Below are positions 1 to 64,000 of a DNA stretch of 64,000 nucleotides, in pieces (the first letter of the stretch is position 1; every line of letters starts with the position of its first letter). Position numbers and translations under genes: made by a program. The stretch covers positions 62,001 through 126,000 of the forward strand of contig NZ_AVCJ01000034.1 of assembly GCF_000743535.1 (NCBI RefSeq). The letters run 5' to 3'. The notes under the pieces are model-generated. The model had not been told where the DNA came from. It searched no databases and saw only the letters and a program-made list of their open reading frames with translations. The stretch comes from Arenimonas donghaensis DSM 18148 = HO3-R19 (GTDB lineage Bacteria; Pseudomonadota; Gammaproteobacteria; Xanthomonadales; Xanthomonadaceae).

Positions 1-94
1 ACCCGGCGCTGTCGGAAACGGCTGCCGCCTGATCCCCACCAGGACTTCCGGCGGTGCCCGCGTTCATGCATGGCGTGCAAAAATCGCGCCCCTC

Positions 95-1465
95 ATGAAG
101 ACCTTCCTACGACGGCTGCCCTGGCTGCTGCTCGCCAGCCTTGTGCTGGCGGGCTGCGGCGGTGCGCCCACGCGCCCCGACCTGGCGCGCCTGTACGAAC
201 AGGACACCCGCAACCCGGCCCAGCCGCCGGTCATCCTCATCCACGGGCTGATGGGGTCGACCCTGGTCGAACGCGACACCGGCAAGGAGTACTGGCCGGG
301 CGGGCTGGGCACCCTGGCCTTCAGCGACTACCGCGAGCTCGCGCGCGTGCGCGACGTCGAACAGCGCGGCGGGGGCCTGGTGCCGGGCGACCTGTTCTAT
401 GGCGTCGCGCGGACCGACTACTACGAAGCGCTGATCCGGACCCTGGAAGACGTCGGCCGTTTCCGTCGGGCCGAGCCCGGCGAGCCGGTGGAAGGCAGCG
501 ACGACCGCCGCCGCTACTACGTGCTGCTGTACGACTGGCGCCGCGAGAACATCCACGCCGTGCGGCAGCTGCACGAACTGATCGAACAGGTCCGGCGCGA
601 CTACGGCGACCCCGACCTGCCGGTGGACGTGCTGGCGCACAGCAACGGCGGCCTGATCGCCAGCTATTACCTGCGCTACGGCCCCCAGGACATCCTCGAC
701 CGCAATGAGTTCACGCCCTGGGACGAGGGCGCGCACCGCATCCGCCGCATGGTGCTGCTGGGCACGCCCAACCTGGGTTCGGTGATCAGCCTCGAACGAT
801 TGCAGAAGGGCGTCAAGATCGCCCTGCGCACGGTGCCGGTGGAAGTGCTGGCGACCTTCGCCACGCCCTTCGAAACCCTGCCGCATCCCGACCTCAAGCT
901 CATCCTCGACCGCGAAGGCAAGCCCGTCGACCTGGACATCTACGACATCGCCACCTGGCGCGAGAACCGCTGGGGCATCTTCGCGCCCGAGGTCGAAGCC
1001 CGGGTGGTCGCCTCCGCCTACGGGCCGGAAACCGGCGCGCTGCAGTTCGCCGCGCTGCAGGCCACCTTTGCGCGCCACCTCGAACGCGCCCGCAAGCTGC
1101 AGCTGGCCCTGGGCGAACCCGTGCCGAGCCACGGCGTCGAAGTAGCCGTGTTCGGCGGCGACTGCACGCTAACCCCCGCCCGCGCGGTGCTCGAAGAGAA
1201 GGACGGCGTCCGTAGCCTGGTGGTCCGGCCTGAAGACATCCGCGACGGGATCGAGGGCGTGGACTACGGCCGCCTGCTGCTGCAGCCGGGCGACGGCCTG
1301 GTGACGCGCGACTCGCAGCTGGGCCGCGGCCGCGTCCCCGGCCAGGGTGCCGCCTACGACAGCTACCCCTTCGCGCAGAGCTTCTTCCTGTGCGAACGGC
1401 ACGACCAGTTGTCGGTCAATCCCTACTTCCAGAACAACCTGCTGCACTTCCTGCTGGCGCGTTGA
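95..1465 (+). CDS. LCAT-like alpha/beta-hydrolase lipoprotein
   Basis: Predicted outer- or periplasm-facing lipoprotein with an esterase/acyltransferase fold of the lecithin:cholesterol acyltransferase (LCAT) type. A short signal peptide ends in the lipobox LAGC, with the lipidated Cys at residue 21. The oxyanion-strand motif VILIHGLMGS follows at about residues 46-55. The nucleophile elbow is AHSNGG with Ser183, the GxSxG variant usual in LCAT-like enzymes. A hydrophobic patch MVLLGTPNLGS lies near residue 220. The 456-aa length fits the family. The substrate cannot be told from sequence; phospholipid or ester hydrolysis is inferred. It is followed in the same direction, after 36 nt, by an unknown gene. 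The ATG is supported by the well-formed signal peptide directly after it. Confidence 0.8.
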   Translation: MKTFLRRLPWLLLASLVLAGCGGAPTRPDLARLYEQDTRNPAQPPVILIHGLMGSTLVERDTGKEYWPGGLGTLAFSDYRELARVRDVEQRGGGLVPGDLFYGVARTDYYEALIRTLEDVGRFRRAEPGEPVEGSDDRRRYYVLLYDWRRENIHAVRQLHELIEQVRRDYGDPDLPVDVLAHSNGGLIASYYLRYGPQDILDRNEFTPWDEGAHRIRRMVLLGTPNLGSVISLERLQKGVKIALRTVPVEVLATFATPFETLPHPDLKLILDREGKPVDLDIYDIATWRENRWGIFAPEVEARVVASAYGPETGALQFAALQATFARHLERARKLQLALGEPVPSHGVEVAVFGGDCTLTPARAVLEEKDGVRSLVVRPEDIRDGIEGVDYGRLLLQPGDGLVTRDSQLGRGRVPGQGAAYDSYPFAQSFFLCERHDQLSVNPYFQNNLLHFLLAR

Positions 1466-1501
1466 TGCCCGGCCGGCCCCGGCCGGGCATAGAATGGCGC
1501 C

Positions 1502-2266
1502 ATGAAGGACCTTCGCGCCCTGCTGATCGACTGCCGCATCGAGCTGCGCAAGCTCGCCCGCGATTTCCAGAAGAGCGAACTGTGCGAACGCCTGGACCTG
1601 GCGATCCAGCAGGCGTCCAACGCCACCCTGCCGCCGCCACCGGGCGAAACCGCCATCGAGGCTACCCATGCGCCGCCGTCGGAGAAGGCGCAGACGGTGA
1701 GCCAGGTGGCGCTGGCCTGGCAGACCGCCGCCCGCGACCTGAAATTCTCGGACCCGGCCATCCATGCCCGCCTGGGTGAAAAGGTGATGCGCCTGCTGGG
1801 CGCCAAGACCCTGGCCGACCCGGCCAACGAAATCCTCCAGCTCGAAGGCATGGTCAAGGCGGCCGAAGCACGGATCGCCGAACTGGAAAAGGCCATCAAG
1901 TCCCAGGAGGTCGAGCGCGACGCCCTGCTGGGTGCGCTCGCCCAGGCCGCGCCCAAGCTCAAGGATGGCGGCGACCGGCTGGCCGTGGGCCTGGCCCGGG
2001 TGGCCTGGCTCAAGACCGAGGCCGGCAAGGCCGACAACGGCGCCGCGCCCGCCAGGCGTGCCCCGGAACCCCAGGACACCGTACCAACGCCGGACCTGCT
2101 GCAGGCCGCCGCCGCCGGCGCCGCCACCCTCAGTAAAGAGCAGCGCGAGTGGTGCGTGGGCGAGGCCATGGTCGTCACCGGCTTCCAGTTCACTCCGGTC
2201 GAACTGATCGAAAAAGGCGACGCCGCGATGGCCAGGCTCATCCTCGAGGCGCGCAAGGGCGGCTGA
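1502..2266 (+). CDS. Hypothetical protein with central coiled coil
   Basis: I do not recognise this 254-aa protein. It has no signal peptide or membrane segment. The N-terminal 40 residues are charged and helical. The middle (about residues 115-150) has heptad-like spacing typical of a short coiled coil (LEGMVKAAEARIAELEKAIK). An Ala/Pro-rich linker follows, and then a compact C-terminal segment containing the conserved-looking stretch EWCVGEAMVVTGFQ. Codon use and GC content match the neighbours, so it is probably a real lineage-specific gene. It sits 36 nt after the LCAT-like lipoprotein and could share its transcript. The ATG lies immediately after a GC-rich stretch and has no strong Shine-Dalgarno sequence. 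Confidence 0.65.
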   Translation: MKDLRALLIDCRIELRKLARDFQKSELCERLDLAIQQASNATLPPPPGETAIEATHAPPSEKAQTVSQVALAWQTAARDLKFSDPAIHARLGEKVMRLLGAKTLADPANEILQLEGMVKAAEARIAELEKAIKSQEVERDALLGALAQAAPKLKDGGDRLAVGLARVAWLKTEAGKADNGAAPARRAPEPQDTVPTPDLLQAAAAGAATLSKEQREWCVGEAMVVTGFQFTPVELIEKGDAAMARLILEARKGG

Positions 2267-2428
2267 CGAGCCGCGTCCGGCGGGCGTCCCGGGGAAATAC
2301 GAATCCCGGCACATCGAAATGCGAATTGCGCGCTAGGTTCGTGGTCAGCCCGGTTACTGTCATTTTGTTAAGCACTTGTAAACATCACCGTTCCGGCCTT
2401 GCGGCCTTGAGCAGTGGAGTAAGACAAG

Positions 2429-4981
2429 ATGCAATCCCGTACGCTTTCCGCGTCCATCCAGCGCGCACTGCTGGCCATGGCGGCGGTTTCGGCCGGCGCC
2501 CTGGCCACCAGCAGCGCCTTCGCGCAGGAGTCCGACGAGGACGCCGCCACCCTCGACACCATCGAAGTCACCGGTTCGCGCCTCAAGCGCGCCGACATCG
2601 AGGGCGCCGTGCCGGTCGTCGTGATCGATCGCGCCACCATCGACGCTTCCGGTGACGTCTCCGTCGCCGACGTCCTGCGCGACAGCACCTTCGCGTCGTT
2701 CGGCAACTTCAAGCCGCAGTCCGGTTCGTCGGCCCAGTCGCTGGCGACCATCGACCTGCGCGGCGTCGGCTCCGGCCGCACCCTGGTTCTGATCGACGGC
2801 CGTCGCGCCCCGACCAACCCGATGTCGGCGTCGGCCGGCTCGGACCTCAACGCCATCCCGCTGGCCGCCGTCGAGCGCATCGAGATCCTGTCCGACGGCG
2901 CTTCGGCCGTGTACGGTTCTGACGCGATCGGTGGCGTGGTCAACGTCATCCTGCGCAAGGACTTCAACGGCGCCGAGATCCGCTACGGCGTCGGTTCGAC
3001 CGAAGTCACCGGCGGTGACCTGCAGGACATGTCGGTGGTGTTCGGCTCGTCGAACGACCGTACCCGCGTCATCGGCGGCGCGTCGAACTCCAAGCGCGGC
3101 ATGGTCTTCACCCGCGACCAGATCGGCGGCCAGGAACCCGGCGTGTCGACCTACGGCAACAACTACTACAACTGGAACACGCTGGCGATCGAGGCGGTGC
3201 CGGGCTTCGACTGCACCCAGGGCGCGTTCTATGTCCTGGGCAATGGCCTGTGTTCGTTCAACTTCCGTGAAGTGGCCGCCAACGACGCCAAGGTCGACAA
3301 CACCTCGGTGTTCGTCCGTGCCGACCACCAGATCAACGACAACTGGTCGGTCTACGGCGCCGCCTCGATGTCCAAGGTCGAAACCTTCGGTCGCTACGCC
3401 CCGGTCCCGGGCGTGGTGGTGGTCGAAGACGGCACCATGAACGACATCAACAACGGCGTCGCCTGCGGTGCCGGTGGCTGTGCCCCGGGCACCACCGACG
3501 GCCTGGCGACCTACTACTTCCACCGCTTCGCTGCCGCCGGCAACCGCGACAACTGGACCGACACCACCAATGCCGACTACCTGATCGGCTTCCAGGGCCG
3601 CCTCACCGACACCATCGGCATCGATTTCGGCCTGCGCCGCACCGACTACAAGTACGTCGAACTGGGCCGTGGCTACATCGTCGCTTCCCTGGCCGAGGCT
3701 GCCGCCAACAACGGCGACTACGACCTGAGCGACCCGTACGGCGCCGACCCGGACGTGCTTTCGGGCATGCAGGCGACCATCAGCCGTGATTCGCGCTGGA
3801 CCACCGACGAGATCTTCGCCCTGCTCAGCTTCGACCTGTTCGAAATGGGCGGCGGTACCTCCAACGGCGTGTTCGGTGTCGAGTACCGCGAAGACACCCT
3901 GGTCGACCAGTACGACTCGCTGTCCGAGGCCGGCCTGGTGCTGGGTTCGTCGGGCAACTCGTCGGCGGGTTCGCGTGACGCCAAGGCTGCCTACTTCGAA
4001 TGGCTGCTGCCGTTCTCGAGCACCTTCGACATCACGCTGGCCGGTCGCTTCGACTCCTACAGCGACTACGGCAACGACTTCTCGCCGAAGGTCGCGGTGC
4101 GCTGGCAGCCGCTGGACAACCTGACCCTGCGTGGCTCCTACGGTCAGGGCTTCCGCGCCCCGGGCCTGGACATCCTGACCCAGAAGACCACCTTCTCGGC
4201 GGAACCGGTGAACGATGCGCAGTCGTGCATCGCCCTCGGCCAGCCGAGCACCTGCCAGTTGCAGGTCGACACGTACTTCCAGGCCAACGCGGAGCTCGAG
4301 TCCGAGCAGTCCACCCAGTTCAGCATCGGCGCCGTGTGGGATCCGCTGGCGTGGCTGGACTTCTCGCTCGACTACTACAACATCGAAGTCGAGAACACGA
4401 TCAACCAGATCACCCCGCAGGCGATCATCAACTCCGACCTGGATCCGGCCACCTACGGTCCGATCCCGCCGGGCATGAGCATCACCCGCCGGGCCAACGG
4501 TTCAATCGACCAGATCGTCGCCGGCTACGCCAACCAGGGCACGCTGGAAACGGACGGCTTCGACTTCCGGGCCAACACCCGCTTCGACCTGGGCAGCTAC
4601 GGCGAACTGCGCAACCAGCTCGCGGTGTCGTACATCAACAGCTACGACATCGACGACGGTCTGGGCAACATCACCGAGTTCCTGGACATCAATGGCTACC
4701 CGGACCGCCGCGCGTCGCTCTACAACACCTGGACGATCGCCGACTTCACCGTTGGCGTGAACACCAACTACATCGGCAAGCACGGCCCGGTGGGCGGTTA
4801 CGCCACCCACGACGTCCAGCTGAGCTGGAAGGCGCCGTGGAACGCCACGATCGCGGTTGGCGCCACCAACGTGGGTGACCGTTACCCGGAGCTGGTCGCG
4901 TTCGACGGCCGTCCGTGGAACTTCTACCTGTACGACGCCTACGGTCGCACGACGTACCTGCGCTACACGCAGACGTTCTAA
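2429..4981 (+). CDS. TonB-dependent outer-membrane receptor
   Basis: An 850-aa outer-membrane transporter that would take up a ligand using TonB/ExbBD energy. A signal peptide with a cleavage site after AFA (about residue 30) is followed by a TonB-box-like DTIEVTG. The plug domain spans about residues 45-165 (VSVADVLRD, TIDLRGVGSGRTLVLIDGRR, IEILSDGASAVYGSDAIGGVVNV, given here as separate motifs). A long beta-barrel ends in the canonical C-terminal aromatic residue (YTQTF). The sequence resembles the large Lysobacterales/Caulobacter receptor group often linked to carbohydrate or peptide uptake; the ligand is unknown. A GGAGT ribosome-binding site precedes the ATG. The gene is monocistronic, with a strong terminator just after the stop, and an AraC-type regulator is encoded convergently downstream. 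Confidence 0.92.
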   Translation: MQSRTLSASIQRALLAMAAVSAGALATSSAFAQESDEDAATLDTIEVTGSRLKRADIEGAVPVVVIDRATIDASGDVSVADVLRDSTFASFGNFKPQSGSSAQSLATIDLRGVGSGRTLVLIDGRRAPTNPMSASAGSDLNAIPLAAVERIEILSDGASAVYGSDAIGGVVNVILRKDFNGAEIRYGVGSTEVTGGDLQDMSVVFGSSNDRTRVIGGASNSKRGMVFTRDQIGGQEPGVSTYGNNYYNWNTLAIEAVPGFDCTQGAFYVLGNGLCSFNFREVAANDAKVDNTSVFVRADHQINDNWSVYGAASMSKVETFGRYAPVPGVVVVEDGTMNDINNGVACGAGGCAPGTTDGLATYYFHRFAAAGNRDNWTDTTNADYLIGFQGRLTDTIGIDFGLRRTDYKYVELGRGYIVASLAEAAANNGDYDLSDPYGADPDVLSGMQATISRDSRWTTDEIFALLSFDLFEMGGGTSNGVFGVEYREDTLVDQYDSLSEAGLVLGSSGNSSAGSRDAKAAYFEWLLPFSSTFDITLAGRFDSYSDYGNDFSPKVAVRWQPLDNLTLRGSYGQGFRAPGLDILTQKTTFSAEPVNDAQSCIALGQPSTCQLQVDTYFQANAELESEQSTQFSIGAVWDPLAWLDFSLDYYNIEVENTINQITPQAIINSDLDPATYGPIPPGMSITRRANGSIDQIVAGYANQGTLETDGFDFRANTRFDLGSYGELRNQLAVSYINSYDIDDGLGNITEFLDINGYPDRRASLYNTWTIADFTVGVNTNYIGKHGPVGGYATHDVQLSWKAPWNATIAVGATNVGDRYPELVAFDGRPWNFYLYDAYGRTTYLRYTQTF

Positions 4982-5031
4982 GGTCCCCGGTCCGCGGCGT
5001 CCCCCCGAAGGCGCCGCGGCACGGACGACAA

Positions 5032-5062
5032 GGCCCGCGACGAAAGTCGCGGGCCTTTTTTT
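5032..5062 (+). terminator. Rho-independent terminator of the TonB receptor gene
   Basis: A perfect 10-bp GC-rich stem (GGCCCGCGAC / GTCGCGGGCC) with a GAAA tetraloop is followed directly by seven T residues. It lies 50 nt after the receptor stop codon. Confidence 0.93.
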
Positions 5063-5106
5063 GTCATGGGGAGGCGCGTCGGTGTCGGTGACGCCAGTGG
5101 TGCGTC

Positions 5107-6027
5107 TCAGCCTTCGGTGTTGGCGGCGCTGCGCCGCACCTGCGAAGTGGTGGTGCCGAAGTTGGCCTTGAACGAGCGGCAGAAGGCGCTCTTGCTTTCG
5201 AAGCCGATGACTTCCGAGATGTCGCCGATCGGCATGCGGGTGTCGCGGACCAACACCCAGGACCGGCCGACACGCAGGCGGTTGGCGTGCTCGAGCGGGG
5301 TTTCGCCAAACACGTCCCGGTAAAGGCGGATCAGGTGCGTCGGCGAGTAGTTCGCCACTTCCGCCAGGCCGGCGAGGTCAAGGCGGGTCGACCGCCCGAA
5401 GGTGATCAGGTGGCGCACGCGCATCAGGCGCAGCAGCACCTGTTCGCGCCGCTGTCGGGTGCGCCCGCTGCAGGCTTCGAGATAAACGCGCACCGGCGCC
5501 TGGCTTTCATGCACCGCAGCCACCAGCGCGCCCAAGGCGGCTTCGTGCCGGGCCTTGCCATGGCGCGACAGCCGCGCCACCCGCACCATCAGCCGGCGAA
5601 GTTCGCGGCTCGGGCGCACCTGCCAGGGCATCAGCAGGCGATCGCCGCCGCCGGCCTGATCGCGCAGCCGATACGACCACAAGTGCGCGGGGCCGGCGAT
5701 GCCGATCGCGCCGACATGGCCGGGCGCGGACAGCCGGAGCGGCCCGTCCTGCCAGGTGAGCAGGCGCCCCTTGCCGACGTCGCCATGGAACGTGGAGGAC
5801 TGCACGCCGAGGTTGCCCTGCAGCACCCACCAGGCCGAAGCCCAGCCGGCCGGGATGTCGACCTGGGCGCCGCGCGCAGCGGCGACGACGACGTGGAAAC
5901 GCTCGGTCCACGGGGCGATGGCCCCGGCGAAACCCAGGCGATGGAACTCAGCGGTTGAGAACAGTGCACCCGGGCACATCAGAAGGAATCCACAGGGATA
6001 TTCACGAAGTTTGCACGCGGCTTTCAC
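5107..6027 (-). CDS. AraC-family transcriptional regulator
   Basis: A DNA-binding regulator of about 300 aa. The C-terminal 95 residues carry the two helix-turn-helix motifs of the AraC/XylS type: first HTH around LAGLAEVANYSPTHLIRLYRDVFG, quoted in parts (ANYSPTHLIRLYRDVFGETP), and second HTH around PIGDISEVIGFESKSAFCRSFK. The roughly 200-residue N-terminal half has no strong similarity I can name and should bind the effector or mediate dimerisation. The longest frame starts with GTG at 6027; an ATG at 5979 (MCPGALFST) is an equally plausible start. The gene converges on the TonB receptor gene, but whether it regulates that gene is only a guess from position. Confidence 0.85.
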   Translation of the reverse strand: MKAACKLREYPCGFLLMCPGALFSTAEFHRLGFAGAIAPWTERFHVVVAAARGAQVDIPAGWASAWWVLQGNLGVQSSTFHGDVGKGRLLTWQDGPLRLSAPGHVGAIGIAGPAHLWSYRLRDQAGGGDRLLMPWQVRPSRELRRLMVRVARLSRHGKARHEAALGALVAAVHESQAPVRVYLEACSGRTRQRREQVLLRLMRVRHLITFGRSTRLDLAGLAEVANYSPTHLIRLYRDVFGETPLEHANRLRVGRSWVLVRDTRMPIGDISEVIGFESKSAFCRSFKANFGTTTSQVRRSAANTEG

Positions 6028-6109
6028 GCCGGCATGGGTCGAAGGTCATGTCCGCGCGGACGTCCGCGCGGCCAGTACGGAACGGTTCAGAAAACCCTAT
6101 AAAACAAGG

Positions 6110-6298
6110 CTTTTCGTGGCTATCGCAATCGCAATTCCTGCACACGGCAAAGCCACCGCGAGGAGCGAACATGTCGCCGTCAGCGACGCCATACTCTCTC
6201 TCCAACGGCACGGCGACCCTGGAACCTCTACAGAGTGGGTTCGGGACGAAACAGGTTCGTCTTCGCGGACACGGCCCGAACGGATTCGGGCCGTTTTT
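6110..6298 (+). ncRNA. Candidate leader RNA or small RNA ending at an orphan terminator
   Basis: The 325-nt gap between the divergent AraC and GumN-like genes contains a TATAAA box at 6098-6103 (no good -35) and, further on, two tandem hairpins. One is GACGAA-ACAGG-TTCGTC at 6245-6261. The other is the strong terminator at 6271-6298. A good Shine-Dalgarno (GAGGAG) precedes an ATG at 6170, so a short leader peptide is possible, but its frame runs through the terminator. This could be a small RNA or an attenuating leader for the downstream GumN-like gene. The start is estimated from the -10-like box. The gap also holds a palindrome, GTCCGCGCGGAC, at 6050-6061, followed immediately by a partial second copy. 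Confidence 0.3.
6271..6298 (+). terminator. Orphan Rho-independent terminator upstream of GumN-like gene
   Basis: A perfect 10-bp stem (ACGGCCCGAA / TTCGGGCCGT) with loop CGGA and a following T run. It points rightward, yet no plus-strand protein gene lies before it; the preceding gene is on the other strand and starts leftward. It is therefore either the end of a small transcript or an attenuator 55 nt before the next start codon. Confidence 0.85.
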
Positions 6299-6352
6299 AT
6301 TGGTGCATGCCCCGCTGGTGCCGGGTGCGCGCAGGAGTGGCAGACTGTCGCC

Positions 6353-7417
6353 ATGCGCAAAACAAACGTCCTGATCCACGTCGTGCCGCTGGCCCTGTTG
6401 CTGGCTGCGCTGCCGCCGCTCGCTGCCGCCCGGACGATGTCCGACCCTGTCGACGGGAGCCCGGCGGATGCCGTGGATTCCCTGCTTGCCGACGCGGACG
6501 TGCCCGTCCTGGAAACGCTGGTGGTCAGTGGCGTCCAGCCGGGTCCCGGCCTGTGGAAGGTGTCGCGCGACGGCAGGGTGATGTGGGTGCTGGGCACGCT
6601 GGCGCCCTTGCCCAAGCGCATGCAGTGGAGCTCGGACGAAGTAAGGCAACGCATCGCCGGCTCCGGCGTCGTGCTGCTGTCGCCGACGGCGAACATCACG
6701 GTCAAGGGAGGGGTATTCGGAGGTCTGGTCCTGCTGCCCTCGGCGTTGCGCGCCCGCAACAACCCCGACAGGCAGCAGCTGCAGGACGTATTGCCCGCGC
6801 CGGACTACGCACGCTGGCAAACCCTGAAGGCCCGTTACATCGGGCGCGATCGTGGCGTCGAAAAGCGTCGGCCGATTGCCGCCGCGATGACGCTGCGCGA
6901 CGAAGCCTTCGATCATCACGACCTTACCTGGCGCGACGTGGTCGGCCGGGAAGTGACGCGGGCCGCCAGGCGCAGCAAGGTGCCGGTCCGGCAGCCGAGC
7001 GTCTCGCTGCAAATAGACAAGGCGCGGGCCGCGCTCAAGGAGTTCGGCCGCAGCGAGCTGGAGGACCTCGAATGTTTCCGCCTCACGCTCGACCAGGTGG
7101 AGCGGGACCTGGACACCCTGGCGACGCGCGCGAACGCCTGGGCGATGGGCGAGGTGGCGATGCTGCGCGACCTGCCCTACACCGACAACAGCCAGGCCTG
7201 CAGGGATGCCGTGCTGCAAACCGGTTTGGCGCAGAGCCGTGGTCTTTCCGACCTGGGGACCCGGGTGGAAGCCACCTGGCTGGCTGCGGCCCGGGCGGCG
7301 CTTGAGGAACATCCGGAAAGCTTCGCCGTGCTGCCGATGTCGCGCATCGTTGGCGAGCGCAGTTACCTGCAGGTGCTCGAGCGCGAGGGCTACACCGTCG
7401 AAGCTCCGGGGGAATGA
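6353..7417 (+). CDS. TraB/GumN-family exported protein
   Basis: A 354-aa protein of the TraB/PrgY/GumN family. In Xanthomonas, gumN lies beside the xanthan cluster, and the family is proposed to be metalloprotease-like, but its biochemical role is poorly defined. A signal peptide of about 25 residues ends near AAA. The family's opening strand WKVSRDGRVMWVLGTLAP appears at about residues 65-82. Conserved downstream elements include the helical middle (EDLECFRLTLDQVERDL) and the closing segment with FAVLPMSRI. The ATG at 6353 gives the signal peptide and has an AGGAG 15 nt upstream. It follows the orphan terminator and is separate from the convergent hydrolase gene. Confidence 0.75.
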   Translation: MRKTNVLIHVVPLALLLAALPPLAAARTMSDPVDGSPADAVDSLLADADVPVLETLVVSGVQPGPGLWKVSRDGRVMWVLGTLAPLPKRMQWSSDEVRQRIAGSGVVLLSPTANITVKGGVFGGLVLLPSALRARNNPDRQQLQDVLPAPDYARWQTLKARYIGRDRGVEKRRPIAAAMTLRDEAFDHHDLTWRDVVGREVTRAARRSKVPVRQPSVSLQIDKARAALKEFGRSELEDLECFRLTLDQVERDLDTLATRANAWAMGEVAMLRDLPYTDNSQACRDAVLQTGLAQSRGLSDLGTRVEATWLAAARAALEEHPESFAVLPMSRIVGERSYLQVLEREGYTVEAPGE

Positions 7418-7538
7418 GTCAAAACAACGCGACCCGCGCCCGGGAGGATTCCCGGCGCCCTTCGTAATGACGACGACGTGCCCCGGGCGCCCGGTCCCAG
7501 GGGAGGCACTGGCCCGCACCGGCGCAGGCGCGGCCCGG

Positions 7539-8405
7539 TCAGGCCGGGGCGAGCCCATGCCTGGATTCACCGGAGGCTGGCAGGTTCGAAGGATGCGGCG
7601 GCCGGCTCGTGACGAACGCCAGCACGTCGTTGAGCATCCGGGTGTCGCGCAGGATCCGGCGATGCCCCAGGCCCGACGTCGTCAGCAGCTGCGACCGCGG
7701 CAGGATGCCGAGCAGCGCCTGCGCCTCGGCATAGGGAATTTCCTGGTCGCCCATGTCGTGGACGAGCAGTACCGGCGCGTCCACCTCGCCTGCATAACGA
7801 GCGGCATCGAAAAAACTTTCGTCGCGCCCGGCGGCCTGGACCACCTCCCGCCTGAATGCCTTGCCGGCGGCTTCCGACAGGGCGGATTGGCGGATGAAGC
7901 GATCGAACACGCCGGACACGCTGGCGGGGCCGGCGATCAACACGAGTCGTCCGGCACCCAGTCCCTGGGATTGCGCGGCCAAGGCGCTGCCGGCGCCCAT
8001 GGAGTGGCCGATGACGACGGCGGGGCGACCCAGGATCTCGCGCGCGCGAAGGAGGGAATCCATGAAGGCCGTCGGATGCGACTGCCCGGGGCTGTCCGGA
8101 TCGTGCCCGGGGGCGCGGATGGCGACGACCTGGTAGCCCCTTTCCAGCAGGGGCGAAACAAACGGCGACAGCGAGCCGGGACCGGCGGACCAGCCATGGA
8201 GCAGGAACACGGCGGGGCCGCTCCCGTAGACCCAGGCGTGGGCGCCATTGCCGAGCGCAACAACGCTCGCGGCGCCCCCCACCGCAGCGCTGCCGTGAGA
8301 GGGGCGGGCGGTCAGGAACAGCTTGCTGGCAAGGCGACCCATGAAGCCAGGCAGGACGGGGCTCAGCAGGCGGTTGAGGACGCGATAAGTCTCGGGAATT
8401 CGCAT
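7539..8405 (-). CDS. Alpha/beta hydrolase under TetR-type control
   Basis: A 288-aa serine hydrolase with the full catalytic layout: HGW oxyanion motif near residue 70, nucleophile elbow GHSMG with Ser135, an acid residue in VHDMGDQEIPY, and a catalytic His in GLGHRRI near the C terminus. There is no clear signal peptide, so it is cytoplasmic or loosely membrane-associated. The substrate is unknown. It is transcribed divergently from a TetR-family regulator, and a perfect palindrome sits within its own predicted promoter. The most economical reading is that the regulator represses this gene and responds to a small molecule the hydrolase acts on. Confidence 0.82.
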   Translation of the reverse strand: MRIPETYRVLNRLLSPVLPGFMGRLASKLFLTARPSHGSAAVGGAASVVALGNGAHAWVYGSGPAVFLLHGWSAGPGSLSPFVSPLLERGYQVVAIRAPGHDPDSPGQSHPTAFMDSLLRAREILGRPAVVIGHSMGAGSALAAQSQGLGAGRLVLIAGPASVSGVFDRFIRQSALSEAAGKAFRREVVQAAGRDESFFDAARYAGEVDAPVLLVHDMGDQEIPYAEAQALLGILPRSQLLTTSGLGHRRILRDTRMLNDVLAFVTSRPPHPSNLPASGESRHGLAPA

Positions 8406-8468
8406 GGTCGGTTCCGGGAGGCGGTGGCGGCGCGAGGGAGCACCCGGCCTGGACAGGGGTTGGAACCG

Positions 8469-8496
8469 ATTATATGATAGGCATCATATAAAACAA
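8469..8496 (-). promoter_or_regulatory. Leftward promoter overlapped by TetR-type operator palindrome
   Basis: On the minus strand a TTGTTT -35 (8496-8491) and a perfect TATAAT -10 (8474-8469) are separated by 16 nt. The space between them is filled by a perfect inverted repeat with 8-bp arms, TATATGAT-AGGC-ATCATATA (8471-8490). This is the classic geometry of a TetR-family operator blocking RNA polymerase. The promoter points toward the hydrolase gene, whose start is 63 nt away. Confidence 0.7.
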
Positions 8497-8646
8497 CGCT
8501 GGCCGAGGCACATCGGCTGCCCGCCGGTACAGGCCATTTATCTGCCGTTCTGCTTTCCTGCCAGGGACGGCCTCCCGTCGGCCGGTGGGCCGGCGAGGGG
8601 CTTATTATGATGGGGCCAATAGAAATGGTCGGACGGAGCAAAGCCA

Positions 8647-9231
8647 ATGCGATATTCGCCTGAGCACAAGCAGAAGACCTACGACAGGATCGTCGAGCAC
8701 GCCGCCCGGAGCTTTCGCAAGAAGGGCGTCGACAACGTCTCCATTTCCGGCCTGATGGCCGATGCAGGCCTCACGCACGGCGGCTTCTACGCCCACTTCA
8801 AGTCAAAGGAAGACGTCCTGCTGGTGGCCCTTGAGCGTGCGCTGTCGCAAACGTTCTCCCGTCTGGGTGACGCCGCGAACACGCCCGGCGGCGTGCCGGA
8901 CCGCATCAGCGCACTGCTTGGCGAGTACCTTTCGGTGCTGCACCGGGACACCCCGGATCGAGGCTGCGCACTGGCCGCGCTGGCCGCCGAGGCGGTTCGC
9001 GCGGAACCGAGGTGCCGTGGCGTATTCGCCGACGCCATCGAAAACGGCGTGGACCTTCTGCGCAAGACGATGGGTGGCGACGACCAGGAAAACAGGAGCG
9101 AAGCCCTGGCCCTGGTGTCACTGATGGTCGGGGCCATGCTGCTGTCCCGGGCGACGGCTGACAGCCCGCTTTCGACCGAGATACTGGCAGCGGCGCGCAA
9201 GCAAGGCGAGCGACTCGCTGTCGCGGACTAG
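8647..9231 (+). CDS. TetR/AcrR-family transcriptional regulator
   Basis: A 194-aa one-component repressor. The N-terminal HTH reads ISGLMADAGLTHGGFYAHF at about residues 28-46, with the preceding helix IVEHAARSFRKKGVDNVSIS, the standard TetR_N arrangement. The remaining 130 residues form the helical ligand-binding/dimerisation domain; a Cys in DRGCALAAL is shared with many regulators of this subgroup. It is divergent from the alpha/beta hydrolase, and the intergenic region has a palindromic operator. A further TATGATG half-site at 8605-8611, close to its own start, suggests autoregulation. Confidence 0.88.
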   Translation: MRYSPEHKQKTYDRIVEHAARSFRKKGVDNVSISGLMADAGLTHGGFYAHFKSKEDVLLVALERALSQTFSRLGDAANTPGGVPDRISALLGEYLSVLHRDTPDRGCALAALAAEAVRAEPRCRGVFADAIENGVDLLRKTMGGDDQENRSEALALVSLMVGAMLLSRATADSPLSTEILAAARKQGERLAVAD

Positions 9232-9295
9232 CGTCGAGCCCAGGGTGCGCAGGGTGATTTTTCAGCGGCCCGCTTTCGGCACGCAACAACAGAAA

Positions 9296-9372
9296 TGGCG
9301 CGCCTGGAGGGATTCGAACCCCCGACCAATGGCTTCGGAAGCCACTACTCTATCCGGCTGAGCTACAGGCGC
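9296..9372 (-). tRNA. tRNA-Arg (anticodon CCG)
   Basis: A 77-nt cloverleaf on the minus strand. Acceptor strands GCGCCTG and CAGGCGC are perfectly paired. The D arm contains AGCTCAGCCGGATAGAG. The anticodon stem-loop is GTGGC-TTCCGAA-GCCAT with anticodon CCG, reading the Arg codon CGG. The T arm contains GGTTCGAATCC, followed by discriminator G and an encoded CCA. It stands alone between the TetR gene and glutaminase. Confidence 0.97.
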
Positions 9373-9442
9373 CCGGGGGCGGATTATGCCACGCCGGGAA
9401 CCGGAACCGCAGCCCGTGCGGGCTTGTGGCCGGTTCCGGGGC

Positions 9443-10357
9443 TCAGAAGATCGACCAGCCGGTGATCTCGGTGAACCGCGCCAGCGCGGCGGCGCCGGCC
9501 AGCGAATTGCCGCGCTCGTCCAGGCCCGGCGACCAGACCGCCAGGGCCAGCACCCCCGGGACCACGGCGGCGATGCCGCCGCCGACGCCGCTCTTGGCCG
9601 GCAGGCCGACCTGGAAAGCAAAGTCGCCCGCGGCGTCATAGGTGCCGCAGGTCAGCATCAGGGAATTGATGCGCCGGGCGCGTATGGGGCTGATCACCTG
9701 CGTGCCCGTGCGCCGGCAGCGGCCGGCATTGGCCTGGTGCAGGAAGGCCTGCGCCAGGTCCTCGCAGCTCATGGCGATGGCGCACTGCTTGAAATAGAAG
9801 TCCAGCACCGCTTCGATCGGCTGCTGGATGTTGCCGAAGCTGCGGATGAAGTTGGTGAGCGCGGCGTTGCGGTAACCGGCCGCGGCCTCGGACGCGGCGA
9901 CGTCGGCGTCGACCGCGATGGCCGGGTTGTCCGCGCGCTGGCGCACGAAGTCCAGCAGGGCCTGCAGTCCGTCGGGCCGCTCGGACAGCACCACGTCGGC
10001 CACCACCAGGGCGCCGGCATTGATGAAGGGGTTGCGCGGGATACCGCGCTCGTTTTCCAGCTGCACCAGAGAGTTGTAGGGACTGCCCGAGGGCTCCCGG
10101 CCCACCCGCTCCCACAGGTCACCGCCCAAGGCGTCGAGCGCCATGCTCAGCGAAAACACCTTGGAGATGCTCTGGATGGAAAACGCCGTGTCGGCATCGC
10201 CAATCGAAAACTGGCGGCCGTCCAGCGTGGCGATCGCCATGCCGAAGCGGTCGATGGGCACTTCGGCCAGGCGCGGGATGTACGAGGCCACCGTGCCCTG
10301 CCGGACGAGCGGCCGCACGTCCTCGGCCACCCGGGCCAGGACCGCGTCGAAATCCAT
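9443..10357 (-). CDS. glsA: Glutaminase (beta-lactamase-like fold)
   Basis: Hydrolyses L-glutamine to L-glutamate and ammonia in the cytoplasm. The 304-aa product has the family's SIQSISKVFSL block with the Ser63-x-x-Lys66 catalytic dyad. It also has NPFINAGALV (about residues 123-132), the YRNAALTNF segment, and the C-terminal K(S)GVGGGI glycine turn. Length matches the usual 305-310 aa. The frame is open upstream to 10486, but the ATG at 10357 (MDFDAVLARV) aligns with the normal start of bacterial GlsA proteins. It is divergent from the PAS-GGDEF-EAL gene. Confidence 0.95.
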   Translation of the reverse strand: MDFDAVLARVAEDVRPLVRQGTVASYIPRLAEVPIDRFGMAIATLDGRQFSIGDADTAFSIQSISKVFSLSMALDALGGDLWERVGREPSGSPYNSLVQLENERGIPRNPFINAGALVVADVVLSERPDGLQALLDFVRQRADNPAIAVDADVAASEAAAGYRNAALTNFIRSFGNIQQPIEAVLDFYFKQCAIAMSCEDLAQAFLHQANAGRCRRTGTQVISPIRARRINSLMLTCGTYDAAGDFAFQVGLPAKSGVGGGIAAVVPGVLALAVWSPGLDERGNSLAGAAALARFTEITGWSIF

Positions 10358-10523
10358 TTCAGCGATGGTGTCGGCAGTCACTGCGCTCACCGTTCGGGCC
10401 GGGAGAGGGGTCGTCGAGTATGCCACGGGGCCTGGATCCGGCCCTGAGAACCGCCGGTCCCAACAGGAATGTGGACCGAGCCACAATTCAGGGGCTGCAG
10501 ATATGTGACGCTGCCGTTACCGT

Positions 10524-13346
10524 ATGGCAGATGCCACTTCCCGCCCAACCGACCCGGCCGGCGCTGACGTGAACGCCGACCACGCGTTCCTGGCCAGCCT
10601 GCTGCAGCATCCCTCGCGACGCGCCCTGCTGGCGCTGGACGCGCAGGGGCGGGTGATCGTGGGCAACGACCGGGCCCGTGGCCTGGTCGGCGGCCAGGTC
10701 GAGGCCGACCTGCGCAGGGCCCTGGCCGACGGCATGGCCCAGTTGGCCGAACACCCGGACCGCGAGATCCTGCACCACCATGAAGCCGCGGACTGCAAGC
10801 TCGACTGCTTGCTGCGGGCGGTCACCGGCCCCGACGGCGGCATCCTGGGCTACACCGTCAGCATCTACAGCCACGATGAAGCCCCCGACCTGGCTGAGTC
10901 GCCCGACCGCGCCCGCTGGCGCTACGCCCTGGAAAACGCCCAGGATGGCCTGTGGGACTGGGACGCCGAGCGCGACCAGGTTTATCGCTCCGGTCGTTGT
11001 TTCACCATGCTGGGTTACTCGCGCGACGCGTTCGCCGGCAGTTTCGATGCCTGGCAGGGGCTGATCCACCCCGACGACCGCCCGCGCATGAAGGTCGCGC
11101 TGCACGCCCACCTCACCGGCGAGCGCGAGAACTACATCGTCGACTACCGCGTGCGTGACGCCAACGGCCGCTGGCGCTGGGTGCTCGACCGCGGCCGCGC
11201 CATCACCTGGGACAGCGTCGGCAAGCCACAGCGCGTGGTCGGCACCCACACCGACATCCACGACTACAAGCAGATCGAGGCGCAGCTGCGCGAGCGCGAG
11301 CTGATCCTCAACCAGGCCCAACACGTGGCCCACCTGGGCAACTGGAGTTGGGATCCGGAAAACGACCGCCTGTGGTGGTCCGACGAGCTCTATTGGATCG
11401 TCGGCCTGTCCAACACCCAGTCGCCGCCGAAGTTCCGCAACCAGCGCCATCTGTTCACGCCCGAATCCTACGCGCGCCTGCATGCGGCGTCGGTCGCCCT
11501 GCTCAAGCACGCCACGCCCTATGCCCTGGAAGTGGTGATGCTGCGACCCAACGGCGAGCGTCGCATCGTGCAGGCGCGGGCCGAGGCCATCCTCAGCGAC
11601 GACGGGCGCGTACAAAGCCTGGTCGGCGTACTGCACGACATCACCGAACAGCGCGCCGCCGAGGAAAACTCGCGTTGGCGCAACGACCTGCTCGACCGCA
11701 TCGCCGCGATGGGCCGCATCGGCGGCTTCGAACTTTTCGTCGACACCGGTGAACTGCACTGGACGGACGAAAACTACCGCATCCACGGCATCGAACCGGG
11801 TACGCCGCTGCGTTTCGAAGACACCTTGCCTAGCTACACGCCCGAGTCGGCGCAGAAGCTGCAGTCGGCCTTCCGCCGGATGATCCAGGAGCACGTGCCG
11901 GAACATTCGGACGAACTTTGTTTCGTCACGCCCGACGAGCGCCGGATCTGGCTTCGTGTCACCGGAAGCCTGGAGGTGCGTGACGGCAAGCCCTACCGCA
12001 TCACCGGCCTCACCCAGGACATCACCGAAGAGCACGAGGCCGGCGAACGCATCGAGCAGCTGGCCCACTACGACACGCTGACCGGCCTGCCCAACCGCTT
12101 CCTGTTCCGCGAACGGGCATTGGAGTCGATCGAACTCGCGCACCGCACCGAGAAGCCGCTGGCGCTGCTGTTCCTGGACCTGGACCGGTTCAAGTACATC
12201 AACGACACCCAGGGCCACGAAGCCGGCGACCTGCTGCTGCAGGAAATATCCGGGCGCCTGCGCCAGTGCGTGCGCGCCTCGGACCTGGTGGGCCGCCTGG
12301 GTGGCGACGAGTTCCTGGTGTTGTTGCGCGAAATTGCCCGGCCCGAGGACGCCGCCGTGGTGGCGCGCAAGATCATCGACGCCGTGGGTGCCCCCATGGA
12401 ACTGGCCTCCGGCGAGGCCCAGGTGGGCTGCAGCATCGGCATCGCGATCCTGGGCGAGAACAGCGCCGACCTTGAGGCCCTGCTGCGCGCCGCCGACACC
12501 GCCATGTACGCGGCCAAGGATGCCGGCCGCAACACCTTCCAGTTCTACAACGCCAGTTTCTACGAGCGCGTGCAGCGCCGGGTCACGCTGGAACAGGAAC
12601 TGCGCCAGGCCCTGGCCCGCGATGAACTGCACCTGGCGTTCCAGCCGACGATTTCGATGAAGGACAACGCGGTGGCCTGCATCGAAGCGCTGCTGCGCTG
12701 GACTACGACGGCGGGCGAGGCGCGGTTCCCGGCCGAATTCATTCCGGTCGCCGAAGACTGCGGGGAAATCCTGCCGATCGGTCGCTGGGTGCTGGGCGAA
12801 GCCTGCCGCCAGGCCCGGCAATGGCACGAGGCGGGGCTGGTGTTCGGACGGATCGCGGTCAACGTGTCAGCGTTGCAGCTGCGCGACCCGGAGTTCGCCA
12901 ACCACGTGATCGAGGCCTGCGAACGCGAACAATGGCCGACCGACCGGCTGGTGCTCGAACTCACCGAATCGGCGCTGATGCGCGAAAGCGAAGTCCTGCG
13001 GAACACCTTCGCGGTGTTCAAGGCTCATGGCATCACCTTGTCCATCGACGATTTCGGCACCGGGTTTTCCAACCTTGGCTACCTGCACCGCTTCCCGCTG
13101 CGCAACCTCAAGATCGACCGCAGCTTCATCAGCCGCATGGACACCGCGCCGAACATGCTTGAACTCACCCACGCGGTGGTCAGCCTGGGCCATGCCCTGG
13201 GCCTGAGCGTGGTCGCCGAAGGCGTGGAAACCGAGAACGTGCTCCAGCTCCTGCGCCAGCAGGGCTGCGACGAGGCGCAGGGTTACCTGTTCACCCGGCC
13301 GCTGGCCGGGGAGGACATGGCCACCTGGCTGGCGGCGCAGGGCTAG
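10524..13346 (+). CDS. Multi-PAS GGDEF-EAL cyclic-di-GMP protein
   Basis: A 940-aa signalling protein that should make and/or break c-di-GMP. Order of domains: a PAS-like segment (about residues 20-115), then three PAS/PAC units (about 130-250, 255-375 and 390-500; note WRYALENAQDGLWDWD and LGNWSWDPENDRLWWS), then GGDEF (about 515-680) and EAL (about 695-935). The GGDEF motif is intact at residues 593-597, and an inhibitory-site RxxD (RASD) lies five residues before it. The EAL motif is intact at 721-723, with IDDFGTGFSN and LKIDRSFI also present, so both catalytic halves look functional. No transmembrane segment is seen, so sensing is probably cytoplasmic through the PAS domains. No obvious operon partner. 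Confidence 0.92.
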   Translation: MADATSRPTDPAGADVNADHAFLASLLQHPSRRALLALDAQGRVIVGNDRARGLVGGQVEADLRRALADGMAQLAEHPDREILHHHEAADCKLDCLLRAVTGPDGGILGYTVSIYSHDEAPDLAESPDRARWRYALENAQDGLWDWDAERDQVYRSGRCFTMLGYSRDAFAGSFDAWQGLIHPDDRPRMKVALHAHLTGERENYIVDYRVRDANGRWRWVLDRGRAITWDSVGKPQRVVGTHTDIHDYKQIEAQLRERELILNQAQHVAHLGNWSWDPENDRLWWSDELYWIVGLSNTQSPPKFRNQRHLFTPESYARLHAASVALLKHATPYALEVVMLRPNGERRIVQARAEAILSDDGRVQSLVGVLHDITEQRAAEENSRWRNDLLDRIAAMGRIGGFELFVDTGELHWTDENYRIHGIEPGTPLRFEDTLPSYTPESAQKLQSAFRRMIQEHVPEHSDELCFVTPDERRIWLRVTGSLEVRDGKPYRITGLTQDITEEHEAGERIEQLAHYDTLTGLPNRFLFRERALESIELAHRTEKPLALLFLDLDRFKYINDTQGHEAGDLLLQEISGRLRQCVRASDLVGRLGGDEFLVLLREIARPEDAAVVARKIIDAVGAPMELASGEAQVGCSIGIAILGENSADLEALLRAADTAMYAAKDAGRNTFQFYNASFYERVQRRVTLEQELRQALARDELHLAFQPTISMKDNAVACIEALLRWTTTAGEARFPAEFIPVAEDCGEILPIGRWVLGEACRQARQWHEAGLVFGRIAVNVSALQLRDPEFANHVIEACEREQWPTDRLVLELTESALMRESEVLRNTFAVFKAHGITLSIDDFGTGFSNLGYLHRFPLRNLKIDRSFISRMDTAPNMLELTHAVVSLGHALGLSVVAEGVETENVLQLLRQQGCDEAQGYLFTRPLAGEDMATWLAAQG

Positions 13347-13371
13347 GCCGGCGCCGCCAGCGGGCCGGGCC

Positions 13372-13623
13372 TCAGTTGGGCCGGCTGTAAACCGCCGCGT
13401 GGATGCACGAGAAAAGGCTGATCACGAACCAGCCGAACGGCAGCAGGGACAGCGTGACCAGCCAGGTGATGGCGAACGCCAGGCAGGCGAGCACGAACCA
13501 GGTCAGCGCCCAGAGGATGCGGCCCTGGACCAGCTGGCCCAGGCCCGGGACGAAGAAGCTGCAGATGGCGGCAATGACGTTTCCGGTGGAACCCTGGCCT
13601 GCGCTCATGCGTGGTGACTCCAT
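13372..13623 (-). CDS. Small two-helix membrane protein
   Basis: An 83-aa protein with two adjacent hydrophobic helices (about residues 14-32 and 37-65) around the turn [12 protein letters not shown]. That turn resembles the PGxGQ turn of small TM2-like or DUF5683-like membrane proteins. No function can be assigned. A second possible start, MSAGQG, lies five codons in. It converges tail-to-tail with the GGDEF-EAL gene, 25 nt apart, and is divergent from ubiA. Confidence 0.7.
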
Positions 13624-13714
13624 CGTGGTGGGGGACAGCCATGAGCATGGGGACGGCGACGGGTGCCTTCAAGTGCGCTGCCCGCCGGTGGGGCGCTCTG
13701 CTAGGCTTCGCGGC

Positions 13715-14635
13715 ATGTCCCGACCCCCTGAACCGTCGCCCCCGCGGGCGTCGGCACCGGCCCCGGCGCCGGCCTGGCGCATGCGCCTGACCCACTACTG
13801 GCAGCTGATCCGCGGTGATCGGCCGGTGGGCATCCTGCTGCTGCTCTGGCCGACCTGGTGGGCCCTGTGGATGGCGGCCGAAGGCCTGCCGCCCTGGCAC
13901 CTGCTGCTGATTTTCACCGCCGGCGTCTGGCTGACGCGGTCGGCCGGCTGCGTCATCAACGACTACGCCGACCGTTGGCTGGACCCGCAGGTCGAGCGCA
14001 CCCGCCAGCGGCCCATGGCCACCGGGGCGGTCAGTCCGCGCGAGGCCCTGTGGTTATTCGTGCTGATGATGCTGGTGGCTTTCGGCCTGGTGCTGCTGAC
14101 CAATCCGCTGACGATCCTGCTGAGCATCGTCGGCGCGGTGCTGGCTTCGACCTACCCGTTCCTCAAGCGCCACACCTACCTGCCGCAGGTGTACCTGGGC
14201 GTCGCCTTTGGCTGGGGCATCCCGATGGCCTTCGCGGCCGTGCAGGGCACGGTACCGCCGGTGGCCTGGCTGCTGTTCCTGGGCAACCTGCTCTGGACCA
14301 CGGGTTACGACACCTGGTACGCCATGGTCGACCGCGAGGACGACATCAAGGCCGGTTCCAAATCCACTGCCATTCTCTTCGGCGACGCCGACCTGGTGGC
14401 CCAGGGCCTGCTGTACGCGGGCTTCGCCTGGGCCATGTGGCTGGTCGGCAGCCGGGCCGGACTGGGCATCTTCTACTACGTCGCGCTGGCGGTTGCCCTG
14501 GTCCTGGTGCTGCGCCAGTTCTGGATCGCCCGGGACCGTCGCCGCGATCACTGCTTCGAAGCCTTCGTCTCCAACCAGTGGGTGGGCATGGCGGTCTTCC
14601 TGGGCATCGCGGGCCACTACGCCCTGGGCACCTGA
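13715..14635 (+). CDS. ubiA: 4-hydroxybenzoate octaprenyltransferase
   Basis: Attaches the polyprenyl tail to 4-hydroxybenzoate in ubiquinone synthesis; an integral inner-membrane enzyme. Both Mg-diphosphate motifs are present: NDYADRWLD from Asn82 and [13 protein letters not shown] with the DREDD at residue 206. About eight hydrophobic helices fit the UbiA fold, and the 306-aa length is close to the usual 290-300. The ATG at 13715 is preferred to the long upstream open frame because family similarity begins about 22 residues after it. It is followed, after 97 nt, by the exported Rid protein. Confidence 0.93.
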
Positions 14636-14732
14636 GGCCGGACGTCCTTTGTCCACGGCATCGGACATGACCTGAAGCCCATGCGCCTGTCCCCGGAGAG
14701 GCGCACCGTGGCGGCTCCAAGGAGGATCCGCC

Positions 14733-15245
14733 ATGAAAACTTTGTTTGCCGCCCTGTTGCTGGGCCTTTCCCCTGTCGTGTCGGCCAACGAGGCCGCGGC
14801 GCCGAGCCGGGAACATTTCGCACCGCCGGGCATGGAAGCGGCGTACCACGACTGGCACTACTCGCCGGTGGTGAAGGTGGGTGAGCTGGTGATCGTTTCC
14901 GGCATCCCGGCCGGACACGGCGACACCTATGAAGAGAAGGTACGCAACATGTTCAAGGCGCTGGAAGCGCACCTTGAAGCCGCCGGCGCCAGCCTTGGCG
15001 ACGTGGTCGAGCTGACCAGCTTCCACGCCTCCGCGTCCGACAGCGCCGCCTTCAACGCGGAGTTCGCGCGATTCGCACCCATCCACAAGGAGTTCTTCCC
15101 GGACCATTACCCCGCCTGGAGCGCCGTGGGCACCACGGCCCTGCTCCAGCACGGGGCGCCGGTGGAGCTGCGCGCCCTGGCGGTCATCGGCTCCGGCCAG
15201 GCGCCGCGTGCGGACATCCCGGCGCCGAAGCCGCGCACGCCCTAG
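14733..15245 (+). CDS. Exported Rid-family (YjgF/YER057c/UK114) protein
   Basis: A 170-aa protein with a signal peptide (MKTLFAALLLGLSPVVSANE) in front of a complete Rid-type domain: VKVGELVIVSGIPAG, then NMFKALEAHLEAAGASLGDV, then VELRALAVIG. Classic RidA is a cytosolic imine deaminase whose key Arg follows the PA of the motif PARSCVEV. Here that position is Trp129 (YPAWSAVG), so canonical deaminase activity is doubtful. A strong AAGGAGG Shine-Dalgarno sits 7 nt before the ATG. Its TAG stop overlaps the stop of the convergent comF by three bases. Confidence 0.82.
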   Translation: MKTLFAALLLGLSPVVSANEAAAPSREHFAPPGMEAAYHDWHYSPVVKVGELVIVSGIPAGHGDTYEEKVRNMFKALEAHLEAAGASLGDVVELTSFHASASDSAAFNAEFARFAPIHKEFFPDHYPAWSAVGTTALLQHGAPVELRALAVIGSGQAPRADIPAPKPRTP

Positions 15246-15985
15246 GCCCGCGCCGCGACCCACAGGTCCACCCGCGCCACCCCGGCCCGGCGCAGCAGCC
15301 GGGCGGCCTCGGACAAGGTGGCGCCGGTGGTCATGACGTCGTCGAACAGGGCCACGTGCGCGGGCAGGGCAGGGCCCGGGGCGAGCGCGAAAGCCCTGCG
15401 CACGTTTTTCCTGCGCGCGCGGGCGTCGAGCTCGGACTGGGCGGCGGTGGCACGCCGGCGCACCAGCCGGTCGGCGAGCAGGGGCAGCCCCAGGCTGCGC
15501 GCCAGTGGCCTGGCCATCTCCAGGGCCTGGTCGTAGCCGCGCTGGCGCAGGCGGCTGCGATGCAGCGGAACCGGCACGAGCGCATCGGGGCGCGGTGCCC
15601 CGGACAGGCCCTCGGCAAGGAGCTGGGCGAGCAGGCGGCCGGCGGCCAGGTCGCCATGGAATTTCAGCCGCGGCAACAGGCGATCGAGCGGTGGCTCGTA
15701 GCGGAACACGGCCCGGGTGCCGGCCTGGGGCGCGCTGGCGCCCAGGCAGCGGCCGCAGCGCGGCGCCGCCCGGGGCAGCGGCAGCCCGCAGCGAGTGCAG
15801 GCGCTGCGGTTCCAGGGCAGGTCCTGGTGGCAGGCGGTGCACAGGTCCCGGCCCGGGCTCCGGCCCGCGTCCGGCTCGCAGGGACTGGCGCAGACCAGGC
15901 AGCGCAGCGGCAGCAGCGCCGGCCCGAGCCGTGAGAAAAAGTCGGCTAGCGCCGTAGCCATGGCGCGTGATGTGGTGCATGCCAA
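15242..15985 (-). CDS. comF: ComF/GntX-family phosphoribosyltransferase-like protein
   Basis: ComF-type protein, required for DNA uptake in competent bacteria, though in many proteobacteria (GntX/YhgH) the role is unclear. The N terminus has a double zinc-ribbon pattern with CxxC pairs beginning at Cys29/Cys32 and continuing through CTAC, CTRC and CGRC. The C-terminal phosphoribosyltransferase domain has PVPLHRSRLRQRGYDQA and the PRPP loop VALFDDVMTTGAT. The 247-aa length is typical. An ATG at 15961 (MATALADFF) is an alternative start. It is divergent from bioB and is commonly found beside biotin genes in gammaproteobacteria. Confidence 0.88.
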   Translation of the reverse strand: MACTTSRAMATALADFFSRLGPALLPLRCLVCASPCEPDAGRSPGRDLCTACHQDLPWNRSACTRCGLPLPRAAPRCGRCLGASAPQAGTRAVFRYEPPLDRLLPRLKFHGDLAAGRLLAQLLAEGLSGAPRPDALVPVPLHRSRLRQRGYDQALEMARPLARSLGLPLLADRLVRRRATAAQSELDARARRKNVRRAFALAPGPALPAHVALFDDVMTTGATLSEAARLLRRAGVARVDLWVAARA

Positions 15986-16135
15986 GCCGGCCCGGGGCCG
16001 GCGACGCTCCGATGCGCCGGGATCTCCCCGTCCGGGGGCGGGCCGTCAACCTGCGGAGACGGGTTCTGGTTGACAGGGTAGGGCATGGCCAACAGACTGC
16101 CGCTCTTGTTTTTCCCGCACCATCAGGGAATGCCC

Positions 16136-17149
16136 ATGCCTGCCGTCATCCGACACGATTGGTCGCGCGAGGACGTCCTCGCCCTCTTCGACCTGCCCTT
16201 CCCTGAACTGCTATTCCGCGCCGCCAGCGTGCACCGCGAGCGGTTCGACCCGGCCGAAGTGCAGGTGTCGACCCTGCTGTCGGTCAAGACCGGCGGCTGC
16301 CCGGAAGACTGCGCCTACTGCCCGCAGGCCGCCCGGTACCACACCGGGGTCGAGGCGACGAAGCTGATGGACACCGAATCGGTGCTCGAGCGCGCCCGCG
16401 CCGCCAAGGCCGCCGGCGCCTCGCGCTTTTGCATGGGCGCCGCCTGGCGCAGCCCCAAGGACCGCGACATCCCCAAGGTCGCCGAGATGATCCGCGAGGT
16501 GAAGGCCCTGGGCCTGGAAACCTGCGCCACCCTGGGCATGCTCAAGGGCGACCAGGCCCAGGCCCTGCGCGCCGCCGGCCTGGACTACTACAACCACAAC
16601 CTCGACACCGCGCCCGAGTTCTATGGCGACATCATCAAGACCCGGGAGTACCAGGACCGCCTGGATACGCTCGAACACGTGCGCGACGCCGGCATGAAGA
16701 CCTGCTGCGGCGGCATCGTCGGCATGGGCGAGTCCCGCGACCAGCGCGCCGGTCTGCTGCAGGCCCTGGCCAACCTGCCGGCGCATCCGGATTCGGTGCC
16801 GATCAACCGGCTGGTGCAGGTCGAGGGCACGCCCCTGGCCGGAACCGCCCTGCTCGATCCGTTCGAGTTCGTGCGCACCATCGCCGCGGCCCGGATTATG
16901 ATGCCGGCCTCGATGGTGCGGCTGTCGGCGGGCCGCGCCGAGATGAGCGAGGAGTTGCAGGCGATGTGTTTCCTGGCGGGCGCAAACTCCATTTTCTACG
17001 GCGAGAAGCTGCTGACCACCGGCAACCCCGACGTGGCCGCCGACCAGGCCCTGTTCGAACGCCTGGGCCTGCGGCCGATGCCGGTGGTGCACGAAAGCAA
17101 GACCGTGCACGCCGACATCGTCGAACCCACCGCCGGCTGCGCCGCCTGA
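16136..17149 (+). CDS. bioB: Biotin synthase
   Basis: Radical-SAM enzyme that inserts sulfur into dethiobiotin to make biotin. The [4Fe-4S] motif CPEDCAYC is near residue 51. Other family blocks are [14 protein letters not shown], the [11 protein letters not shown] strand, YYNHNLDT and [10 protein letters not shown]. The frame is open from 16085, and ATGs also occur at 16130 and 16136. The AGGGA at 16125-16129 lies six bases before 16136 but touches 16130, so 16136 ([13 protein letters not shown]) is chosen; homologues begin similarly. A TTGACA at 16070-16075 is a possible -35, but no good -10 follows. It heads the bioB-F-H-C cluster, with bioF starting one base after its stop. Confidence 0.95.
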
Positions 17150-17150
17150 G

Positions 17151-18344
17151 ATGCCGCGCACCCGGTTCGCCGACCGCCTTGCCGCCGCCCGCGCCGACCG
17201 CGCGGCCCGCGACGCACTCCGGACGCGCCGTGAAATCGAAGGCCGCGAAGGCGCCCGCGTCCTGGTCGATGGCCGCCAGCTGACCAGCTTCTGCGGCAAC
17301 GACTACCTGGGCCTGGGCCAGCACCTGGACGTGGTGGCGGCGATGCAGGAAGCCGCGGCCTGGCACGGCGTCGGCAGCACGGGTTCGCCCCTGGTCACCG
17401 GTCACCACGTCGAGCACGCGCTGTTCGAGCGCGAGATGGCCGCCTGGCTGGGCTACGAACGGGCGCTGTTCTTCTCCAGCGGCTACCAGGCCAACCTGGC
17501 GGTGATGCAATCGCTGCTCGAGGCCGGCGACACCTGCGTGCAGGACAAGCTCAACCACGCCTGCCTCATCGACGGTGCCCGCCTGGCCGGCTGCGAACTC
17601 AAGCGCTACCCGCACGCCGACGTCGAAGCGGCCATGCGCCAGCTGATGACGCGCCGCGACGGTGCCGCCATGCTGGCCACCGACGGCGTCTTCAGCATGG
17701 ACGGCGACGCCGCGCCGTTGGCCGACCTGGCCCTGGTGGCGCGTGCGCAGGACGCCCTGCTCTACGTCGACGACGCCCACGGCATCGGCGTGCTGGGCCC
17801 GGAAGGCCGCGGCAGCCTGGCGGTCGCCGGCCTGGGCGCGCGCGAAGTGCCGCTGCTGCTCGTTCCGCTTGGCAAGGCCTTCGGCGGCCAGGGCGCGGTG
17901 CTGCTGGGCAGCGCGGCGATCATCGGCCACATCGCCGAAACCGCGCGCCCCTACCTGTTCTCCACCGCGCCGGCGCCGGCCATGGCCGCCGCCATGCGCG
18001 CCAGTCTCAAGCTCATCCGCACCGAATCCTGGCGGCGCGCCAAGCTCGCTTCGGTGGTGATGCGCTTTCGTCGCGGCGCCTCCGCGCGCGGCCTGCCGCT
18101 GCAGGAATCGTTCACGCCGATCCAGCCCATCGTGCTGGGTGAAAACGCCAAGGCACTGGCCGCCGCGCGCACGCTGGAAGAAGGCGGCTACCTGGTCACG
18201 GCCATCCGGCCGCCGACGGTGCCCGAAGGCCAGGCGCGCCTGCGCATCACGCTGTCGGTGGACCACAGCGAAGCCGATGTCGACGGCCTGCTGGTCGCGC
18301 TGGCCGACGCGGTGAAACCCGCCGCCGACCCGATCCCGGCATGA
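17151..18344 (+). CDS. bioF: 8-amino-7-oxononanoate synthase
   Basis: PLP enzyme that condenses pimeloyl-thioester with alanine, the first step of biotin ring assembly. The 397-aa protein has the family blocks NDYLGLGQH, FSSGYQANL, VDDAHGIGVLG and LGKAFGGQGA, in which Lys242 should hold PLP. The C-terminal fold-type I domain ends with LRITLSVDHSEADVD. It begins a single base after the bioB stop and overlaps bioH by four bases (ATGA), consistent with translational coupling. Confidence 0.95.
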   Translation: MPRTRFADRLAAARADRAARDALRTRREIEGREGARVLVDGRQLTSFCGNDYLGLGQHLDVVAAMQEAAAWHGVGSTGSPLVTGHHVEHALFEREMAAWLGYERALFFSSGYQANLAVMQSLLEAGDTCVQDKLNHACLIDGARLAGCELKRYPHADVEAAMRQLMTRRDGAAMLATDGVFSMDGDAAPLADLALVARAQDALLYVDDAHGIGVLGPEGRGSLAVAGLGAREVPLLLVPLGKAFGGQGAVLLGSAAIIGHIAETARPYLFSTAPAPAMAAAMRASLKLIRTESWRRAKLASVVMRFRRGASARGLPLQESFTPIQPIVLGENAKALAAARTLEEGGYLVTAIRPPTVPEGQARLRITLSVDHSEADVDGLLVALADAVKPAADPIPA

Positions 18345-19117
18345 GCCTGTTCCATGCCGTCCACGGCCAGGGCCAGCCCCTGGTGCTGCTGCATGGCTGG
18401 GCCATGCACGCGGGCATATTCGCCCCGCTGGTACAGGCGCTGGCCGACGATTTCGAACTGCACCTGGTCGACTTGCCCGGGCACGGCCGCAGCGCCGGGG
18501 CCGGCGTGCCGTTGCGCCTGGACGCCGCGGTCGACGCGGTCATCGCCCGGGTGCCGGCGCGCGCGCTGTGGCTGGGCTGGTCGCTCGGGGGCCTGGTCGC
18601 GCTACGCGCGGCCGCGAACCACCCGGAGGCCCTGCGCGGCCTGGTGATGCTGGCCGCCAGCCCGCGCTTCGTGCGCGGCGACGACTGGCCGGTGGGCATG
18701 GACCCGGCGGTGTTCCGCGGGTTCGGCAGCGAACTGGGCCGCGACTACCGCGGCACGCTCGACCGGTTCCTGATGCTCGAAGCCCAGGGCTCGGACCACG
18801 TCCGCGACGAACTGCGCCTGCTGCGCAACGAAGTCTTCGCCCATGGCGAGCCCGGTGCCGACATTTTGCGCGAAGGCCTCGGCCTGCTCGAAACCAGCGA
18901 CCTGCGGGCGGCGCTGCCGACCCTGGCCATGCCCAGCCTCTGGCTGGCCGGGCGCCGGGATCGCCTGGTGTCGCCGGCCGCCATGCAAACGGCGGCCGCG
19001 CTGGCGCCGGGCGCCCGCTTCCACCAGGTCGAACACGGCGGCCACGCGCCCTTCCTCACCCACGCCGACGACGTCGCCGGCGCGATCCGCGGCTTTGCCG
19101 CCGAGTGCCCGCCGTGA
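18341..19117 (+). CDS. bioH: Pimeloyl-ACP methyl ester carboxylesterase
   Basis: Removes the methyl ester from pimeloyl-ACP methyl ester, releasing the chain for BioF. The 258-aa alpha/beta hydrolase has VLLHGWAMHAGIF, the nucleophile elbow GWSLGG with Ser81, the acid residue in LAGRRDRLV and the His in HGGHAPF, the typical BioH set. It overlaps both neighbours by four bases: ATGA with bioF and GTGA with bioC. Working partner of BioC, encoded next. Confidence 0.93.
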   Translation: MSLFHAVHGQGQPLVLLHGWAMHAGIFAPLVQALADDFELHLVDLPGHGRSAGAGVPLRLDAAVDAVIARVPARALWLGWSLGGLVALRAAANHPEALRGLVMLAASPRFVRGDDWPVGMDPAVFRGFGSELGRDYRGTLDRFLMLEAQGSDHVRDELRLLRNEVFAHGEPGADILREGLGLLETSDLRAALPTLAMPSLWLAGRRDRLVSPAAMQTAAALAPGARFHQVEHGGHAPFLTHADDVAGAIRGFAAECPP

Positions 19118-19989
19118 GCGAGCTGTTCGACCGCCGCCATCTGCGCCGGGCGTTCGGCCGGGCCGCGCCGAACTACGCCGCGGTCGCGGCGCTGCAGCGC
19201 GAAGTCGAAGCCCGCCTGCTCGAACAGCTCGATTACCTCGACGACCGGCAGCCGGCCCGCATCATCGACCTGGGTTGCGGCCCCGGCCGCGCCGCGGGCG
19301 CCATGAAGAAGCGTTGGACCGGCGCCGAGGTCATCGCGATCGACGCCGCGCTGCCGATGCTGCGCGAAGTCCCGCGCCACACCCGTTTCTGGCGCCCGGT
19401 GCGGCGGATCTGCGCCGACGTCGCGGCCCTGCCGCTGGCCGACCAGAGCGCCGACGTGCTTTTCTCCAGCCTGTGCCTGCAATGGGTCGAAGACCTGCCG
19501 GCGGTGCTGGCGGAGTTCCGGCGCGTGCTTCGCCCCGACGGCCTGCTGCTGTTCTCGACCTTCGGCCCCGGCACGCTGGTCGAGTTGCGCGAAGCCTACG
19601 AAAGCGTCGGCGAAGTGCCGCCGCTGTCGCCGTTCGCGGCCATCCAGCAGGTCGGCGACGCCCTGCTGGCCTCGGGCTTCAAGGATCCGGTGATCGATCG
19701 CGATCGCTACACGCTGACCTATCCCGACCTGCGCGCACTGATGCGCGAACTGCGTGCCATCGGTGCCGGCGACGCGCGCCACGACCGCCCGCGCGGCCTC
19801 GGCGGACGGCGGCGACTGCAGCAGGTCACCGCGGCCTACGAAACATTGCGCCACGACGGCGTGCTGCCCAGCAGCTGGGAAGTGATCACCGCCCAGGCCT
19901 GGGGTCCGGCGCCGGGTGCGCCGCGGCGGTTGGCCGGCGCCGATCTCGCCAGCTTCCCGGCCGACCGCATCCCGCGCCGCCGCCGCTGA
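19114..19989 (+). CDS. bioC: Malonyl-ACP O-methyltransferase
   Basis: SAM-dependent methyltransferase that starts pimelate synthesis by methylating malonyl-ACP, disguising it for fatty-acid elongation. The start is GTG at 19114, overlapping the bioH TGA in GTGA. The protein opens with DRRHLRRAFGRAAPNY, the characteristic BioC N terminus. The SAM-binding loop IIDLGCGPG (about residues 49-57) and LCLQWVEDLPAVLAEFRRVL follow. At 291 aa it is slightly longer than E. coli BioC and ends in an Arg-rich tail. Last gene of the biotin cluster; bioA and bioD are not in the window. Confidence 0.93.
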   Translation: MSELFDRRHLRRAFGRAAPNYAAVAALQREVEARLLEQLDYLDDRQPARIIDLGCGPGRAAGAMKKRWTGAEVIAIDAALPMLREVPRHTRFWRPVRRICADVAALPLADQSADVLFSSLCLQWVEDLPAVLAEFRRVLRPDGLLLFSTFGPGTLVELREAYESVGEVPPLSPFAAIQQVGDALLASGFKDPVIDRDRYTLTYPDLRALMRELRAIGAGDARHDRPRGLGGRRRLQQVTAAYETLRHDGVLPSSWEVITAQAWGPAPGAPRRLAGADLASFPADRIPRRRR

Positions 19990-20042
19990 TTCGCCGACGG
20001 CGCTAGACTGCCCCGGACCCCCGGCTTCGATGGAGATCCGAC

Positions 20043-20759
20043 ATGCCTGCTTTCCGACTGCCCGCGCTCGCCGCGGCGATTGCCCTGACCCTGGCCGCCT
20101 GTGCCGGCCCGGTGCGTGACGTCCGCCCCGTGGCGCAGGAAGACCCGCTGCTGGGCCAGGACTGGCGTCTGGTCAAGGCGCCCGACGGTCGCAGCCTGCC
20201 CACCCAGGGCGCGGGCTCGGCGATGCTGCGCTTCTCGCCCTCGCGTTTCTCGATGACCGGCCCGTGCAACGACCATGGCGGCGCCTGGTCGCGCCAGGGC
20301 GATCAACTGGTGCTCGGCGGCGAAGCCGGTGCCATCGTCAGCACCAAGCGCGGCTGCCCGGGCGAACTGATGGCGCGCGAGTCGGCGCTGCTGACGGCGC
20401 TGCAGCAGCCGCTGACGCTTGATTTCGACCGTACCCGCCTGGCCCTGGTGGCCGCCGACGGTGCCCGCTGGACCTTTGACAGCCAGGACGTGCCCACCAG
20501 TGCCGGTCGCGAGCGCATCGTGCTGGTCTCCGGCCAGCGCAAACCGTGCACCGGCGTCGCGCCGATGCAGTGCCTGCAGGTCCGCACGGAGCCGGGCGCA
20601 CCCTGGCAGCACTTCTACGGCGACATCGAAGGCTTCAGCTGGCAGGAAGGCGTGGACTACGTGCTGCGCATCCGCGAGTACACCGTCGCCACTCCGCCGG
20701 CCGATGGCAGTTCCCGCCGGTGGGTGCTCGAGGAAATCCTCGATCGCAGCAAGCCCTGA
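20043..20759 (+). CDS. META / DUF4377 domain lipoprotein
   Basis: A 238-aa envelope lipoprotein. The signal peptide ends in the lipobox LAAC (Cys20). Residues of about 35-135 form a META (HslJ-like) domain, recognised by WRLVKAPDG, the GPCNDHGGAW core and STKRGC. A second domain of the DUF4377 type follows (PCTGVAPMQCLQVR, with IEGFSWQEGVDYVLRI). HslJ-type proteins are linked to heat-shock and novobiocin responses, but the function is not settled. It is separated by 53 nt from bioC and is probably transcribed on its own. Confidence 0.8.
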   Translation: MPAFRLPALAAAIALTLAACAGPVRDVRPVAQEDPLLGQDWRLVKAPDGRSLPTQGAGSAMLRFSPSRFSMTGPCNDHGGAWSRQGDQLVLGGEAGAIVSTKRGCPGELMARESALLTALQQPLTLDFDRTRLALVAADGARWTFDSQDVPTSAGRERIVLVSGQRKPCTGVAPMQCLQVRTEPGAPWQHFYGDIEGFSWQEGVDYVLRIREYTVATPPADGSSRRWVLEEILDRSKP

Positions 20760-20772
20760 TGCCCCGGCTCGC

Positions 20773-21201
20773 TCAGGCCGAGACCTGGGCGACCCAGTCC
20801 TCGAGGTTGTAGTAGTTGCTCACGCGCGCGATCAGTCCGTCGCGCACGTCGAAGAAGGCGCCGCCTGGCAGCACGTATCGCTGGCCGCTGGCGGGCGGCA
20901 GGCCTTCGTCGGTGGCCAGGTACTGGCCGTGCACGACGTATTCGGCGGCAGCCCGGTCGCCGGATTCATTGGCCATGACGACGATGTCGCGAAGCTGTTC
21001 GCGGTAGCTGCGTGACATCCTTGCCAGGAATTGCACGAAGGCGGCCTTGCCGCTTTCGCGGGCGCCCTGGTTCACGTCGTGGGCGACGTCGTCGGTCAGC
21101 AGGTCGAGCATGGCGGCGTCGTCGCCGCGGTTGAAGGCGGCGTAGTAGGCCAGCACCAGTTCGATGGCGCGGTCGGATTGGCGGGTGCCGTCGACGATCA
21201 T
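20773..21201 (-). CDS. SnoaL-like (NTF2-fold) protein
   Basis: A 142-aa cytoplasmic protein with the cone-shaped NTF2 fold of the ketosteroid-isomerase/SnoaL superfamily. Helix 1 contains ELVLAYYAAFNRGD, the strand LLTDDVAHDVNQG places an Asp in the pocket, and the C-terminal strands are GAFFDVRDGLIARVSNYYN. Such proteins are isomerases, hydrolases or small-molecule binders; no substrate can be inferred. It starts 13 nt after the PLP dehydratase gene on the same strand and probably shares its transcript. Confidence 0.8.
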   Translation of the reverse strand: MIVDGTRQSDRAIELVLAYYAAFNRGDDAAMLDLLTDDVAHDVNQGARESGKAAFVQFLARMSRSYREQLRDIVVMANESGDRAAAEYVVHGQYLATDEGLPPASGQRYVLPGGAFFDVRDGLIARVSNYYNLEDWVAQVSA

Positions 21202-21214
21202 GGCGTTTCTCGCT

Positions 21215-22165
21215 TTACCAGGGCAGGGCGTCGAGATCGACGTTGCCGCCCGAGAGGATAAGCCCGACGCGCTTGCCGGCGAAGTGCCCCGGGTGGCGGC
21301 GCACGGCCGCCAGCACGGTGGCCGACGAGGGTTCGATGACCTGTCGCAGCCGCATCCAGGCTTCCCGCATCGCCGCGACGACCTCCGCGTCCGACACCAG
21401 CAGCACGGTCACCGCGTGTTCGCGCAGCAGCGCCAGGTTGGGCGCCCCCAGGGTGGCGCGCAGGCCGTCGCAGAGCGTGTCCGGCACCATATCCGTGACG
21501 TGCCGGCCCTGGCGCAGTGATTCGAAGGCATCCGCGGCACCCTCGGGTTCGGCGGCGAACACCGCCAGGCCGGGCTGACGGCCGGCGGCGGCGATCGCAC
21601 TGCCACCGGCCAGGCCGCCGCCGCCAAGCGGCACGACCAGCGCGTCCAGGTGACCGGCCTCGGCCAGCAGTTCCAGGGCCGCCGTACCCTGGCCGGCGAT
21701 CACGTGCGGGTCGGCATACGGATGCACCAGCGTGGCGCCGGTTTCGGCCTGAAGGCGCGCGGTCGTCGACTCGCGTGCGGCCAGGGTGGGCGCGCAGCGA
21801 TGCACGGTCGCGCCCTGGGCCTGGATGTTGGCCAGCTTGGATGCCACCGCGCCTTCGGGCACGACCACGTGGGCAGGGATGCCACGCACGCCCGCGGCCA
21901 TCGCCAGCGCGGCGCCGTGGTTGCCCGACGAGTGCGTGATTACCCCGCGCGCGGCAACGGCGTCGTCCAGGGCCATCACCGCATTGCAGGCGCCACGGAA
22001 CTTGAACGCACCCACGTGCTGCAGGTGTTCGGCCTTGAACAGCAGCGTCGCGCCGGCCCAGCGATCGAGTTCGGCGCAATGCAGCACCGGCGTGCGCACG
22101 GCATGCGGCGCGATGCGTGCGGCGGCCGCTAGCAGGTCGTCGAAGACAGGGGTGTCGTTTGGCAT
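21215..22165 (-). CDS. Threonine/serine dehydratase or serine racemase-like PLP enzyme
   Basis: A 316-aa fold-type II PLP enzyme. The PLP lysine is Lys55 in GAFKFRGACNA, the phosphate-cradle loop is GGGGLAGG, and SSGNHG is the asparagine loop. No C-terminal ACT/regulatory domain is present, so it is the short catabolic or racemase-like form rather than biosynthetic IlvA. Likely deaminates threonine or serine to the 2-oxo acid; some relatives racemise serine or act on threo-3-hydroxyaspartate. It is divergent from pepN and first in a probable two-gene unit with the SnoaL-like gene. Confidence 0.88.
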   Translation of the reverse strand: MPNDTPVFDDLLAAAARIAPHAVRTPVLHCAELDRWAGATLLFKAEHLQHVGAFKFRGACNAVMALDDAVAARGVITHSSGNHGAALAMAAGVRGIPAHVVVPEGAVASKLANIQAQGATVHRCAPTLAARESTTARLQAETGATLVHPYADPHVIAGQGTAALELLAEAGHLDALVVPLGGGGLAGGSAIAAAGRQPGLAVFAAEPEGAADAFESLRQGRHVTDMVPDTLCDGLRATLGAPNLALLREHAVTVLLVSDAEVVAAMREAWMRLRQVIEPSSATVLAAVRRHPGHFAGKRVGLILSGGNVDLDALPW

Positions 22166-22233
22166 GGGCAGGGCTTCAGGAAGCGCGTGCTAGCCTAGCA
22201 AAAGTCTGCAGTTTCCCCGGATGTTCCATTTTT

Positions 22234-24843
22234 ATGATCCAGTCCCGAGGCGATGGCCACGTCCATCTCGCCGACTACCGCGCACCGGCCTGGCGCGTTT
22301 CCTTGGCCGAACTTGAGTTCGAGCTCGATCCTGCCGCCACCGTCGTGGCGGCGCGCCTGCACCTGTCGCCGGACGCCGACCAGCCGGGCCAGCCCCTGGA
22401 ACTGGACGGGGAAGGCCTGGAGCTGCTGTCGATCAGCGTCGATGGCCAATCGCTGCCGGCCGGACGCTTCGTTTACGACGGCCACCGCCTGACCGTGCAC
22501 GGCCTGTCCGGCGACTGCGAGCTGGCCACGCGCGTGCGCATCCATCCGGAAAACAACACCCGGCTCGAAGGTCTCTACCGCAGCGGATCGCTGCTGCTCA
22601 CCCAGTGCGAAGCCCAGGGCTTCCGCCGCATCACCTTCATGGCCGACCGCCCGGACGTGATGCCGCGCTGGCGGATCGTCCTGCGTGCGAACCGCGAGGC
22701 CTTCCCGGTGCTGCTGGCGAACGGCAACCCGCTGGCCAGCCAGGACCTGGGCGACGGCCGTCACGAAGCCACCTGGGAGAACCCGCATCCCACGCCGGCC
22801 TACCTGTTCGCCATCGCCGCCGGTCCGCTCGAACGCGTCAGCCGCCAGCTCCGGACCGCCGAGGGCCGCGACGTCGAGATCAACGTCTGGGCCGAGCCGT
22901 CCGACGTCCCGCGCTGCCAGTACGCCCTGGGCGCGGTCGAACGCGCGCTGCGCTGGGACGAAAAACGCTTCGGGCGCTGCTACGACCTGGACGTGTTCAA
23001 TGTGGTCGCTGCCCAGGACTTCACCATGGGTGCGATGGAAAACAAGGGCCTGAACATCTTCAACGCCCGCTACATCCTGGCCGACGAGGCCACCGCCACC
23101 GATGCCGACTTCCTCGCCATCGAATCGGTGGTGGCGCACGAATACCTGCACAACTGGTCGGGCAACCGGGTCACCCTTCGCGACTGGTTCCAGCTCTCGC
23201 TCAAGGAAGGGCTCACTGTGTTCCGCGACACCGAGTTCAGTGCCGACCTGCACTCGCGTGCGCTCAAGCGCATCGAAGTCGTGCGGCTGCTGCGCGCCCG
23301 CCAGTTCGCCGAAGACGCCGGCGCGCTCGCGCACCCGGTGCGACCGGCGCGCTACAAGGAAATCAGCAACTTCTACACGCTGACCATCTACGAAAAGGGC
23401 GCCGAGATCATCCGCGTGCTGCACACCCTGGTGGGTGAAGAAACCTTCCGCGCCGGCATGGACCGCTATTTCGCCGAAAACGACGGCAAGGCGGCGACCC
23501 TGGAAGACTTCATCGACGCCCACGCCCAGGCCAGCGGCCGCGACCTGTCTGGTTTCGCCCGCTGGTACGCGCAGGCCGGCACGCCCACGGTGTCCATCGC
23601 CGCGGACTTCGACGAGGCCAGCGGCGACTACACGCTCACCATCGACCAGGCGACCCCGCCGACGCCTGGCCAGCCGGACAAGCAGCCGCTGGTCATCCCG
23701 TTGCGCTACGTGCTGTACGACGCCCAGGGCGCGGTCATCAGCGCCGCGCCGGAAGCCGACGCCCCGGTGCGCGACGGCCTGGTCGAGCTCAGCCAGGCAC
23801 GCCACGTGCTGCGCTGGCGCGGCCTGCGCGGCAAGCCGCTGCCCGCCTTCAACCAGGGTTTCGCCGCCCCGGTGAAACTGCAGTTCGACTACGGCGTCGA
23901 CGAACTGGCCCGCCTGGCCCGGCTCGAGCGCGATGCCTTCAACCGTTGGGACCTCATCCAGCAGTTGGCCAGCGAAGCATTGCTGGGGGATGCCGATGCG
24001 GAAGCGGCAACGGGCGCGCTTTCCGATGCCCTGGCAGACCTGCTGGCGGACGCCGGCGCCGACCCGGCCTTCGTCGCCGAGTGCCTGGCGCTTCCCGATT
24101 TCGACACCCTGGCCGAACAGGTCGCGGAAGTGGACGTGCAGGGCCTGGTCGGCCGGCGCGAAGAGCTGCTCGACCGCCTGGCCGAAGACCAGGTCGAACG
24201 CCTGCAGTCCCGTTACGAATCACTGGCCGCGGCAGCGCGCGAAGGCCTCTCGGGCCAGGCGATGTCCGCCCGCGCGCTGCGCAATGCCTGCCTGTCCTGG
24301 CTGACCCGGCTCGATCCCGAGGCCCGGCTGGCCCGGGCCCAGTTCGACGCCGGCGGCACGATGACCGAACGCATCGTGGCCTTGCGCTGCCTGCTGCATT
24401 TCCGTGCGCCTGGCGCCGAATCGGCCCTGGCCGCGTTCCGGGAAGCGCATGCGACCGATCCGCTGGTCACCGATAAGTGGATCGGCCTGGTGGCCACCCG
24501 CCCGCACCCGGAGGCCCTGGACGACGTGCGGGGGCTCATGGCCTCGACCTGGTGGAAGCCGGCCAACCCCAACCGCGTTCGTGCCCTGGTCGGCAGCCTG
24601 GCCCGGTCCAATCCGCTGGCCTTCCATCGCCGCGACGGCGGCGGCTACCAACTGGTCGCCAGCCAGGTCGCCGCGCTCGATCCGGTGAACCCCCAGGTCG
24701 CCGCCCGCCTGCTCGGGGCCTTCGAAAGCTGGCGTCGCTGGGCTTCGCCCCAGCGCGACCAGGCGCGCGAGGCCCTGGTTTCCCTGCAGGGGCGGCTGCA
24801 GTCGCCCGACGGTCGCGACCTGCTCGAGCGCCTCCTGGACTGA
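22234..24843 (+). CDS. pepN: Aminopeptidase N
   Basis: Zinc metallo-aminopeptidase of the M1 family acting in cytoplasmic peptide turnover. The 869-aa protein has the substrate-binding GAMEN motif at residues 266-270. The zinc site HEYLH (His302, Glu303, His306) is followed by the third ligand in KEGLTVFRDTEF about 18 residues on. The gammaproteobacterial DUF3458 and ARM-like C-terminal regions follow. The frame is open upstream, but ATG 22234 (MIQSRGDGHVHLADYRAPAW) matches the normal PepN start, whose YRAP motif comes soon after. Confidence 0.95.
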   Translation: MIQSRGDGHVHLADYRAPAWRVSLAELEFELDPAATVVAARLHLSPDADQPGQPLELDGEGLELLSISVDGQSLPAGRFVYDGHRLTVHGLSGDCELATRVRIHPENNTRLEGLYRSGSLLLTQCEAQGFRRITFMADRPDVMPRWRIVLRANREAFPVLLANGNPLASQDLGDGRHEATWENPHPTPAYLFAIAAGPLERVSRQLRTAEGRDVEINVWAEPSDVPRCQYALGAVERALRWDEKRFGRCYDLDVFNVVAAQDFTMGAMENKGLNIFNARYILADEATATDADFLAIESVVAHEYLHNWSGNRVTLRDWFQLSLKEGLTVFRDTEFSADLHSRALKRIEVVRLLRARQFAEDAGALAHPVRPARYKEISNFYTLTIYEKGAEIIRVLHTLVGEETFRAGMDRYFAENDGKAATLEDFIDAHAQASGRDLSGFARWYAQAGTPTVSIAADFDEASGDYTLTIDQATPPTPGQPDKQPLVIPLRYVLYDAQGAVISAAPEADAPVRDGLVELSQARHVLRWRGLRGKPLPAFNQGFAAPVKLQFDYGVDELARLARLERDAFNRWDLIQQLASEALLGDADAEAATGALSDALADLLADAGADPAFVAECLALPDFDTLAEQVAEVDVQGLVGRREELLDRLAEDQVERLQSRYESLAAAAREGLSGQAMSARALRNACLSWLTRLDPEARLARAQFDAGGTMTERIVALRCLLHFRAPGAESALAAFREAHATDPLVTDKWIGLVATRPHPEALDDVRGLMASTWWKPANPNRVRALVGSLARSNPLAFHRRDGGGYQLVASQVAALDPVNPQVAARLLGAFESWRRWASPQRDQAREALVSLQGRLQSPDGRDLLERLLD

Positions 24844-24844
24844 C

Positions 24845-24868
24845 ACCGGTTCGAACGAGCCGGTTCTT
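24845..24868 (+). terminator. Weak terminator after pepN
   Basis: An imperfect stem ACCGGTTCG / CGAGCCGGT (one G-U pair) with a very short loop, then TTCTT, lies directly behind the pepN stop codon. The T run is poor. Confidence 0.35.
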
Positions 24869-24951
24869 CACACCGCGCTGCCGTCCGGGCGAATTAAGGG
24901 GGTATTCACCCCCTGGCGCCAAGACTGCCCCGCATGACTCGGGGATATGCC

Positions 24952-26028
24952 ATGAAACGCCTGTTCGCACTGCTCGTCCCGCTTCTCGCGCTAACCGGCT
25001 GCGCGACCTACGGGGATGGCTACTATCGCGACCGCACGGTCTATCGCGACGGGGGCTATTACTACCCCGCCTACGATGGCGAAGGCGACTACTACTACGG
25101 CGCCGACCGGGGCTACGACTACGATTACCACTACAGCAGCGGCATCGGTTACGGCTACGGCTACACGCCGTTCTGGGGCCTGGACCGCTACCGCTGCCGC
25201 AGCTATTACGGCTGCGTGCCGACCTGGGGCGGTTATTACCCGTATCACTATTCCCCGGGCTGGAGCTTTTCCATCGGCAACACCTGGGGCTGGGGCAATC
25301 TCGGCTGGTACGGTGGTTACAACTACTACCACCGCCCGCGCTATCGCGACCGCAACCCGCGTCCGGACTACCCGTACTACGGCAACGAAGGCAACTACGA
25401 CCGCTGGCCGCAGCCGATGCCCAAGCCGCGCCCGGACCGCTACCGTCCCGTGCAGGACCGTGCACCGCCGGCGTCGCGCCCCGGTTACCCCGGCACCACG
25501 GCGCCGCGGCCGATCGTGCGTGGAGAACCGGCCCGCGACCCGTCGCTGCGGCCGGTGACCAAGCCGGCACCGGCCGTCGGTGGCCAGGCGCGGCCGAAAC
25601 CGGACCCCGCGGACCGCTTCGACCGGAGTCCGCGTCCCTACACCAAGCCGGCCGAGGCCGGGCAAGGCGAGCCGCTGCCGCGGCCGCGCTATCGCCAGCC
25701 AGTGCGCGGCGAACCGATCAGCGCCCCGTATCCGCGCGCCAGCGCGCCGGTGCAGCCGGCGCCGGCCCGGGCAGGCGGTCCGCGCATGCGGTATCCGGAG
25801 CCGGTGCGGTCACAGCCGCGGCAGTCGGTCAGCCCGTCGGCCCCGGACCTGCGCCAGGCCCAGGGCGAACGCCGCATGCAGCCGCCCCGGCCAGCGCCCC
25901 AGGCCCGTCCGGCGCCCATGCCCCGGGCCGAGCCCATGGCCAAGCCGGCTCCGCGGCAGGCAGCGCCTGCGCCGCGCCCGCAAGTGAGAACCCGGTCACA
26001 AAACAGAACATCAGATGAGGAACAGTAG
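24952..26028 (+). CDS. Tyr/Gly-rich then Pro/Arg-rich lipoprotein
   Basis: A 358-aa lipoprotein of unknown function. The signal peptide ends in LTGC (Cys17). Residues of about 20-140 are extraordinarily rich in Tyr, Gly and Asp (many YGYGY, YYYP and YDYD runs) and include two Cys in YRCRSYYGC. The remaining two thirds are low-complexity Pro/Arg/Ala sequence of the kind that lies along peptidoglycan or binds polyanions. The start MKRLFALLV is chosen over an ATG six codons upstream because it gives the cleaner signal peptide. Codon bias and GC match the neighbourhood. No family is recognised with confidence. Confidence 0.65.
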   Translation: MKRLFALLVPLLALTGCATYGDGYYRDRTVYRDGGYYYPAYDGEGDYYYGADRGYDYDYHYSSGIGYGYGYTPFWGLDRYRCRSYYGCVPTWGGYYPYHYSPGWSFSIGNTWGWGNLGWYGGYNYYHRPRYRDRNPRPDYPYYGNEGNYDRWPQPMPKPRPDRYRPVQDRAPPASRPGYPGTTAPRPIVRGEPARDPSLRPVTKPAPAVGGQARPKPDPADRFDRSPRPYTKPAEAGQGEPLPRPRYRQPVRGEPISAPYPRASAPVQPAPARAGGPRMRYPEPVRSQPRQSVSPSAPDLRQAQGERRMQPPRPAPQARPAPMPRAEPMAKPAPRQAAPAPRPQVRTRSQNRTSDEEQ

Positions 26029-26097
26029 GGTCTTGGGGCCATTCGGGATTGCGTCACCCCGGACGGCGGAGCATCCTACGGACGCCGACTGACACTT

Positions 26098-26116
26098 TGC
26101 GTCACGTTGTGACGCA
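26098..26116. repeat. TGCGTCAC inverted repeat, third half-site nearby
   Basis: TGCGTCAC-GTT-GTGACGCA is a perfect 8-bp inverted repeat with a 3-nt spacer. The same octamer occurs once more at 26050-26057. No T run follows on either strand, so a protein-binding site is more likely than a terminator. Confidence 0.45.
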
Positions 26117-26242
26117 GGGGTGGTTGAACCCTCTGTTCGGCGTCCGGCATCAGGTCCCCTGGATTCCCCCTGTTCCAAGACCCGCCGGGCGCCGACTTTA
26201 ACCCCGCAGCGCCGTGGACTTTCCGGATCGCTGCAGAAAGCC

Positions 26243-26284
26243 AAAAAAAAGGGCCTGGCGTTCCCCCCCGGGAACGCCAGGCCC
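26243..26284 (-). terminator. Very strong leftward Rho-independent terminator
   Basis: A perfect 14-bp stem (GGGCCTGGCGTTCC and its complement) with a 6-nt loop is followed on the minus strand by eight T residues (26250-26243). On the plus strand the A run precedes the hairpin and no T run follows, so it can only work leftward. No minus-strand protein gene ends here. Confidence 0.93.
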
Positions 26285-26361
26285 TGGCATCCCTACCGCG
26301 CGCCTGACCAGCCCCTGTTCAGTCTGGTCGACGCCCCCCGGCGTTGGCCGCGGTAGGTGCC
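26243..26361 (-). ncRNA. Predicted sigma-54-dependent structured small RNA
   Basis: A 119-nt minus-strand RNA is predicted from four independent signals. First, a near-consensus sigma-54 promoter lies just upstream; counting 12 nt on from its -12 GC puts the start at 26361. Second, the RNA's first 13 nt (GGCACCTACCGCG) pair with CGCGGTAGG-(GA)-TGCC at 26300-26286, leaving a two-nt bulge. Third, inside this closing stem lie two hairpins, ACGCC-GGGG-GGCGT (26344-26331) and GACCAG-N12-CTGGTC (26329-26306). Fourth, a 14-bp terminator hairpin and eight U residues follow directly. There is no convincing reading frame. It does not match 6S, SRP or tmRNA patterns I know. It is divergent from mnmG, and the promoter lies in the mnmG upstream region. 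Confidence 0.62.
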
Positions 26362-26370
26362 TTGGGGTTT

Positions 26371-26389
26371 AAGCAGGAAGCGTGCCAAG
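26371..26389 (-). promoter_or_regulatory. Sigma-54 (-24/-12) promoter
   Basis: Minus-strand CTTGGCACG-CTTC-CTGCTT. The -24 element TGGCACG is perfect, the spacer is the correct four bases, and the -12 element is CTGCT against the consensus TTGCW. The invariant GG and GC dinucleotides are separated by the required 10 nt. The predicted start is G at 26361. A second TTGGCA lies upstream at 26399-26394. Enhancer-binding sites would be expected further right, within the start of mnmG. Confidence 0.65.
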
Positions 26390-26454
26390 CAGATGCCAAG
26401 GTGCGCGGCCGATCCCCAGGGCGGATAATCGCGGCCCACCACCGGACTCCGACC

Positions 26455-28332
26455 ATGCTCAGCTATGAAGTGATCGTCATCGGCGGCGGCCACGCCGGCA
26501 CCGAAGCGGCCCTCGCGGCCGCACGGGCGGGTGCGCGCACGCTGCTGCTGACCCACAGCATCGAGACGGTCGGCCAGATGAGCTGCAACCCGGCCATCGG
26601 CGGCATCGGCAAGGGCCACCTGGTGCGCGAGATCGACGCCCTGGGCGGCGTCATGGCCCGCGCCGCCGACCTGGCCGGCATCCAGTGGCGCACGCTCAAT
26701 GCCAGCAAGGGGCCGGCGGTGCGCGCGACCCGCGCCCAGGCCGACCGCGCGCTGTACAAGGCGGCGATCCGTCGTTTCGTCGAAAACCAGCCCGGGCTGA
26801 CGCTGTTCCAGGCGGCGGTCGACGACCTGGTCATCGAAGCCGGGCAAGTGCGCGGCGTGGTCACCCAGTCCGGCCTGCGTTTCACCGCACCGGCGGTGGT
26901 GCTGACCGCCGGCACCTTCCTGGCCGGCCGCATCCATGTCGGCCTGCAGCAGCACCCGGGCGGACGCGCCGGCGAGGCGCCGGCGACGACGCTGGCGCAG
27001 CGCCTGCGCGAGGGACCGTTCGTGGTGGATCGGCTCAAGACCGGCACGCCGCCGCGCATCGATGGCCGCAGCCTCGACTACGCGGTGATGGCCGAACAGC
27101 CTGGCGACGATCCGCGTCCGGTGTTTTCCTTCCTGGGCAGCGTCGACGACCACCCGCGCCAGGTGTCGTGTTTCATCACCCACACCAACGAACGCACCCA
27201 CGACCTGATCCGCGGCGGCCTGGACCAGTCGCCGATGTACGCCGGCGCCATCGAAGGCGTCGGCCCGCGCTACTGCCCGAGCATCGAGGACAAGGTGGTG
27301 CGCTTCGCCGACAAGGCCTCGCACCAGGTTTTCGTCGAGCCCGAAGGCCTGGACACCCACGAGGTTTATCCCAACGGCATTTCCACCTCGCTGCCCTTCG
27401 AGGTGCAGCTGGCCATGGTGCGTTCGATGCGTGGCTTCGAGAACGCCGTCATCACGCGTCCGGGTTATGCCATCGAATACGACTATTTCGACCCGCGTGG
27501 CCTGAAGGCATCGCTGGAGACCAAGGCCGTGGCCGGGCTGTTCTTCGCCGGCCAGATCAACGGCACCACCGGCTACGAGGAAGCGGCGGCCCAGGGCCTG
27601 CTGGCCGGCGTCAATGCCGCGCGCCTGGTGCAGCAGCGCGAGGCCTGGTCGCCAGGCCGCGACCAGGCCTACCTGGGCGTGCTGGTGGACGACCTGGTGA
27701 CCCACGGCACCACTGAGCCCTACCGCATGTTCACCAGCCGCGCCGAATACCGGCTGCAGCTGCGCGAGGACAATGCCGACGCCCGCCTGACGCCGGTTGG
27801 TCGCGAACTGGGCCTGGTCGATGAAGCGCGCTGGGCGGCCCATGCCCGCAAGGCCGAGGCCGTGGCCGCCGAGCGTGCGCGCCTGCAGGCGATCTGGGCC
27901 ACGCCGGGCGGCGCGCTCGCGCGCGAGCTCGAGGCCGGCACCGGCGTCGCGCTCAGCCGCGAATGCACCGCGCTGGACCTGATGAAGCGGCCCGAGCTCG
28001 ACTATGCCGCCCTGATGCAGATGGCCTCGCTGGGTCCCGGCGTCGAAGACCCGGCCGTGGCCGAGCAGGTCGAGATCGGCGTCAAGTACGCCGGCTACGT
28101 CGACCGCCAGCGCGACGAAATCGAACGCCAGCGCCGCCACGAAGACACCCGCATCCCCGACGACTTCGACTACGCCGGCCTGCCCGGCCTGTCGGCCGAG
28201 CTGCAGGGCAAGCTGGCCGGCGTGCGTCCGGAAACCATCGGCCAGGCCCAGCGCATCCCGGGCATGACGCCGGCGGCGATTTCCCTGCTGCTGGTGCAGC
28301 TGGCCCGGCGCAAGGGTCGTCGCGTCGCCTGA
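26455..28332 (+). CDS. mnmG: tRNA uridine-5-carboxymethylaminomethyl synthesis enzyme
   Basis: MnmG (GidA), the FAD/NADH partner of MnmE that modifies the wobble uridine of several tRNAs. The 625-aa protein begins with the FAD-binding [14 protein letters not shown]. Signature blocks are [47 protein letters not shown] and the helical MnmE/tRNA-binding C terminus. ATG 26455 follows a possible -10 box GGATAATC. It lies immediately downstream of the divergent small-RNA promoter, with the DUF2062 gene 17 nt after its stop. Confidence 0.96.
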
Positions 28333-28349
28333 GGCGACGCGACCCAGGC

Positions 28350-28934
28350 ATGCCCGTTCGTTCGCATCCCCTGCATCGCCGCTGGCTGGCGCGCCGGCGC
28401 CGCCTGCGGCGCTGGCTGCGGCCGCTGCCGCGGCGCGCCAACATCGCGCGTTATCCGGTGATCAAATGGTTCGCCGAAGCCGCGCGCAAACGGCCCTACC
28501 TGTGGTCGTTCAAGCGCCAGCACGTGCTGGTGTCGCTGTATTCGGGCGCCGTGATCGCATTGATGCCGGTGTATGGCCTGCAGCTGGCGATCGGCCTGGC
28601 GGCGGCGATCTGGCTGCGAGGCAACCTGACGGTGATGGCCGCGCTGCAGATGGTGACCAACCCGCTGACCCTGGCGCCCATTTATTACGGCACGCACCGG
28701 CTGGGCGCCTGGCTGATCGGCCTGACCGGCTACGGCGAAGGCGCCAGCGCCGTCGGCACGCATATCAATGCCCTGGTGGTCGGGGGTCTCGTCGGCGGCC
28801 TGGGGTTCGCGCTGCTGCTGGACCTGGGCTGGCGGCTCGTTGCCTGGGAGGCACGCCGGTTCCGCACCCAGCTGGCGGCCCTGCACGAACACCTGGGCTA
28901 CCGGCACGGTGACGGCGACGCCCCCGGCGGCTAG
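28350..28934 (+). CDS. DUF2062 membrane protein
   Basis: A 194-aa inner-membrane protein with a strongly basic N terminus (many RR and RRR runs in the first 35 residues). The DUF2062 core follows: a hydrophobic helix around GAVIALMPVYGLQLAIGLAA, the signature NPLTLAPIYY, then one or two further helices near residues 130-160. The family's role is unknown. The start is the ATG 17 nt after mnmG, so the two are probably co-transcribed; the frame is open further upstream but only as out-of-frame mnmG sequence. Confidence 0.82.
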   Translation: MPVRSHPLHRRWLARRRRLRRWLRPLPRRANIARYPVIKWFAEAARKRPYLWSFKRQHVLVSLYSGAVIALMPVYGLQLAIGLAAAIWLRGNLTVMAALQMVTNPLTLAPIYYGTHRLGAWLIGLTGYGEGASAVGTHINALVVGGLVGGLGFALLLDLGWRLVAWEARRFRTQLAALHEHLGYRHGDGDAPGG

Positions 28935-28943
28935 ATTGTCGGC

Positions 28944-30146
28944 ATGAAAACCGTCCCGTTCGCCTTGCTCCTGCTCGCCCTGCCGCTGCAGGCCGCCACC
29001 GTTTCGGAGTGGGCGCTGCCGGCGCCGCCGGAATCGGCCCAGCCCAACCTGTCGCTCGCCCCCGGCGGCGACCTCGTGCTGAGCTGGATCGAGCGGCGCG
29101 ACGATGGCGGCCACCGGCTCGCCTATTCGCGCTACCCACGAGGCGGTGACTGGCAGCCAACGCAGGTGGCGGCCCAGGGCAAGGACTGGTTCGTGAACTG
29201 GGCCGACTTCCCGGCCCTGCAGGTGCTGGAAGACGGCAGCCTCTGGGCCCACGTGCTGGTCAAGAACGGCGACGCGCCTTATGCCTACGACGTGCGCCTG
29301 CAGGCTTCGCACGACGGCGGAAAAACCTGGCGCGAAATGCCCGCCGTGCACGACGACGGCACGCCCACCGAACACGGCTTCGCCACCCTGTGGCCGCAGC
29401 CGGGCGGGGGCCTGGGCATCGCCTGGCTCGACGGCCGGCACACCGGCGGCGGTGGCCATGGCGACCATGCCGGCCACGGCGGCGCCATGACCCTGCGCAC
29501 CGCGGTGTTCACCGCCCAGGGCAAGCAGGCCGAAACCGAACTCGACACCAGCACCTGCGACTGCTGCCAGACCGACAGTGCGCGTAGTGGCGACGGCGTG
29601 CTGTTGGCCTATCGCGACCGCGCCGAGGGCGAGATCCGCGACATCGCCGTGGCGCGTTTCGAAGACGGCCGGTGGCAGGCGCCGGTGACCGTGCACGACG
29701 ACCGCTGGATGATGCCGGCCTGCCCGGTGAACGGTCCGGCCATCGCGGCACGTGGCGACCAGGCCTGGGTGGCCTGGTACACCGCGGCGGGCGGTACGCC
29801 GTCGCTGCGACTGGCGCGGTCGGATACGGGTGGCCGCAGCTTCCAGGCGCCGACCATCGTCGCCCGTGGCGACAGCCTGCAGGGCCGCGTCGATGTCGCC
29901 GTGGACGCCTCCGGCGTCTGGACCGCGTGGATCGAAGAGCGCGGCGGCCGGCAATCGCTGTGGCTCACCCGCCATGGCCCCGACCTGGCCGCCGAACACC
30001 TGCGCCTGAAGGTGGCCGACCTGGCGGGCCGGGGCCGCGGCACCGGTTTCCCGCGGCTTCAGCTGCGCGGCGGCGAGGCCTGGCTGGCCTGGACCGAAAT
30101 CGTCGACGGCAAGCCGCGCCTGCGTGGTGCCCGGGTCGCGCCCTGA
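28944..30146 (+). CDS. Exported Asp-box (BNR/sialidase-like) beta-propeller protein
   Basis: A 400-aa exported protein with a short signal peptide (about 17 residues, ending LQA). It has a propeller-like repeat pattern with Asp-box motifs ASHDGGKTW near residue 125 and RSDTGGRSF near 295, as found in sialidases and other beta-propellers. The sialidase arginine triad is not evident, so a glycosidase role should not be assumed. A Gly/His-rich loop (HTGGGGHGDHAGHGG, about residues 167-181) and a Cys cluster (TCDCCQT, about 203-209) suggest metal binding. It is separated from DUF2062 by only nine nt. Confidence 0.72.
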   Translation: MKTVPFALLLLALPLQAATVSEWALPAPPESAQPNLSLAPGGDLVLSWIERRDDGGHRLAYSRYPRGGDWQPTQVAAQGKDWFVNWADFPALQVLEDGSLWAHVLVKNGDAPYAYDVRLQASHDGGKTWREMPAVHDDGTPTEHGFATLWPQPGGGLGIAWLDGRHTGGGGHGDHAGHGGAMTLRTAVFTAQGKQAETELDTSTCDCCQTDSARSGDGVLLAYRDRAEGEIRDIAVARFEDGRWQAPVTVHDDRWMMPACPVNGPAIAARGDQAWVAWYTAAGGTPSLRLARSDTGGRSFQAPTIVARGDSLQGRVDVAVDASGVWTAWIEERGGRQSLWLTRHGPDLAAEHLRLKVADLAGRGRGTGFPRLQLRGGEAWLAWTEIVDGKPRLRGARVAP

Positions 30147-30296
30147 CCCTACCCGGTGGTATGGAACCGGCCTTTGGATTAATGTGGCCGGCAGCGGCTC
30201 AAGGGAGGGCGTGTGCACCGGTTCCCGCCGGCGCGCACGAAGGAGACCCTGGGCACGTGGTCATCTATCAAGTCCAAGTTTTCCAAGGAGTCTCAC

Positions 30297-32117
30297 ATGC
30301 CCCGTTCCCACAAACTCGCTGGCGCGCTGGCCCTGGCGCTCGGTTGCACCGGCGCTGCCCAGGCCCAGGAGTTCACCGGTTTCTACGTCTTCGGCGACAG
30401 CCTCAGTGACTCGGGCAACATCGCCCAGGCGCAGGGCCTGCCCGCGGGCAACAGCTTCACCACCAACCCCGATCCGGTCGCCGCCGAGATCATCGCGGCG
30501 GCGTTCGGCCTGCCTGGCCTGAATTCGCTGTCGGGTGGCCCGAACTTCGCCTGGGGCGGCGCCTGCGTGAATGCCGCCGGCCCCTGCCTCAACCCGGTGC
30601 CCAACATTTCCGCCCAGGTCACCCAGTACCTGTCGCTGACCGGCGGCGTCGCCGACCCGAACGCGTTGTACAGCATCTGGGGCGGTGCCAACGACATCTT
30701 CGCGACGCTGACCCTTGACCCGGCCAATGCCCAGGCCAACACCGTCGCCGCCGCGACCGCCTACGTGCAGCAGATCGGCCGCCTGCAGGCCGCCGGCGCC
30801 AACTACGTCATCGTCTACAACCTGCCCAACCTCGGCGCCACGCCGCAGTTCGCGGGCACCGCGAACGCCTCGTCGGTGTCGCAGATCACGGTGGTCTACA
30901 ACAGCGCGCTCAACACCGGCCTGGCCCAGCTGGGCGACGGCATCATCCCGATCAACACCTTCGGCCTGATCAGCGAAATCATGGCCAACCCGGGCCGCTT
31001 CGGTTTCCAGAACGTCACCGGCATGGCCTGCAACCCGCCCAGCTCGATCGCCTGTGGCCCGGCCGGCTCCGGCCTGCCGGCCGGCTACGCGCCGGGCACC
31101 AACGAAACCTGGCTGTTCGCCGACGGCGTGCACCCGACCGGCGCCGCGCACGCGATGCTGGCCAACGTGGTGATGTCGACCATCGCCGCGCCGGTGCAGT
31201 TCTCCATGGCGGGCGAGGCCGGCGTGCAGATCAACGAGAACCACGTCCGCGCCATCAACGACGAGGTGATGTCGGACTTCCAGCTCGATCGTGAAACCGG
31301 CACCGTGCGTGGTTACACCACCGTGCAGTACGGCCAGCAGGACTTCGACGCCAGCGCCGCCGTCCCGGGCGCCGAGGCCGACGTGCTGAGCCTGTCGGTC
31401 GGCGCCAACCACCGGATCACCGACAACGCCTACTGGGGCTTCGGCATCACCCTGGGCAACCACGACACCGACACCGGCATGGGCAACCTCGACGGCCGTT
31501 CGGTCATCGGCTCCCTGCACGGCACCCTGCGCTTCGGCGGCGGCGGTTACGTGCACGGCGCGGTCAGCGGCGGCAGCACCTCGATCGACGTCAGCCGCGG
31601 CATCGTGCTGGGCCCGTCGGTGCGCGAGGAAGAAGGTTCCACCAACGCCTCGCTGTTCGGCGCCGAGCTCGGCCTGGGCTGGCTGTTCGAGATGGGCAGC
31701 ATGCAGCACGGCCCGTTCGTGGGCGCGTCCTGGGTGCAGCAGGAAGTCGACGGCTTCGCCGAGGACAGCGGCAGCGCCACCTCGATGAACTACTCGGGCT
31801 TCGACCGCGACTCGATGGTCACCCGCGTCGGCTACCAGCTGATGGGCAACGCCGGCACCGTCCGGCCGTTCCTGCGCGTGGCGCACAACGAGGAGTCCGA
31901 AGACGACCAGCTGTTCGTCAACGCCGGCTCGAACTCGATGCCGGGCCGTTTCACCATGCCGGGCTTCACTCCGTCCAAGGACTGGATCAGCGCCGACCTG
32001 GGCGTGAACTGGCAGGTCAGCGACAACCTGACCGCCTTCCTGGCCTACAGCGGCCGGTTCAGCGACGACCAGCAGGAACGCAACAGCGGCAGCCTGGGCC
32101 TGCGCTTCAGCTTCTGA
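30297..32117 (+). CDS. GDSL-type autotransporter esterase/lipase
   Basis: A 606-aa type V secreted, cell-surface esterase like EstA. A signal peptide ends near AQA. The GDSL passenger (about residues 26-320) opens with YVFGDSLSDSGN, with nucleophile Ser35. It has GGAND (oxyanion Asn) and the closing Asp-His pair in FADGVHPTG. The C-terminal autotransporter beta-barrel (about 335-606) ends in FSF. The ATG at 30297 has an AAGGAG six bases before it. Barrel insertion is probably assisted by BAM and possibly by the TamA/TamB pair encoded at 44-50 kb. The gene has its own promoter region of about 150 nt and its own terminator. Confidence 0.93.
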   Translation: MPRSHKLAGALALALGCTGAAQAQEFTGFYVFGDSLSDSGNIAQAQGLPAGNSFTTNPDPVAAEIIAAAFGLPGLNSLSGGPNFAWGGACVNAAGPCLNPVPNISAQVTQYLSLTGGVADPNALYSIWGGANDIFATLTLDPANAQANTVAAATAYVQQIGRLQAAGANYVIVYNLPNLGATPQFAGTANASSVSQITVVYNSALNTGLAQLGDGIIPINTFGLISEIMANPGRFGFQNVTGMACNPPSSIACGPAGSGLPAGYAPGTNETWLFADGVHPTGAAHAMLANVVMSTIAAPVQFSMAGEAGVQINENHVRAINDEVMSDFQLDRETGTVRGYTTVQYGQQDFDASAAVPGAEADVLSLSVGANHRITDNAYWGFGITLGNHDTDTGMGNLDGRSVIGSLHGTLRFGGGGYVHGAVSGGSTSIDVSRGIVLGPSVREEEGSTNASLFGAELGLGWLFEMGSMQHGPFVGASWVQQEVDGFAEDSGSATSMNYSGFDRDSMVTRVGYQLMGNAGTVRPFLRVAHNEESEDDQLFVNAGSNSMPGRFTMPGFTPSKDWISADLGVNWQVSDNLTAFLAYSGRFSDDQQERNSGSLGLRFSF

Positions 32118-32142
32118 GGCCACGCCAGCGTTGCAGGAAGAA

Positions 32143-32167
32143 GGCCGCCCCCCGGGGCGGCCTTTTT
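32143..32167 (+). terminator. Rho-independent terminator after the GDSL autotransporter
   Basis: A GC stem GGCCGCC / GGCGGCC, extended by C-G pairs inside, is followed by TTTTTC. It lies about 25 nt behind the stop codon. Confidence 0.85.
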
Positions 32168-32253
32168 CTTTGGCCCCCGCCTCGGCGAAGTCCGCAATTC
32201 CCGCCCGGCCACGTTGGAGCCCTTCATCGGATACCCCCAGGACAAGCCAGGCC

Positions 32254-33999
32254 ATGACCTTCCAGCCCAAGCGGCATGCAGTGTTCCCCCTCGTGGCCCT
32301 GGCGACCGGCCTGGCCGGCCAGGCCCAGGCCGCCGTGCTCAGGTTGTCGCCTCCGCCCGGCGCGGTCGACGCGATCTTCGAACGCTACGACAGCCCGTCG
32401 ACGCCCGGCTGCAGCGTCGCCGTCATCGAGGACGGCAAGGTCCTCTTCCAGAAAAGTTACGGCATGGCGGACGTGGCGCTCGCGGTCGAGCGCCGGGACG
32501 ACACGGTGCACTGGCTTCCGTACTCCGAGACGCGCGTGTTCGTCGCCCTTGCCGTCGCGATGCTGGCACGCGACGGCAAGCTCGGCCTGGACGATGCGGT
32601 GCGCAAGCATGTGCCCGAGCTGCCCGCCTACGCCTCCGCCGTCACGGTGCGCCAGTTGCTGCACCACACCAGTGGCCTGGCCGACTACGGCGTGCTCGAC
32701 CCCGCGTTCAATTCGATGGAAACGCCGGTTTCAGAAGACGAGTTCTTCCGCGTACTGCATCGCTGGGGAAAGCTTGGCTTCCCGCCGGGCCAGGGCCAGA
32801 TGTACAGCAATACCGACTACGGCCTGCTCAAGATCCTGGTCGAGCGAAAGACCGGTGGCTCGCTGCACGACTACCTGCACGCGACGTTGCTCGAGCCCTT
32901 GGGCATGACCCATACCCGCATCGGTGCCAGCCAGGCCGGGGCCTACCCAGGGCACGCCTTGTTCAGCGAAGCAGGCACCGGGGGCTGGGGCAGGGTGCTT
33001 GGCTATCGCCGCAGCCCCACCGGCGGAATTTCGGTGACGACGAATCTCCAGGACATCGTCCGATGGGATGCGGCACTGCGAAATCCCGCCCTGGGCCTGG
33101 CGGACCTGTTGCGATCGCTGGAAGCGGGGGCACCGCCGCAGGCCACCGACGCCGGACAGGCATCGTTTTCCTTCGGCGTGTTCCGGCGCCAGCATCGCGG
33201 CATTCCCCTGGTGGCTTTCCACGGGGTCGGCGAATACACCTACCTGGTACAGGTGGCCGGCACGGCGCTGTCGGTGGCGACGCTGTGCAACTTCTATCCG
33301 GGCATGGAGAGCTTCGGCCCGGACGTGGCCCGGCTGTACGTGGGGCCCTCGGCGCCGGCCACGACCACGCCGGACCCGCAGGCGAGCCCCTCGACGGACG
33401 CCGCCCCCATGCCGGGCCCGCCCGTGAAGCTGGCCACCGATGAACTGCGGGCCTACGCCGGCGAGTATCGCAACGCGCGCGGAAACTTCAGGGCGACCAT
33501 CAGCGTTGCCGGCGACACCCTCCGGATCACGCCCCAGGGCAGCGAGCCCATGCCCGCGCTGACGCCGATCGGCGACGGACAGTTCACTTCCGAGTTCGAT
33601 GGCGCCACCTACGTGCTGAGCTTCAAGCCCGGTGAATCCGACCTGGTGATGAGTGCCTGGGACATCACCAACAACACGTCCGGTGGTGAAGACCTGTTCC
33701 GGTGGACGCCTGCCACCTGGGCGACGGAGACCCAGGTGGCGGCGTACGCCGGCACCTATGAGGGCGAGGACATCGACGTCGTGCTGTACGTGCGCGTGGA
33801 CGGCAGCCGCGTGTACGTGGCCAGCCGGGGTGCCGCCGAGGAAATCATCGAGCCGAAGAGCGAAACCGACGCCTTCCAGGGACCGAGCATCTACACGACG
33901 CGATTCGAGCGCGATCAGGCCGGTCGGGTTGTTTCGCTGGTGCTGGACGCGACGCGGGTCAAGGGGATGCGATACAGGCTCCGGTCACCGTCGGATTGA
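32254..33999 (+). CDS. Exported beta-lactamase-fold serine hydrolase with altered SxxK
   Basis: A 581-aa protein of the class C beta-lactamase/esterase (PF00144) superfamily. It has a signal peptide ending near AQA, the hydrolase domain at about residues 40-360, a Pro/Ala linker, and two C-terminal lipocalin-like beta units (around 390-480 and 490-580). The Tyr motif YSN is present at residues 184-186. At the place of the nucleophile motif SxxK the sequence reads SETR (Ser91, Arg94), so the general-base Lys is replaced by Arg. It may be a weak, specialised or non-catalytic member. The start ATG follows the autotransporter terminator, so it is a separate unit. Confidence 0.8.
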   Translation: MTFQPKRHAVFPLVALATGLAGQAQAAVLRLSPPPGAVDAIFERYDSPSTPGCSVAVIEDGKVLFQKSYGMADVALAVERRDDTVHWLPYSETRVFVALAVAMLARDGKLGLDDAVRKHVPELPAYASAVTVRQLLHHTSGLADYGVLDPAFNSMETPVSEDEFFRVLHRWGKLGFPPGQGQMYSNTDYGLLKILVERKTGGSLHDYLHATLLEPLGMTHTRIGASQAGAYPGHALFSEAGTGGWGRVLGYRRSPTGGISVTTNLQDIVRWDAALRNPALGLADLLRSLEAGAPPQATDAGQASFSFGVFRRQHRGIPLVAFHGVGEYTYLVQVAGTALSVATLCNFYPGMESFGPDVARLYVGPSAPATTTPDPQASPSTDAAPMPGPPVKLATDELRAYAGEYRNARGNFRATISVAGDTLRITPQGSEPMPALTPIGDGQFTSEFDGATYVLSFKPGESDLVMSAWDITNNTSGGEDLFRWTPATWATETQVAAYAGTYEGEDIDVVLYVRVDGSRVYVASRGAAEEIIEPKSETDAFQGPSIYTTRFERDQAGRVVSLVLDATRVKGMRYRLRSPSD

Positions 34000-34112
34000 G
34001 TTGTTCCCGGGATTCGCGTCTCCTGCCGCCGGCCTCCGGTTGCATCGATGCGGGCGGGCCCCAATGATGGCGGCTCCGCATCCCGCCGGATGCCCGATCG
34101 CAGGTATCACGC

Positions 34113-35960
<1,848 letters not shown>

Positions 35961-36012
35961 CCCACCGCGTGCGCGGGCGGCGACCTTCGGTCGCTGCCAT
36001 GTTGTGCAGGGA

Positions 36013-36036
36013 GTCCGGTTTCGACCCGAAGCGGAC
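36013..36036 (+). repeat. Island repeat, copy A
   Basis: A 24-nt sequence starting GTCCGG and ending CGACCCGAAGCGGAC. It matches copy B at 38423 in 21 of 24 positions and in the same orientation, the last 15 bases being identical. The two copies bracket the next two genes. The core resembles a repeat often seen in proteobacterial intergenic DNA that translates as FGSKAD-like peptides. Confidence 0.6.
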
Positions 36037-36078
36037 ATCTATACTTTGTACAAATCCCCAGTTCCGGCGAGCGCGTAA

Positions 36079-36693
36079 ATGGACAGAACTAGAGCGGAGG
36101 AGCTGATTGGCCACTTAACCGACTTGGTCGATCTACCACCCTTCGAATCGTCCGATCGTTACAGTCTCAGTCGAACTCTGGCAATTACCTCGCTCCACTT
36201 CGGTGCATCCGTTCGTATTTTGTGCGATTCAGGCTTGGCGCTTGGTTCGGCAGCAGTTCTCCGTAGTCAGTTCGAAGCGCTGTTGCGGGGCGTCTGGTCG
36301 CTACACTGCGCGAGCGACTTTCAGGTTGAGAAGCTCTCATCACACCTGTCCGCCGAATCCCAGCAGGCCACCAAGAACATCCCTCTGACCGCCGAGATGC
36401 TTGGCGCAATCAACGAAGAGCCAAGCCTGGCCAATCTCATGGTCTCGCTCCGCGAGTTCAAGGAAAGCTCATGGCTTCCGCTCAACTCATTCGTGCACTC
36501 GGGAATTCACGCAGTTCACTGGACGAAGTTTGAAGCACCGCAGGCGCTGCTCGACCAGATGTTCCGTAGCAGCAACGGCCTCGCTGTTCTTGCTTTTCAG
36601 CACCTGGCAATTCTTACGGGTGTCTCAACACTGCAAAGTGAAGTCGTCTCAGTGTGCGGTGCATACGCAAGCTGCCTACCACTACCCAGATAA
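36079..36693 (+). CDS. All-alpha hypothetical protein (DUF6988/DUF5677-like)
   Basis: A 204-aa, mostly helical, cytoplasmic protein. The blocks LRSQFEALLRGVWSLHCAS and LNSFVHSGIHAVHW are like those in small all-alpha families such as DUF6988 and DUF5677, but I cannot prove membership. The function is unknown. Base composition is visibly lower in GC than in the genes to the left, indicating horizontal acquisition. It is 94 nt upstream of the ApeA-like gene on the same strand, and both lie between direct repeats A and B, so the two may be one module. Confidence 0.65.
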   Translation: MDRTRAEELIGHLTDLVDLPPFESSDRYSLSRTLAITSLHFGASVRILCDSGLALGSAAVLRSQFEALLRGVWSLHCASDFQVEKLSSHLSAESQQATKNIPLTAEMLGAINEEPSLANLMVSLREFKESSWLPLNSFVHSGIHAVHWTKFEAPQALLDQMFRSSNGLAVLAFQHLAILTGVSTLQSEVVSVCGAYASCLPLPR

Positions 36694-36787
36694 GATCGGT
36701 CTGCTCCTGGCCGGAGGTTGACCCTGCCCTAGGGCGGCTTCCGACCCACTGCAGTCATCGCCGCTCCCTGAATACCCGCTCGAGGAA

Positions 36788-38275
36788 ATGATCGTGACCG
36801 AGGAACTAAGTGGCAAATTTTGGTTGCATGGCGAGTGCTATTTTGGGGCGCTGCTGCTCTCCGGCAAGAACTCCAAACTGCGGCTATTTGCCGATAAGCA
36901 GTTCCCTCCAGTTCCGGACGCATACCGCACGGTAACAGGCGAGCTATTTGATGGCAGGAGCGTGTCTGTTCTCGACTGTGTTCTGCAGGACATCCGAAAC
37001 GCATCAATGGGGGCGCCCAAGACACCAAGCGAGCATCAAGCAAAGAGCGTGGCGACACTTTTCCCGCACTACGTTTGCCTCGGAAGCCGAACGCTCTCGG
37101 AGTCGGATGTTTCGATTTCTACCATTTCCTTCTTCATGAAGGATGCGATCTCCGTCTTCTATGAGTTTGACGACTTTGGTTCCGTTCTCAATCCGGAGCC
37201 TTTCAAAGAGTTGTTAAGGCGAGACAAAGAAAAGATTCGCCCGCTCAATCTTGGCGATGTCCCGATCATCAAATACTTCACAGGCCGCTTTGAGCTGGCT
37301 CGGGTTGAAGTGCCCGATGGAGTAGTCATTGCGAGTCACAGGCCAGTCGAATCATTTGGTGGGCCGAGAGGAGTTCGAATCGAAAATCGAGTGCAAGTTC
37401 GGCTCGAGTTCTTTGAGCCAAGAATCCTTCGTGAAGCGCTGGATGGCCTATCCAATCTCGTGCGATTCTTTGAAACTACGATTGGGCGACCTCAAGATTT
37501 GAGTGACATTAGGCTCGGACTTGTCGACGAGTCAGATGGAGTCGGGTTAGACCTGGTGCGTAGTTTTGAGACGAAGCACCGGCCGAGTCGCAGACCCGAC
37601 CGCCGGCCAGGACCACGAGATGTTCTGCTATGCACTCTTGAGCAACGCGAACAGCTTCAAGGAGTTCTTTCGGAGTATGCCCGCACCGACGAGGAACGAA
37701 GGGGTGCTCGATGGCGCTTCAGGGCTTCGCTTGCTAGGAAAGGCTATTCAATAGACCGAATTGTTGCCGCGGCGAACATGTTCGATATTTTCCCGGAAAC
37801 CGCATATCCGAGAGCTGAGTTGCCTGAGGCGCTTGCTAGCGCGGCGAAGTTGGCCGATCAACTCTTCCGTCCCTTGCCAGAGAGCCCGGAACGATCAAGC
37901 ATTCTTGTAGCACTCAAGAAACTGGGTGATAGGACGCTCAAGCAGAAAGTCAGATTTCGTGCGCAGAGCACGGGACTCGATGAGCTTTTCCCAGGACTTC
38001 TTGAGATTCTGGACGATGCTGTCGACTGTCGGAACCACTATGTACATGGATTCAAGCCAAAATTAGATTACGACGCAAACTTCGAAGCAGTGTGCCTGTT
38101 CACGAACGCTTTGGAGTTTGTCTTCGGCGCATCAGATTTCATCGATTGTGGCTGGGACATTCATTGCTGGAAAGAAGGGCATCCTCAAGATGAGCATCCT
38201 TTCGGGAGTTTCGTTATCGACTACAGGGGGCAACGAGATAGATACATCGCCTTAAAGAAGCGGAAGAAGCAGTAA
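36788..38275 (+). CDS. ApeA-like HEPN-domain anti-phage protein
   Basis: A 495-aa protein resembling ApeA, a single-gene abortive-infection defence protein. The N terminus SGKFWLHGECYFGALLLSG fits the ApeA N-terminal beta domain (a G-x-F/W-W-L-P-like start, then glycine-bounded strands). The C-terminal quarter has the HEPN nuclease motif RNHYVH (Arg415, Asn416, His420), the R-polar-x3-H pattern of HEPN RNases. The expected role is RNA cleavage on phage sensing, arresting the host; this follows from the family and is not shown here. Low GC, island context, flanked by direct repeats. Start ATG 36788 is uncertain by a few codons (M-I-V-T-E-E). Confidence 0.72.
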   Translation: MIVTEELSGKFWLHGECYFGALLLSGKNSKLRLFADKQFPPVPDAYRTVTGELFDGRSVSVLDCVLQDIRNASMGAPKTPSEHQAKSVATLFPHYVCLGSRTLSESDVSISTISFFMKDAISVFYEFDDFGSVLNPEPFKELLRRDKEKIRPLNLGDVPIIKYFTGRFELARVEVPDGVVIASHRPVESFGGPRGVRIENRVQVRLEFFEPRILREALDGLSNLVRFFETTIGRPQDLSDIRLGLVDESDGVGLDLVRSFETKHRPSRRPDRRPGPRDVLLCTLEQREQLQGVLSEYARTDEERRGARWRFRASLARKGYSIDRIVAAANMFDIFPETAYPRAELPEALASAAKLADQLFRPLPESPERSSILVALKKLGDRTLKQKVRFRAQSTGLDELFPGLLEILDDAVDCRNHYVHGFKPKLDYDANFEAVCLFTNALEFVFGASDFIDCGWDIHCWKEGHPQDEHPFGSFVIDYRGQRDRYIALKKRKKQ

Positions 38276-38422
38276 GAAGGAATTGGAGGAAGAACTGAGG
38301 TGACTCAAAGTTCGGAGGCCTTCTCAGGTTCACTTCATGAACGGTGTCATTATCACCTCTGCAATTGAATGATTACTTCCGCCCAACCGGCCGCTCTTGG
38401 ACGAATCCCGCCTTGGCGCCAG

Positions 38423-38446
38423 GTCGGTTTCCGACCCGAAGCGGAC
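38423..38446 (+). repeat. Island repeat, copy B
   Basis: Direct repeat of copy A (21/24). It contains the small palindrome GTCGG-TTT-CCGAC and ends CGACCCGAAGCGGAC. It marks the end of the ApeA-like module and lies between the convergent genes of the island. Confidence 0.6.
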
Positions 38447-38478
38447 TGATCTCAAGAGTAGCGAACCGGCCCAGATGT

Positions 38479-39498
38479 CTAATCCTTTGAGCTTAGATGC
38501 AAGACGCTCGCGCACAACTCGCAGACGTCGTCGTCGTCAAGCTCTTCCTTTTCAAATGCTTCACCACAAGACTGGCAGGGCAAGACGGACTCTGCACTTC
38601 CGCACGCAGCGCAAACTCCGTAGTCGTAGATGAAGGCTTCCTTCCCGCAAGCTGAGCAACTGCCGACTGGCATCTCGCCGCCGCGCGTGTGCGCATGATA
38701 GAGGTCGGCAAAGAAATGCCTCCCTACTGCGGCTTCGATCAGGTCGCAATAGGCACTCGACATCCCGCATGCGACGCAAGAGAACTGTCGTGAAGAAAGA
38801 GTGCCACTCGTTGAATGGGTCGGCTTGAGAAGCCTTGATTCACACCCCGCACAGCGGAGGTCATTAGAGACGGCAGCCGAAATGTCATTACCCCAATCGA
38901 TACCCATCCGCGCCGCAGCGCACGTCGCCAGTTCCTCAGAATGTATCTCGCCGATCCGAAGTAGAACTCCCCACGTCTCGACCCCTAAAAGCTCAACCGG
39001 CTCGCGCTGAAGCTCATGCCTAATGAAGCCATGCATGATGTGCATCGCGTCTGAAAGAATTTCCTTGATTCTAGATTCGGGCAACTGCAGACAGAAGTGC
39101 TCCGCGCTATTTCTCGCTTCCGCTATCGATTCGAATCGTTTCCAGTCGACACGTACTTGTAGTGCATCAAAACGCTCTCGTATTTGCTGGACATCAACCG
39201 TGCGGCGCTTTGCCCCGATAAAGCGAATAGATCCGTCCGACCCGCGGGCCGGCTGAATGCTATGCATGATCAGTACGTCTCCGGAGTCGGGGGGAGACAG
39301 TTCCCGGAGACGTTCCTTAAACAAGAGCAAGATGCCAGCTGTGAGATTACGGATAGCGGACAACATCCGTCGTGGATCAGTGGACCGATAATCCTCAATT
39401 CCAATCTGGATCGAACTTACGGCATTGCCGAGGAGCGTGTTCATGGGAATGCTTTCCGAGTAGGTGCCGATGATCGCGATACTCATCCGCCGGAGCAA
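38479..39498 (-). CDS. HEPN-motif protein with three C-terminal zinc ribbons
   Basis: A protein of up to 339 aa that I cannot assign to a named system. The N-terminal half is helical (SSIQIGIEDYRSTDPRRMLS, then ILLLFKERLRELSPP). It contains AEARNSAEHF, in which Arg129, Asn130 and His134 give the RNxxxH signature of HEPN RNases. The C-terminal 130 residues have six CxxC pairs (CAGC, CVAC, CSAC, CAAC, CQSC, CELC), that is, three zinc ribbons likely to bind nucleic acid. ATG 39444 (MNTLLGNAV) may be the true start rather than 39498. It is convergent with the ApeA-like gene. A nucleic-acid-sensing defence nuclease is a reasonable but unproven guess. Confidence 0.7.
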   Translation of the reverse strand: MLRRMSIAIIGTYSESIPMNTLLGNAVSSIQIGIEDYRSTDPRRMLSAIRNLTAGILLLFKERLRELSPPDSGDVLIMHSIQPARGSDGSIRFIGAKRRTVDVQQIRERFDALQVRVDWKRFESIAEARNSAEHFCLQLPESRIKEILSDAMHIMHGFIRHELQREPVELLGVETWGVLLRIGEIHSEELATCAAARMGIDWGNDISAAVSNDLRCAGCESRLLKPTHSTSGTLSSRQFSCVACGMSSAYCDLIEAAVGRHFFADLYHAHTRGGEMPVGSCSACGKEAFIYDYGVCAACGSAESVLPCQSCGEAFEKEELDDDDVCELCASVLHLSSKD

Positions 39499-40050
39499 AT
39501 CTGATCAACGGGTTGAGAATAGTATGTAAGTCTGTCATTGCAATGGACCAACATGCATGCGACGGCCTAGGCGCATCTCGAATTATCTCGGGCCCTACGA
39601 AGATCTCGGCTACTACAGTCCATAGTCTGCTGCTTCCTGGGATCAGCCGCTTTGCGCGTCGGTGAATGTAGTGAGTCTTCAGCGTCTTCGCCCAGCCGTC
39701 TCTTGGGTCGGACTGATCCAGGCATTAGCCTGTATTACACTCGTTCCTGCTTTGGGCCTACAAGAAAACTGTGTCTCAAGGAGGCCGTCTTCCAACCCAG
39801 ATCGGGCTCCGTCCCGCCATAGTGCCGTCGTGCCAACTGAAGGGGCGGCACTTGCAGCGTTGACCCGGGTAATCAAGTCCGAGTGTTCATCGGATTTTCT
39901 AACGGACCAGCCCGCCCTAAACTTTGCGATAATCGTCGGATTGCGACGGGCGCATCGCACCCGTTCAGGTGTGTAGCCGAATGGTAGCCATCGCATACGC
40001 GAGGGCCCAGTTCCTGAGTCTAATTGGTTCAATTGGTCTGCCGGAAGGGG
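39499..40050. other. Island intergenic region without a supported gene
   Basis: About 550 nt between the divergent zinc-ribbon and TIR genes. Short open frames exist on both strands but none has a ribosome site, family resemblance or sensible composition. It must contain the promoters of both neighbours; I see no clear -35/-10 pair, hairpin terminator or tRNA. It may be decayed insertion DNA. Confidence 0.5.
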
Positions 40051-40911
40051 ATGGACGTGCCCGTATTTATAAGCTACTCGCATCAGGACAAGGACTTCGT
40101 TGACAAGCTGGCAGTCCAGCTCGTCCGACAGAATGTTCATGTGTGGGTTGATCGCTGGGAACTTAGTGTTGGCGACTCACTGATTGACAGAATTCAAGAT
40201 GCAGTTGATGGGGCGAGCGCGCTTCTCGTTGTCCTATCCCCTGAATCAGTTCAGTCCGAATGGTGTAAGCGCGAATTGTCCGCAGGCCTTCTGCGTGAAC
40301 TGGAAGAGAAGCGCGTCGTGGTAATGCCCGTGCTCTTGCGTGATTGCGAAATCCCAATCTTCGCGCGCGGAAAGTTCTATGCTGACTTCCGCACGAACTT
40401 TGACGACGGACTAAGAGCAGTCATTGACGGCATCGCCAAAGTTACGAACGCTTCCCTGTCACGAGTTCAGGAGGACACCTATCACGTTGACTGGTCCATT
40501 AACTCTGGCTTCAATGACGAAGGAAACGTTGCTGTTAAGGCTACCTTTGTTCAAGTGCCGAAGTCAGAGCCATACACCTGCTTGACTGAAGTGGTGATCA
40601 TTGGGGACGGCGAAGCATCTGAAGAGTTCAGAAGGGTGACCGACCAGGCGAACGTAGAGACCGCCCGCCTACGTGTATGGGAACAATTTGCGGCCAGCAT
40701 TGATGGGGTCGGGGAACTGCGGGCACTCCTAGAAGATGCTGAGGAAAAGAGTTTCCAAGTTCCTTTCTCGTTTGGAGGAGGGCTCATGATGGGATTCATC
40801 TCCAGCCGGCGCCTCGGTGAGGACACTGGCAAGGACATTCTTCTGAATGTGGCCGGAATCATCAATGAATCTCGAGACCAGATGCGGAATGTACTGAGCA
40901 GACCGGCTTAG
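40051..40911 (+). CDS. TIR-domain protein, candidate defence effector
   Basis: A protein of about 285 aa with an N-terminal TIR domain (residues 1-135): VFISYSHQDKDFVDKLA, then HVWVDRWELSVGDSL, then LSPESVQSEWCKREL with the presumed catalytic Glu75. Bacterial TIR domains of this type cleave NAD+ or make cyclic ADP-ribose derivatives in immune signalling. The C-terminal 150 residues (from YHVDWSINSGFND) are not recognised and may sense the trigger. The start could be ATG 40051 or GTG 40057; the GGAAGGGG Shine-Dalgarno ends at 40050 and is better spaced for the GTG (MPVFISYS). Low-GC island gene, no partner on the same strand. Confidence 0.82.
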   Translation: MDVPVFISYSHQDKDFVDKLAVQLVRQNVHVWVDRWELSVGDSLIDRIQDAVDGASALLVVLSPESVQSEWCKRELSAGLLRELEEKRVVVMPVLLRDCEIPIFARGKFYADFRTNFDDGLRAVIDGIAKVTNASLSRVQEDTYHVDWSINSGFNDEGNVAVKATFVQVPKSEPYTCLTEVVIIGDGEASEEFRRVTDQANVETARLRVWEQFAASIDGVGELRALLEDAEEKSFQVPFSFGGGLMMGFISSRRLGEDTGKDILLNVAGIINESRDQMRNVLSRPA

Positions 40912-41003
40912 CGGTTGAGGTATAGCAATCCGTTTCCCTCGATGCCGCTCCGGGGCCCGAATCAGTTCGCAGCTGACCTGACCTGACTCCGACGTCCGCT
41001 TCT

Positions 41004-41024
41004 GGCCTATTTCGTTGAAAAACT
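41004..41024 (+). repeat. IS-type terminal repeat, left copy
   Basis: GGCCTATTTCGTTGAAAAAC followed by T. It is identical in 20 of 21 positions to the reverse complement of 43578-43598. The GTCCGCTTC core of the island repeat lies immediately before it (40994-41002). The surrounding 304-nt gap (40912-41215) has no supported gene. Confidence 0.6.
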
Positions 41025-41215
41025 CGGCTCGCCTAAACGGCTGCGTGCCTGATCCTCACGACAGTTGGCGTCTGCGCGCTTGGCAGCGATCCGGAGACTC
41101 AGAAGGGTGCCGTCGGGACCACTGGCGCGCAAAAATCCGAGGCAGATTCTCGCGACCCCAGTTTTTCCACAGAAGATGCCAAGAGCGGACATGGCCCTGG
41201 CTCAGCGATGGAATG

Positions 41216-41947
41216 TCACAGACCCTTCCCGAACCTCCACCACGCTCTCTTGGGCGGGGCTACGGGTGCCGGGGGCAGCTCGGACGAGACGGTGAAACCA
41301 AAGGACGGCTCGACGCGCACATATGTTGTCCATACGTCTGCACCCAGCGCTTGCGTCAAGTAGGACACGATAGATTTCGCCTGATGCCTGAGCCGATTGA
41401 GTTCTCGGACAAGCTCGTGCCGCGGAACGCGGACGTTAACGTATGTCTCGTCCGAGTCGGGGTCCCGCTCTCGAATGAACAAGGCTCCCTGCTCGGCGTG
41501 AATCTCCATCGCCCATCCTTGATCAACGTCGTTCGTGACGAGACCCGAGTCGACCCCCTCAAGTTTCCCGAAGAGGCCTTCAATCTCTGAAAGGCTGTCG
41601 TACCAAGGGAAAGACACGCTAACTTCCGCGTCGGAATTCCAGAGGAATGCCCTCATCCAGAAGTAGTGACGGATCGAGTTAAAGTTCTTGTTGTGTTCTC
41701 GGGCGAGTTCGATGATCTGTCGGTAATAGTTTACGAGAGCATCCTCGTGTCCCCATGCCTCGGAAACTCGTACAAGGGAAGGCACAACTCGGGAAATGTC
41801 GGGCGGAACCAGCGGAACGACCAACTTAGCCAGATCCCCAGGGTCGCTGGGGCGATCGGGTCCAAAGTAGAACTTGTCACTGACCGTGAAACAGATTGCC
41901 GCCTCGAGAGCATCTACTGCTGTTGCTTCCGCGAACCACGGTTCCAT
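41216..41947 (-). CDS. Hypothetical protein, possible IS passenger gene
   Basis: A 243-aa cytoplasmic protein I do not recognise. The N-terminal 100 residues are helical (MEPWFAEATAVDALEAAICF and NYYRQIIELAREHNKNF), the middle has aromatic-rich strands (SFPWYDSLSEIEGLFG), and the C terminus ends in a basic tail WWRFGKGL after a Pro/Ala linker. The frame continues upstream past the transposase start, but ATG 41947 is the first start that avoids translating the repeat at 42034. It is bracketed, together with the transposase, by nearly identical inverted repeats, so it may travel with the IS. Confidence 0.55.
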   Translation of the reverse strand: MEPWFAEATAVDALEAAICFTVSDKFYFGPDRPSDPGDLAKLVVPLVPPDISRVVPSLVRVSEAWGHEDALVNYYRQIIELAREHNKNFNSIRHYFWMRAFLWNSDAEVSVSFPWYDSLSEIEGLFGKLEGVDSGLVTNDVDQGWAMEIHAEQGALFIRERDPDSDETYVNVRVPRHELVRELNRLRHQAKSIVSYLTQALGADVWTTYVRVEPSFGFTVSSELPPAPVAPPKRAWWRFGKGL

Positions 41948-42033
41948 AGGGAGAACTCTGGGTAACCTCGAGATGAGGAAAATGTTACCCCAACGCAGCG
42001 TACGACACACTTCCAAGCGGGATGTTCGCTTTG

Positions 42034-42054
42034 GGCCAATTCCATTGAAAAGCT
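42034..42054 (+). repeat. IS-type terminal repeat, internal copy
   Basis: GGCCAATTCCATTGAAAAGC followed by T. It matches the left copy at 41004 in the same orientation and the right copy inversely (18/21). It is preceded by GTTCGCTTT, a degenerate island-repeat core. Confidence 0.6.
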
Positions 42055-42118
42055 CGGTTGAATCTGCCTGCTGAACCTGGTCCACTGACTTCCCATCGAT
42101 CCAGCGGAGTTCGCAGCG

Positions 42119-43480
42119 ATGATGGGACGTCAGGAAATCGGGCAAGCGCCCCTGTTCTACGCCTTCAACCTTGAAGACCACGTCCCGGCAAACCACATGC
42201 TCCGCGGCATCGATCGGTTTCTGGACCTCGGCGAGTTGCACCAGCACCTGGCTCCGCACTACAGCCACACCGGCCGTCCTTCCATTGATCCGGCTCTGCT
42301 GATCCGGATGCTGATCGTGGGTTACTGCTTTGGTATCCGATCTGAGCGCCGGCTGTGCGAGGAGGTCCACCTAAACCTGGCGTATCGATGGTTCTGCCGT
42401 CTTGGCCTGGAGGACGCCGTTCCGGACCACTCAACGTTCTCCAAGAACCGCCACGGCCGCTTCCGCGACAACGACACCCTGCGCTTCGTGTTCGAGAAAG
42501 TGCTTGAGCGCTGTCTGGCCGAAGGACTGGTCGGCGGCGAGGGCTTCGCGATCGACGCCAGCGTCATCAAGGCCGATGCCAACCGGCAGAAGGGCGTGCC
42601 GGGCGCCGACGCCGCCTGGGATCGCGAGTCACCGCTCACGCGCCCGGTCCGCGAGTACCTGGAGGCGCTGGACGACGCGGAGGCGCCCCGCACGCCACCC
42701 AAGAATGTGTCGCTGACCGACCCGGCGGCGCAGTGGACCGCGGCGCCGGGCGGTCCGGCCTTCTATGCTTACTCGACCAACTACCTGATCGACGTCAAAG
42801 CCGGCGTTATCCTTGATGTGGAGGCAACGCCCGCCTATCGAACCGACGAGGTCGAAGCCACGCGGACGATGGTCGATCGGGTCGAGCAACGGTTCGATCT
42901 CAAGCCGACCCGGCTGATCGGCGACACCGCCTACGGCACCTCGGAAATGCTGGGCTGGATGGTGGATGAGAAGAATATCGAGCCCCACGTGCCGGTCTGG
43001 GACAAAGCTCAGCGCAAGGATGGGACGCTGGGGCGATCCGACTTCACTTGGGACGCGGACGCGGCCGAATATCGCTGCCCCCAAGGCAAGCCGCTGCGAT
43101 CCAGCGGCATACCAACCGCCGACAACACGCTGATCTATCGCAGCAACTTTCACGACTGCGCCGGCTGCGAACTGAAGTCGAAGTGCTGCCCCAACACGAC
43201 GCACCGAAGAATCGCCCGCCAGGTGAACGAGTCCGCACGAGACGTGGCGCGCCAGCTGTCGACGACGAAGAGATACGCCCAGTCACGGCGGCATCGGAAG
43301 AAGGTCGAGATGCTGTTCGCACACCTCAAACGCATCTTGCGATTAGACAGGTTGCGGCTGCGCGGCCTGAAAAGTGCCCGTGATGAGTTCCTATTGGCGG
43401 CAACCGCACAGAATTTACGAAGAATGGCAGCGTGGTTGATGCCGAAAGGCCCCGAAGCGGCAATGGCAACGGCCCTTTGA
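42119..43480 (+). CDS. IS1182-family transposase
   Basis: A 453-aa DDE transposase. The N terminus QAPLFYAFNLEDHVPANHML and the block GRPSIDPALLIRMLIVGYCF are the DUF772-type start of IS1182 enzymes. The catalytic region includes FAIDASVIKADANRQKG, LIGDTAYGTSE, and a late HRKKVEMLFAHLKRIL carrying the final Glu. A Cys-rich insert (CAGCELKSKCC) precedes the last domain, as in relatives. The frame is intact, so the element may be active. GC is higher than in the defence genes, suggesting a separate arrival. It starts with two Met codons. Confidence 0.9.
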   Translation: MMGRQEIGQAPLFYAFNLEDHVPANHMLRGIDRFLDLGELHQHLAPHYSHTGRPSIDPALLIRMLIVGYCFGIRSERRLCEEVHLNLAYRWFCRLGLEDAVPDHSTFSKNRHGRFRDNDTLRFVFEKVLERCLAEGLVGGEGFAIDASVIKADANRQKGVPGADAAWDRESPLTRPVREYLEALDDAEAPRTPPKNVSLTDPAAQWTAAPGGPAFYAYSTNYLIDVKAGVILDVEATPAYRTDEVEATRTMVDRVEQRFDLKPTRLIGDTAYGTSEMLGWMVDEKNIEPHVPVWDKAQRKDGTLGRSDFTWDADAAEYRCPQGKPLRSSGIPTADNTLIYRSNFHDCAGCELKSKCCPNTTHRRIARQVNESARDVARQLSTTKRYAQSRRHRKKVEMLFAHLKRILRLDRLRLRGLKSARDEFLLAATAQNLRRMAAWLMPKGPEAAMATAL

Positions 43481-43487
43481 GAACTAA

Positions 43488-43508
43488 GGGCGCTTGCGCG
43501 CCCATTTT
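43488..43508 (+). terminator. Terminator of the transposase gene
   Basis: A perfect 6-bp stem GGGCGC / GCGCCC with loop TTGC and a following ATTTT, seven nt behind the stop codon. Confidence 0.6.
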
Positions 43509-43577
43509 CCCGTCTCCCCTGGCCAAAGAATCACTGATCCGGCCAAACCGCCGGACCCTGACGCCCGCCAGAAAGCT

Positions 43578-43598
43578 AGTTTTTCAACGGAATAGGCC
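43578..43598 (-). repeat. IS-type terminal repeat, right copy
   Basis: AGTTTTTCAACGGAATAGGC followed by C; the reverse complement of the left repeat with one mismatch. It lies 55 nt from the next chromosomal gene and probably marks the island's right edge. Confidence 0.65.
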
Positions 43599-43652
43599 GA
43601 TACCTGACAACGCCGCTGACCTGCGTGAGTGCCTGCCGGTCAGCGTGCCGCG

Positions 43653-44276
43653 TTATATCACCTGCCAAACGATCAGTCCGATCGCAGCGCCGGTGAGTCC
43701 GAAGGCGACCAGGGCGGCCAGGCCGTCGTGGGTGGCCAGGGCGATGCCGAAGGCGACCAGGGCGCTGCCGATCACCGTGCTGGCTCCTGGCAGGAACTCC
43801 AGCGGCACCAGCAGCAGGGCGGCAAACAGACAGCAGGCCGCGATCACGTAGCGTCCGATACGGCCGGTGAGCAAACGCAGCCGCGGATGCAGGTGGCGGT
43901 CCACGAAGCGGCTTGGCTTTTCCAGCCAGCCGAGACTGCGTTCGACCAATTCACTGCGTACCGAGCGGTCCAGCGCCCAGCGCGGCAGCCAGGGCGTCCG
44001 GCGAAGCAGGAGGAACTGGGTTGCGATCAGCGCCACGACCAGCCCCAGCACGGCAGAGGCACCGGGGATATCGCCGACCGGCGAGACGATCAACAGGCCC
44101 AGCACCACGAACAGCGGCGCATAGGTACGAGGGCCCAGGGCCTCGAGCACGTCGCCGAGGCTTACGTGCGTTCCGTTGCCGTCGGTGGACCGGCGCACGC
44201 GGCGCAGCAAACCCTGGAGCGTTTTCTCATCCGACGGGGCGGTGTCGCGTTTGGCGTTTGACGCAGCAGACGACAT
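43653..44276 (-). CDS. ExoD-family membrane protein
   Basis: A 207-aa inner-membrane protein of the ExoD type, first described for exopolysaccharide synthesis in rhizobia. It has the opening HVSLGDVLEALGPRTYAPLFVVLGLLI (a polar helix then a membrane segment, cited in part). GDIPGASAVLGLV and GASTVIGSALVAFGIAL are pseudo-repeated blocks, and there are four to five hydrophobic helices. The exact role is unknown. The gene returns to high GC after the island. It ends next to the IS and begins nine nt after the tamB stop, on the same strand, so it may be the last gene of the tamA-tamB unit. Confidence 0.82.
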   Translation of the reverse strand: MSSAASNAKRDTAPSDEKTLQGLLRRVRRSTDGNGTHVSLGDVLEALGPRTYAPLFVVLGLLIVSPVGDIPGASAVLGLVVALIATQFLLLRRTPWLPRWALDRSVRSELVERSLGWLEKPSRFVDRHLHPRLRLLTGRIGRYVIAACCLFAALLLVPLEFLPGASTVIGSALVAFGIALATHDGLAALVAFGLTGAAIGLIVWQVI

Positions 44277-44285
44277 GACGGCTCC

Positions 44286-47200
44286 TTATCGTTCGGTCCG
44301 CCAGTTGAGCGACGCCGCCGATTCCGTGCCCGACTCGATGGTGATGTCGAAGCCGCGGCTGAGCAGGTATTTCAGGGTGATGACCTGGCCGCGGCCGACC
44401 AGCGAGATGCCGTAGCCCAGGAACAGGCGCGGCGAGAGGTACTTGCCGACGGTGAAGGTGGCGCCGCCCAGGGCGCGGCTGTCCTCGACGCCGGCGGCGT
44501 CCAGGCCCAGGCCGTCGCCGATCTGCTGGGCCAGCAGGTTGCCGCCGACGCCCAACGCGAGCGCCGAAGCCTCGAGCTGGCTCGACTCGTTGGCGCTGGT
44601 GGACTGCAGCGGGCGGCCGAAGACCAGCCAGCTCAGCGCCTCGGTGTTGTCCATCGCCGGCGAAGAAACCACGTCGGTGATGGGGCGCTGCGCCGTGCCG
44701 CGCACCTGCACGCCGACGGTGACCTCGCCGCGGTCGCGTTCGGCCAGGATGTCGAGCGTGGGGTTGTCCACCGGGGTGCCGGAATAGGACAGGCGCGCGC
44801 GCTTGATTTGCAGTTCCTGGCCGTAGGCTTCGTAGCGGCCGCTGGCGCGCAGGGTGCCGCTGGCCAGTGCGGTGCGGCCGGGGGCCTGGCGGATGTCCAG
44901 GGCGCCGGCGAGCCTGCCGTCCAGGCCGAAGCCCTGCAGCTGCACGTCATCGCCCAGCGAGATGTGCACCGCCAGGTCCAGCGCCGGGCCTTCGTCCTGG
45001 ACCTGCTCGGCATCCACCAGCACCACGTCGGGCGAGGGTTTGATGGCGCCGCCGTCCAGCGCTTCCAGGTCCACGCGGGCGCGCGGCACCTCGATGCGGC
45101 CGCCCACGCGCAGCTTCTGCTTGCCCATCGCCATCACCAGGGCCGGGCTGGCCACCAGCTGCAGGTCGGGGGTGTCGGAGAAGGTGACGTTTTCACCGGT
45201 CAGCGCCAGCTGCAGCGGCTGCTCGCGCGAGAGGTCGAGCGAACCATTGACCTGCAGCACGCCGTCGCCGGAGCGCACGCTGCCGCTGAGTTCGGCGTTG
45301 CCGTCGGCCATGGTGCGCAGGTCGGCCTGGCCGCCTTCCAGGGCCAGGCCCAGGGCCGGCAGTTCGGTGGCGAGTTCGCGCAGCGCCAGCAAGCCTTCCA
45401 TGCGCGGCACGGCGCGCGTGCCCGAGAAACGCAGCTCGCCCTCGAGCCGGCCGCTGGGTTGCACGATGTCGGGCGACAGCAGCTCCAGCCAGGTCAGGTC
45501 ACGCATGCGCAGCGCCAGCCGACCGGAGAGCTCGCCGTCGTCGCCGGCGCCGGCGCGCAGTTCGGCCAGCAGCAGGCCCTCTTCGTTCAACTGGGCGCCG
45601 GCACGCAGGTCCAGTACGTCCTGGTCGAGCGTCGCCTTGGCCTGCAGGTCGGTGTAGGTGAGCAGATTGCGGCGACCGTCGCTGGACTCGGTGGCCAGGG
45701 AGCCCTCGGCACTGGCCAGCGTCAGCTCGCCGTTCCAGCCGCGCGGGCCCTGGCGGAACTCGGCGTCGAGCATCAACTCACCTGCCAGGCGCAAGGGCAC
45801 GCCGGTGTCGGGCAGCCAGGGCTGGGCCAGGGCCAGCGGGATGCGCTCGCCCTCGGCGCGCCACAGGCCGCGGTCGGCCTGCAGGCACAGGAAGCCGTCG
45901 CCTTCACCGATGACGCAGGCGGGTTCGAGGCGGAAGGCGTCCTTGCCCCAGGACCAGGCCGCCGGTTCGCGCAGGGCCAGGGCCGGCGCACGCGGCGCGT
46001 CGAGCGAGAAGCTGCGCAGTTCGCCTCGGCGGACGCCGCCTTCCAGGCGCATCGAGCTTTCCAGCGCCAGCTGCAGGTCGTTGCTGCGCGCTTCCAGGCG
46101 CAGGGCCAGGTCGCGCTGGTTGCCGTCGGCGCGCAGGGTGAGCGCCTGGACGCGGCGCTCGCCGTAGCGGATGTCGGTGGCGTCCAGGACCACGCTGCCT
46201 TCGCCGGTGTTCGCCGGCAGCTGGCCGCGCAGGCTGCCGGCGTCGATGCCCAGTTCGCCCCAGCGCAGCTGGCTGGCTTCGAGGTCGGCGACGAGGCCGG
46301 GTGCGTTGCGCGGGCCCTGCAATCGCAGTTCGCCCCTCAACTCGCCGCCGGCGTTTTCGACCAGGTCGGCCAGCCGCAGTGGCTGCAGCGAAACATCCAG
46401 CGCCAGGGTGGCGCCGATCCGGCCTTCGGCGGCGAGGCGGCTTTCGCCCAGGCGGGCCTGGGCCGACAGTTGGCCGGACTCGCCCTGCCAGGCCAGCGTG
46501 GCATTGCCCGACACCGGGCGGCCGCGCAGGCGGCCGCGCAGGTCGGCCAGGGCCAGGTTGCCGACCCAGCCGGTGTCGGACCTGCGCAGGTCGCCACGCA
46601 GGTCGCCGCTGATCGCGCCCGGGTAGTCCGGCAGCAGATAACCGGGGTCGAGTTGATCCAGGCGTGCGTCCAGTTTGACCGCCAGCGCCGGGTCCCAATC
46701 CACGCGGCCGGTGCCGGTGAGCTTGCCGCCGGGCGTCTGCATGCGCAGGTCGTCCAGGCGCACGCCCGTGCTGTCGCCTTCGCCGCTTGCGCTCAGCTGG
46801 GCCTGCTCGCCATCGCGCCGCAGCGTGGCCTGCAGGCTTGCGGTCCAGGCCTCGGGCAAACCCTGTACCGACAGCGTGCCGCTGGCTTGCACCGACTCGC
46901 CGCCGTCGGTCGGCGCCCACTGCAACTGGTCTGCCCCGGCAGTCAGGTTGATCGGCTGCTCGGCCAGGGGATCCCAGGCGCCCTGGACGGCCAGCTCACC
47001 CCAGGGCGTCTGCAGGCGGCCGTCGTCCAGGGCGATGCCGGCGCCTGCGAACCGGGCCTGCAGGTCCTCCAGGGCCAGTGCGGTGTCGCCCTGGGACACG
47101 CCAAGGCGCCCGCGGCCGGTCGCACCCTCGCCAGCCAGGGTAATTACGGCATCCACGGGGGCACCGTCGCTGGCGGCGCCGAACCAGTGCGGCGCAATGC

Positions 47201-48026
47201 CTTCGGCCTGGGCGTCCAGGGTCCAGGCTTGCTTCGAGCGGCCGTCCTCGATGCCGGCAGCCAGGCTGAAGGGCCCACCGGCGCTGCCGCTGGCCTCGGC
47301 GCGCAAGGCGTCGACGTCGCCGCGCACGGACAGCTGCAGCCGGGCATCCTGCTCGCCTTCGGGGGCCGCCCATCGCAGCCGGCCTTCGAGCTCGGTGCTG
47401 AATTGCCGCGCCGGCAGGTAGTGGCCCTGCACGCGTGCATCGCCCCAGTCGCCGCTGGCCTGCAGGTCCGCCACGCGCAAGCCGTCGTTGCCGAAGTCGA
47501 AGCGTTCGGCCGTCAACGTTGCCGCGGTGAACAGCGGATCGTCGCCGCGCGTGACGCGCAGGCCCGACACGGTGGCGGTCTCGGCCGACAACTCCAGCGG
47601 CAGGGTCAGGCGGGGCAGGATGTCCGGCCAGGCGGTCCAGGCCGACGGCGGTTCTTCCGGCTTCGGCGCCAGCCACACCTGCACCTGGTCCGCTTCCAGG
47701 GTTTGCAGCCGCAGCGCGCCGGTCAGCAGCGCGGCCGGTTTCGGCGCCAGCAGCAGCCGGTCCGCGCTGACCCACACGCCGTCGCCCTGCCAGCGCACCC
47801 CGTGCAGCACGAGGGTGCCGCCCAGCGTGCCCTCGGCCGATTCCCAGGTCAGCGCGTCTTCGCCCAGGCGCGACTGCAGCCAGGACAGCAAGGTGTCGCG
47901 ACCGCCGCCGCTGGCCAGCAGCCAGGCCAGCCCCAGCGCCAGCGCGGCGAAGGCCGCCAGCACGGCCCAGGCCAGCCGGCGTGGCCAGCGGCGCGGCGCG
48001 CGCGTGCGGGCGGCGTCGGTGGTCAC
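44286..48026 (-). CDS. tamB: Translocation and assembly module subunit TamB
   Basis: A 1246-aa AsmA-like bridge protein anchored in the inner membrane by one N-terminal helix (LAWAVLAAFAALALGLAWLL, about residues 16-35). It spans the periplasm to TamA in the outer membrane. The long beta-helical body has regularly spaced hydrophobic strands. The C-terminal DUF490 (about residues 900-1246) includes RARLSYSGTPVDNPTLDI, then VVSSPAMDNTEALSWLVFGR and the closing YGISLVGRGQVITLKYLLSR, each a known TamB landmark. It acts in autotransporter assembly and probably in phospholipid transport. The start overlaps the tamA stop by four bases (translational coupling). Confidence 0.93.
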   Translation of the reverse strand: MTTDAARTRAPRRWPRRLAWAVLAAFAALALGLAWLLASGGGRDTLLSWLQSRLGEDALTWESAEGTLGGTLVLHGVRWQGDGVWVSADRLLLAPKPAALLTGALRLQTLEADQVQVWLAPKPEEPPSAWTAWPDILPRLTLPLELSAETATVSGLRVTRGDDPLFTAATLTAERFDFGNDGLRVADLQASGDWGDARVQGHYLPARQFSTELEGRLRWAAPEGEQDARLQLSVRGDVDALRAEASGSAGGPFSLAAGIEDGRSKQAWTLDAQAEGIAPHWFGAASDGAPVDAVITLAGEGATGRGRLGVSQGDTALALEDLQARFAGAGIALDDGRLQTPWGELAVQGAWDPLAEQPINLTAGADQLQWAPTDGGESVQASGTLSVQGLPEAWTASLQATLRRDGEQAQLSASGEGDSTGVRLDDLRMQTPGGKLTGTGRVDWDPALAVKLDARLDQLDPGYLLPDYPGAISGDLRGDLRRSDTGWVGNLALADLRGRLRGRPVSGNATLAWQGESGQLSAQARLGESRLAAEGRIGATLALDVSLQPLRLADLVENAGGELRGELRLQGPRNAPGLVADLEASQLRWGELGIDAGSLRGQLPANTGEGSVVLDATDIRYGERRVQALTLRADGNQRDLALRLEARSNDLQLALESSMRLEGGVRRGELRSFSLDAPRAPALALREPAAWSWGKDAFRLEPACVIGEGDGFLCLQADRGLWRAEGERIPLALAQPWLPDTGVPLRLAGELMLDAEFRQGPRGWNGELTLASAEGSLATESSDGRRNLLTYTDLQAKATLDQDVLDLRAGAQLNEEGLLLAELRAGAGDDGELSGRLALRMRDLTWLELLSPDIVQPSGRLEGELRFSGTRAVPRMEGLLALRELATELPALGLALEGGQADLRTMADGNAELSGSVRSGDGVLQVNGSLDLSREQPLQLALTGENVTFSDTPDLQLVASPALVMAMGKQKLRVGGRIEVPRARVDLEALDGGAIKPSPDVVLVDAEQVQDEGPALDLAVHISLGDDVQLQGFGLDGRLAGALDIRQAPGRTALASGTLRASGRYEAYGQELQIKRARLSYSGTPVDNPTLDILAERDRGEVTVGVQVRGTAQRPITDVVSSPAMDNTEALSWLVFGRPLQSTSANESSQLEASALALGVGGNLLAQQIGDGLGLDAAGVEDSRALGGATFTVGKYLSPRLFLGYGISLVGRGQVITLKYLLSRGFDITIESGTESAASLNWRTER

Positions 48027-49810
48027 AGGTCGGGCCCGATGCTCAGGTGCAGGCGGATGGCGTTCTGCGCGTCATCCCCCAGGCCATGCGCCAGGTCCAG
48101 CCGCACCGGCCCCACCGGCGAACGCCAGCGCACGCCGACGCCGACGCCGAGCTGCATGTCGAACCCGTTCGAGCCGAAGTCGTCGAAGGCATCACCGGCG
48201 TCCACGAACACGGCGCCGCCCCATTGGCGGGTGAACATGCGTTCGAACTCCGCGCTCGCCACCACCAGGTGCTTGCCGCCGAGCACGTAGCGGCGGCCGT
48301 CGAGTCCGGTGAAGGGTTCGCCGATGTCGCGATAACCGTAACCACGCACGCTCTGGTCGCCACCGGCGTAAAAACGCAGCAGGGGCGGGAACCGGGCGAA
48401 ATCATCAGTCACCGTCGTGCCCAGTTCGGCACGCAGCAGGATACGGTTGCGCCAGTCGAAGGAGCGAACCCAGCTGGCTTCGGCGCGCGCCTGCAGGAAG
48501 TCGATGTCCGAACCGATGCCGGTGTGGCCGCCGCGCAGTTCGACATGCAGCGAATGGCCGCGGCGCGGGTAAAGCGGATCGTCAGCCACGCGCCAGGTGG
48601 CGCTGAGCTGCGGATAGACCAGGGTGGAGTAGGCCAGCGCATTGCCGGTGGCGGGGTCGTCGAAGCGCTCGCGGCGAAAATGCAGGCCGGCGACCAGGTT
48701 CCAGGCACCGAGCTGGCCGCTGCGGCTGCCGATCACCTCGAACACCTCGGAATCGATGAAGTCGATCGGGTCCTGGCGCAGGCTGGCGCTGGCCGTGTAC
48801 CAGCCGGCGAGCCAGGCGAAGGCCGGGATGCGATAGGCCACGTTGGCTTCGTTGCCGCGCTGGGCCAACTCCACGGTGCTGAGCAGCTTGTGGCCGCGGT
48901 CGTTCACCCAGCGCCGCTCCAGGCCGCCGGTGACGCCGGCGCCCTTGTCGGTCGAATAACGCAGGCCGGCGCTGTAGATGCTGCGTTTGGCCGGGGTCAG
49001 CTGCACGTCCACGGGCACGGTGGTGCTGCCCTCGACCGGCTCGGCCTGCACGTCGATGCCGGCGAAATAGTCCAGTGCCGACAGCCGCTGCTGCAGGTCC
49101 ACCACCTTGGCCTGTTCGTAGGGCGCGCCGGGCTCCCAGTCCACCAGTTTTTCCAGCAGGCCGTCGCGGAACGGGTGGCCGCTGAAGCTGGCTTCGCCCA
49201 GCGAGTAGCGCTCGCCCGACTCCCAGGTCAGGAAGATGTCGGCCAGGCCTTCAGTGCGATCGACCTCGACGCGATGCACCGGCAGGCGGGCATCGAAATA
49301 GCCGCGCTCGCGTAGCAGCGCGTCGATGCTGGCCTTGGAGGCTTCGTACAGGTCGTGGCGCAGCGGCTGGCCCTTGCGCGGCCGCAGCCAGCGCAGGCGC
49401 CGGGTGATGGCCTCGTCGGCGCCGGCCTCGCCGGTGACCTGGATCTCGCGCTGGTCGACGCGCACCGGCTCTCCCGCACGCACGGTGACGATCACGGTGA
49501 CCGCCTCGCCGTTGCGGCGGACTTCGGTTTCGGCGCGGGTGTCGTAGTAACCGAACGGCTCCAGGCCCACGGCGACGTCGTCCGGCACCTGGCGCAGCAG
49601 GTAGTCGAGCCGGGCCTCGCCCAGGTCGGCGCGCTGGCGCGGGTCGAGCGCCACCAGCGAAAGCGCCGCGCGCACGTTGGCCAGTTCGGCTTCGTCCTGC
49701 AGGCCGCGCACCTCGACCGCCCGCAGTTCGAGCGCCGCCGCCGGCAGGGCCGGCAGCAGGCTCAGCAGGGCAAGCGTCAGCGCTGGCGCGTGCAGGCGGG
49801 GGGACTTCAC
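48023..49810 (-). CDS. tamA: Omp85-family assembly protein TamA
   Basis: Outer-membrane partner of TamB. The 595-aa protein has a signal peptide (ending near AAA), three POTRA domains (about residues 25-255; PVRVDQREIQVTGEA starts the second), and a 16-strand Omp85 barrel. The barrel's L6 motif is VRGYGYRDIGEP, and the C-terminal strand ends IRLHLSIGPDL. It assists insertion of autotransporters, one of which (a GDSL esterase) is encoded at 30.3-32.1 kb. First gene of the tamA-tamB unit; the region between it and glyS is only 65 nt. Confidence 0.94.
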   Translation of the reverse strand: MKSPRLHAPALTLALLSLLPALPAAALELRAVEVRGLQDEAELANVRAALSLVALDPRQRADLGEARLDYLLRQVPDDVAVGLEPFGYYDTRAETEVRRNGEAVTVIVTVRAGEPVRVDQREIQVTGEAGADEAITRRLRWLRPRKGQPLRHDLYEASKASIDALLRERGYFDARLPVHRVEVDRTEGLADIFLTWESGERYSLGEASFSGHPFRDGLLEKLVDWEPGAPYEQAKVVDLQQRLSALDYFAGIDVQAEPVEGSTTVPVDVQLTPAKRSIYSAGLRYSTDKGAGVTGGLERRWVNDRGHKLLSTVELAQRGNEANVAYRIPAFAWLAGWYTASASLRQDPIDFIDSEVFEVIGSRSGQLGAWNLVAGLHFRRERFDDPATGNALAYSTLVYPQLSATWRVADDPLYPRRGHSLHVELRGGHTGIGSDIDFLQARAEASWVRSFDWRNRILLRAELGTTVTDDFARFPPLLRFYAGGDQSVRGYGYRDIGEPFTGLDGRRYVLGGKHLVVASAEFERMFTRQWGGAVFVDAGDAFDDFGSNGFDMQLGVGVGVRWRSPVGPVRLDLAHGLGDDAQNAIRLHLSIGPDL

Positions 49811-49875
49811 CGCAACAGCATAACCGCAGCCCGCCGCCCGGCTGCCAAGGCGGCGTGAGCGTGTTTTGGCGCGGC

Positions 49876-51958
49876 TCAGCCTGCCGAGAGCTGCTCGACC
49901 GCTGCCACCGCCGCGAAACGGTCGGCGACCCCGCGCAGCAGCGCCAGGCGGTTGTCGCGCAGGGCGGTGTCGTCGGCCATGACCATGGTCTTGTCGAAGA
50001 ACTCGTCCACCGGCGCCTGCAGCTTGGCCAGGCGCTTGAGCGTGCCGACGTAGTCGCGCTTGGCCAGCATCGGGTCGGTGTCGGCCAGGGCCGAGGACAG
50101 GGCCTCGTGCAGCGCCTGTTCGGCCGGTTCGGCCAGCTTGCCCGAATCGACGCGGTCGGGGATCGGCGTTTCGACCTTGCGCAGGATGTTGCGGATGCGC
50201 TTGTTGGCCGCGGCCAGCGCACCCGATTCGCGCAGGCGCGCGAATTCGGCGATGGCCTTGAGCCGGCGGTCGAAGTCGAGCAGCGAGTCGGGACGCACTT
50301 CGGCCACGGCTTCGAACTGCAGGGTCGGCACGTCCTGGTCGGCGTAGTAGCCGCGCAGGCGGTCGACGATGAAGTCGAGCAGCTCGCGCTTATCCAGCGA
50401 CACGCCCGCGGGCAGGTTGGCCGCGGCGGCGTCGACCAGCGCCGGCAGGTCGAGCTCGAGCTCGCCTTCGATGATGGTGCGCGCCAGGCCCAGGGCATTG
50501 CGGCGCAGGGCGAACGGGTCCTTGTTGCCGGTGGGCTTGAGACCGGCGGCGAATCCGCCGGCCAGGGTGTCCAGGCGTTCGGCGATGGCCAGCGCCCGGC
50601 CCAGCGGCGAGGGCGCGATGGCGTCGCCGGCGAAACGCGGCTGGTAGGCCTCGTCGATCGCGGCGGCCACGGCCTCGGATTCTCCCGCCGCCGCGGCGTA
50701 GTAGCGGCCCGCCGTGCCCTGCAGCTCCGGGAATTCACCGACCAGGCGGCTTTGCAGGTCGGCCTTGGCGAGCACGGCCGCGCGGTCGGCGTCGGCCGGC
50801 GAAGCGCCGACCCTGGACGCGATCTCGCGTGCCAGCGCCGCCACCCGCGCCGACTTGTCCGCGACCGTGCCGAGCTTCTGCTGGTAGGTGACGCTGGCCA
50901 GGCCCTCGGCCATCGAGGCCAGGCCCTGCTTGAGGTCTTCGTCGAAGAAGAAGGCGGCGTCGGCGAAGCGCGGGCGGATGACGCGCTCGTAGCCCTTGCG
51001 GACCTCGTCCGGGTTCTTGGACTCGATGTTGGCGATGCCGATGAACTTCTCGGTGAGCTTGCCGTCGGCGTCCATCACCGGGAAGAACTTCTGGTTGGTT
51101 TCCATCGTCAGCACCAGGGCTTCCGGCGGCACCCGCAGGAAGTCGGGCTCGAAGCTGCACAGCACCGCCTTGGGCCACTCGACCAGGCAGTTCACTTCCT
51201 CGAGCAGCGCGTCCGGCACGCGGGCTTCGCCGCCGGCCTGCTTCGCCGCGGCGCGAATCTCGGCAAGCACGCGCTGGCGGCGCTCGCGCGGATCGGCCAG
51301 CACCTTGGCCTCGCGCATCGCCTGCAGGTATTCGCCGGCCTCGTTGAGCCACACGCCCTTGGCGTGGTGGAAACGGTGGCCGCGGCTCATGCGGTCGGAC
51401 TTCAGGCCCAGCACCTCGCCCGGCGCGACATCGCGGCCGAACAGGATGACCAGCCAGTGCGCCGGGCGCACGAAGGCGAAGTCGCGCTCGCCCCAGCGCA
51501 TCGGCTTGGGCACCGGCAGCGCCTTGAGCGCTTCGGCGACGATCTCCGCCAGCAGCTCGGACGTGGCCGAGCCGGGACGCGAACTGCGGAACACGAAGCG
51601 CATGCCCTTGGCGTCGGTGACGCGGTCGAGCTTGGTCCAGTCGACGCCGTTCTTCTGGGCGAAGCCCAGCAGCGCCTGCGTGGGCTGGCCCTGCGCGTCC
51701 AGGCCGATGTTGGTGTACGGGCCGGGCACTTCGCTGTGCTGGATGGGCTGCTGGGTGGACACGGCCGGCAGGTAGACCGCCAGGCGGCGCGGTGTGTACA
51801 GCGGGCCGGTGGGCACCTCGCCGGTGTTGTCTTCCCGGACCACGATGCGGCGCGCCGCCAGGCCCTTGAGCACGCCGGCATGGAAGGCCTGGGCCAGTTC
51901 GGGCAGCGCCTTGGGCGGCAGCTCTTCGGTGCCAAGCTCGATCAGCAGCGGCAGGAAA

Positions 51959-51966
<8 letters not shown>
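49876..51966 (-). CDS. glyS: Glycine-tRNA ligase beta subunit
   Basis: Beta chain of the alpha2beta2 bacterial glycyl-tRNA synthetase, needed for tRNA recognition. The 696-aa protein opens with [15 protein letters not shown], the family hallmark, and contains [30 protein letters not shown] and the C-terminal anticodon-binding domain with [14 protein letters not shown] 51966 ([12 protein letters not shown]) lies within the end of glyQ (8-base overlap), ensuring coupled synthesis of the two chains. Confidence 0.96.
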
Positions 51967-52870
<904 letters not shown>

Positions 52871-52898
52871 CGCGGTTTAGCCCTGTCCAAAGCAGGCT

Positions 52899-52904
52899 AG
52901 TATA
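52899..52904 (-). promoter_or_regulatory. Probable -10 element of glyQ
   Basis: TATACT on the minus strand, about 29 nt upstream of the glyQ start, in the 68-nt divergent intergenic space. No good -35 is seen at the right distance, so confidence is modest. Confidence 0.4.
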
Positions 52905-52938
52905 GCGGCCGCCTGCGTTGCCGCCTTTCCAGACCCCC

Positions 52939-53667
52939 ATGAAACCCTTTCTCGTCCTCGAGACCGGCGACCCGGTCCCGCCCCTGCGCCGCCACGGCAG
53001 CTTCGGCCACTGGATCCGCGTCGCCGCCGGCCTGTCGGGCCGCGAATCGCGCATGGTCCGGGTCTTCGAAGGCGAGGACCTGCCCTCGCCCGGGGATTAC
53101 GCCGGCGTGCTGGTCACCGGCTCGGGGGCCATGGTCACCGACCGCCAGGACTGGTCCGAACGCACCGCCGGCTGGCTTCGCGAGGCCGCCGAGGGCGGGC
53201 ATTCGCTGTTCGGCATCTGTTACGGCCACCAGCTGATCGCCCATGCCCTGGGTGGTGAGGTGGGCGACAACCCCGAGGGCCGGGAAATGGGCACGGTGCA
53301 GCTCCAGGTGACGGCGGCGTCCGAGCCCGACCCGCTGTTCGCCGGCTTCCCGGACACGCTCCCGGCCCAGGCCACGCACCTGCAGACCGTGATGAAGCCG
53401 CCGCCGGGCGCCCGGGTGCTGGCCCGTTCCGACCGGGACGACTGCCAGGCCTTCCGCTGGGGCGAAGCAGCCTGGGGCGTGCAGTTCCACCCCGAATTCA
53501 GCGTGCACGTCATGAAGCGCTACATCCATGCGCGCGCCGGCGCCTTGCGCGAGGAAGGCACCTGCCCGGATACCCTGGCCGACGCCGTGCGCCCCACGCC
53601 GATCGCGCGGCGGGTGCTGCGCCGATTCATCCACCTGGCGCGCCAGCGCGCCCGCAACGGAGCCTGA
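52939..53667 (+). CDS. Class I glutamine amidotransferase (GuaA-like GATase)
   Basis: A 242-aa free-standing GATase1 domain. The nucleophile elbow is FGICYGHQL with Cys94; the His-Glu pair is in VQFHPEF near residue 183; the oxyanion strand is VTGSGAMVTD. All three catalytic residues are present. Stand-alone proteins of this kind are often annotated as GMP-synthase-like, but they lack the synthase half, and the amide acceptor is unknown (gamma-glutamyl hydrolases are alternatives). ATG 52939 is chosen over a TTG at 52918. The next gene starts four nt after the stop. Confidence 0.88.
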   Translation: MKPFLVLETGDPVPPLRRHGSFGHWIRVAAGLSGRESRMVRVFEGEDLPSPGDYAGVLVTGSGAMVTDRQDWSERTAGWLREAAEGGHSLFGICYGHQLIAHALGGEVGDNPEGREMGTVQLQVTAASEPDPLFAGFPDTLPAQATHLQTVMKPPPGARVLARSDRDDCQAFRWGEAAWGVQFHPEFSVHVMKRYIHARAGALREEGTCPDTLADAVRPTPIARRVLRRFIHLARQRARNGA

Positions 53668-53671
53668 AACC

Positions 53672-54598
53672 ATGAGTCCATCCACCGTCGGCATGTCCGC
53701 CCCGTTCCGCTGGCTGCGCAAGTCGCTCGACGTCGGCCGCCGCAACCCCAAGGCGCTGTTCGGCGCCATCGCCTTCGTGATCCTGATGGTCGTGGCGATC
53801 ACGATGGTCCAGATGTTCCTGCAGGTGGCGGCGCAGCCGTCGATGACCGGCCTGATGGTGGTGATGGCGGTGATGACCCTGGTGAACTGGGTCGCGCTGC
53901 CGCCGCTGCTCGGTGGCCTGTTCCGGGTCATCGACGCCACCGACCGCGGCCTGCCCGTGGCGGCCAGCGACGTCTTCAATGCCTACGGCAAGGGCCAGGG
54001 CGGCAAGCGCCTGATCCTGACCTCGCTGATTTATTCGCTGGCCTACCTGGCGCTGGCCGCGCTGCTGCTGCTGACGCCGATCGGACAGTTCTTCCGCGAG
54101 TACTTCACCATCGCCCTGGCCACCCCGCCGGGAGGCGAGCCGGACGTGGCCGCCCTGCAGGTACTGTTCGAAAACACCTCGCCGGCGACCTTCCTGTGGC
54201 TGCCGGTGCTGGCCATCGTCCTGGCCACCTGGGTGCACGCCCAGATGCTGGCCATGGCAACCGCCGCCCTGCGCGAAGTGGACGTCGCCACGGCCGTGGT
54301 CGCCGGCGCCCTGGCGGCCCTGCGCAACTTCCTGCCGCTGCTGGGCTTCATCCTGGTGCTGGGCATCGTCGGCTTCTTCGGCGGCATGCTGGTGCTGCTG
54401 CTGCTGGGCCTGATCATGACCCTGCTGGCCATGGTCAGTCCGGTGCTGGTGGTGCTGGTGGTGGTCCCGCTGATGATCCTGGTGATGCTGGGCGTGTACG
54501 CGCTGATGTTCGCGTTCTACTACCACGGCTGGCGCGAGATCTTCGGCCTGGCCGACGAGACCGGCGCGTCGCCGCAGGAAGGCACGGTCGAGGCCTGA
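53672..54598 (+). CDS. Multi-pass membrane protein (BPSS1780-like)
   Basis: A 308-aa inner-membrane protein with about six hydrophobic segments. They include ALFGAIAFVILMVVAITMVQ (residues 29-48), a glycine-rich FILVLGIVGFFGGMLVLLLL, and a final helix before the polar tail HGWREIFGLADETG. Between helices the pattern LPPLLGGLFRVIDATDRGLP is shared with the BPSS1780-type proteins of beta- and gammaproteobacteria, whose function is unknown. It follows the GATase gene by four nt, so they are co-transcribed. Confidence 0.75.
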   Translation: MSPSTVGMSAPFRWLRKSLDVGRRNPKALFGAIAFVILMVVAITMVQMFLQVAAQPSMTGLMVVMAVMTLVNWVALPPLLGGLFRVIDATDRGLPVAASDVFNAYGKGQGGKRLILTSLIYSLAYLALAALLLLTPIGQFFREYFTIALATPPGGEPDVAALQVLFENTSPATFLWLPVLAIVLATWVHAQMLAMATAALREVDVATAVVAGALAALRNFLPLLGFILVLGIVGFFGGMLVLLLLGLIMTLLAMVSPVLVVLVVVPLMILVMLGVYALMFAFYYHGWREIFGLADETGASPQEGTVEA

Positions 54599-54605
54599 GC
54601 CTGGC

Positions 54606-55295
54606 TCAGGGCAGGCCGGCCTGCCAGGCCGCGGCCGCCAGCAGCGCGTACTGGGTGGCGACCGCGGTGAACAGCGCCGCCAACGCCAGCGCCTGGGCCC
54701 ACAGCCAGTAGCGGGCCCAGCGCGGCATGGCCGCGGATGCCGCCGGTTCGAGCACCACGCGGGTGCCGGCCAACAGGTCGTGCAGTGCCCGGCCGTCCTT
54801 GCGCCAGCCGGCCAGGGCATGGCCCAGGTGCAGCAGCAGCCAGGACGGCGCGCCGGCGACGAAGCGCAGCGCGATCCGCGCCGGGCCCGGCCGGCCACCG
54901 TCGCCGGTGGTGACCCTGAGGCCGGCCAGGCGCTTGCCGGGGCTGGCCTGCCAGGGCGAGGCTTCGAAGCCGATGAACCACAGCGCCGACAGCGCCACGA
55001 TCACGGCGGCCGCTATGCCCAGCGACTGCATCCAGACGGCGATGATGGCCAGCAGGGCCTCGCGCAGGGCCGGGTCGTGGCTCCAGGCCAGCAGTTCCCC
55101 GACCGGGTCCGGCCGGCGCAGCATCGCCGCGTCCATCAGCTCGAACATGCGCAGCTGGGCCTGCGCCATGTGCAGGTCGGTGCGCGCGATCATCTTCAGG
55201 CCGGTGCCCCAGAGCAGCGGCACCGAAACCGCCAGCGGCGCCAGCAGGTCCAAGCTGTAGGCGGCGTAGCGGCGCCAGAAGCCGGAAGGACGCAC
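54606..55295 (-). CDS. RDD-family membrane protein
   Basis: A 229-aa membrane protein of the RDD family, named for conserved Arg and Asp residues (here RRYAAYSLDLLAP near the start). Three to four hydrophobic helices are present. The family motif PGKRLAGLRV lies in the middle, and DLLAGTRVVL follows. The role is uncertain; some relatives are sodium/proton antiporters. It starts three nt after the tatC stop, so it is probably the last gene of the tat unit. It converges with the BPSS1780-like gene. Confidence 0.82.
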   Translation of the reverse strand: MRPSGFWRRYAAYSLDLLAPLAVSVPLLWGTGLKMIARTDLHMAQAQLRMFELMDAAMLRRPDPVGELLAWSHDPALREALLAIIAVWMQSLGIAAAVIVALSALWFIGFEASPWQASPGKRLAGLRVTTGDGGRPGPARIALRFVAGAPSWLLLHLGHALAGWRKDGRALHDLLAGTRVVLEPAASAAMPRWARYWLWAQALALAALFTAVATQYALLAAAAWQAGLP

Positions 55296-55298
55296 GGC

Positions 55299-56039
55299 TC
55301 AGCCCGCCTTGGACGGCCGTGACAGCAGCGCGCCGGCCAGGATGCCCAGTTCGTAGAGCAGCCACATCGGCACCGCCAGCAGGATCTGCGAGACCACGTC
55401 CGGCGGCGTGATGATGGCGGCCAGCACGAACACGCCGACGATCACGTAGCCGCGCGCTTCGCGCAGCTGCGCCGGCGTCACGACCTTGAGCAGCACCAGC
55501 ACCATCACCGCCACCGGCATCTCGAAGCTCAGGCCGAAGGCCAGGAAGAGCACCAGCAGGAAATCCAGCACCTGGGTGATGTCGGGTGTCCAGGCGACGC
55601 CGTCGGGGGTGGTGCCGGCCAGGAACGCGAACACCGTCGGCATCACCAGGAAGTAGGCGAAGGTGCAGCCGACGTAGAAAAGCACGATCGCCGCGCCCAG
55701 CAGCGGCCGGGTCAGGCGTTTTTCCTGCTCGTACAGGCCGGGCGCCACGAACGCCCAGGCCTGGTAGATCAGCACCGGCATCGCCAGCAGGACGGCGACG
55801 AAAAACGCCACCTTGATCGGGATGAAGAACGGCGAGGCGACCTCGATCGCCACCAGCTGGGTCCCGGCCGGCAGGACCGCCAGCAGCGGCGAGGTGAGCC
55901 GGGAATAGATGTCGTTGGCGAAGGGAATCAGCGCCACGAACACCACGACCACCGCCAGCACGCCCTTGAGCAGGCGCGAGCGCAGCTCCAGCAGGTGGCC
56001 CATCAGGCTTTCTTCGCGCGGCGGGGCGGCGTCAGTCAT
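55299..56039 (-). CDS. tatC: Sec-independent translocase subunit TatC
   Basis: Receptor core of the twin-arginine export system, which moves folded proteins across the inner membrane. The 246-aa protein has six membrane helices. The N-terminal motif is SLMGHLLELRSRLLKGVLAV (containing the HLxELRxR signal-peptide site), and FAYFLVMPTVFAFL and AFGLSFEMPV carry the conserved Phe-Glu site. It overlaps tatB by eight bases. Confidence 0.96.
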   Translation of the reverse strand: MTDAAPPREESLMGHLLELRSRLLKGVLAVVVVFVALIPFANDIYSRLTSPLLAVLPAGTQLVAIEVASPFFIPIKVAFFVAVLLAMPVLIYQAWAFVAPGLYEQEKRLTRPLLGAAIVLFYVGCTFAYFLVMPTVFAFLAGTTPDGVAWTPDITQVLDFLLVLFLAFGLSFEMPVAVMVLVLLKVVTPAQLREARGYVIVGVFVLAAIITPPDVVSQILLAVPMWLLYELGILAGALLSRPSKAG

Positions 56040-56460
56040 CGCGGCGCGGCGGCAGCAGGGAGGGTTGCGTTGGTTCGTCCGCGGCTTGCCCGTCGCCGGT
56101 CACGTCGTCGGGCGGCGGGCCGGCGTCGGCGGCCTTGCCGGCCGCGGGCGGGTCCCGGGCTTCGACATCGGCCCGGACTTCGCGCAGGCCGGCGCCGACC
56201 TGGGCACTGGTGTCGTCCAGCTCCCGGCGGATGTCCTCGGCATCGCGGCGCAGCTCGCGCGTGGGATCGCCGATGCTGCGCTTGAGGTCCTCGGCGGCCA
56301 TCTCACGCTCGAACTCGGACTTCACCGAATACCACTGCGCGCGCGCCTTGCGCACCCACAGGCCGGCGAACCGCGCGGCCTTGGGCAGGCGCTGGGGCCC
56401 GAGCACCACCAGGGCCACGACCGCGATCACCAGCAGCTCGCTGAAACCCAGGTCAAACAT
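56032..56460 (-). CDS. tatB: Sec-independent translocase subunit TatB
   Basis: A single-helix partner of TatC that binds twin-arginine signal peptides. The 142-aa protein starts MFDLGFSELLVIAVVALVVL, has the GPQRLP hinge and an amphipathic helix rich in Arg/Lys, then a long acidic, Pro/Ala-rich tail. The Glu in the membrane helix (FSELL) is the TatB hallmark. It starts 30 nt after tatA. Confidence 0.95.
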   Translation of the reverse strand: MFDLGFSELLVIAVVALVVLGPQRLPKAARFAGLWVRKARAQWYSVKSEFEREMAAEDLKRSIGDPTRELRRDAEDIRRELDDTSAQVGAGLREVRADVEARDPPAAGKAADAGPPPDDVTGDGQAADEPTQPSLLPPRRDD

Positions 56461-56490
56461 GGCGGCAGCGGGGCCGGCCGGGGGCCGGGC

Positions 56491-56727
56491 TCAGGAATCC
56501 TTGCGCTGGCTGTCCTGCGACGCGCCTTCGCGCGGCGCTTCTTCGGCGTCGCGGCGTTCGCTGCCCAGCTGCGAAGGCGGCGTCTCGTCGCCGTCCTTGA
56601 GGCCCTTTTTGAAGCCCTTGATGCCTTCGCCCAGGTCCTTGCCGACGTTCGACAGCTTCTTGGTGCCGAAGACCAGCACGACCACGACGAGGACGATCAC
56701 CCAATGCCAAATGCTGAAACTGCCCAT
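56491..56727 (-). CDS. tatA: Sec-independent translocase subunit TatA
   Basis: Pore-forming subunit of the Tat system. The 78-aa protein has a short membrane helix ([19 protein letters not shown]) with the Phe-Gly hinge, an amphipathic helix ([15 protein letters not shown]) and a charged tail. It leads the tatA-tatB-tatC unit, with the SYLF gene upstream on the same strand at a distance of 67 nt. Confidence 0.96.
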
Positions 56728-56794
56728 CTGCCTTCGTCCCGCGAATTAGGTATGGCCGGAGTCTAGCGCAGCCCGGCCCCGGCCGCCCTGGCCA

Positions 56795-57484
56795 TCAGTC
56801 CTGGGAAACGGTGTTTTCCTCGAGCCGGTCGCGGAAATCCACCACCGCGGTCGGCGCCGACGGGGTGCGGCCCTCGAAGATCTGGCGCGGCGTGGTGTTG
56901 TTGCCGTAGACGCGCTGGTTGGCGGTGTGGTCCATGCGCAGCCAGGTGCCGTCCAGGGCGACACCGGCGAACAGGCCGCGGGCGCGCGAATAGCTGTAGA
57001 TCTCGGCCTTGAGCTGTTCGTCGGTGCTGGCCTGGGCGCTGCGGCCCACCGGGCCGGCGGCCACCGAGGCATCGGCGCCCAGGGTGAACTTGCCGTTGAC
57101 GATGTCGTTGATGCCGCGCTCGGAGCGGAACACCAGGATCACGTCGGCCGACTGCACGCCGGCCTGGAAGCCGACGCTGCCGCCGCCGAGCTTGATGAAG
57201 CTGGGGTTGGACCAGGTGCCGTCCGCGCTGCGCACCGAGATCAGGCCCTTGCCGCCGCGGCCGCCGATGATCAAACCGGCCTTGACCACGTCCGGGATGA
57301 CCGCGATCGCATAGGCTTCGTCGAACATCTTCTCGGGAATGGCCGTCTCCGGGATGCGCATGATTTCGGCCAGCACGCGGGCCGCGTCGGCGGCCTTGGC
57401 TTCCTCTTTCTCGCCGGCGAGGGCCGGGGCGGCGGTAAGGGCCAGCGCGAACGCGGCGATGAACGGGGCCAGGAATCGGGTCAT
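56795..57484 (-). CDS. Exported SYLF/Ysc84-domain lipid-binding protein
   Basis: A 229-aa periplasmic protein. The signal peptide (MTRFLAPFIAAFALALTAAP) ends near ALA. The SYLF (DUF500) domain follows from about residue 45, with KMFDEAYAIAVIPDVVKAGL, then GGRGGKGLISVR, GGGSVGFQAGVQSADVIL, and FTLGADASVAAGPVGR. Eukaryotic relatives bind phosphoinositides and actin; in bacteria the role is unclear. ATG 57484 is preferred to upstream in-frame starts since it gives a perfect signal peptide. It is divergent from hemH. Confidence 0.88.
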   Translation of the reverse strand: MTRFLAPFIAAFALALTAAPALAGEKEEAKAADAARVLAEIMRIPETAIPEKMFDEAYAIAVIPDVVKAGLIIGGRGGKGLISVRSADGTWSNPSFIKLGGGSVGFQAGVQSADVILVFRSERGINDIVNGKFTLGADASVAAGPVGRSAQASTDEQLKAEIYSYSRARGLFAGVALDGTWLRMDHTANQRVYGNNTTPRQIFEGRTPSAPTAVVDFRDRLEENTVSQD

Positions 57485-57606
57485 GGGGTTGTCTCCGGGG
57501 AAAGTCGCGACGGGGCCGAGTATGGGCGCGGGCCATGAACCCTGGGTGAGCCACGCCTTCACCGCCTGGATGATAAGTTGACCGCAGCCGACAATCACCG
57601 TCTCCC

Positions 57607-58617
57607 ATGAAACCCTACCTGGATGCCCCGACTTCCGTGCCCGGCCCCGGCCGCACGGCCCTGCTGCTGGTCAACCTGGGCACGCCCGACGCCCCGACCA
57701 GCGCCGCCGTGCGCCGCTACCTGGCGCAGTTCCTGCACGACCACCGGGTGGTCGAACTCACGCGCTGGCTGTGGTGCCCGCTGCTGCATTTCGTGATCCT
57801 GCCGCTGCGCTCGCCGAAGGTGGCGCGCAAGTACGCCACGGTCTGGATGCAAGGCGGCTCGCCGCTGCTGGTCTACGGCCAGCGCCTGGCCCGGCAGATG
57901 CAGCACGCCCTGCCGGACGTGCAGGTGCGCCTGGCCATGCGCTACGGCAACCCCTCGGTGCCCGACGTGCTGCGCCAGCTGCAGGCCGAGGGCATGCAGC
58001 GGCTGCTGGTGCTGCCGCTGTACCCGCAGTACTCGGCGTCCACGACGGCGGCCGTCTACGACGCGGTCAGCCAGGAACTGGCGACCTGGCGACGCACGCC
58101 GGAGCTGCGCCTGGTCGCCGACTACCACCTCGACCCCGGCTGGCTCGATGCCCTGGAAGCGCGCGTGCGCGCGCACTGGGACCTGCACGGCCGCGCCGAT
58201 CGCCTGCTGATGTCCTTCCACGGCCTGCCCAAGCGCTTTGAAGCCGCCGGCGACCCGTATCCGCGCCAGTGCGAGGCCGGCGCCCGCGCCCTGGCGGCGC
58301 GGCTGGAGCTGGCCGACCAGGACTGGCTGCTGACCTACCAGTCGCGCTTCGGCCGCGAAGAGTGGCTGCAGCCCTACACCGACAAAACCCTCGAACGCCT
58401 GGCGGGCGAGGGTGTCCGGACCGTGGACGTGGTCTGCCCGGGCTTCGCCAGCGATTGCCTGGAAACCCTGGAGGAAATCGCCGTCGAGAACGACGAAGTC
58501 TTCCGCCACGCTGGCGGCGAAGTCCTGCGCTACATCAGCGCCCTCAACGACGAACCCGGCCATGTCGCGGCGCTGTCGGCGCTGGCGCGCCGGCACCTGC
58601 AGGGCTGGCCGCACTGA
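57607..58617 (+). CDS. hemH: Ferrochelatase
   Basis: Inserts Fe(II) into protoporphyrin IX, the last step of haem synthesis. The 336-aa protein has LLLVNLGTPDAP, the YGNPSV and LPLYPQYSASTT blocks, the metal-site His205 in MSFHGLP, and the conserved Glu in SDCLETLEEI. The cytoplasmic face of the membrane is the usual location. The stop overlaps the start of the next gene in TGATG, so the following hydrolase is translationally coupled. Confidence 0.96.
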   Translation: MKPYLDAPTSVPGPGRTALLLVNLGTPDAPTSAAVRRYLAQFLHDHRVVELTRWLWCPLLHFVILPLRSPKVARKYATVWMQGGSPLLVYGQRLARQMQHALPDVQVRLAMRYGNPSVPDVLRQLQAEGMQRLLVLPLYPQYSASTTAAVYDAVSQELATWRRTPELRLVADYHLDPGWLDALEARVRAHWDLHGRADRLLMSFHGLPKRFEAAGDPYPRQCEAGARALAARLELADQDWLLTYQSRFGREEWLQPYTDKTLERLAGEGVRTVDVVCPGFASDCLETLEEIAVENDEVFRHAGGEVLRYISALNDEPGHVAALSALARRHLQGWPH

Positions 58618-59459
58618 TGCAGGAAATCCGGCTCGACACCGCCCGCGGCCCGCTGGCCGCCCTGCGCGGTGGCCACGCGGCGGGCCCCAGGCTGCTGTGC
58701 CTGCACGGCTGGCTCGACAACGCCGCCAGCTTCGTGCCACTGGCCCCGTTCCTGGACGACTTCGACTGGGTGGCGCTGGACCTGCCCGGCCATGGCGCGT
58801 CTTCGCACCGGGCGCCGGGTTATGACTACGCCTTCGCCGACTGGCTGCACGACGTGCTCGATGTGCTCGACGCCCTGGACTGGCCGCAGACGAACCTGTT
58901 GGGCCACTCGATGGGCGGCGCCATCGCCTGCGTGCTCGCGGCCGCGGTGCCGGCCCGCGTGCAGCGGCTGGCGCTGGTGGAAGCCCTGGGGCCGGTTGCC
59001 GGCGATCCGCAGCAGGCCGGCCAGCGCCTGCGCGACGCCGTGGCCGCGCGCCGCGACAAACCGTCCCGTCCGCCGCGCACGCTGCCCGACGTCGACACCG
59101 CGGTCGCCGCGCGCCTGCTCGCCACCCGCATGTCGCCCGCCGCCGCCCGGCTGATCGTCGAACGCAACCTGCGCCCCGTGCCCGGGGGGTTTGCCTGGCG
59201 CAGCGACCCGCGCCTGACCTGGCCCAACCACGTGCGCATGGACGAAACGACCATCCAGACCATGCTGCGCGGCATCGAGGCGCCGGTGCGCGTGGTCGCG
59301 GCCGACCCGGCGCCGTCCTTCTTCCCGGCGCCGGTGCGTGCGGCGCGCCTGGCCTGCCTGCGCGAGGGCAGCGCGGTCGAACTCGAAGGCAGCCACCACC
59401 TGCACATGGAACAGCCGGCCGCCGTGGCCGCGGCCCTGGTCGATTTCCTGCGCGGCTAG
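58617..59459 (+). CDS. Alpha/beta hydrolase coupled to hemH
   Basis: A 280-aa serine hydrolase. The oxyanion block is CLHGWLDNAASF, the nucleophile elbow is GHSMGG with Ser98, and the catalytic His is in EGSHHLHME. The pattern resembles MhpC/valacyclovir-hydrolase-like esterases; no substrate can be assigned. It starts within the hemH stop (TGATG). It ends tail-to-tail with a minus-strand lipoprotein gene, overlapping by four bases. Confidence 0.88.
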   Translation: MQEIRLDTARGPLAALRGGHAAGPRLLCLHGWLDNAASFVPLAPFLDDFDWVALDLPGHGASSHRAPGYDYAFADWLHDVLDVLDALDWPQTNLLGHSMGGAIACVLAAAVPARVQRLALVEALGPVAGDPQQAGQRLRDAVAARRDKPSRPPRTLPDVDTAVAARLLATRMSPAAARLIVERNLRPVPGGFAWRSDPRLTWPNHVRMDETTIQTMLRGIEAPVRVVAADPAPSFFPAPVRAARLACLREGSAVELEGSHHLHMEQPAAVAAALVDFLRG

Positions 59460-59980
59460 TCGGCCGCGGGGCCGACGGTGATCGTCAGCGTGCTGCCACC
59501 TTCGGGTTCCTGGACGACGTTGGCTTCCAGGTAACGGTCGCCCTTGTCGAAGCCGGCGATGCGCACGGTGGCCTGGTCCTGCATCGTGGACTCGGTCCAG
59601 CCGGCGGCGCGCTGCGCCCGGCGGAACTCGGCGAGCACCAGCTCGACGCTGCGCGGACTGTGCAGGCCCAGCGACAGCGTGTCGCCCAGTTCGGTGGCGG
59701 TGACGATGCGGGCGTCCGCCGGCAGCGTGATGTCGCCGGGAAAGCCGGCCGGCAGGGGCAGGTCGTCGCCGCTGCTGGCCCGGTACAGACCGGCTTCGGT
59801 TTCCAGGGTGAGTTCGCGTTCGCGTGCCTGGCCGGCGGTGTCTTCGGCCTGCTGGCGCGCGTTGGCCTCCAGCGCTTCGTCGACGAGGGTTTCCGAGGCG
59901 CTGTGGCGGTCGCGACTGCAGGCGCCGCACGACAGCACGGCCAGGCAGGCAACCAGAATCAGGCGGGCGCTCGGGGCCAT
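59456..59980 (-). CDS. Small putative lipoprotein of unknown function
   Basis: A 174-aa exported protein. The signal peptide has Cys18 and Cys21 near its end (VLSCGAC), so lipidation is likely, though the lipobox is not textbook. A charged helical stretch (residues 35-60) is followed by a compact alpha/beta domain with PLPAGFPGDITLPADARIV, then a helix ELVLAEFRRAQRAAGW and a final strand pair. No family is recognised. Co-directional with the YgjP-like gene 21 nt upstream. Confidence 0.65.
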   Translation of the reverse strand: MAPSARLILVACLAVLSCGACSRDRHSASETLVDEALEANARQQAEDTAGQARERELTLETEAGLYRASSGDDLPLPAGFPGDITLPADARIVTATELGDTLSLGLHSPRSVELVLAEFRRAQRAAGWTESTMQDQATVRIAGFDKGDRYLEANVVQEPEGGSTLTITVGPAAD

Positions 59981-60001
59981 GGCAGGCTCCGCGACGGGGA
60001 C

Positions 60002-60766
60002 TTACCCGGTCAAACGCGCCAGCGTCGCTTTCAAGGCCAGGCCGTCGGCCCGCAGGTAGTCGCGTTCGTCGCGCCAGCCCGGCCAGCGCGTCTCGACCTC
60101 GCGCCAGAAACGCGGTGAGTGGTCGGCGTGGATGAGGTGGCAGAGCTCGTGCACGAGCACGTATTCGAACGATGAACTGCGGCCCAGCACCAGCGCCAGG
60201 TCCAGCGACACCGCGTCGCCGGGGCTGAGCGAACCCCACAGCGACGACAGGGCCCGCACCCGCAGCGCCGTCGGCGGCCGTGGCAGCCCGGGCATGTAGC
60301 GCGGCAGCCAGGCGCCCAGGTCGGCGCGGGCCTGCTGCAGGTAGAACTCGCGCAGGGTGGCGCGGGCGCGGCGGTCGTCGGCGCGTTCGGGCAGCTGCAG
60401 TTCGATGCCGTGTTCGCCGAGCGTCGCCCGTGCGAAGCGACCCTCGCGCCAATGCAGCGGCGCGTCGGCGCCGCGCAAGGGCAGCGCGCCCTGCCAGTCG
60501 CGGCCAAACAGCGGTAAGTCATCGGGGCGCTGGCGGGCGAGTTGCCCGGCCAGCCAGTCGCGGTGTTCGCGCAGGAAGGCTTCGGCCATACGCACCGATG
60601 CCGCCATCGGCAGGGTCAGCCGGGCGCCCTTGTCAGAAACGAGGAGGCGAAGCCGGCGCGCGCGCCGGTCGCGGACCCAGCGCACCGGCACTTCGCGGCC
60701 GTCGGCCAGCGCCAGCGGCCGGATTTCGGGCACGGGCGTTGCGGGGCGCTTGGTTCGCAGGAACAT
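60002..60766 (-). CDS. YgjP-like M48-type metallopeptidase
   Basis: A 254-aa cytoplasmic protein of the DUF45/YgjP family. It has the zinc motif HELCH, with a third His eight residues later (VHELCHLIHADHSPRFW), and the preceding SSLWGSLSPGDAVSLDLAL block. E. coli YgjP has been reported to hydrolyse UTP, but the family fold is that of WSS1/SprT-like metalloproteases, so the substrate is open. An N-terminal beta domain (residues 15-115) precedes the catalytic part. It is followed by the lipoprotein gene, and its start is near a 77-bp palindromic element. Confidence 0.85.
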   Translation of the reverse strand: MFLRTKRPATPVPEIRPLALADGREVPVRWVRDRRARRLRLLVSDKGARLTLPMAASVRMAEAFLREHRDWLAGQLARQRPDDLPLFGRDWQGALPLRGADAPLHWREGRFARATLGEHGIELQLPERADDRRARATLREFYLQQARADLGAWLPRYMPGLPRPPTALRVRALSSLWGSLSPGDAVSLDLALVLGRSSSFEYVLVHELCHLIHADHSPRFWREVETRWPGWRDERDYLRADGLALKATLARLTG

Positions 60767-60793
60767 GCCGCCAATTTACCGCGCCCAAGGCCT

Positions 60794-60870
60794 GTAGGAG
60801 CGCCTTCAGGCGCGAATCTTTTGACTTTGCCTTTGGCAAAGAAGTAATTCGCGCCTGAAGGCGCTCCTAC
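60794..60870 (+). repeat. 77-bp nested palindromic element, copy 1
   Basis: Two 24-nt arms beginning GTAGGAGCGCCTTCAGGCGC and ending CGCGAAT-type sequence are perfect inverted copies. Each contains its own hairpin GCGCC-TTCA-GGCGC. The 29-nt spacer holds a third hairpin, CTTTGCC-TTT-GGCAAAG. This is the layout of a REP doublet/BIME or MITE. It lies between the YgjP-like gene and rdgC. Confidence 0.88.
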
Positions 60871-60881
60871 AGGACCCTGTG

Positions 60882-61793
60882 TCAGGCCTCGGCGCGGCTG
60901 AACTTCAGGGCCGGCTCGAGCACGGCGAACAGGCGCTTGAGCTCGCCGGCCATCAGCGCAAAACGGGCATCGAGTTCGGCCTGCACGCCGTCGTTTTCGG
61001 TGCCCTCGAGCTGGTCGACGGCGCCGTCGAGGAACTTGAGCTTGCGGATCACCAGGTCCTCGCCGAGCACGAAGCCGACGTGGTCGTCCAGCACCAGGGC
61101 CAGGCGGGTGGCCTGCTTGCCGGCCTCGAGATGCTGGCGGATTTCGTCCACCTCCAGCTCGTGGCGGCTGCAGCGCACCACCGCGCCGCCGTCGACCGGA
61201 TCCTTGAGCTCGCATTCGTCGCCCAGCGCCAGCCCGGGCGGCAGCGGCTCGCCGGCCAGCCAGCCGGTGAGGATGGCGCGCACCGAAACTTCGGCATTGA
61301 GCGGCAGGGCCGGGAAGCTGCCCAGGGCGTGGCGGACTTCCGACACCAGGTTCTCGGCGGTCTTGCGCGAGCTGGTGTCCACCGCGATGAAGCCGTGTTC
61401 GAGGTCGAGCGTGGCCGAGCAGCGCACCGGGCGCACGAAGGCGCGCGGCAGCAGTTCCATGACGATGTCTTCCTTCAGGCGCTTGCGGGCGCGGCCGCCC
61501 AGGCGCCGGCCTTCCTTGTCCTCGATCTCGGAAATCTTGCGGCCCAGGTGGTCGTTGACCACCGCCGCCGGCAGCAGCCGGTCCTCGCCGCCCAGGGTGA
61601 TCCAGATGGCGTCGCCGACGCGATGGCTCAGGGTCGCGCCGTCGCGACCGAAGGGCGAGATGAAGCCGCGCGACATCAGCTCGGACGGGCCGACCGGCTT
61701 GAGCTTGCACTCTTCCAGGCGGGCGTCGAGGTCATCGAGGGTTTTGGCGAGGGTGGCGGGAAAGCGGAAGAACGTGAGGTTACGAAAAAACAT
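60882..61793 (-). CDS. rdgC: Recombination-associated protein RdgC
   Basis: A ring-shaped dimer that coats double-stranded DNA and restrains RecA. The 303-aa protein starts MFFRNLTFFRFP and contains LMSRGFISPFGRDG, then HRVGDAIWITLGGEDRLLPA, and the conserved KRLKEDIVMELLPRAF. ATG 61793 has GGAG six bases upstream and gives the normal start; an upstream Met exists but is not conserved. It is preceded by ttcA on the same strand at 78 nt. Confidence 0.95.
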   Translation of the reverse strand: MFFRNLTFFRFPATLAKTLDDLDARLEECKLKPVGPSELMSRGFISPFGRDGATLSHRVGDAIWITLGGEDRLLPAAVVNDHLGRKISEIEDKEGRRLGGRARKRLKEDIVMELLPRAFVRPVRCSATLDLEHGFIAVDTSSRKTAENLVSEVRHALGSFPALPLNAEVSVRAILTGWLAGEPLPPGLALGDECELKDPVDGGAVVRCSRHELEVDEIRQHLEAGKQATRLALVLDDHVGFVLGEDLVIRKLKFLDGAVDQLEGTENDGVQAELDARFALMAGELKRLFAVLEPALKFSRAEA

Positions 61794-61871
61794 CAAGACT
61801 CCAGGGAATGGGGACGGGTGCAATGAACCCGTGCCGGTGAATCCAGGTAAGCGATGTCCAGCCGGGACGGG

Positions 61872-62738
61872 TTAATCGCACCCGTCCCCAGCCAGCCAGG
61901 CGTGCGCGTCGGGCGCGGGCGTGTCGCCGCGGCGGCCGAGGCCGACGAAATCGAACAGGGCCGGGTCGGCCAGCTGGCCCGGGCGCACGTCGGCCAGCGC
62001 CTTGGCGATGGTCTCGATGCGGCCGGGGCTTTCTTTTTCCCAGGCGGCCAGCATGCGCCCGACCTGCTTGCGCTGCAGGTTCTCCTGCGAGCCGCACAGG
62101 GTGCAGGGGATGATCGGGAACTGCTTCCAGTCGGCGTAGGCGATCAGATCGGCCTCGCGGCAGGTCGCCAGCGGCCGGATGACCAGGTGCTCGCCGTCGT
62201 CGCTGCGCAGCTTGGGCGGCATGGTGGCCAGCTTGGCGTGGAAGAACAGGTTCATGAAGAAGGTGGCGACCAGGTCGTCGCGATGGTGGCCCAGCGCGAT
62301 CTTGGTGAAGCCGTTCTCGCTGGCGTGCCGGTACAGCGCGCCGCGCCGCAGGCGCGAGCACAGCGAGCACATCGTCTTGCCTTCAGGCACGACGCGCTTG
62401 ACCACCGAATAGGTGTCCTGCTCGATGATGGTGAAAGGCACGCCGATCGAACGCAGGTAGTCGGGCAGCACGTGTTCGGGGAAACCGGGCTGCTTCTGGT
62501 CCAGGTTCACCGCCACCAGCTCGAATCGCACCGGCGCCTTCCTGCGCAGCTGCAGCAGGATGTCGAGCATCGCGTAGCTGTCCTTGCCGCCCGACAGGCA
62601 CACCATCACCTTGTCGCCGTCCTCGATCATGCCGTAGTCGGCGATCGCCTGGCCGACCTGGCGGCGCAGGCGCTTGGCCAGTTTGGCGCGCTCGTGGGCT
62701 TGCTTGCGCGGGACGGGGTCTTGCAGCGGCAGGGTCAT
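61872..62738 (-). CDS. ttcA: tRNA 2-thiocytidine synthetase TtcA
   Basis: Thiolates C32 in some tRNAs using an Fe-S cluster. The 288-aa protein has the PP-loop SGGKDS (residues 49-54), the cluster motif CSLC in [15 protein letters not shown], and the third Cys region [27 protein letters not shown] and ALGHHRDD are further TtcA markers. ATG 62738 ([10 protein letters not shown]) is chosen; longer in-frame starts would translate the palindromic element next to it. Transcription leftward into rdgC is likely. Confidence 0.95.
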
Positions 62739-62784
62739 CGCGGCACGTGAAAGGAAGCGGTCGGCCATTTTACGCCTTTCCCGT

Positions 62785-62861
62785 GCAGGAGCGCCTTCAG
62801 GCGCGAATCCCTTCTTTGCCAAAGGCAAAGTCCAAAGATTCGCGCCTGAAGGCGCTCCTAC
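62785..62861 (-). repeat. 77-bp nested palindromic element, copy 2
   Basis: Same 24-29-24 layout and length as copy 1. The arms are identical apart from GCAGG for GTAGG in one arm. The 29-nt spacer matches that of copy 1 in 26 positions once reversed, so the element is inserted in the opposite orientation. With copy 1 it brackets rdgC and ttcA. Confidence 0.88.
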
Positions 62862-62905
62862 ATGGGGGCGGGCGGTAGTAAGCTTGCCGGGAACCGGGAG
62901 AACGC

Positions 62906-63112
62906 ATGGCCACGGAAGATCCCGCCAAGATCACTGCCCAGCTGGTCGAACTCAGGGTCGAGCATCGCGACCTCGACCAGGCCATCGAGCGCCTGGCCGC
63001 CGACCTGCAGGCCGACGAGCTGGCGCTCAAGCGCCTGAAGAAGCGCAAGCTGCGCATCAAGGACATGATCACGGCGCTCGAGAGCCGGCTTATTCCCGAC
63101 CTCGACGCCTGA
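62906..63112 (+). CDS. YdcH/DUF465 family small protein
   Basis: A 68-aa helical-hairpin protein. The pattern [15 protein letters not shown], then [15 protein letters not shown] is the DUF465 signature (L-x-x-x-H-x-x-L-D and L-K-K-x-K-L-x-x-K-D). The function is unknown; in E. coli it is a small abundant cytoplasmic protein. The start has GGGAG eight bases before the ATG. It converges with plsB. Confidence 0.85.
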
Positions 63113-63139
63113 TCTTCGCCAGCGTGGCGCGGGTTTTGC

Positions 63140-64000
63140 CTAGTCCGCCTTCGTGCCTTCGTCTTCGCGGGTCCCCGAGCGCGCCACCTTGCTCACCGCC
63201 TCGGGCGACAGCTTGGCGATGGTGTGGCGCAGGTCGCGGCCCAGCACCACCTTGGCGTCCTTCTCCCAGGCCATCAGCGGCTCGTCGAAGTCGAGCTTGC
63301 CGTTCTCGGCGATCCAGACCAGCTTCATCTCGCGCAGCTTCTGGATGAAGCCGCGGAACAGCGTCTTGTCGAAGAACTCCGGCGCCGCCGGCGCGTACAG
63401 CAGGGACAGGCGCTGGGCGGTGAGCTGGCACAGGGTTTCGAGCTCGCCCGAGCTGAGTGTGCGCGGACCGTTCTTGACCAGCGTGGTGATGGCGATGAAG
63501 TAGCGCTCGAAGGCCTGTTGCAGGCTGTGGGCGACCGCGCGCAGGCGGAAGACTTCGTCGGTCTGGCCCGGGCCGCGCGACAGGTAACCGCCGTCGTCCT
63601 CGCTGGCCAGCGACAGCAGGCCTTCGGACACGAACAGGTCGATGGTGGCGTCCAGGTGCGCGACGAAGCCGTCGCCGTCCCAGGGCAGGAAGAGTTCTTC
63701 CTGCACGAAGGGATAGATCGTGCGGCCCAGGCGCAGCAGGCCGGAGCGGCTCATGCGGCGGTTGTTCTGGAAACACAGCGCCACCCAGGCGGCACCGGCG
63801 AACAGGTGCAGCACGTTGTTGCGGAAGTAGCTTTGCAGCACCGCGGTTTCACCCTCGACGCTGAGCACGGCGCCCAGCGGGTGGTCGGTGCGGGTGAGTA
63901 CGCCGATCTTCTCGCCGTAGGCGACGATCCCGGCCGGGTCGAGTTCGGTGACGGTGACGCGGTCCGAATACGGCAGCGTCGCCAGCAGCTTCTTGTACAG
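63140..64000 (-). CDS. plsB: Glycerol-3-phosphate 1-O-acyltransferase (partial)
   Basis: The C-terminal 286 residues of PlsB, the inner-membrane enzyme that starts phospholipid synthesis by acylating glycerol-3-phosphate. The frame runs off the right edge, so the catalytic HxxxxD half is outside the window. Visible landmarks are LYKKLLATLPYSDRVTV at the edge, LQSYFRNNVLHLFAGAAWVA, the LYPF-like IYPFVQEELFLPW block, and QRLSLLYAPAAPEFFDKTLF near the C terminus, all as in E. coli PlsB. It ends 27 nt from the convergent DUF465 gene. Confidence 0.93.
   Translation of the reverse strand: MYKKLLATLPYSDRVTVTELDPAGIVAYGEKIGVLTRTDHPLGAVLSVEGETAVLQSYFRNNVLHLFAGAAWVALCFQNNRRMSRSGLLRLGRTIYPFVQEELFLPWDGDGFVAHLDATIDLFVSEGLLSLASEDDGGYLSRGPGQTDEVFRLRAVAHSLQQAFERYFIAITTLVKNGPRTLSSGELETLCQLTAQRLSLLYAPAAPEFFDKTLFRGFIQKLREMKLVWIAENGKLDFDEPLMAWEKDAKVVLGRDLRHTIAKLSPEAVSKVARSGTREDEGTKAD

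Follow-up and report, generated by a model that had tools for sequence, protein, structure and literature searches.

What is the structured small RNA apparently read from the minus strand at positions 26243-26389 of the window (the whole stretch of 64,000 nucleotides analysed here), and on what might it act? A sequence-only reading had proposed a sigma-54-driven RNA divergent from mnmG and recognised in it no known family. The latter point has to be corrected, as an Rfam search identifies the RNA as asX1 (RF02235), an already catalogued small RNA of the Xanthomonadaceae. The match covers the full model (positions 1-115 of 115, window 26245-26359) and scores 77.9 bits against a curated cut-off of 70. 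Excerpts of PMC4652430 report expression of asX1 in X. campestris pv. raphani and its presence in all of the X. campestris genomes that one study covered, and excerpts of PMC12189769 list it in cells of Xylella fastidiosa at 0.015% of ncRNA, with none seen in vesicles. The literature searched, which did not cover the original 2012 description of asX1, contained neither sigma-54 control of asX1 nor a facing partner RNA, and named no regulator or target.

The proposed promoter is indeed in place (Table 1). Its pattern TGGCACGNNNNNTGCT occurs once in 64 kb; shuffled sequences give a mean of 0.06 occurrences, and 6 of 100 shuffles contain one. Behind the promoter, the asX1 strand reads GGCACC... 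and continues with a closing stem, two hairpins, a terminator hairpin and eight T. The +1 predicted at about 26361 coincides, as claimed, with the 5'-most base of the closing stem GGCA/UGCC. The two internal hairpins and the eight U were likewise recovered in the 119-nt fold, which has a free energy of -85.6 kcal/mol compared with -53.3 +/- 3.7 for shuffles (z -8.7). Some details changed: the stem of the terminator hairpin, given as 14 bp, has 16 bp in the minimum-energy fold, and the 119-nt transcript agrees with promoter, fold and terminator but the Rfam limits are slightly shorter. Divergence from mnmG was confirmed by a profile match. The statement that no minus-strand protein gene is present needs qualification, because a mechanical open reading frame (26293-28140, minus strand) crosses asX1; it is antisense to mnmG and has no other support.

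Table 1. Features of the asX1 locus in window coordinates.
Feature	Positions	Strand	Sequence or basis
sigma-54 promoter of asX1 (-24/-12)	26372..26388	-	TTGGCACG-CTTC-CTGCT; once in window
asX1 small RNA	26243..26361	-	RF02235 match, fold and covariation; +1 predicted at ~26361
apical loop region of asX1 hairpin 2	26312..26323	-	ACUGAACAGGGG; GAACAGGGG can pair with the facing-RNA loop
intrinsic terminator hairpin of asX1 and T run	26242..26285	-	sequence and fold; terminator helix paired in 98.2% of cells
mnmG (gidA)	26455..28332	+	TIGR00136, 885.9 bits; divergent from asX1
facing RNA, structured small RNA convergent with asX1	~26084..26202	+	no Rfam match; both ends inferred
sigma-70-like promoter of facing RNA	26049..26077	+	TTGCGT-N17-CATCCT; predicted from sequence
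5' hairpin of facing RNA	26086..26126	+	fold; fold energies give no strand
main stem-loop of facing RNA (12-bp outer stem, then short U stretch)	26137..26195	+	fold and covariation
apical part of facing RNA	26161..26176	+	GGAUUCCCCCUGUUCC; CCCCCUGU unpaired, UUCC in weak 4-bp stem

Comparison with relatives extends these observations. Among 198 genomes of the window's family, 173 contain an asX1 match at E<=0.001, in 145 of them above the cut-off, and none of 14 control genomes does. From the 173 matching genomes we assembled 111 asX1 loci (the window, the 30 best matches and 80 picked to span genera), and two alignments, A1 with 67 rows and A2 with 48 rows, were made from loci picked for diversity. 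In the alignment of 48 sequences, the asX1 stems are paired in 95.9% of 1524 cells. Compensatory change in relatives, the check originally proposed for this fold, was found: 27 of 32 pairs show two-sided changes and none of 500 shuffles reaches as high a value, the structure being derived from the same 48 sequences. The motif TGGCA-N7-TGC precedes the RNA in all 111 loci with variable spacer letters, and the distance from TGC to the Rfam start is always 12-16 nt. This conservation in relatives is the strongest argument against a chance occurrence of promoter and RNA, and it supports control of asX1 by sigma-54.

In support of such control, rpoN was found in 195 of the 198 genomes. Among the other three, G034 (99% complete) is also devoid of asX1 and of the facing RNA, and G014 (82% complete) has the facing RNA and no strict sigma-54 site. 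G080 (86% complete) has both RNAs, which counts against sigma-54 control unless it reflects an assembly gap. Simple scans for enhancer motifs upstream of asX1 in 126 loci returned nothing recurrent: NtrC-type sites were found in none, GCAC-type sites in 8 and TGT-N10-12-ACA in 16, and the commonest 5-nt palindrome (CGGCG, 39 loci) resembles mnmG codons. Binding of RsmA/CsrA through a GGA in the hairpin-2 loop was rejected as an explanation, since the window's genus has no GGA in that loop.

A possible partner lies beyond the asX1 terminator, on the opposite strand and outside the interval 26243-26389. The complement of the usual asX1 loop has one match per genome in six members of the genus searched; all six fall in the same element, hereafter the facing RNA, and five are placed beside asX1. 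An alignment of seven genus members contains a near-invariant block of 65 nt, its core starting 66-138 nt past the asX1 match, and a scan of all loci places the block 24-332 nt past asX1 in the family as a whole. All 111 asX1 loci contain the facing RNA in the stretch retrieved (2-3 kb each, or positions 26000-26300 for the window), and in 107 it lies at most 450 nt downstream of asX1. Across the 67 aligned rows the loop core CCCCCUGUUCC never changes and the stem does; as the element was located by its loop pattern, this constancy is partly presupposed, and no locus was lost by it. The main stem, taken from the window's fold, is paired in 96.5% of 735 cells with two-sided change in 11 of 11 pairs. 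None of 500 shuffles gives so high a value, and slid registers score far lower.

The kind of these changes bears on the strand of the facing RNA. Read from the plus strand, the 735 cells hold 91 G-U and 6 A-C cells. Because G-U on one strand is an A-C mismatch on the other, the counts indicate that the facing RNA is read from the plus strand, towards asX1. Fold energies are less decisive: the main hairpin is more stable on the plus strand in just 88 of 132 loci and the 5' hairpin has no preference (plus better in 59 of 132); in the window the whole RNA folds with z -4.2. Upstream, a -35/-10 class TTG[AC]NN-N16-18-CA..CT, picked after sight of the sequences, occurs in 89 of 132 loci compared with 7 of 660 control windows. 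The facing RNA looks constitutive. At E<=0.5, neither the 14 family loci scanned nor the 8 loci from other families gave an Rfam family for it, the rows returned being asX1 and weak unrelated matches; none of the 14 family loci had a row for sX13 (RF02232) at this position. The facing loop GGAUUCCCCCUGUUCC (elsewhere GGAUCCCCCCUGUUCC) resembles the 3' end of 16S rRNA, GGAUCACCUCCUU, possibly by coincidence.

The two loops can pair with each other. Counting G-U, 77 of the 111 Rfam-level loci allow 10 consecutive base pairs and the other 34 allow 9. For Watson-Crick pairing we compared 126 pairs, obtained from 132 loci by requiring a strict sigma-54 site and, behind it, GA(A/G)C(A)GGG (L190, L193, L196, L203, L204 and L210 were left out). 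The longest stretch between both RNAs is at least 10 in 85 of them, 82 times at the loops, and below 9 in four. In controls made from 32 of the 126 loci, a stretch of at least 10 arose in 13 of 320 cases with the facing RNA shuffled and in 7 of 320 with asX1 shuffled. Chance complements of 8-9 nt are common between GC-rich RNAs, and the loci are phylogenetically related, so that the counts are not independent trials. In the window, GAACAGGGG with CCCCUGUUC would yield -16.6 kcal/mol for the loops alone. The predicted folds leave GAACAG of asX1 and CCCCCUGU of the facing RNA clearly unpaired, and place GG of asX1 and UUCC of the facing RNA in weak stems that would have to open. We consider it most likely, from this complementarity, that the two RNAs bind each other through their loops. 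The loop cores are nearly constant, so compensatory change between both RNAs is not demonstrable, and a shared protein or a third partner could be an alternative cause of their constancy.

The two RNAs also occur together. A model of the facing RNA (R1) matches 185 of the 198 family genomes: 173 have both RNAs, 12 the facing RNA only, none asX1 only and 13 neither, where absence of asX1 means absence of an Rfam match and three of the 13 are negative by absence from the match table. Nine of the 12 genomes with the facing RNA only were read. Five contain a strict sigma-54 site with a GGAACAGGG loop behind it (farther off in L190), two have a near-consensus site with TGAACAGGGG (L204, L210) and two have weak sites only (L193, L203). 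The 21 loci L190-L210 were found via the facing element, whose presence there is thus not independent, and L205 is the genome of L053; whole-genome searches over 40 genomes used stricter filters. The arrangement is convergent in 124 loci. In two loci of genus g3 (L023:1302-1612 and L038:1230-1586), asX1 shares the strand of the facing RNA and sits between it and mnmG, with complementary loops, and in L039 the pair is about 1.1 kb apart with loops still pairable. These variants in separation and orientation imply that the relation is not one of antisense overlap.

An exact search with GGATCCCCCCTGTTCC in named genomes returned at least 119 stretches. Among the matches listed, 99 bear names that we sorted by hand as Lysobacterales-type, and 93 of these have a strict sigma-54 site and an asX1 loop within 1.2 kb. 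Of the six misses, four are close to the end of the stretch retrieved; the site of L254 deviates at one position, and L249 has no site. Both RNAs are present, among the listed matches, in Xanthomonas, Stenotrophomonas, Lysobacter, Luteimonas and Pseudoxanthomonas. Of the 20 other names listed, five have the sigma-54 site and asX1 loop: three 'Proteobacteria' MAGs and one 'Bacillus subtilis' record with a genuine facing hairpin, and a fifth without it. The Bacillus record (L266, strain SK7B5), with a facing RNA nearly identical to that of Stenotrophomonas and a sigma-54 asX1, is probably an assembly contamination.

Outside the family, in other families of the order, model R1 matches 24 of 53 genomes. 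We read 20 of these 24, plus G231 and G243 by coordinates; all 20 loci read retain the facing core CCCCCUGUUCC. As a raw count, 14 of the 20 have a sigma-54-like site with CAGGGG behind it on the strand opposite the facing RNA; one mismatch in the site was allowed and was used in two loci. By family, the arrangement occurs in 7 of 7 loci of f12, 4 of 4 of f3 (+56 to +64, once +105) and 3 of 3 of f11 (+16), and two further f11 genomes fit by coordinates. The putative transcript of f11 is short (about 57 nt in G207) and by eye has no asX1 closing stem. In G207 and G216 it includes CAGGGGGAATC, which is complementary over 11 nt to the other half of the facing loop. Three f11 loci (L342, L343, L346) have such a short, apparently sigma-54-driven RNA opposite the facing RNA, its promoter 128-136 nt from the facing loop, and no Rfam match was returned at this RNA in L342 and L346. 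In the remaining six loci (f2, f4, f5 and f10), the facing RNA is present and no sigma-54 site was found opposite. A Guanidine-II riboswitch match below threshold was noted at L350:394-445, plus strand (27.6 bits, cut-off 32, E 0.036).

Comparison shows the promoter, the folds of the two RNAs, the strand of the facing RNA, the conserved complementarity of the loops and the co-occurrence. On this basis we suggest that asX1 is probably a sigma-54-controlled antagonist of the facing RNA, acting through loop pairing; we infer that the pairing takes place in the cell, that asX1 acts on the facing RNA and not the other way round, and that mRNAs are the eventual targets. An enhancer-binding protein would activate the sigma-54 polymerase and asX1 would be transcribed. 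Its hairpin-2 loop, usually GGAACAGGG(G), would then capture the C-rich loop of the adjoining facing RNA by a contact built on CAGGGG x CCCCUG, which reaches 9-10 bp in the window's family. With the facing RNA captured, its repressed clients would be freed, perhaps mRNAs with G-rich ribosome-binding regions. A wider proposal, which we offer tentatively and rate somewhat below an even chance, is an order-wide RNA-on-RNA switch under sigma-54. At least two architectures, asX1 and the f11 RNA, would have arisen or been kept opposite one older RNA with a C-rich loop, each displaying CAGGGG(G) as a mimic of a G-rich ribosome-binding site, and activation would release a set of mRNAs.

Some candidates for such mRNAs can be named. 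Leaders with a sigma-54 site and CAGGGGG gave 34 hits compared with 10 for the reversed pattern in 99 family genomes, moderately above control with many hits unconvincing, and 22 compared with 4 in 24 genomes of other families. At about position 1500 of L387 (genus g43), a sigma-54-type promoter precedes a gene that by eye is FlgB-like, and CAGGGGG stands immediately ahead of the start codon. In f12, around position 1500 of L354 and L355, sigma-54-like promoters precede paralogous small secreted proteins (MRKTL...), whose leaders contain a hairpin and, some 25-30 nt ahead of the start codon, CAGGGGG; three hits of this kind occur in G238. These leaders, of the FlgB-like gene and of the secreted paralogs, would be natural candidate targets of the facing RNA.

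The direction of the interaction might be reversed, with the facing RNA as a constitutive sponge and asX1 as the effector that pairs with mRNAs via its G-rich loop. The same loop-pairing evidence applies to this version, and the facing RNA has a life of its own in the 6 of 20 other-family loci without a sigma-54 neighbour. We nevertheless hold it unlikely. The 12-nt complement CCCCTGTTCCAA was searched in 149 genomes and hit 87, mostly at asX1 itself or the facing RNA, and the remaining exact hits, compared by eye, were scattered with no recurrent mRNA target seen; asX1 was, moreover, never found without the facing RNA in the 198 genomes. It is quite unlikely, too, that asX1 serves as a sponge for sX13 with the facing RNA as one more client with a C-rich loop. 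This idea has attractions: excerpts of PMC3771888 describe how sX13 acts via C-rich loops on G-rich mRNA motifs near translation starts, sX13 (RF02232) was found in 189 of the 198 genomes, and 69 of 70 sX13 sequences contain CCCCUG, complementary to CAGGGG. As a client of asX1, however, sX13 found no support, a complement of at least 9 nt arising in 10 of 70 pairings compared with 63 of 350 with shuffled sX13 (asX1 was drawn at random, and the genome not always shared), and genus g10 has sX13 but no asX1 match. The window's genome itself has an sX13 homologue at L111:1501-1618, with 49.7 bits just under the Rfam cut-off of 50.

If the facing element were a long mnmG leader, asX1 would be a cis antisense RNA to it. 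The facing RNA does share its strand with mnmG, in 100 of 126 loci a motif for the first codons of mnmG is found no more than 260 nt upstream of the asX1 promoter, and the name asX1 suggests an antisense call. A T run after the main stem in L031 and L032 and a further terminator-like hairpin in L008 oppose it, as do L023 and L038, where asX1 with its own terminator is inserted in the same direction between facing RNA and mnmG; we regard such a leader as very unlikely. Adjoining small RNAs with complementary loops also resemble type I toxin-antitoxin pairs, in which the facing RNA would encode a small toxic peptide and asX1 would be the RNA antitoxin. A short frame beginning ATG TCG is readable through the facing element in many genomes. 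We disfavour the coding reading, since one-nucleotide length changes in the stem (L048 compared with L057 and L007) shift this recurrent frame and make a conserved peptide unlikely; it is the pairing that persists, and a toxin is highly improbable. Barely credible is the idea that a single protein recognises both loops as DNA, at repeats of GGAACAGGGG. Both copies do read alike on the asX1 strand in convergent loci, but the stem around the facing loop shows G-U in preference to A-C changes, and the relative orientation is reversed in L023 and L038.

Taken together, antagonism of the facing RNA by asX1 remains our preferred reading, and both a regulator of asX1, sigma-54, and a specific partner RNA without an Rfam entry can now be tested. 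Through the pair, plant pathogens, opportunists and free-living relatives alike would couple sigma-54 signals to post-transcriptional control. As to known systems, the window RNA belongs to the asX1 family by its full-length match above cut-off. The facing RNA shares a C-rich apical loop with sX13; it has one such loop where sX13 has three, and no RF02232 match. For a sigma-54-controlled decoy, as we suppose asX1 to be, GlmY is the nearest known RNA in logic. According to excerpts of PMC7073468, enterobacteria make GlmY under sigma-54 control, and it counteracts what befalls GlmZ, an RNA produced constitutively. GlmY acts by capture of the protein RapZ and is homologous to GlmZ. The sequences of asX1 and the facing RNA, in contrast, differ, and their loops are complementary. 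RNA sponges or anti-sRNAs such as SroC titrate another small RNA by base pairing. The titration that we propose would be of the same kind, and conserved complementarity to the partner small RNA, as expected of a sponge, amounts to 9-10 bp in 111 of 111 loci. Unlike sponges of the SroC type, asX1 adjoins its partner and is apparently under sigma-54, and the pair is kept across most of a bacterial family.
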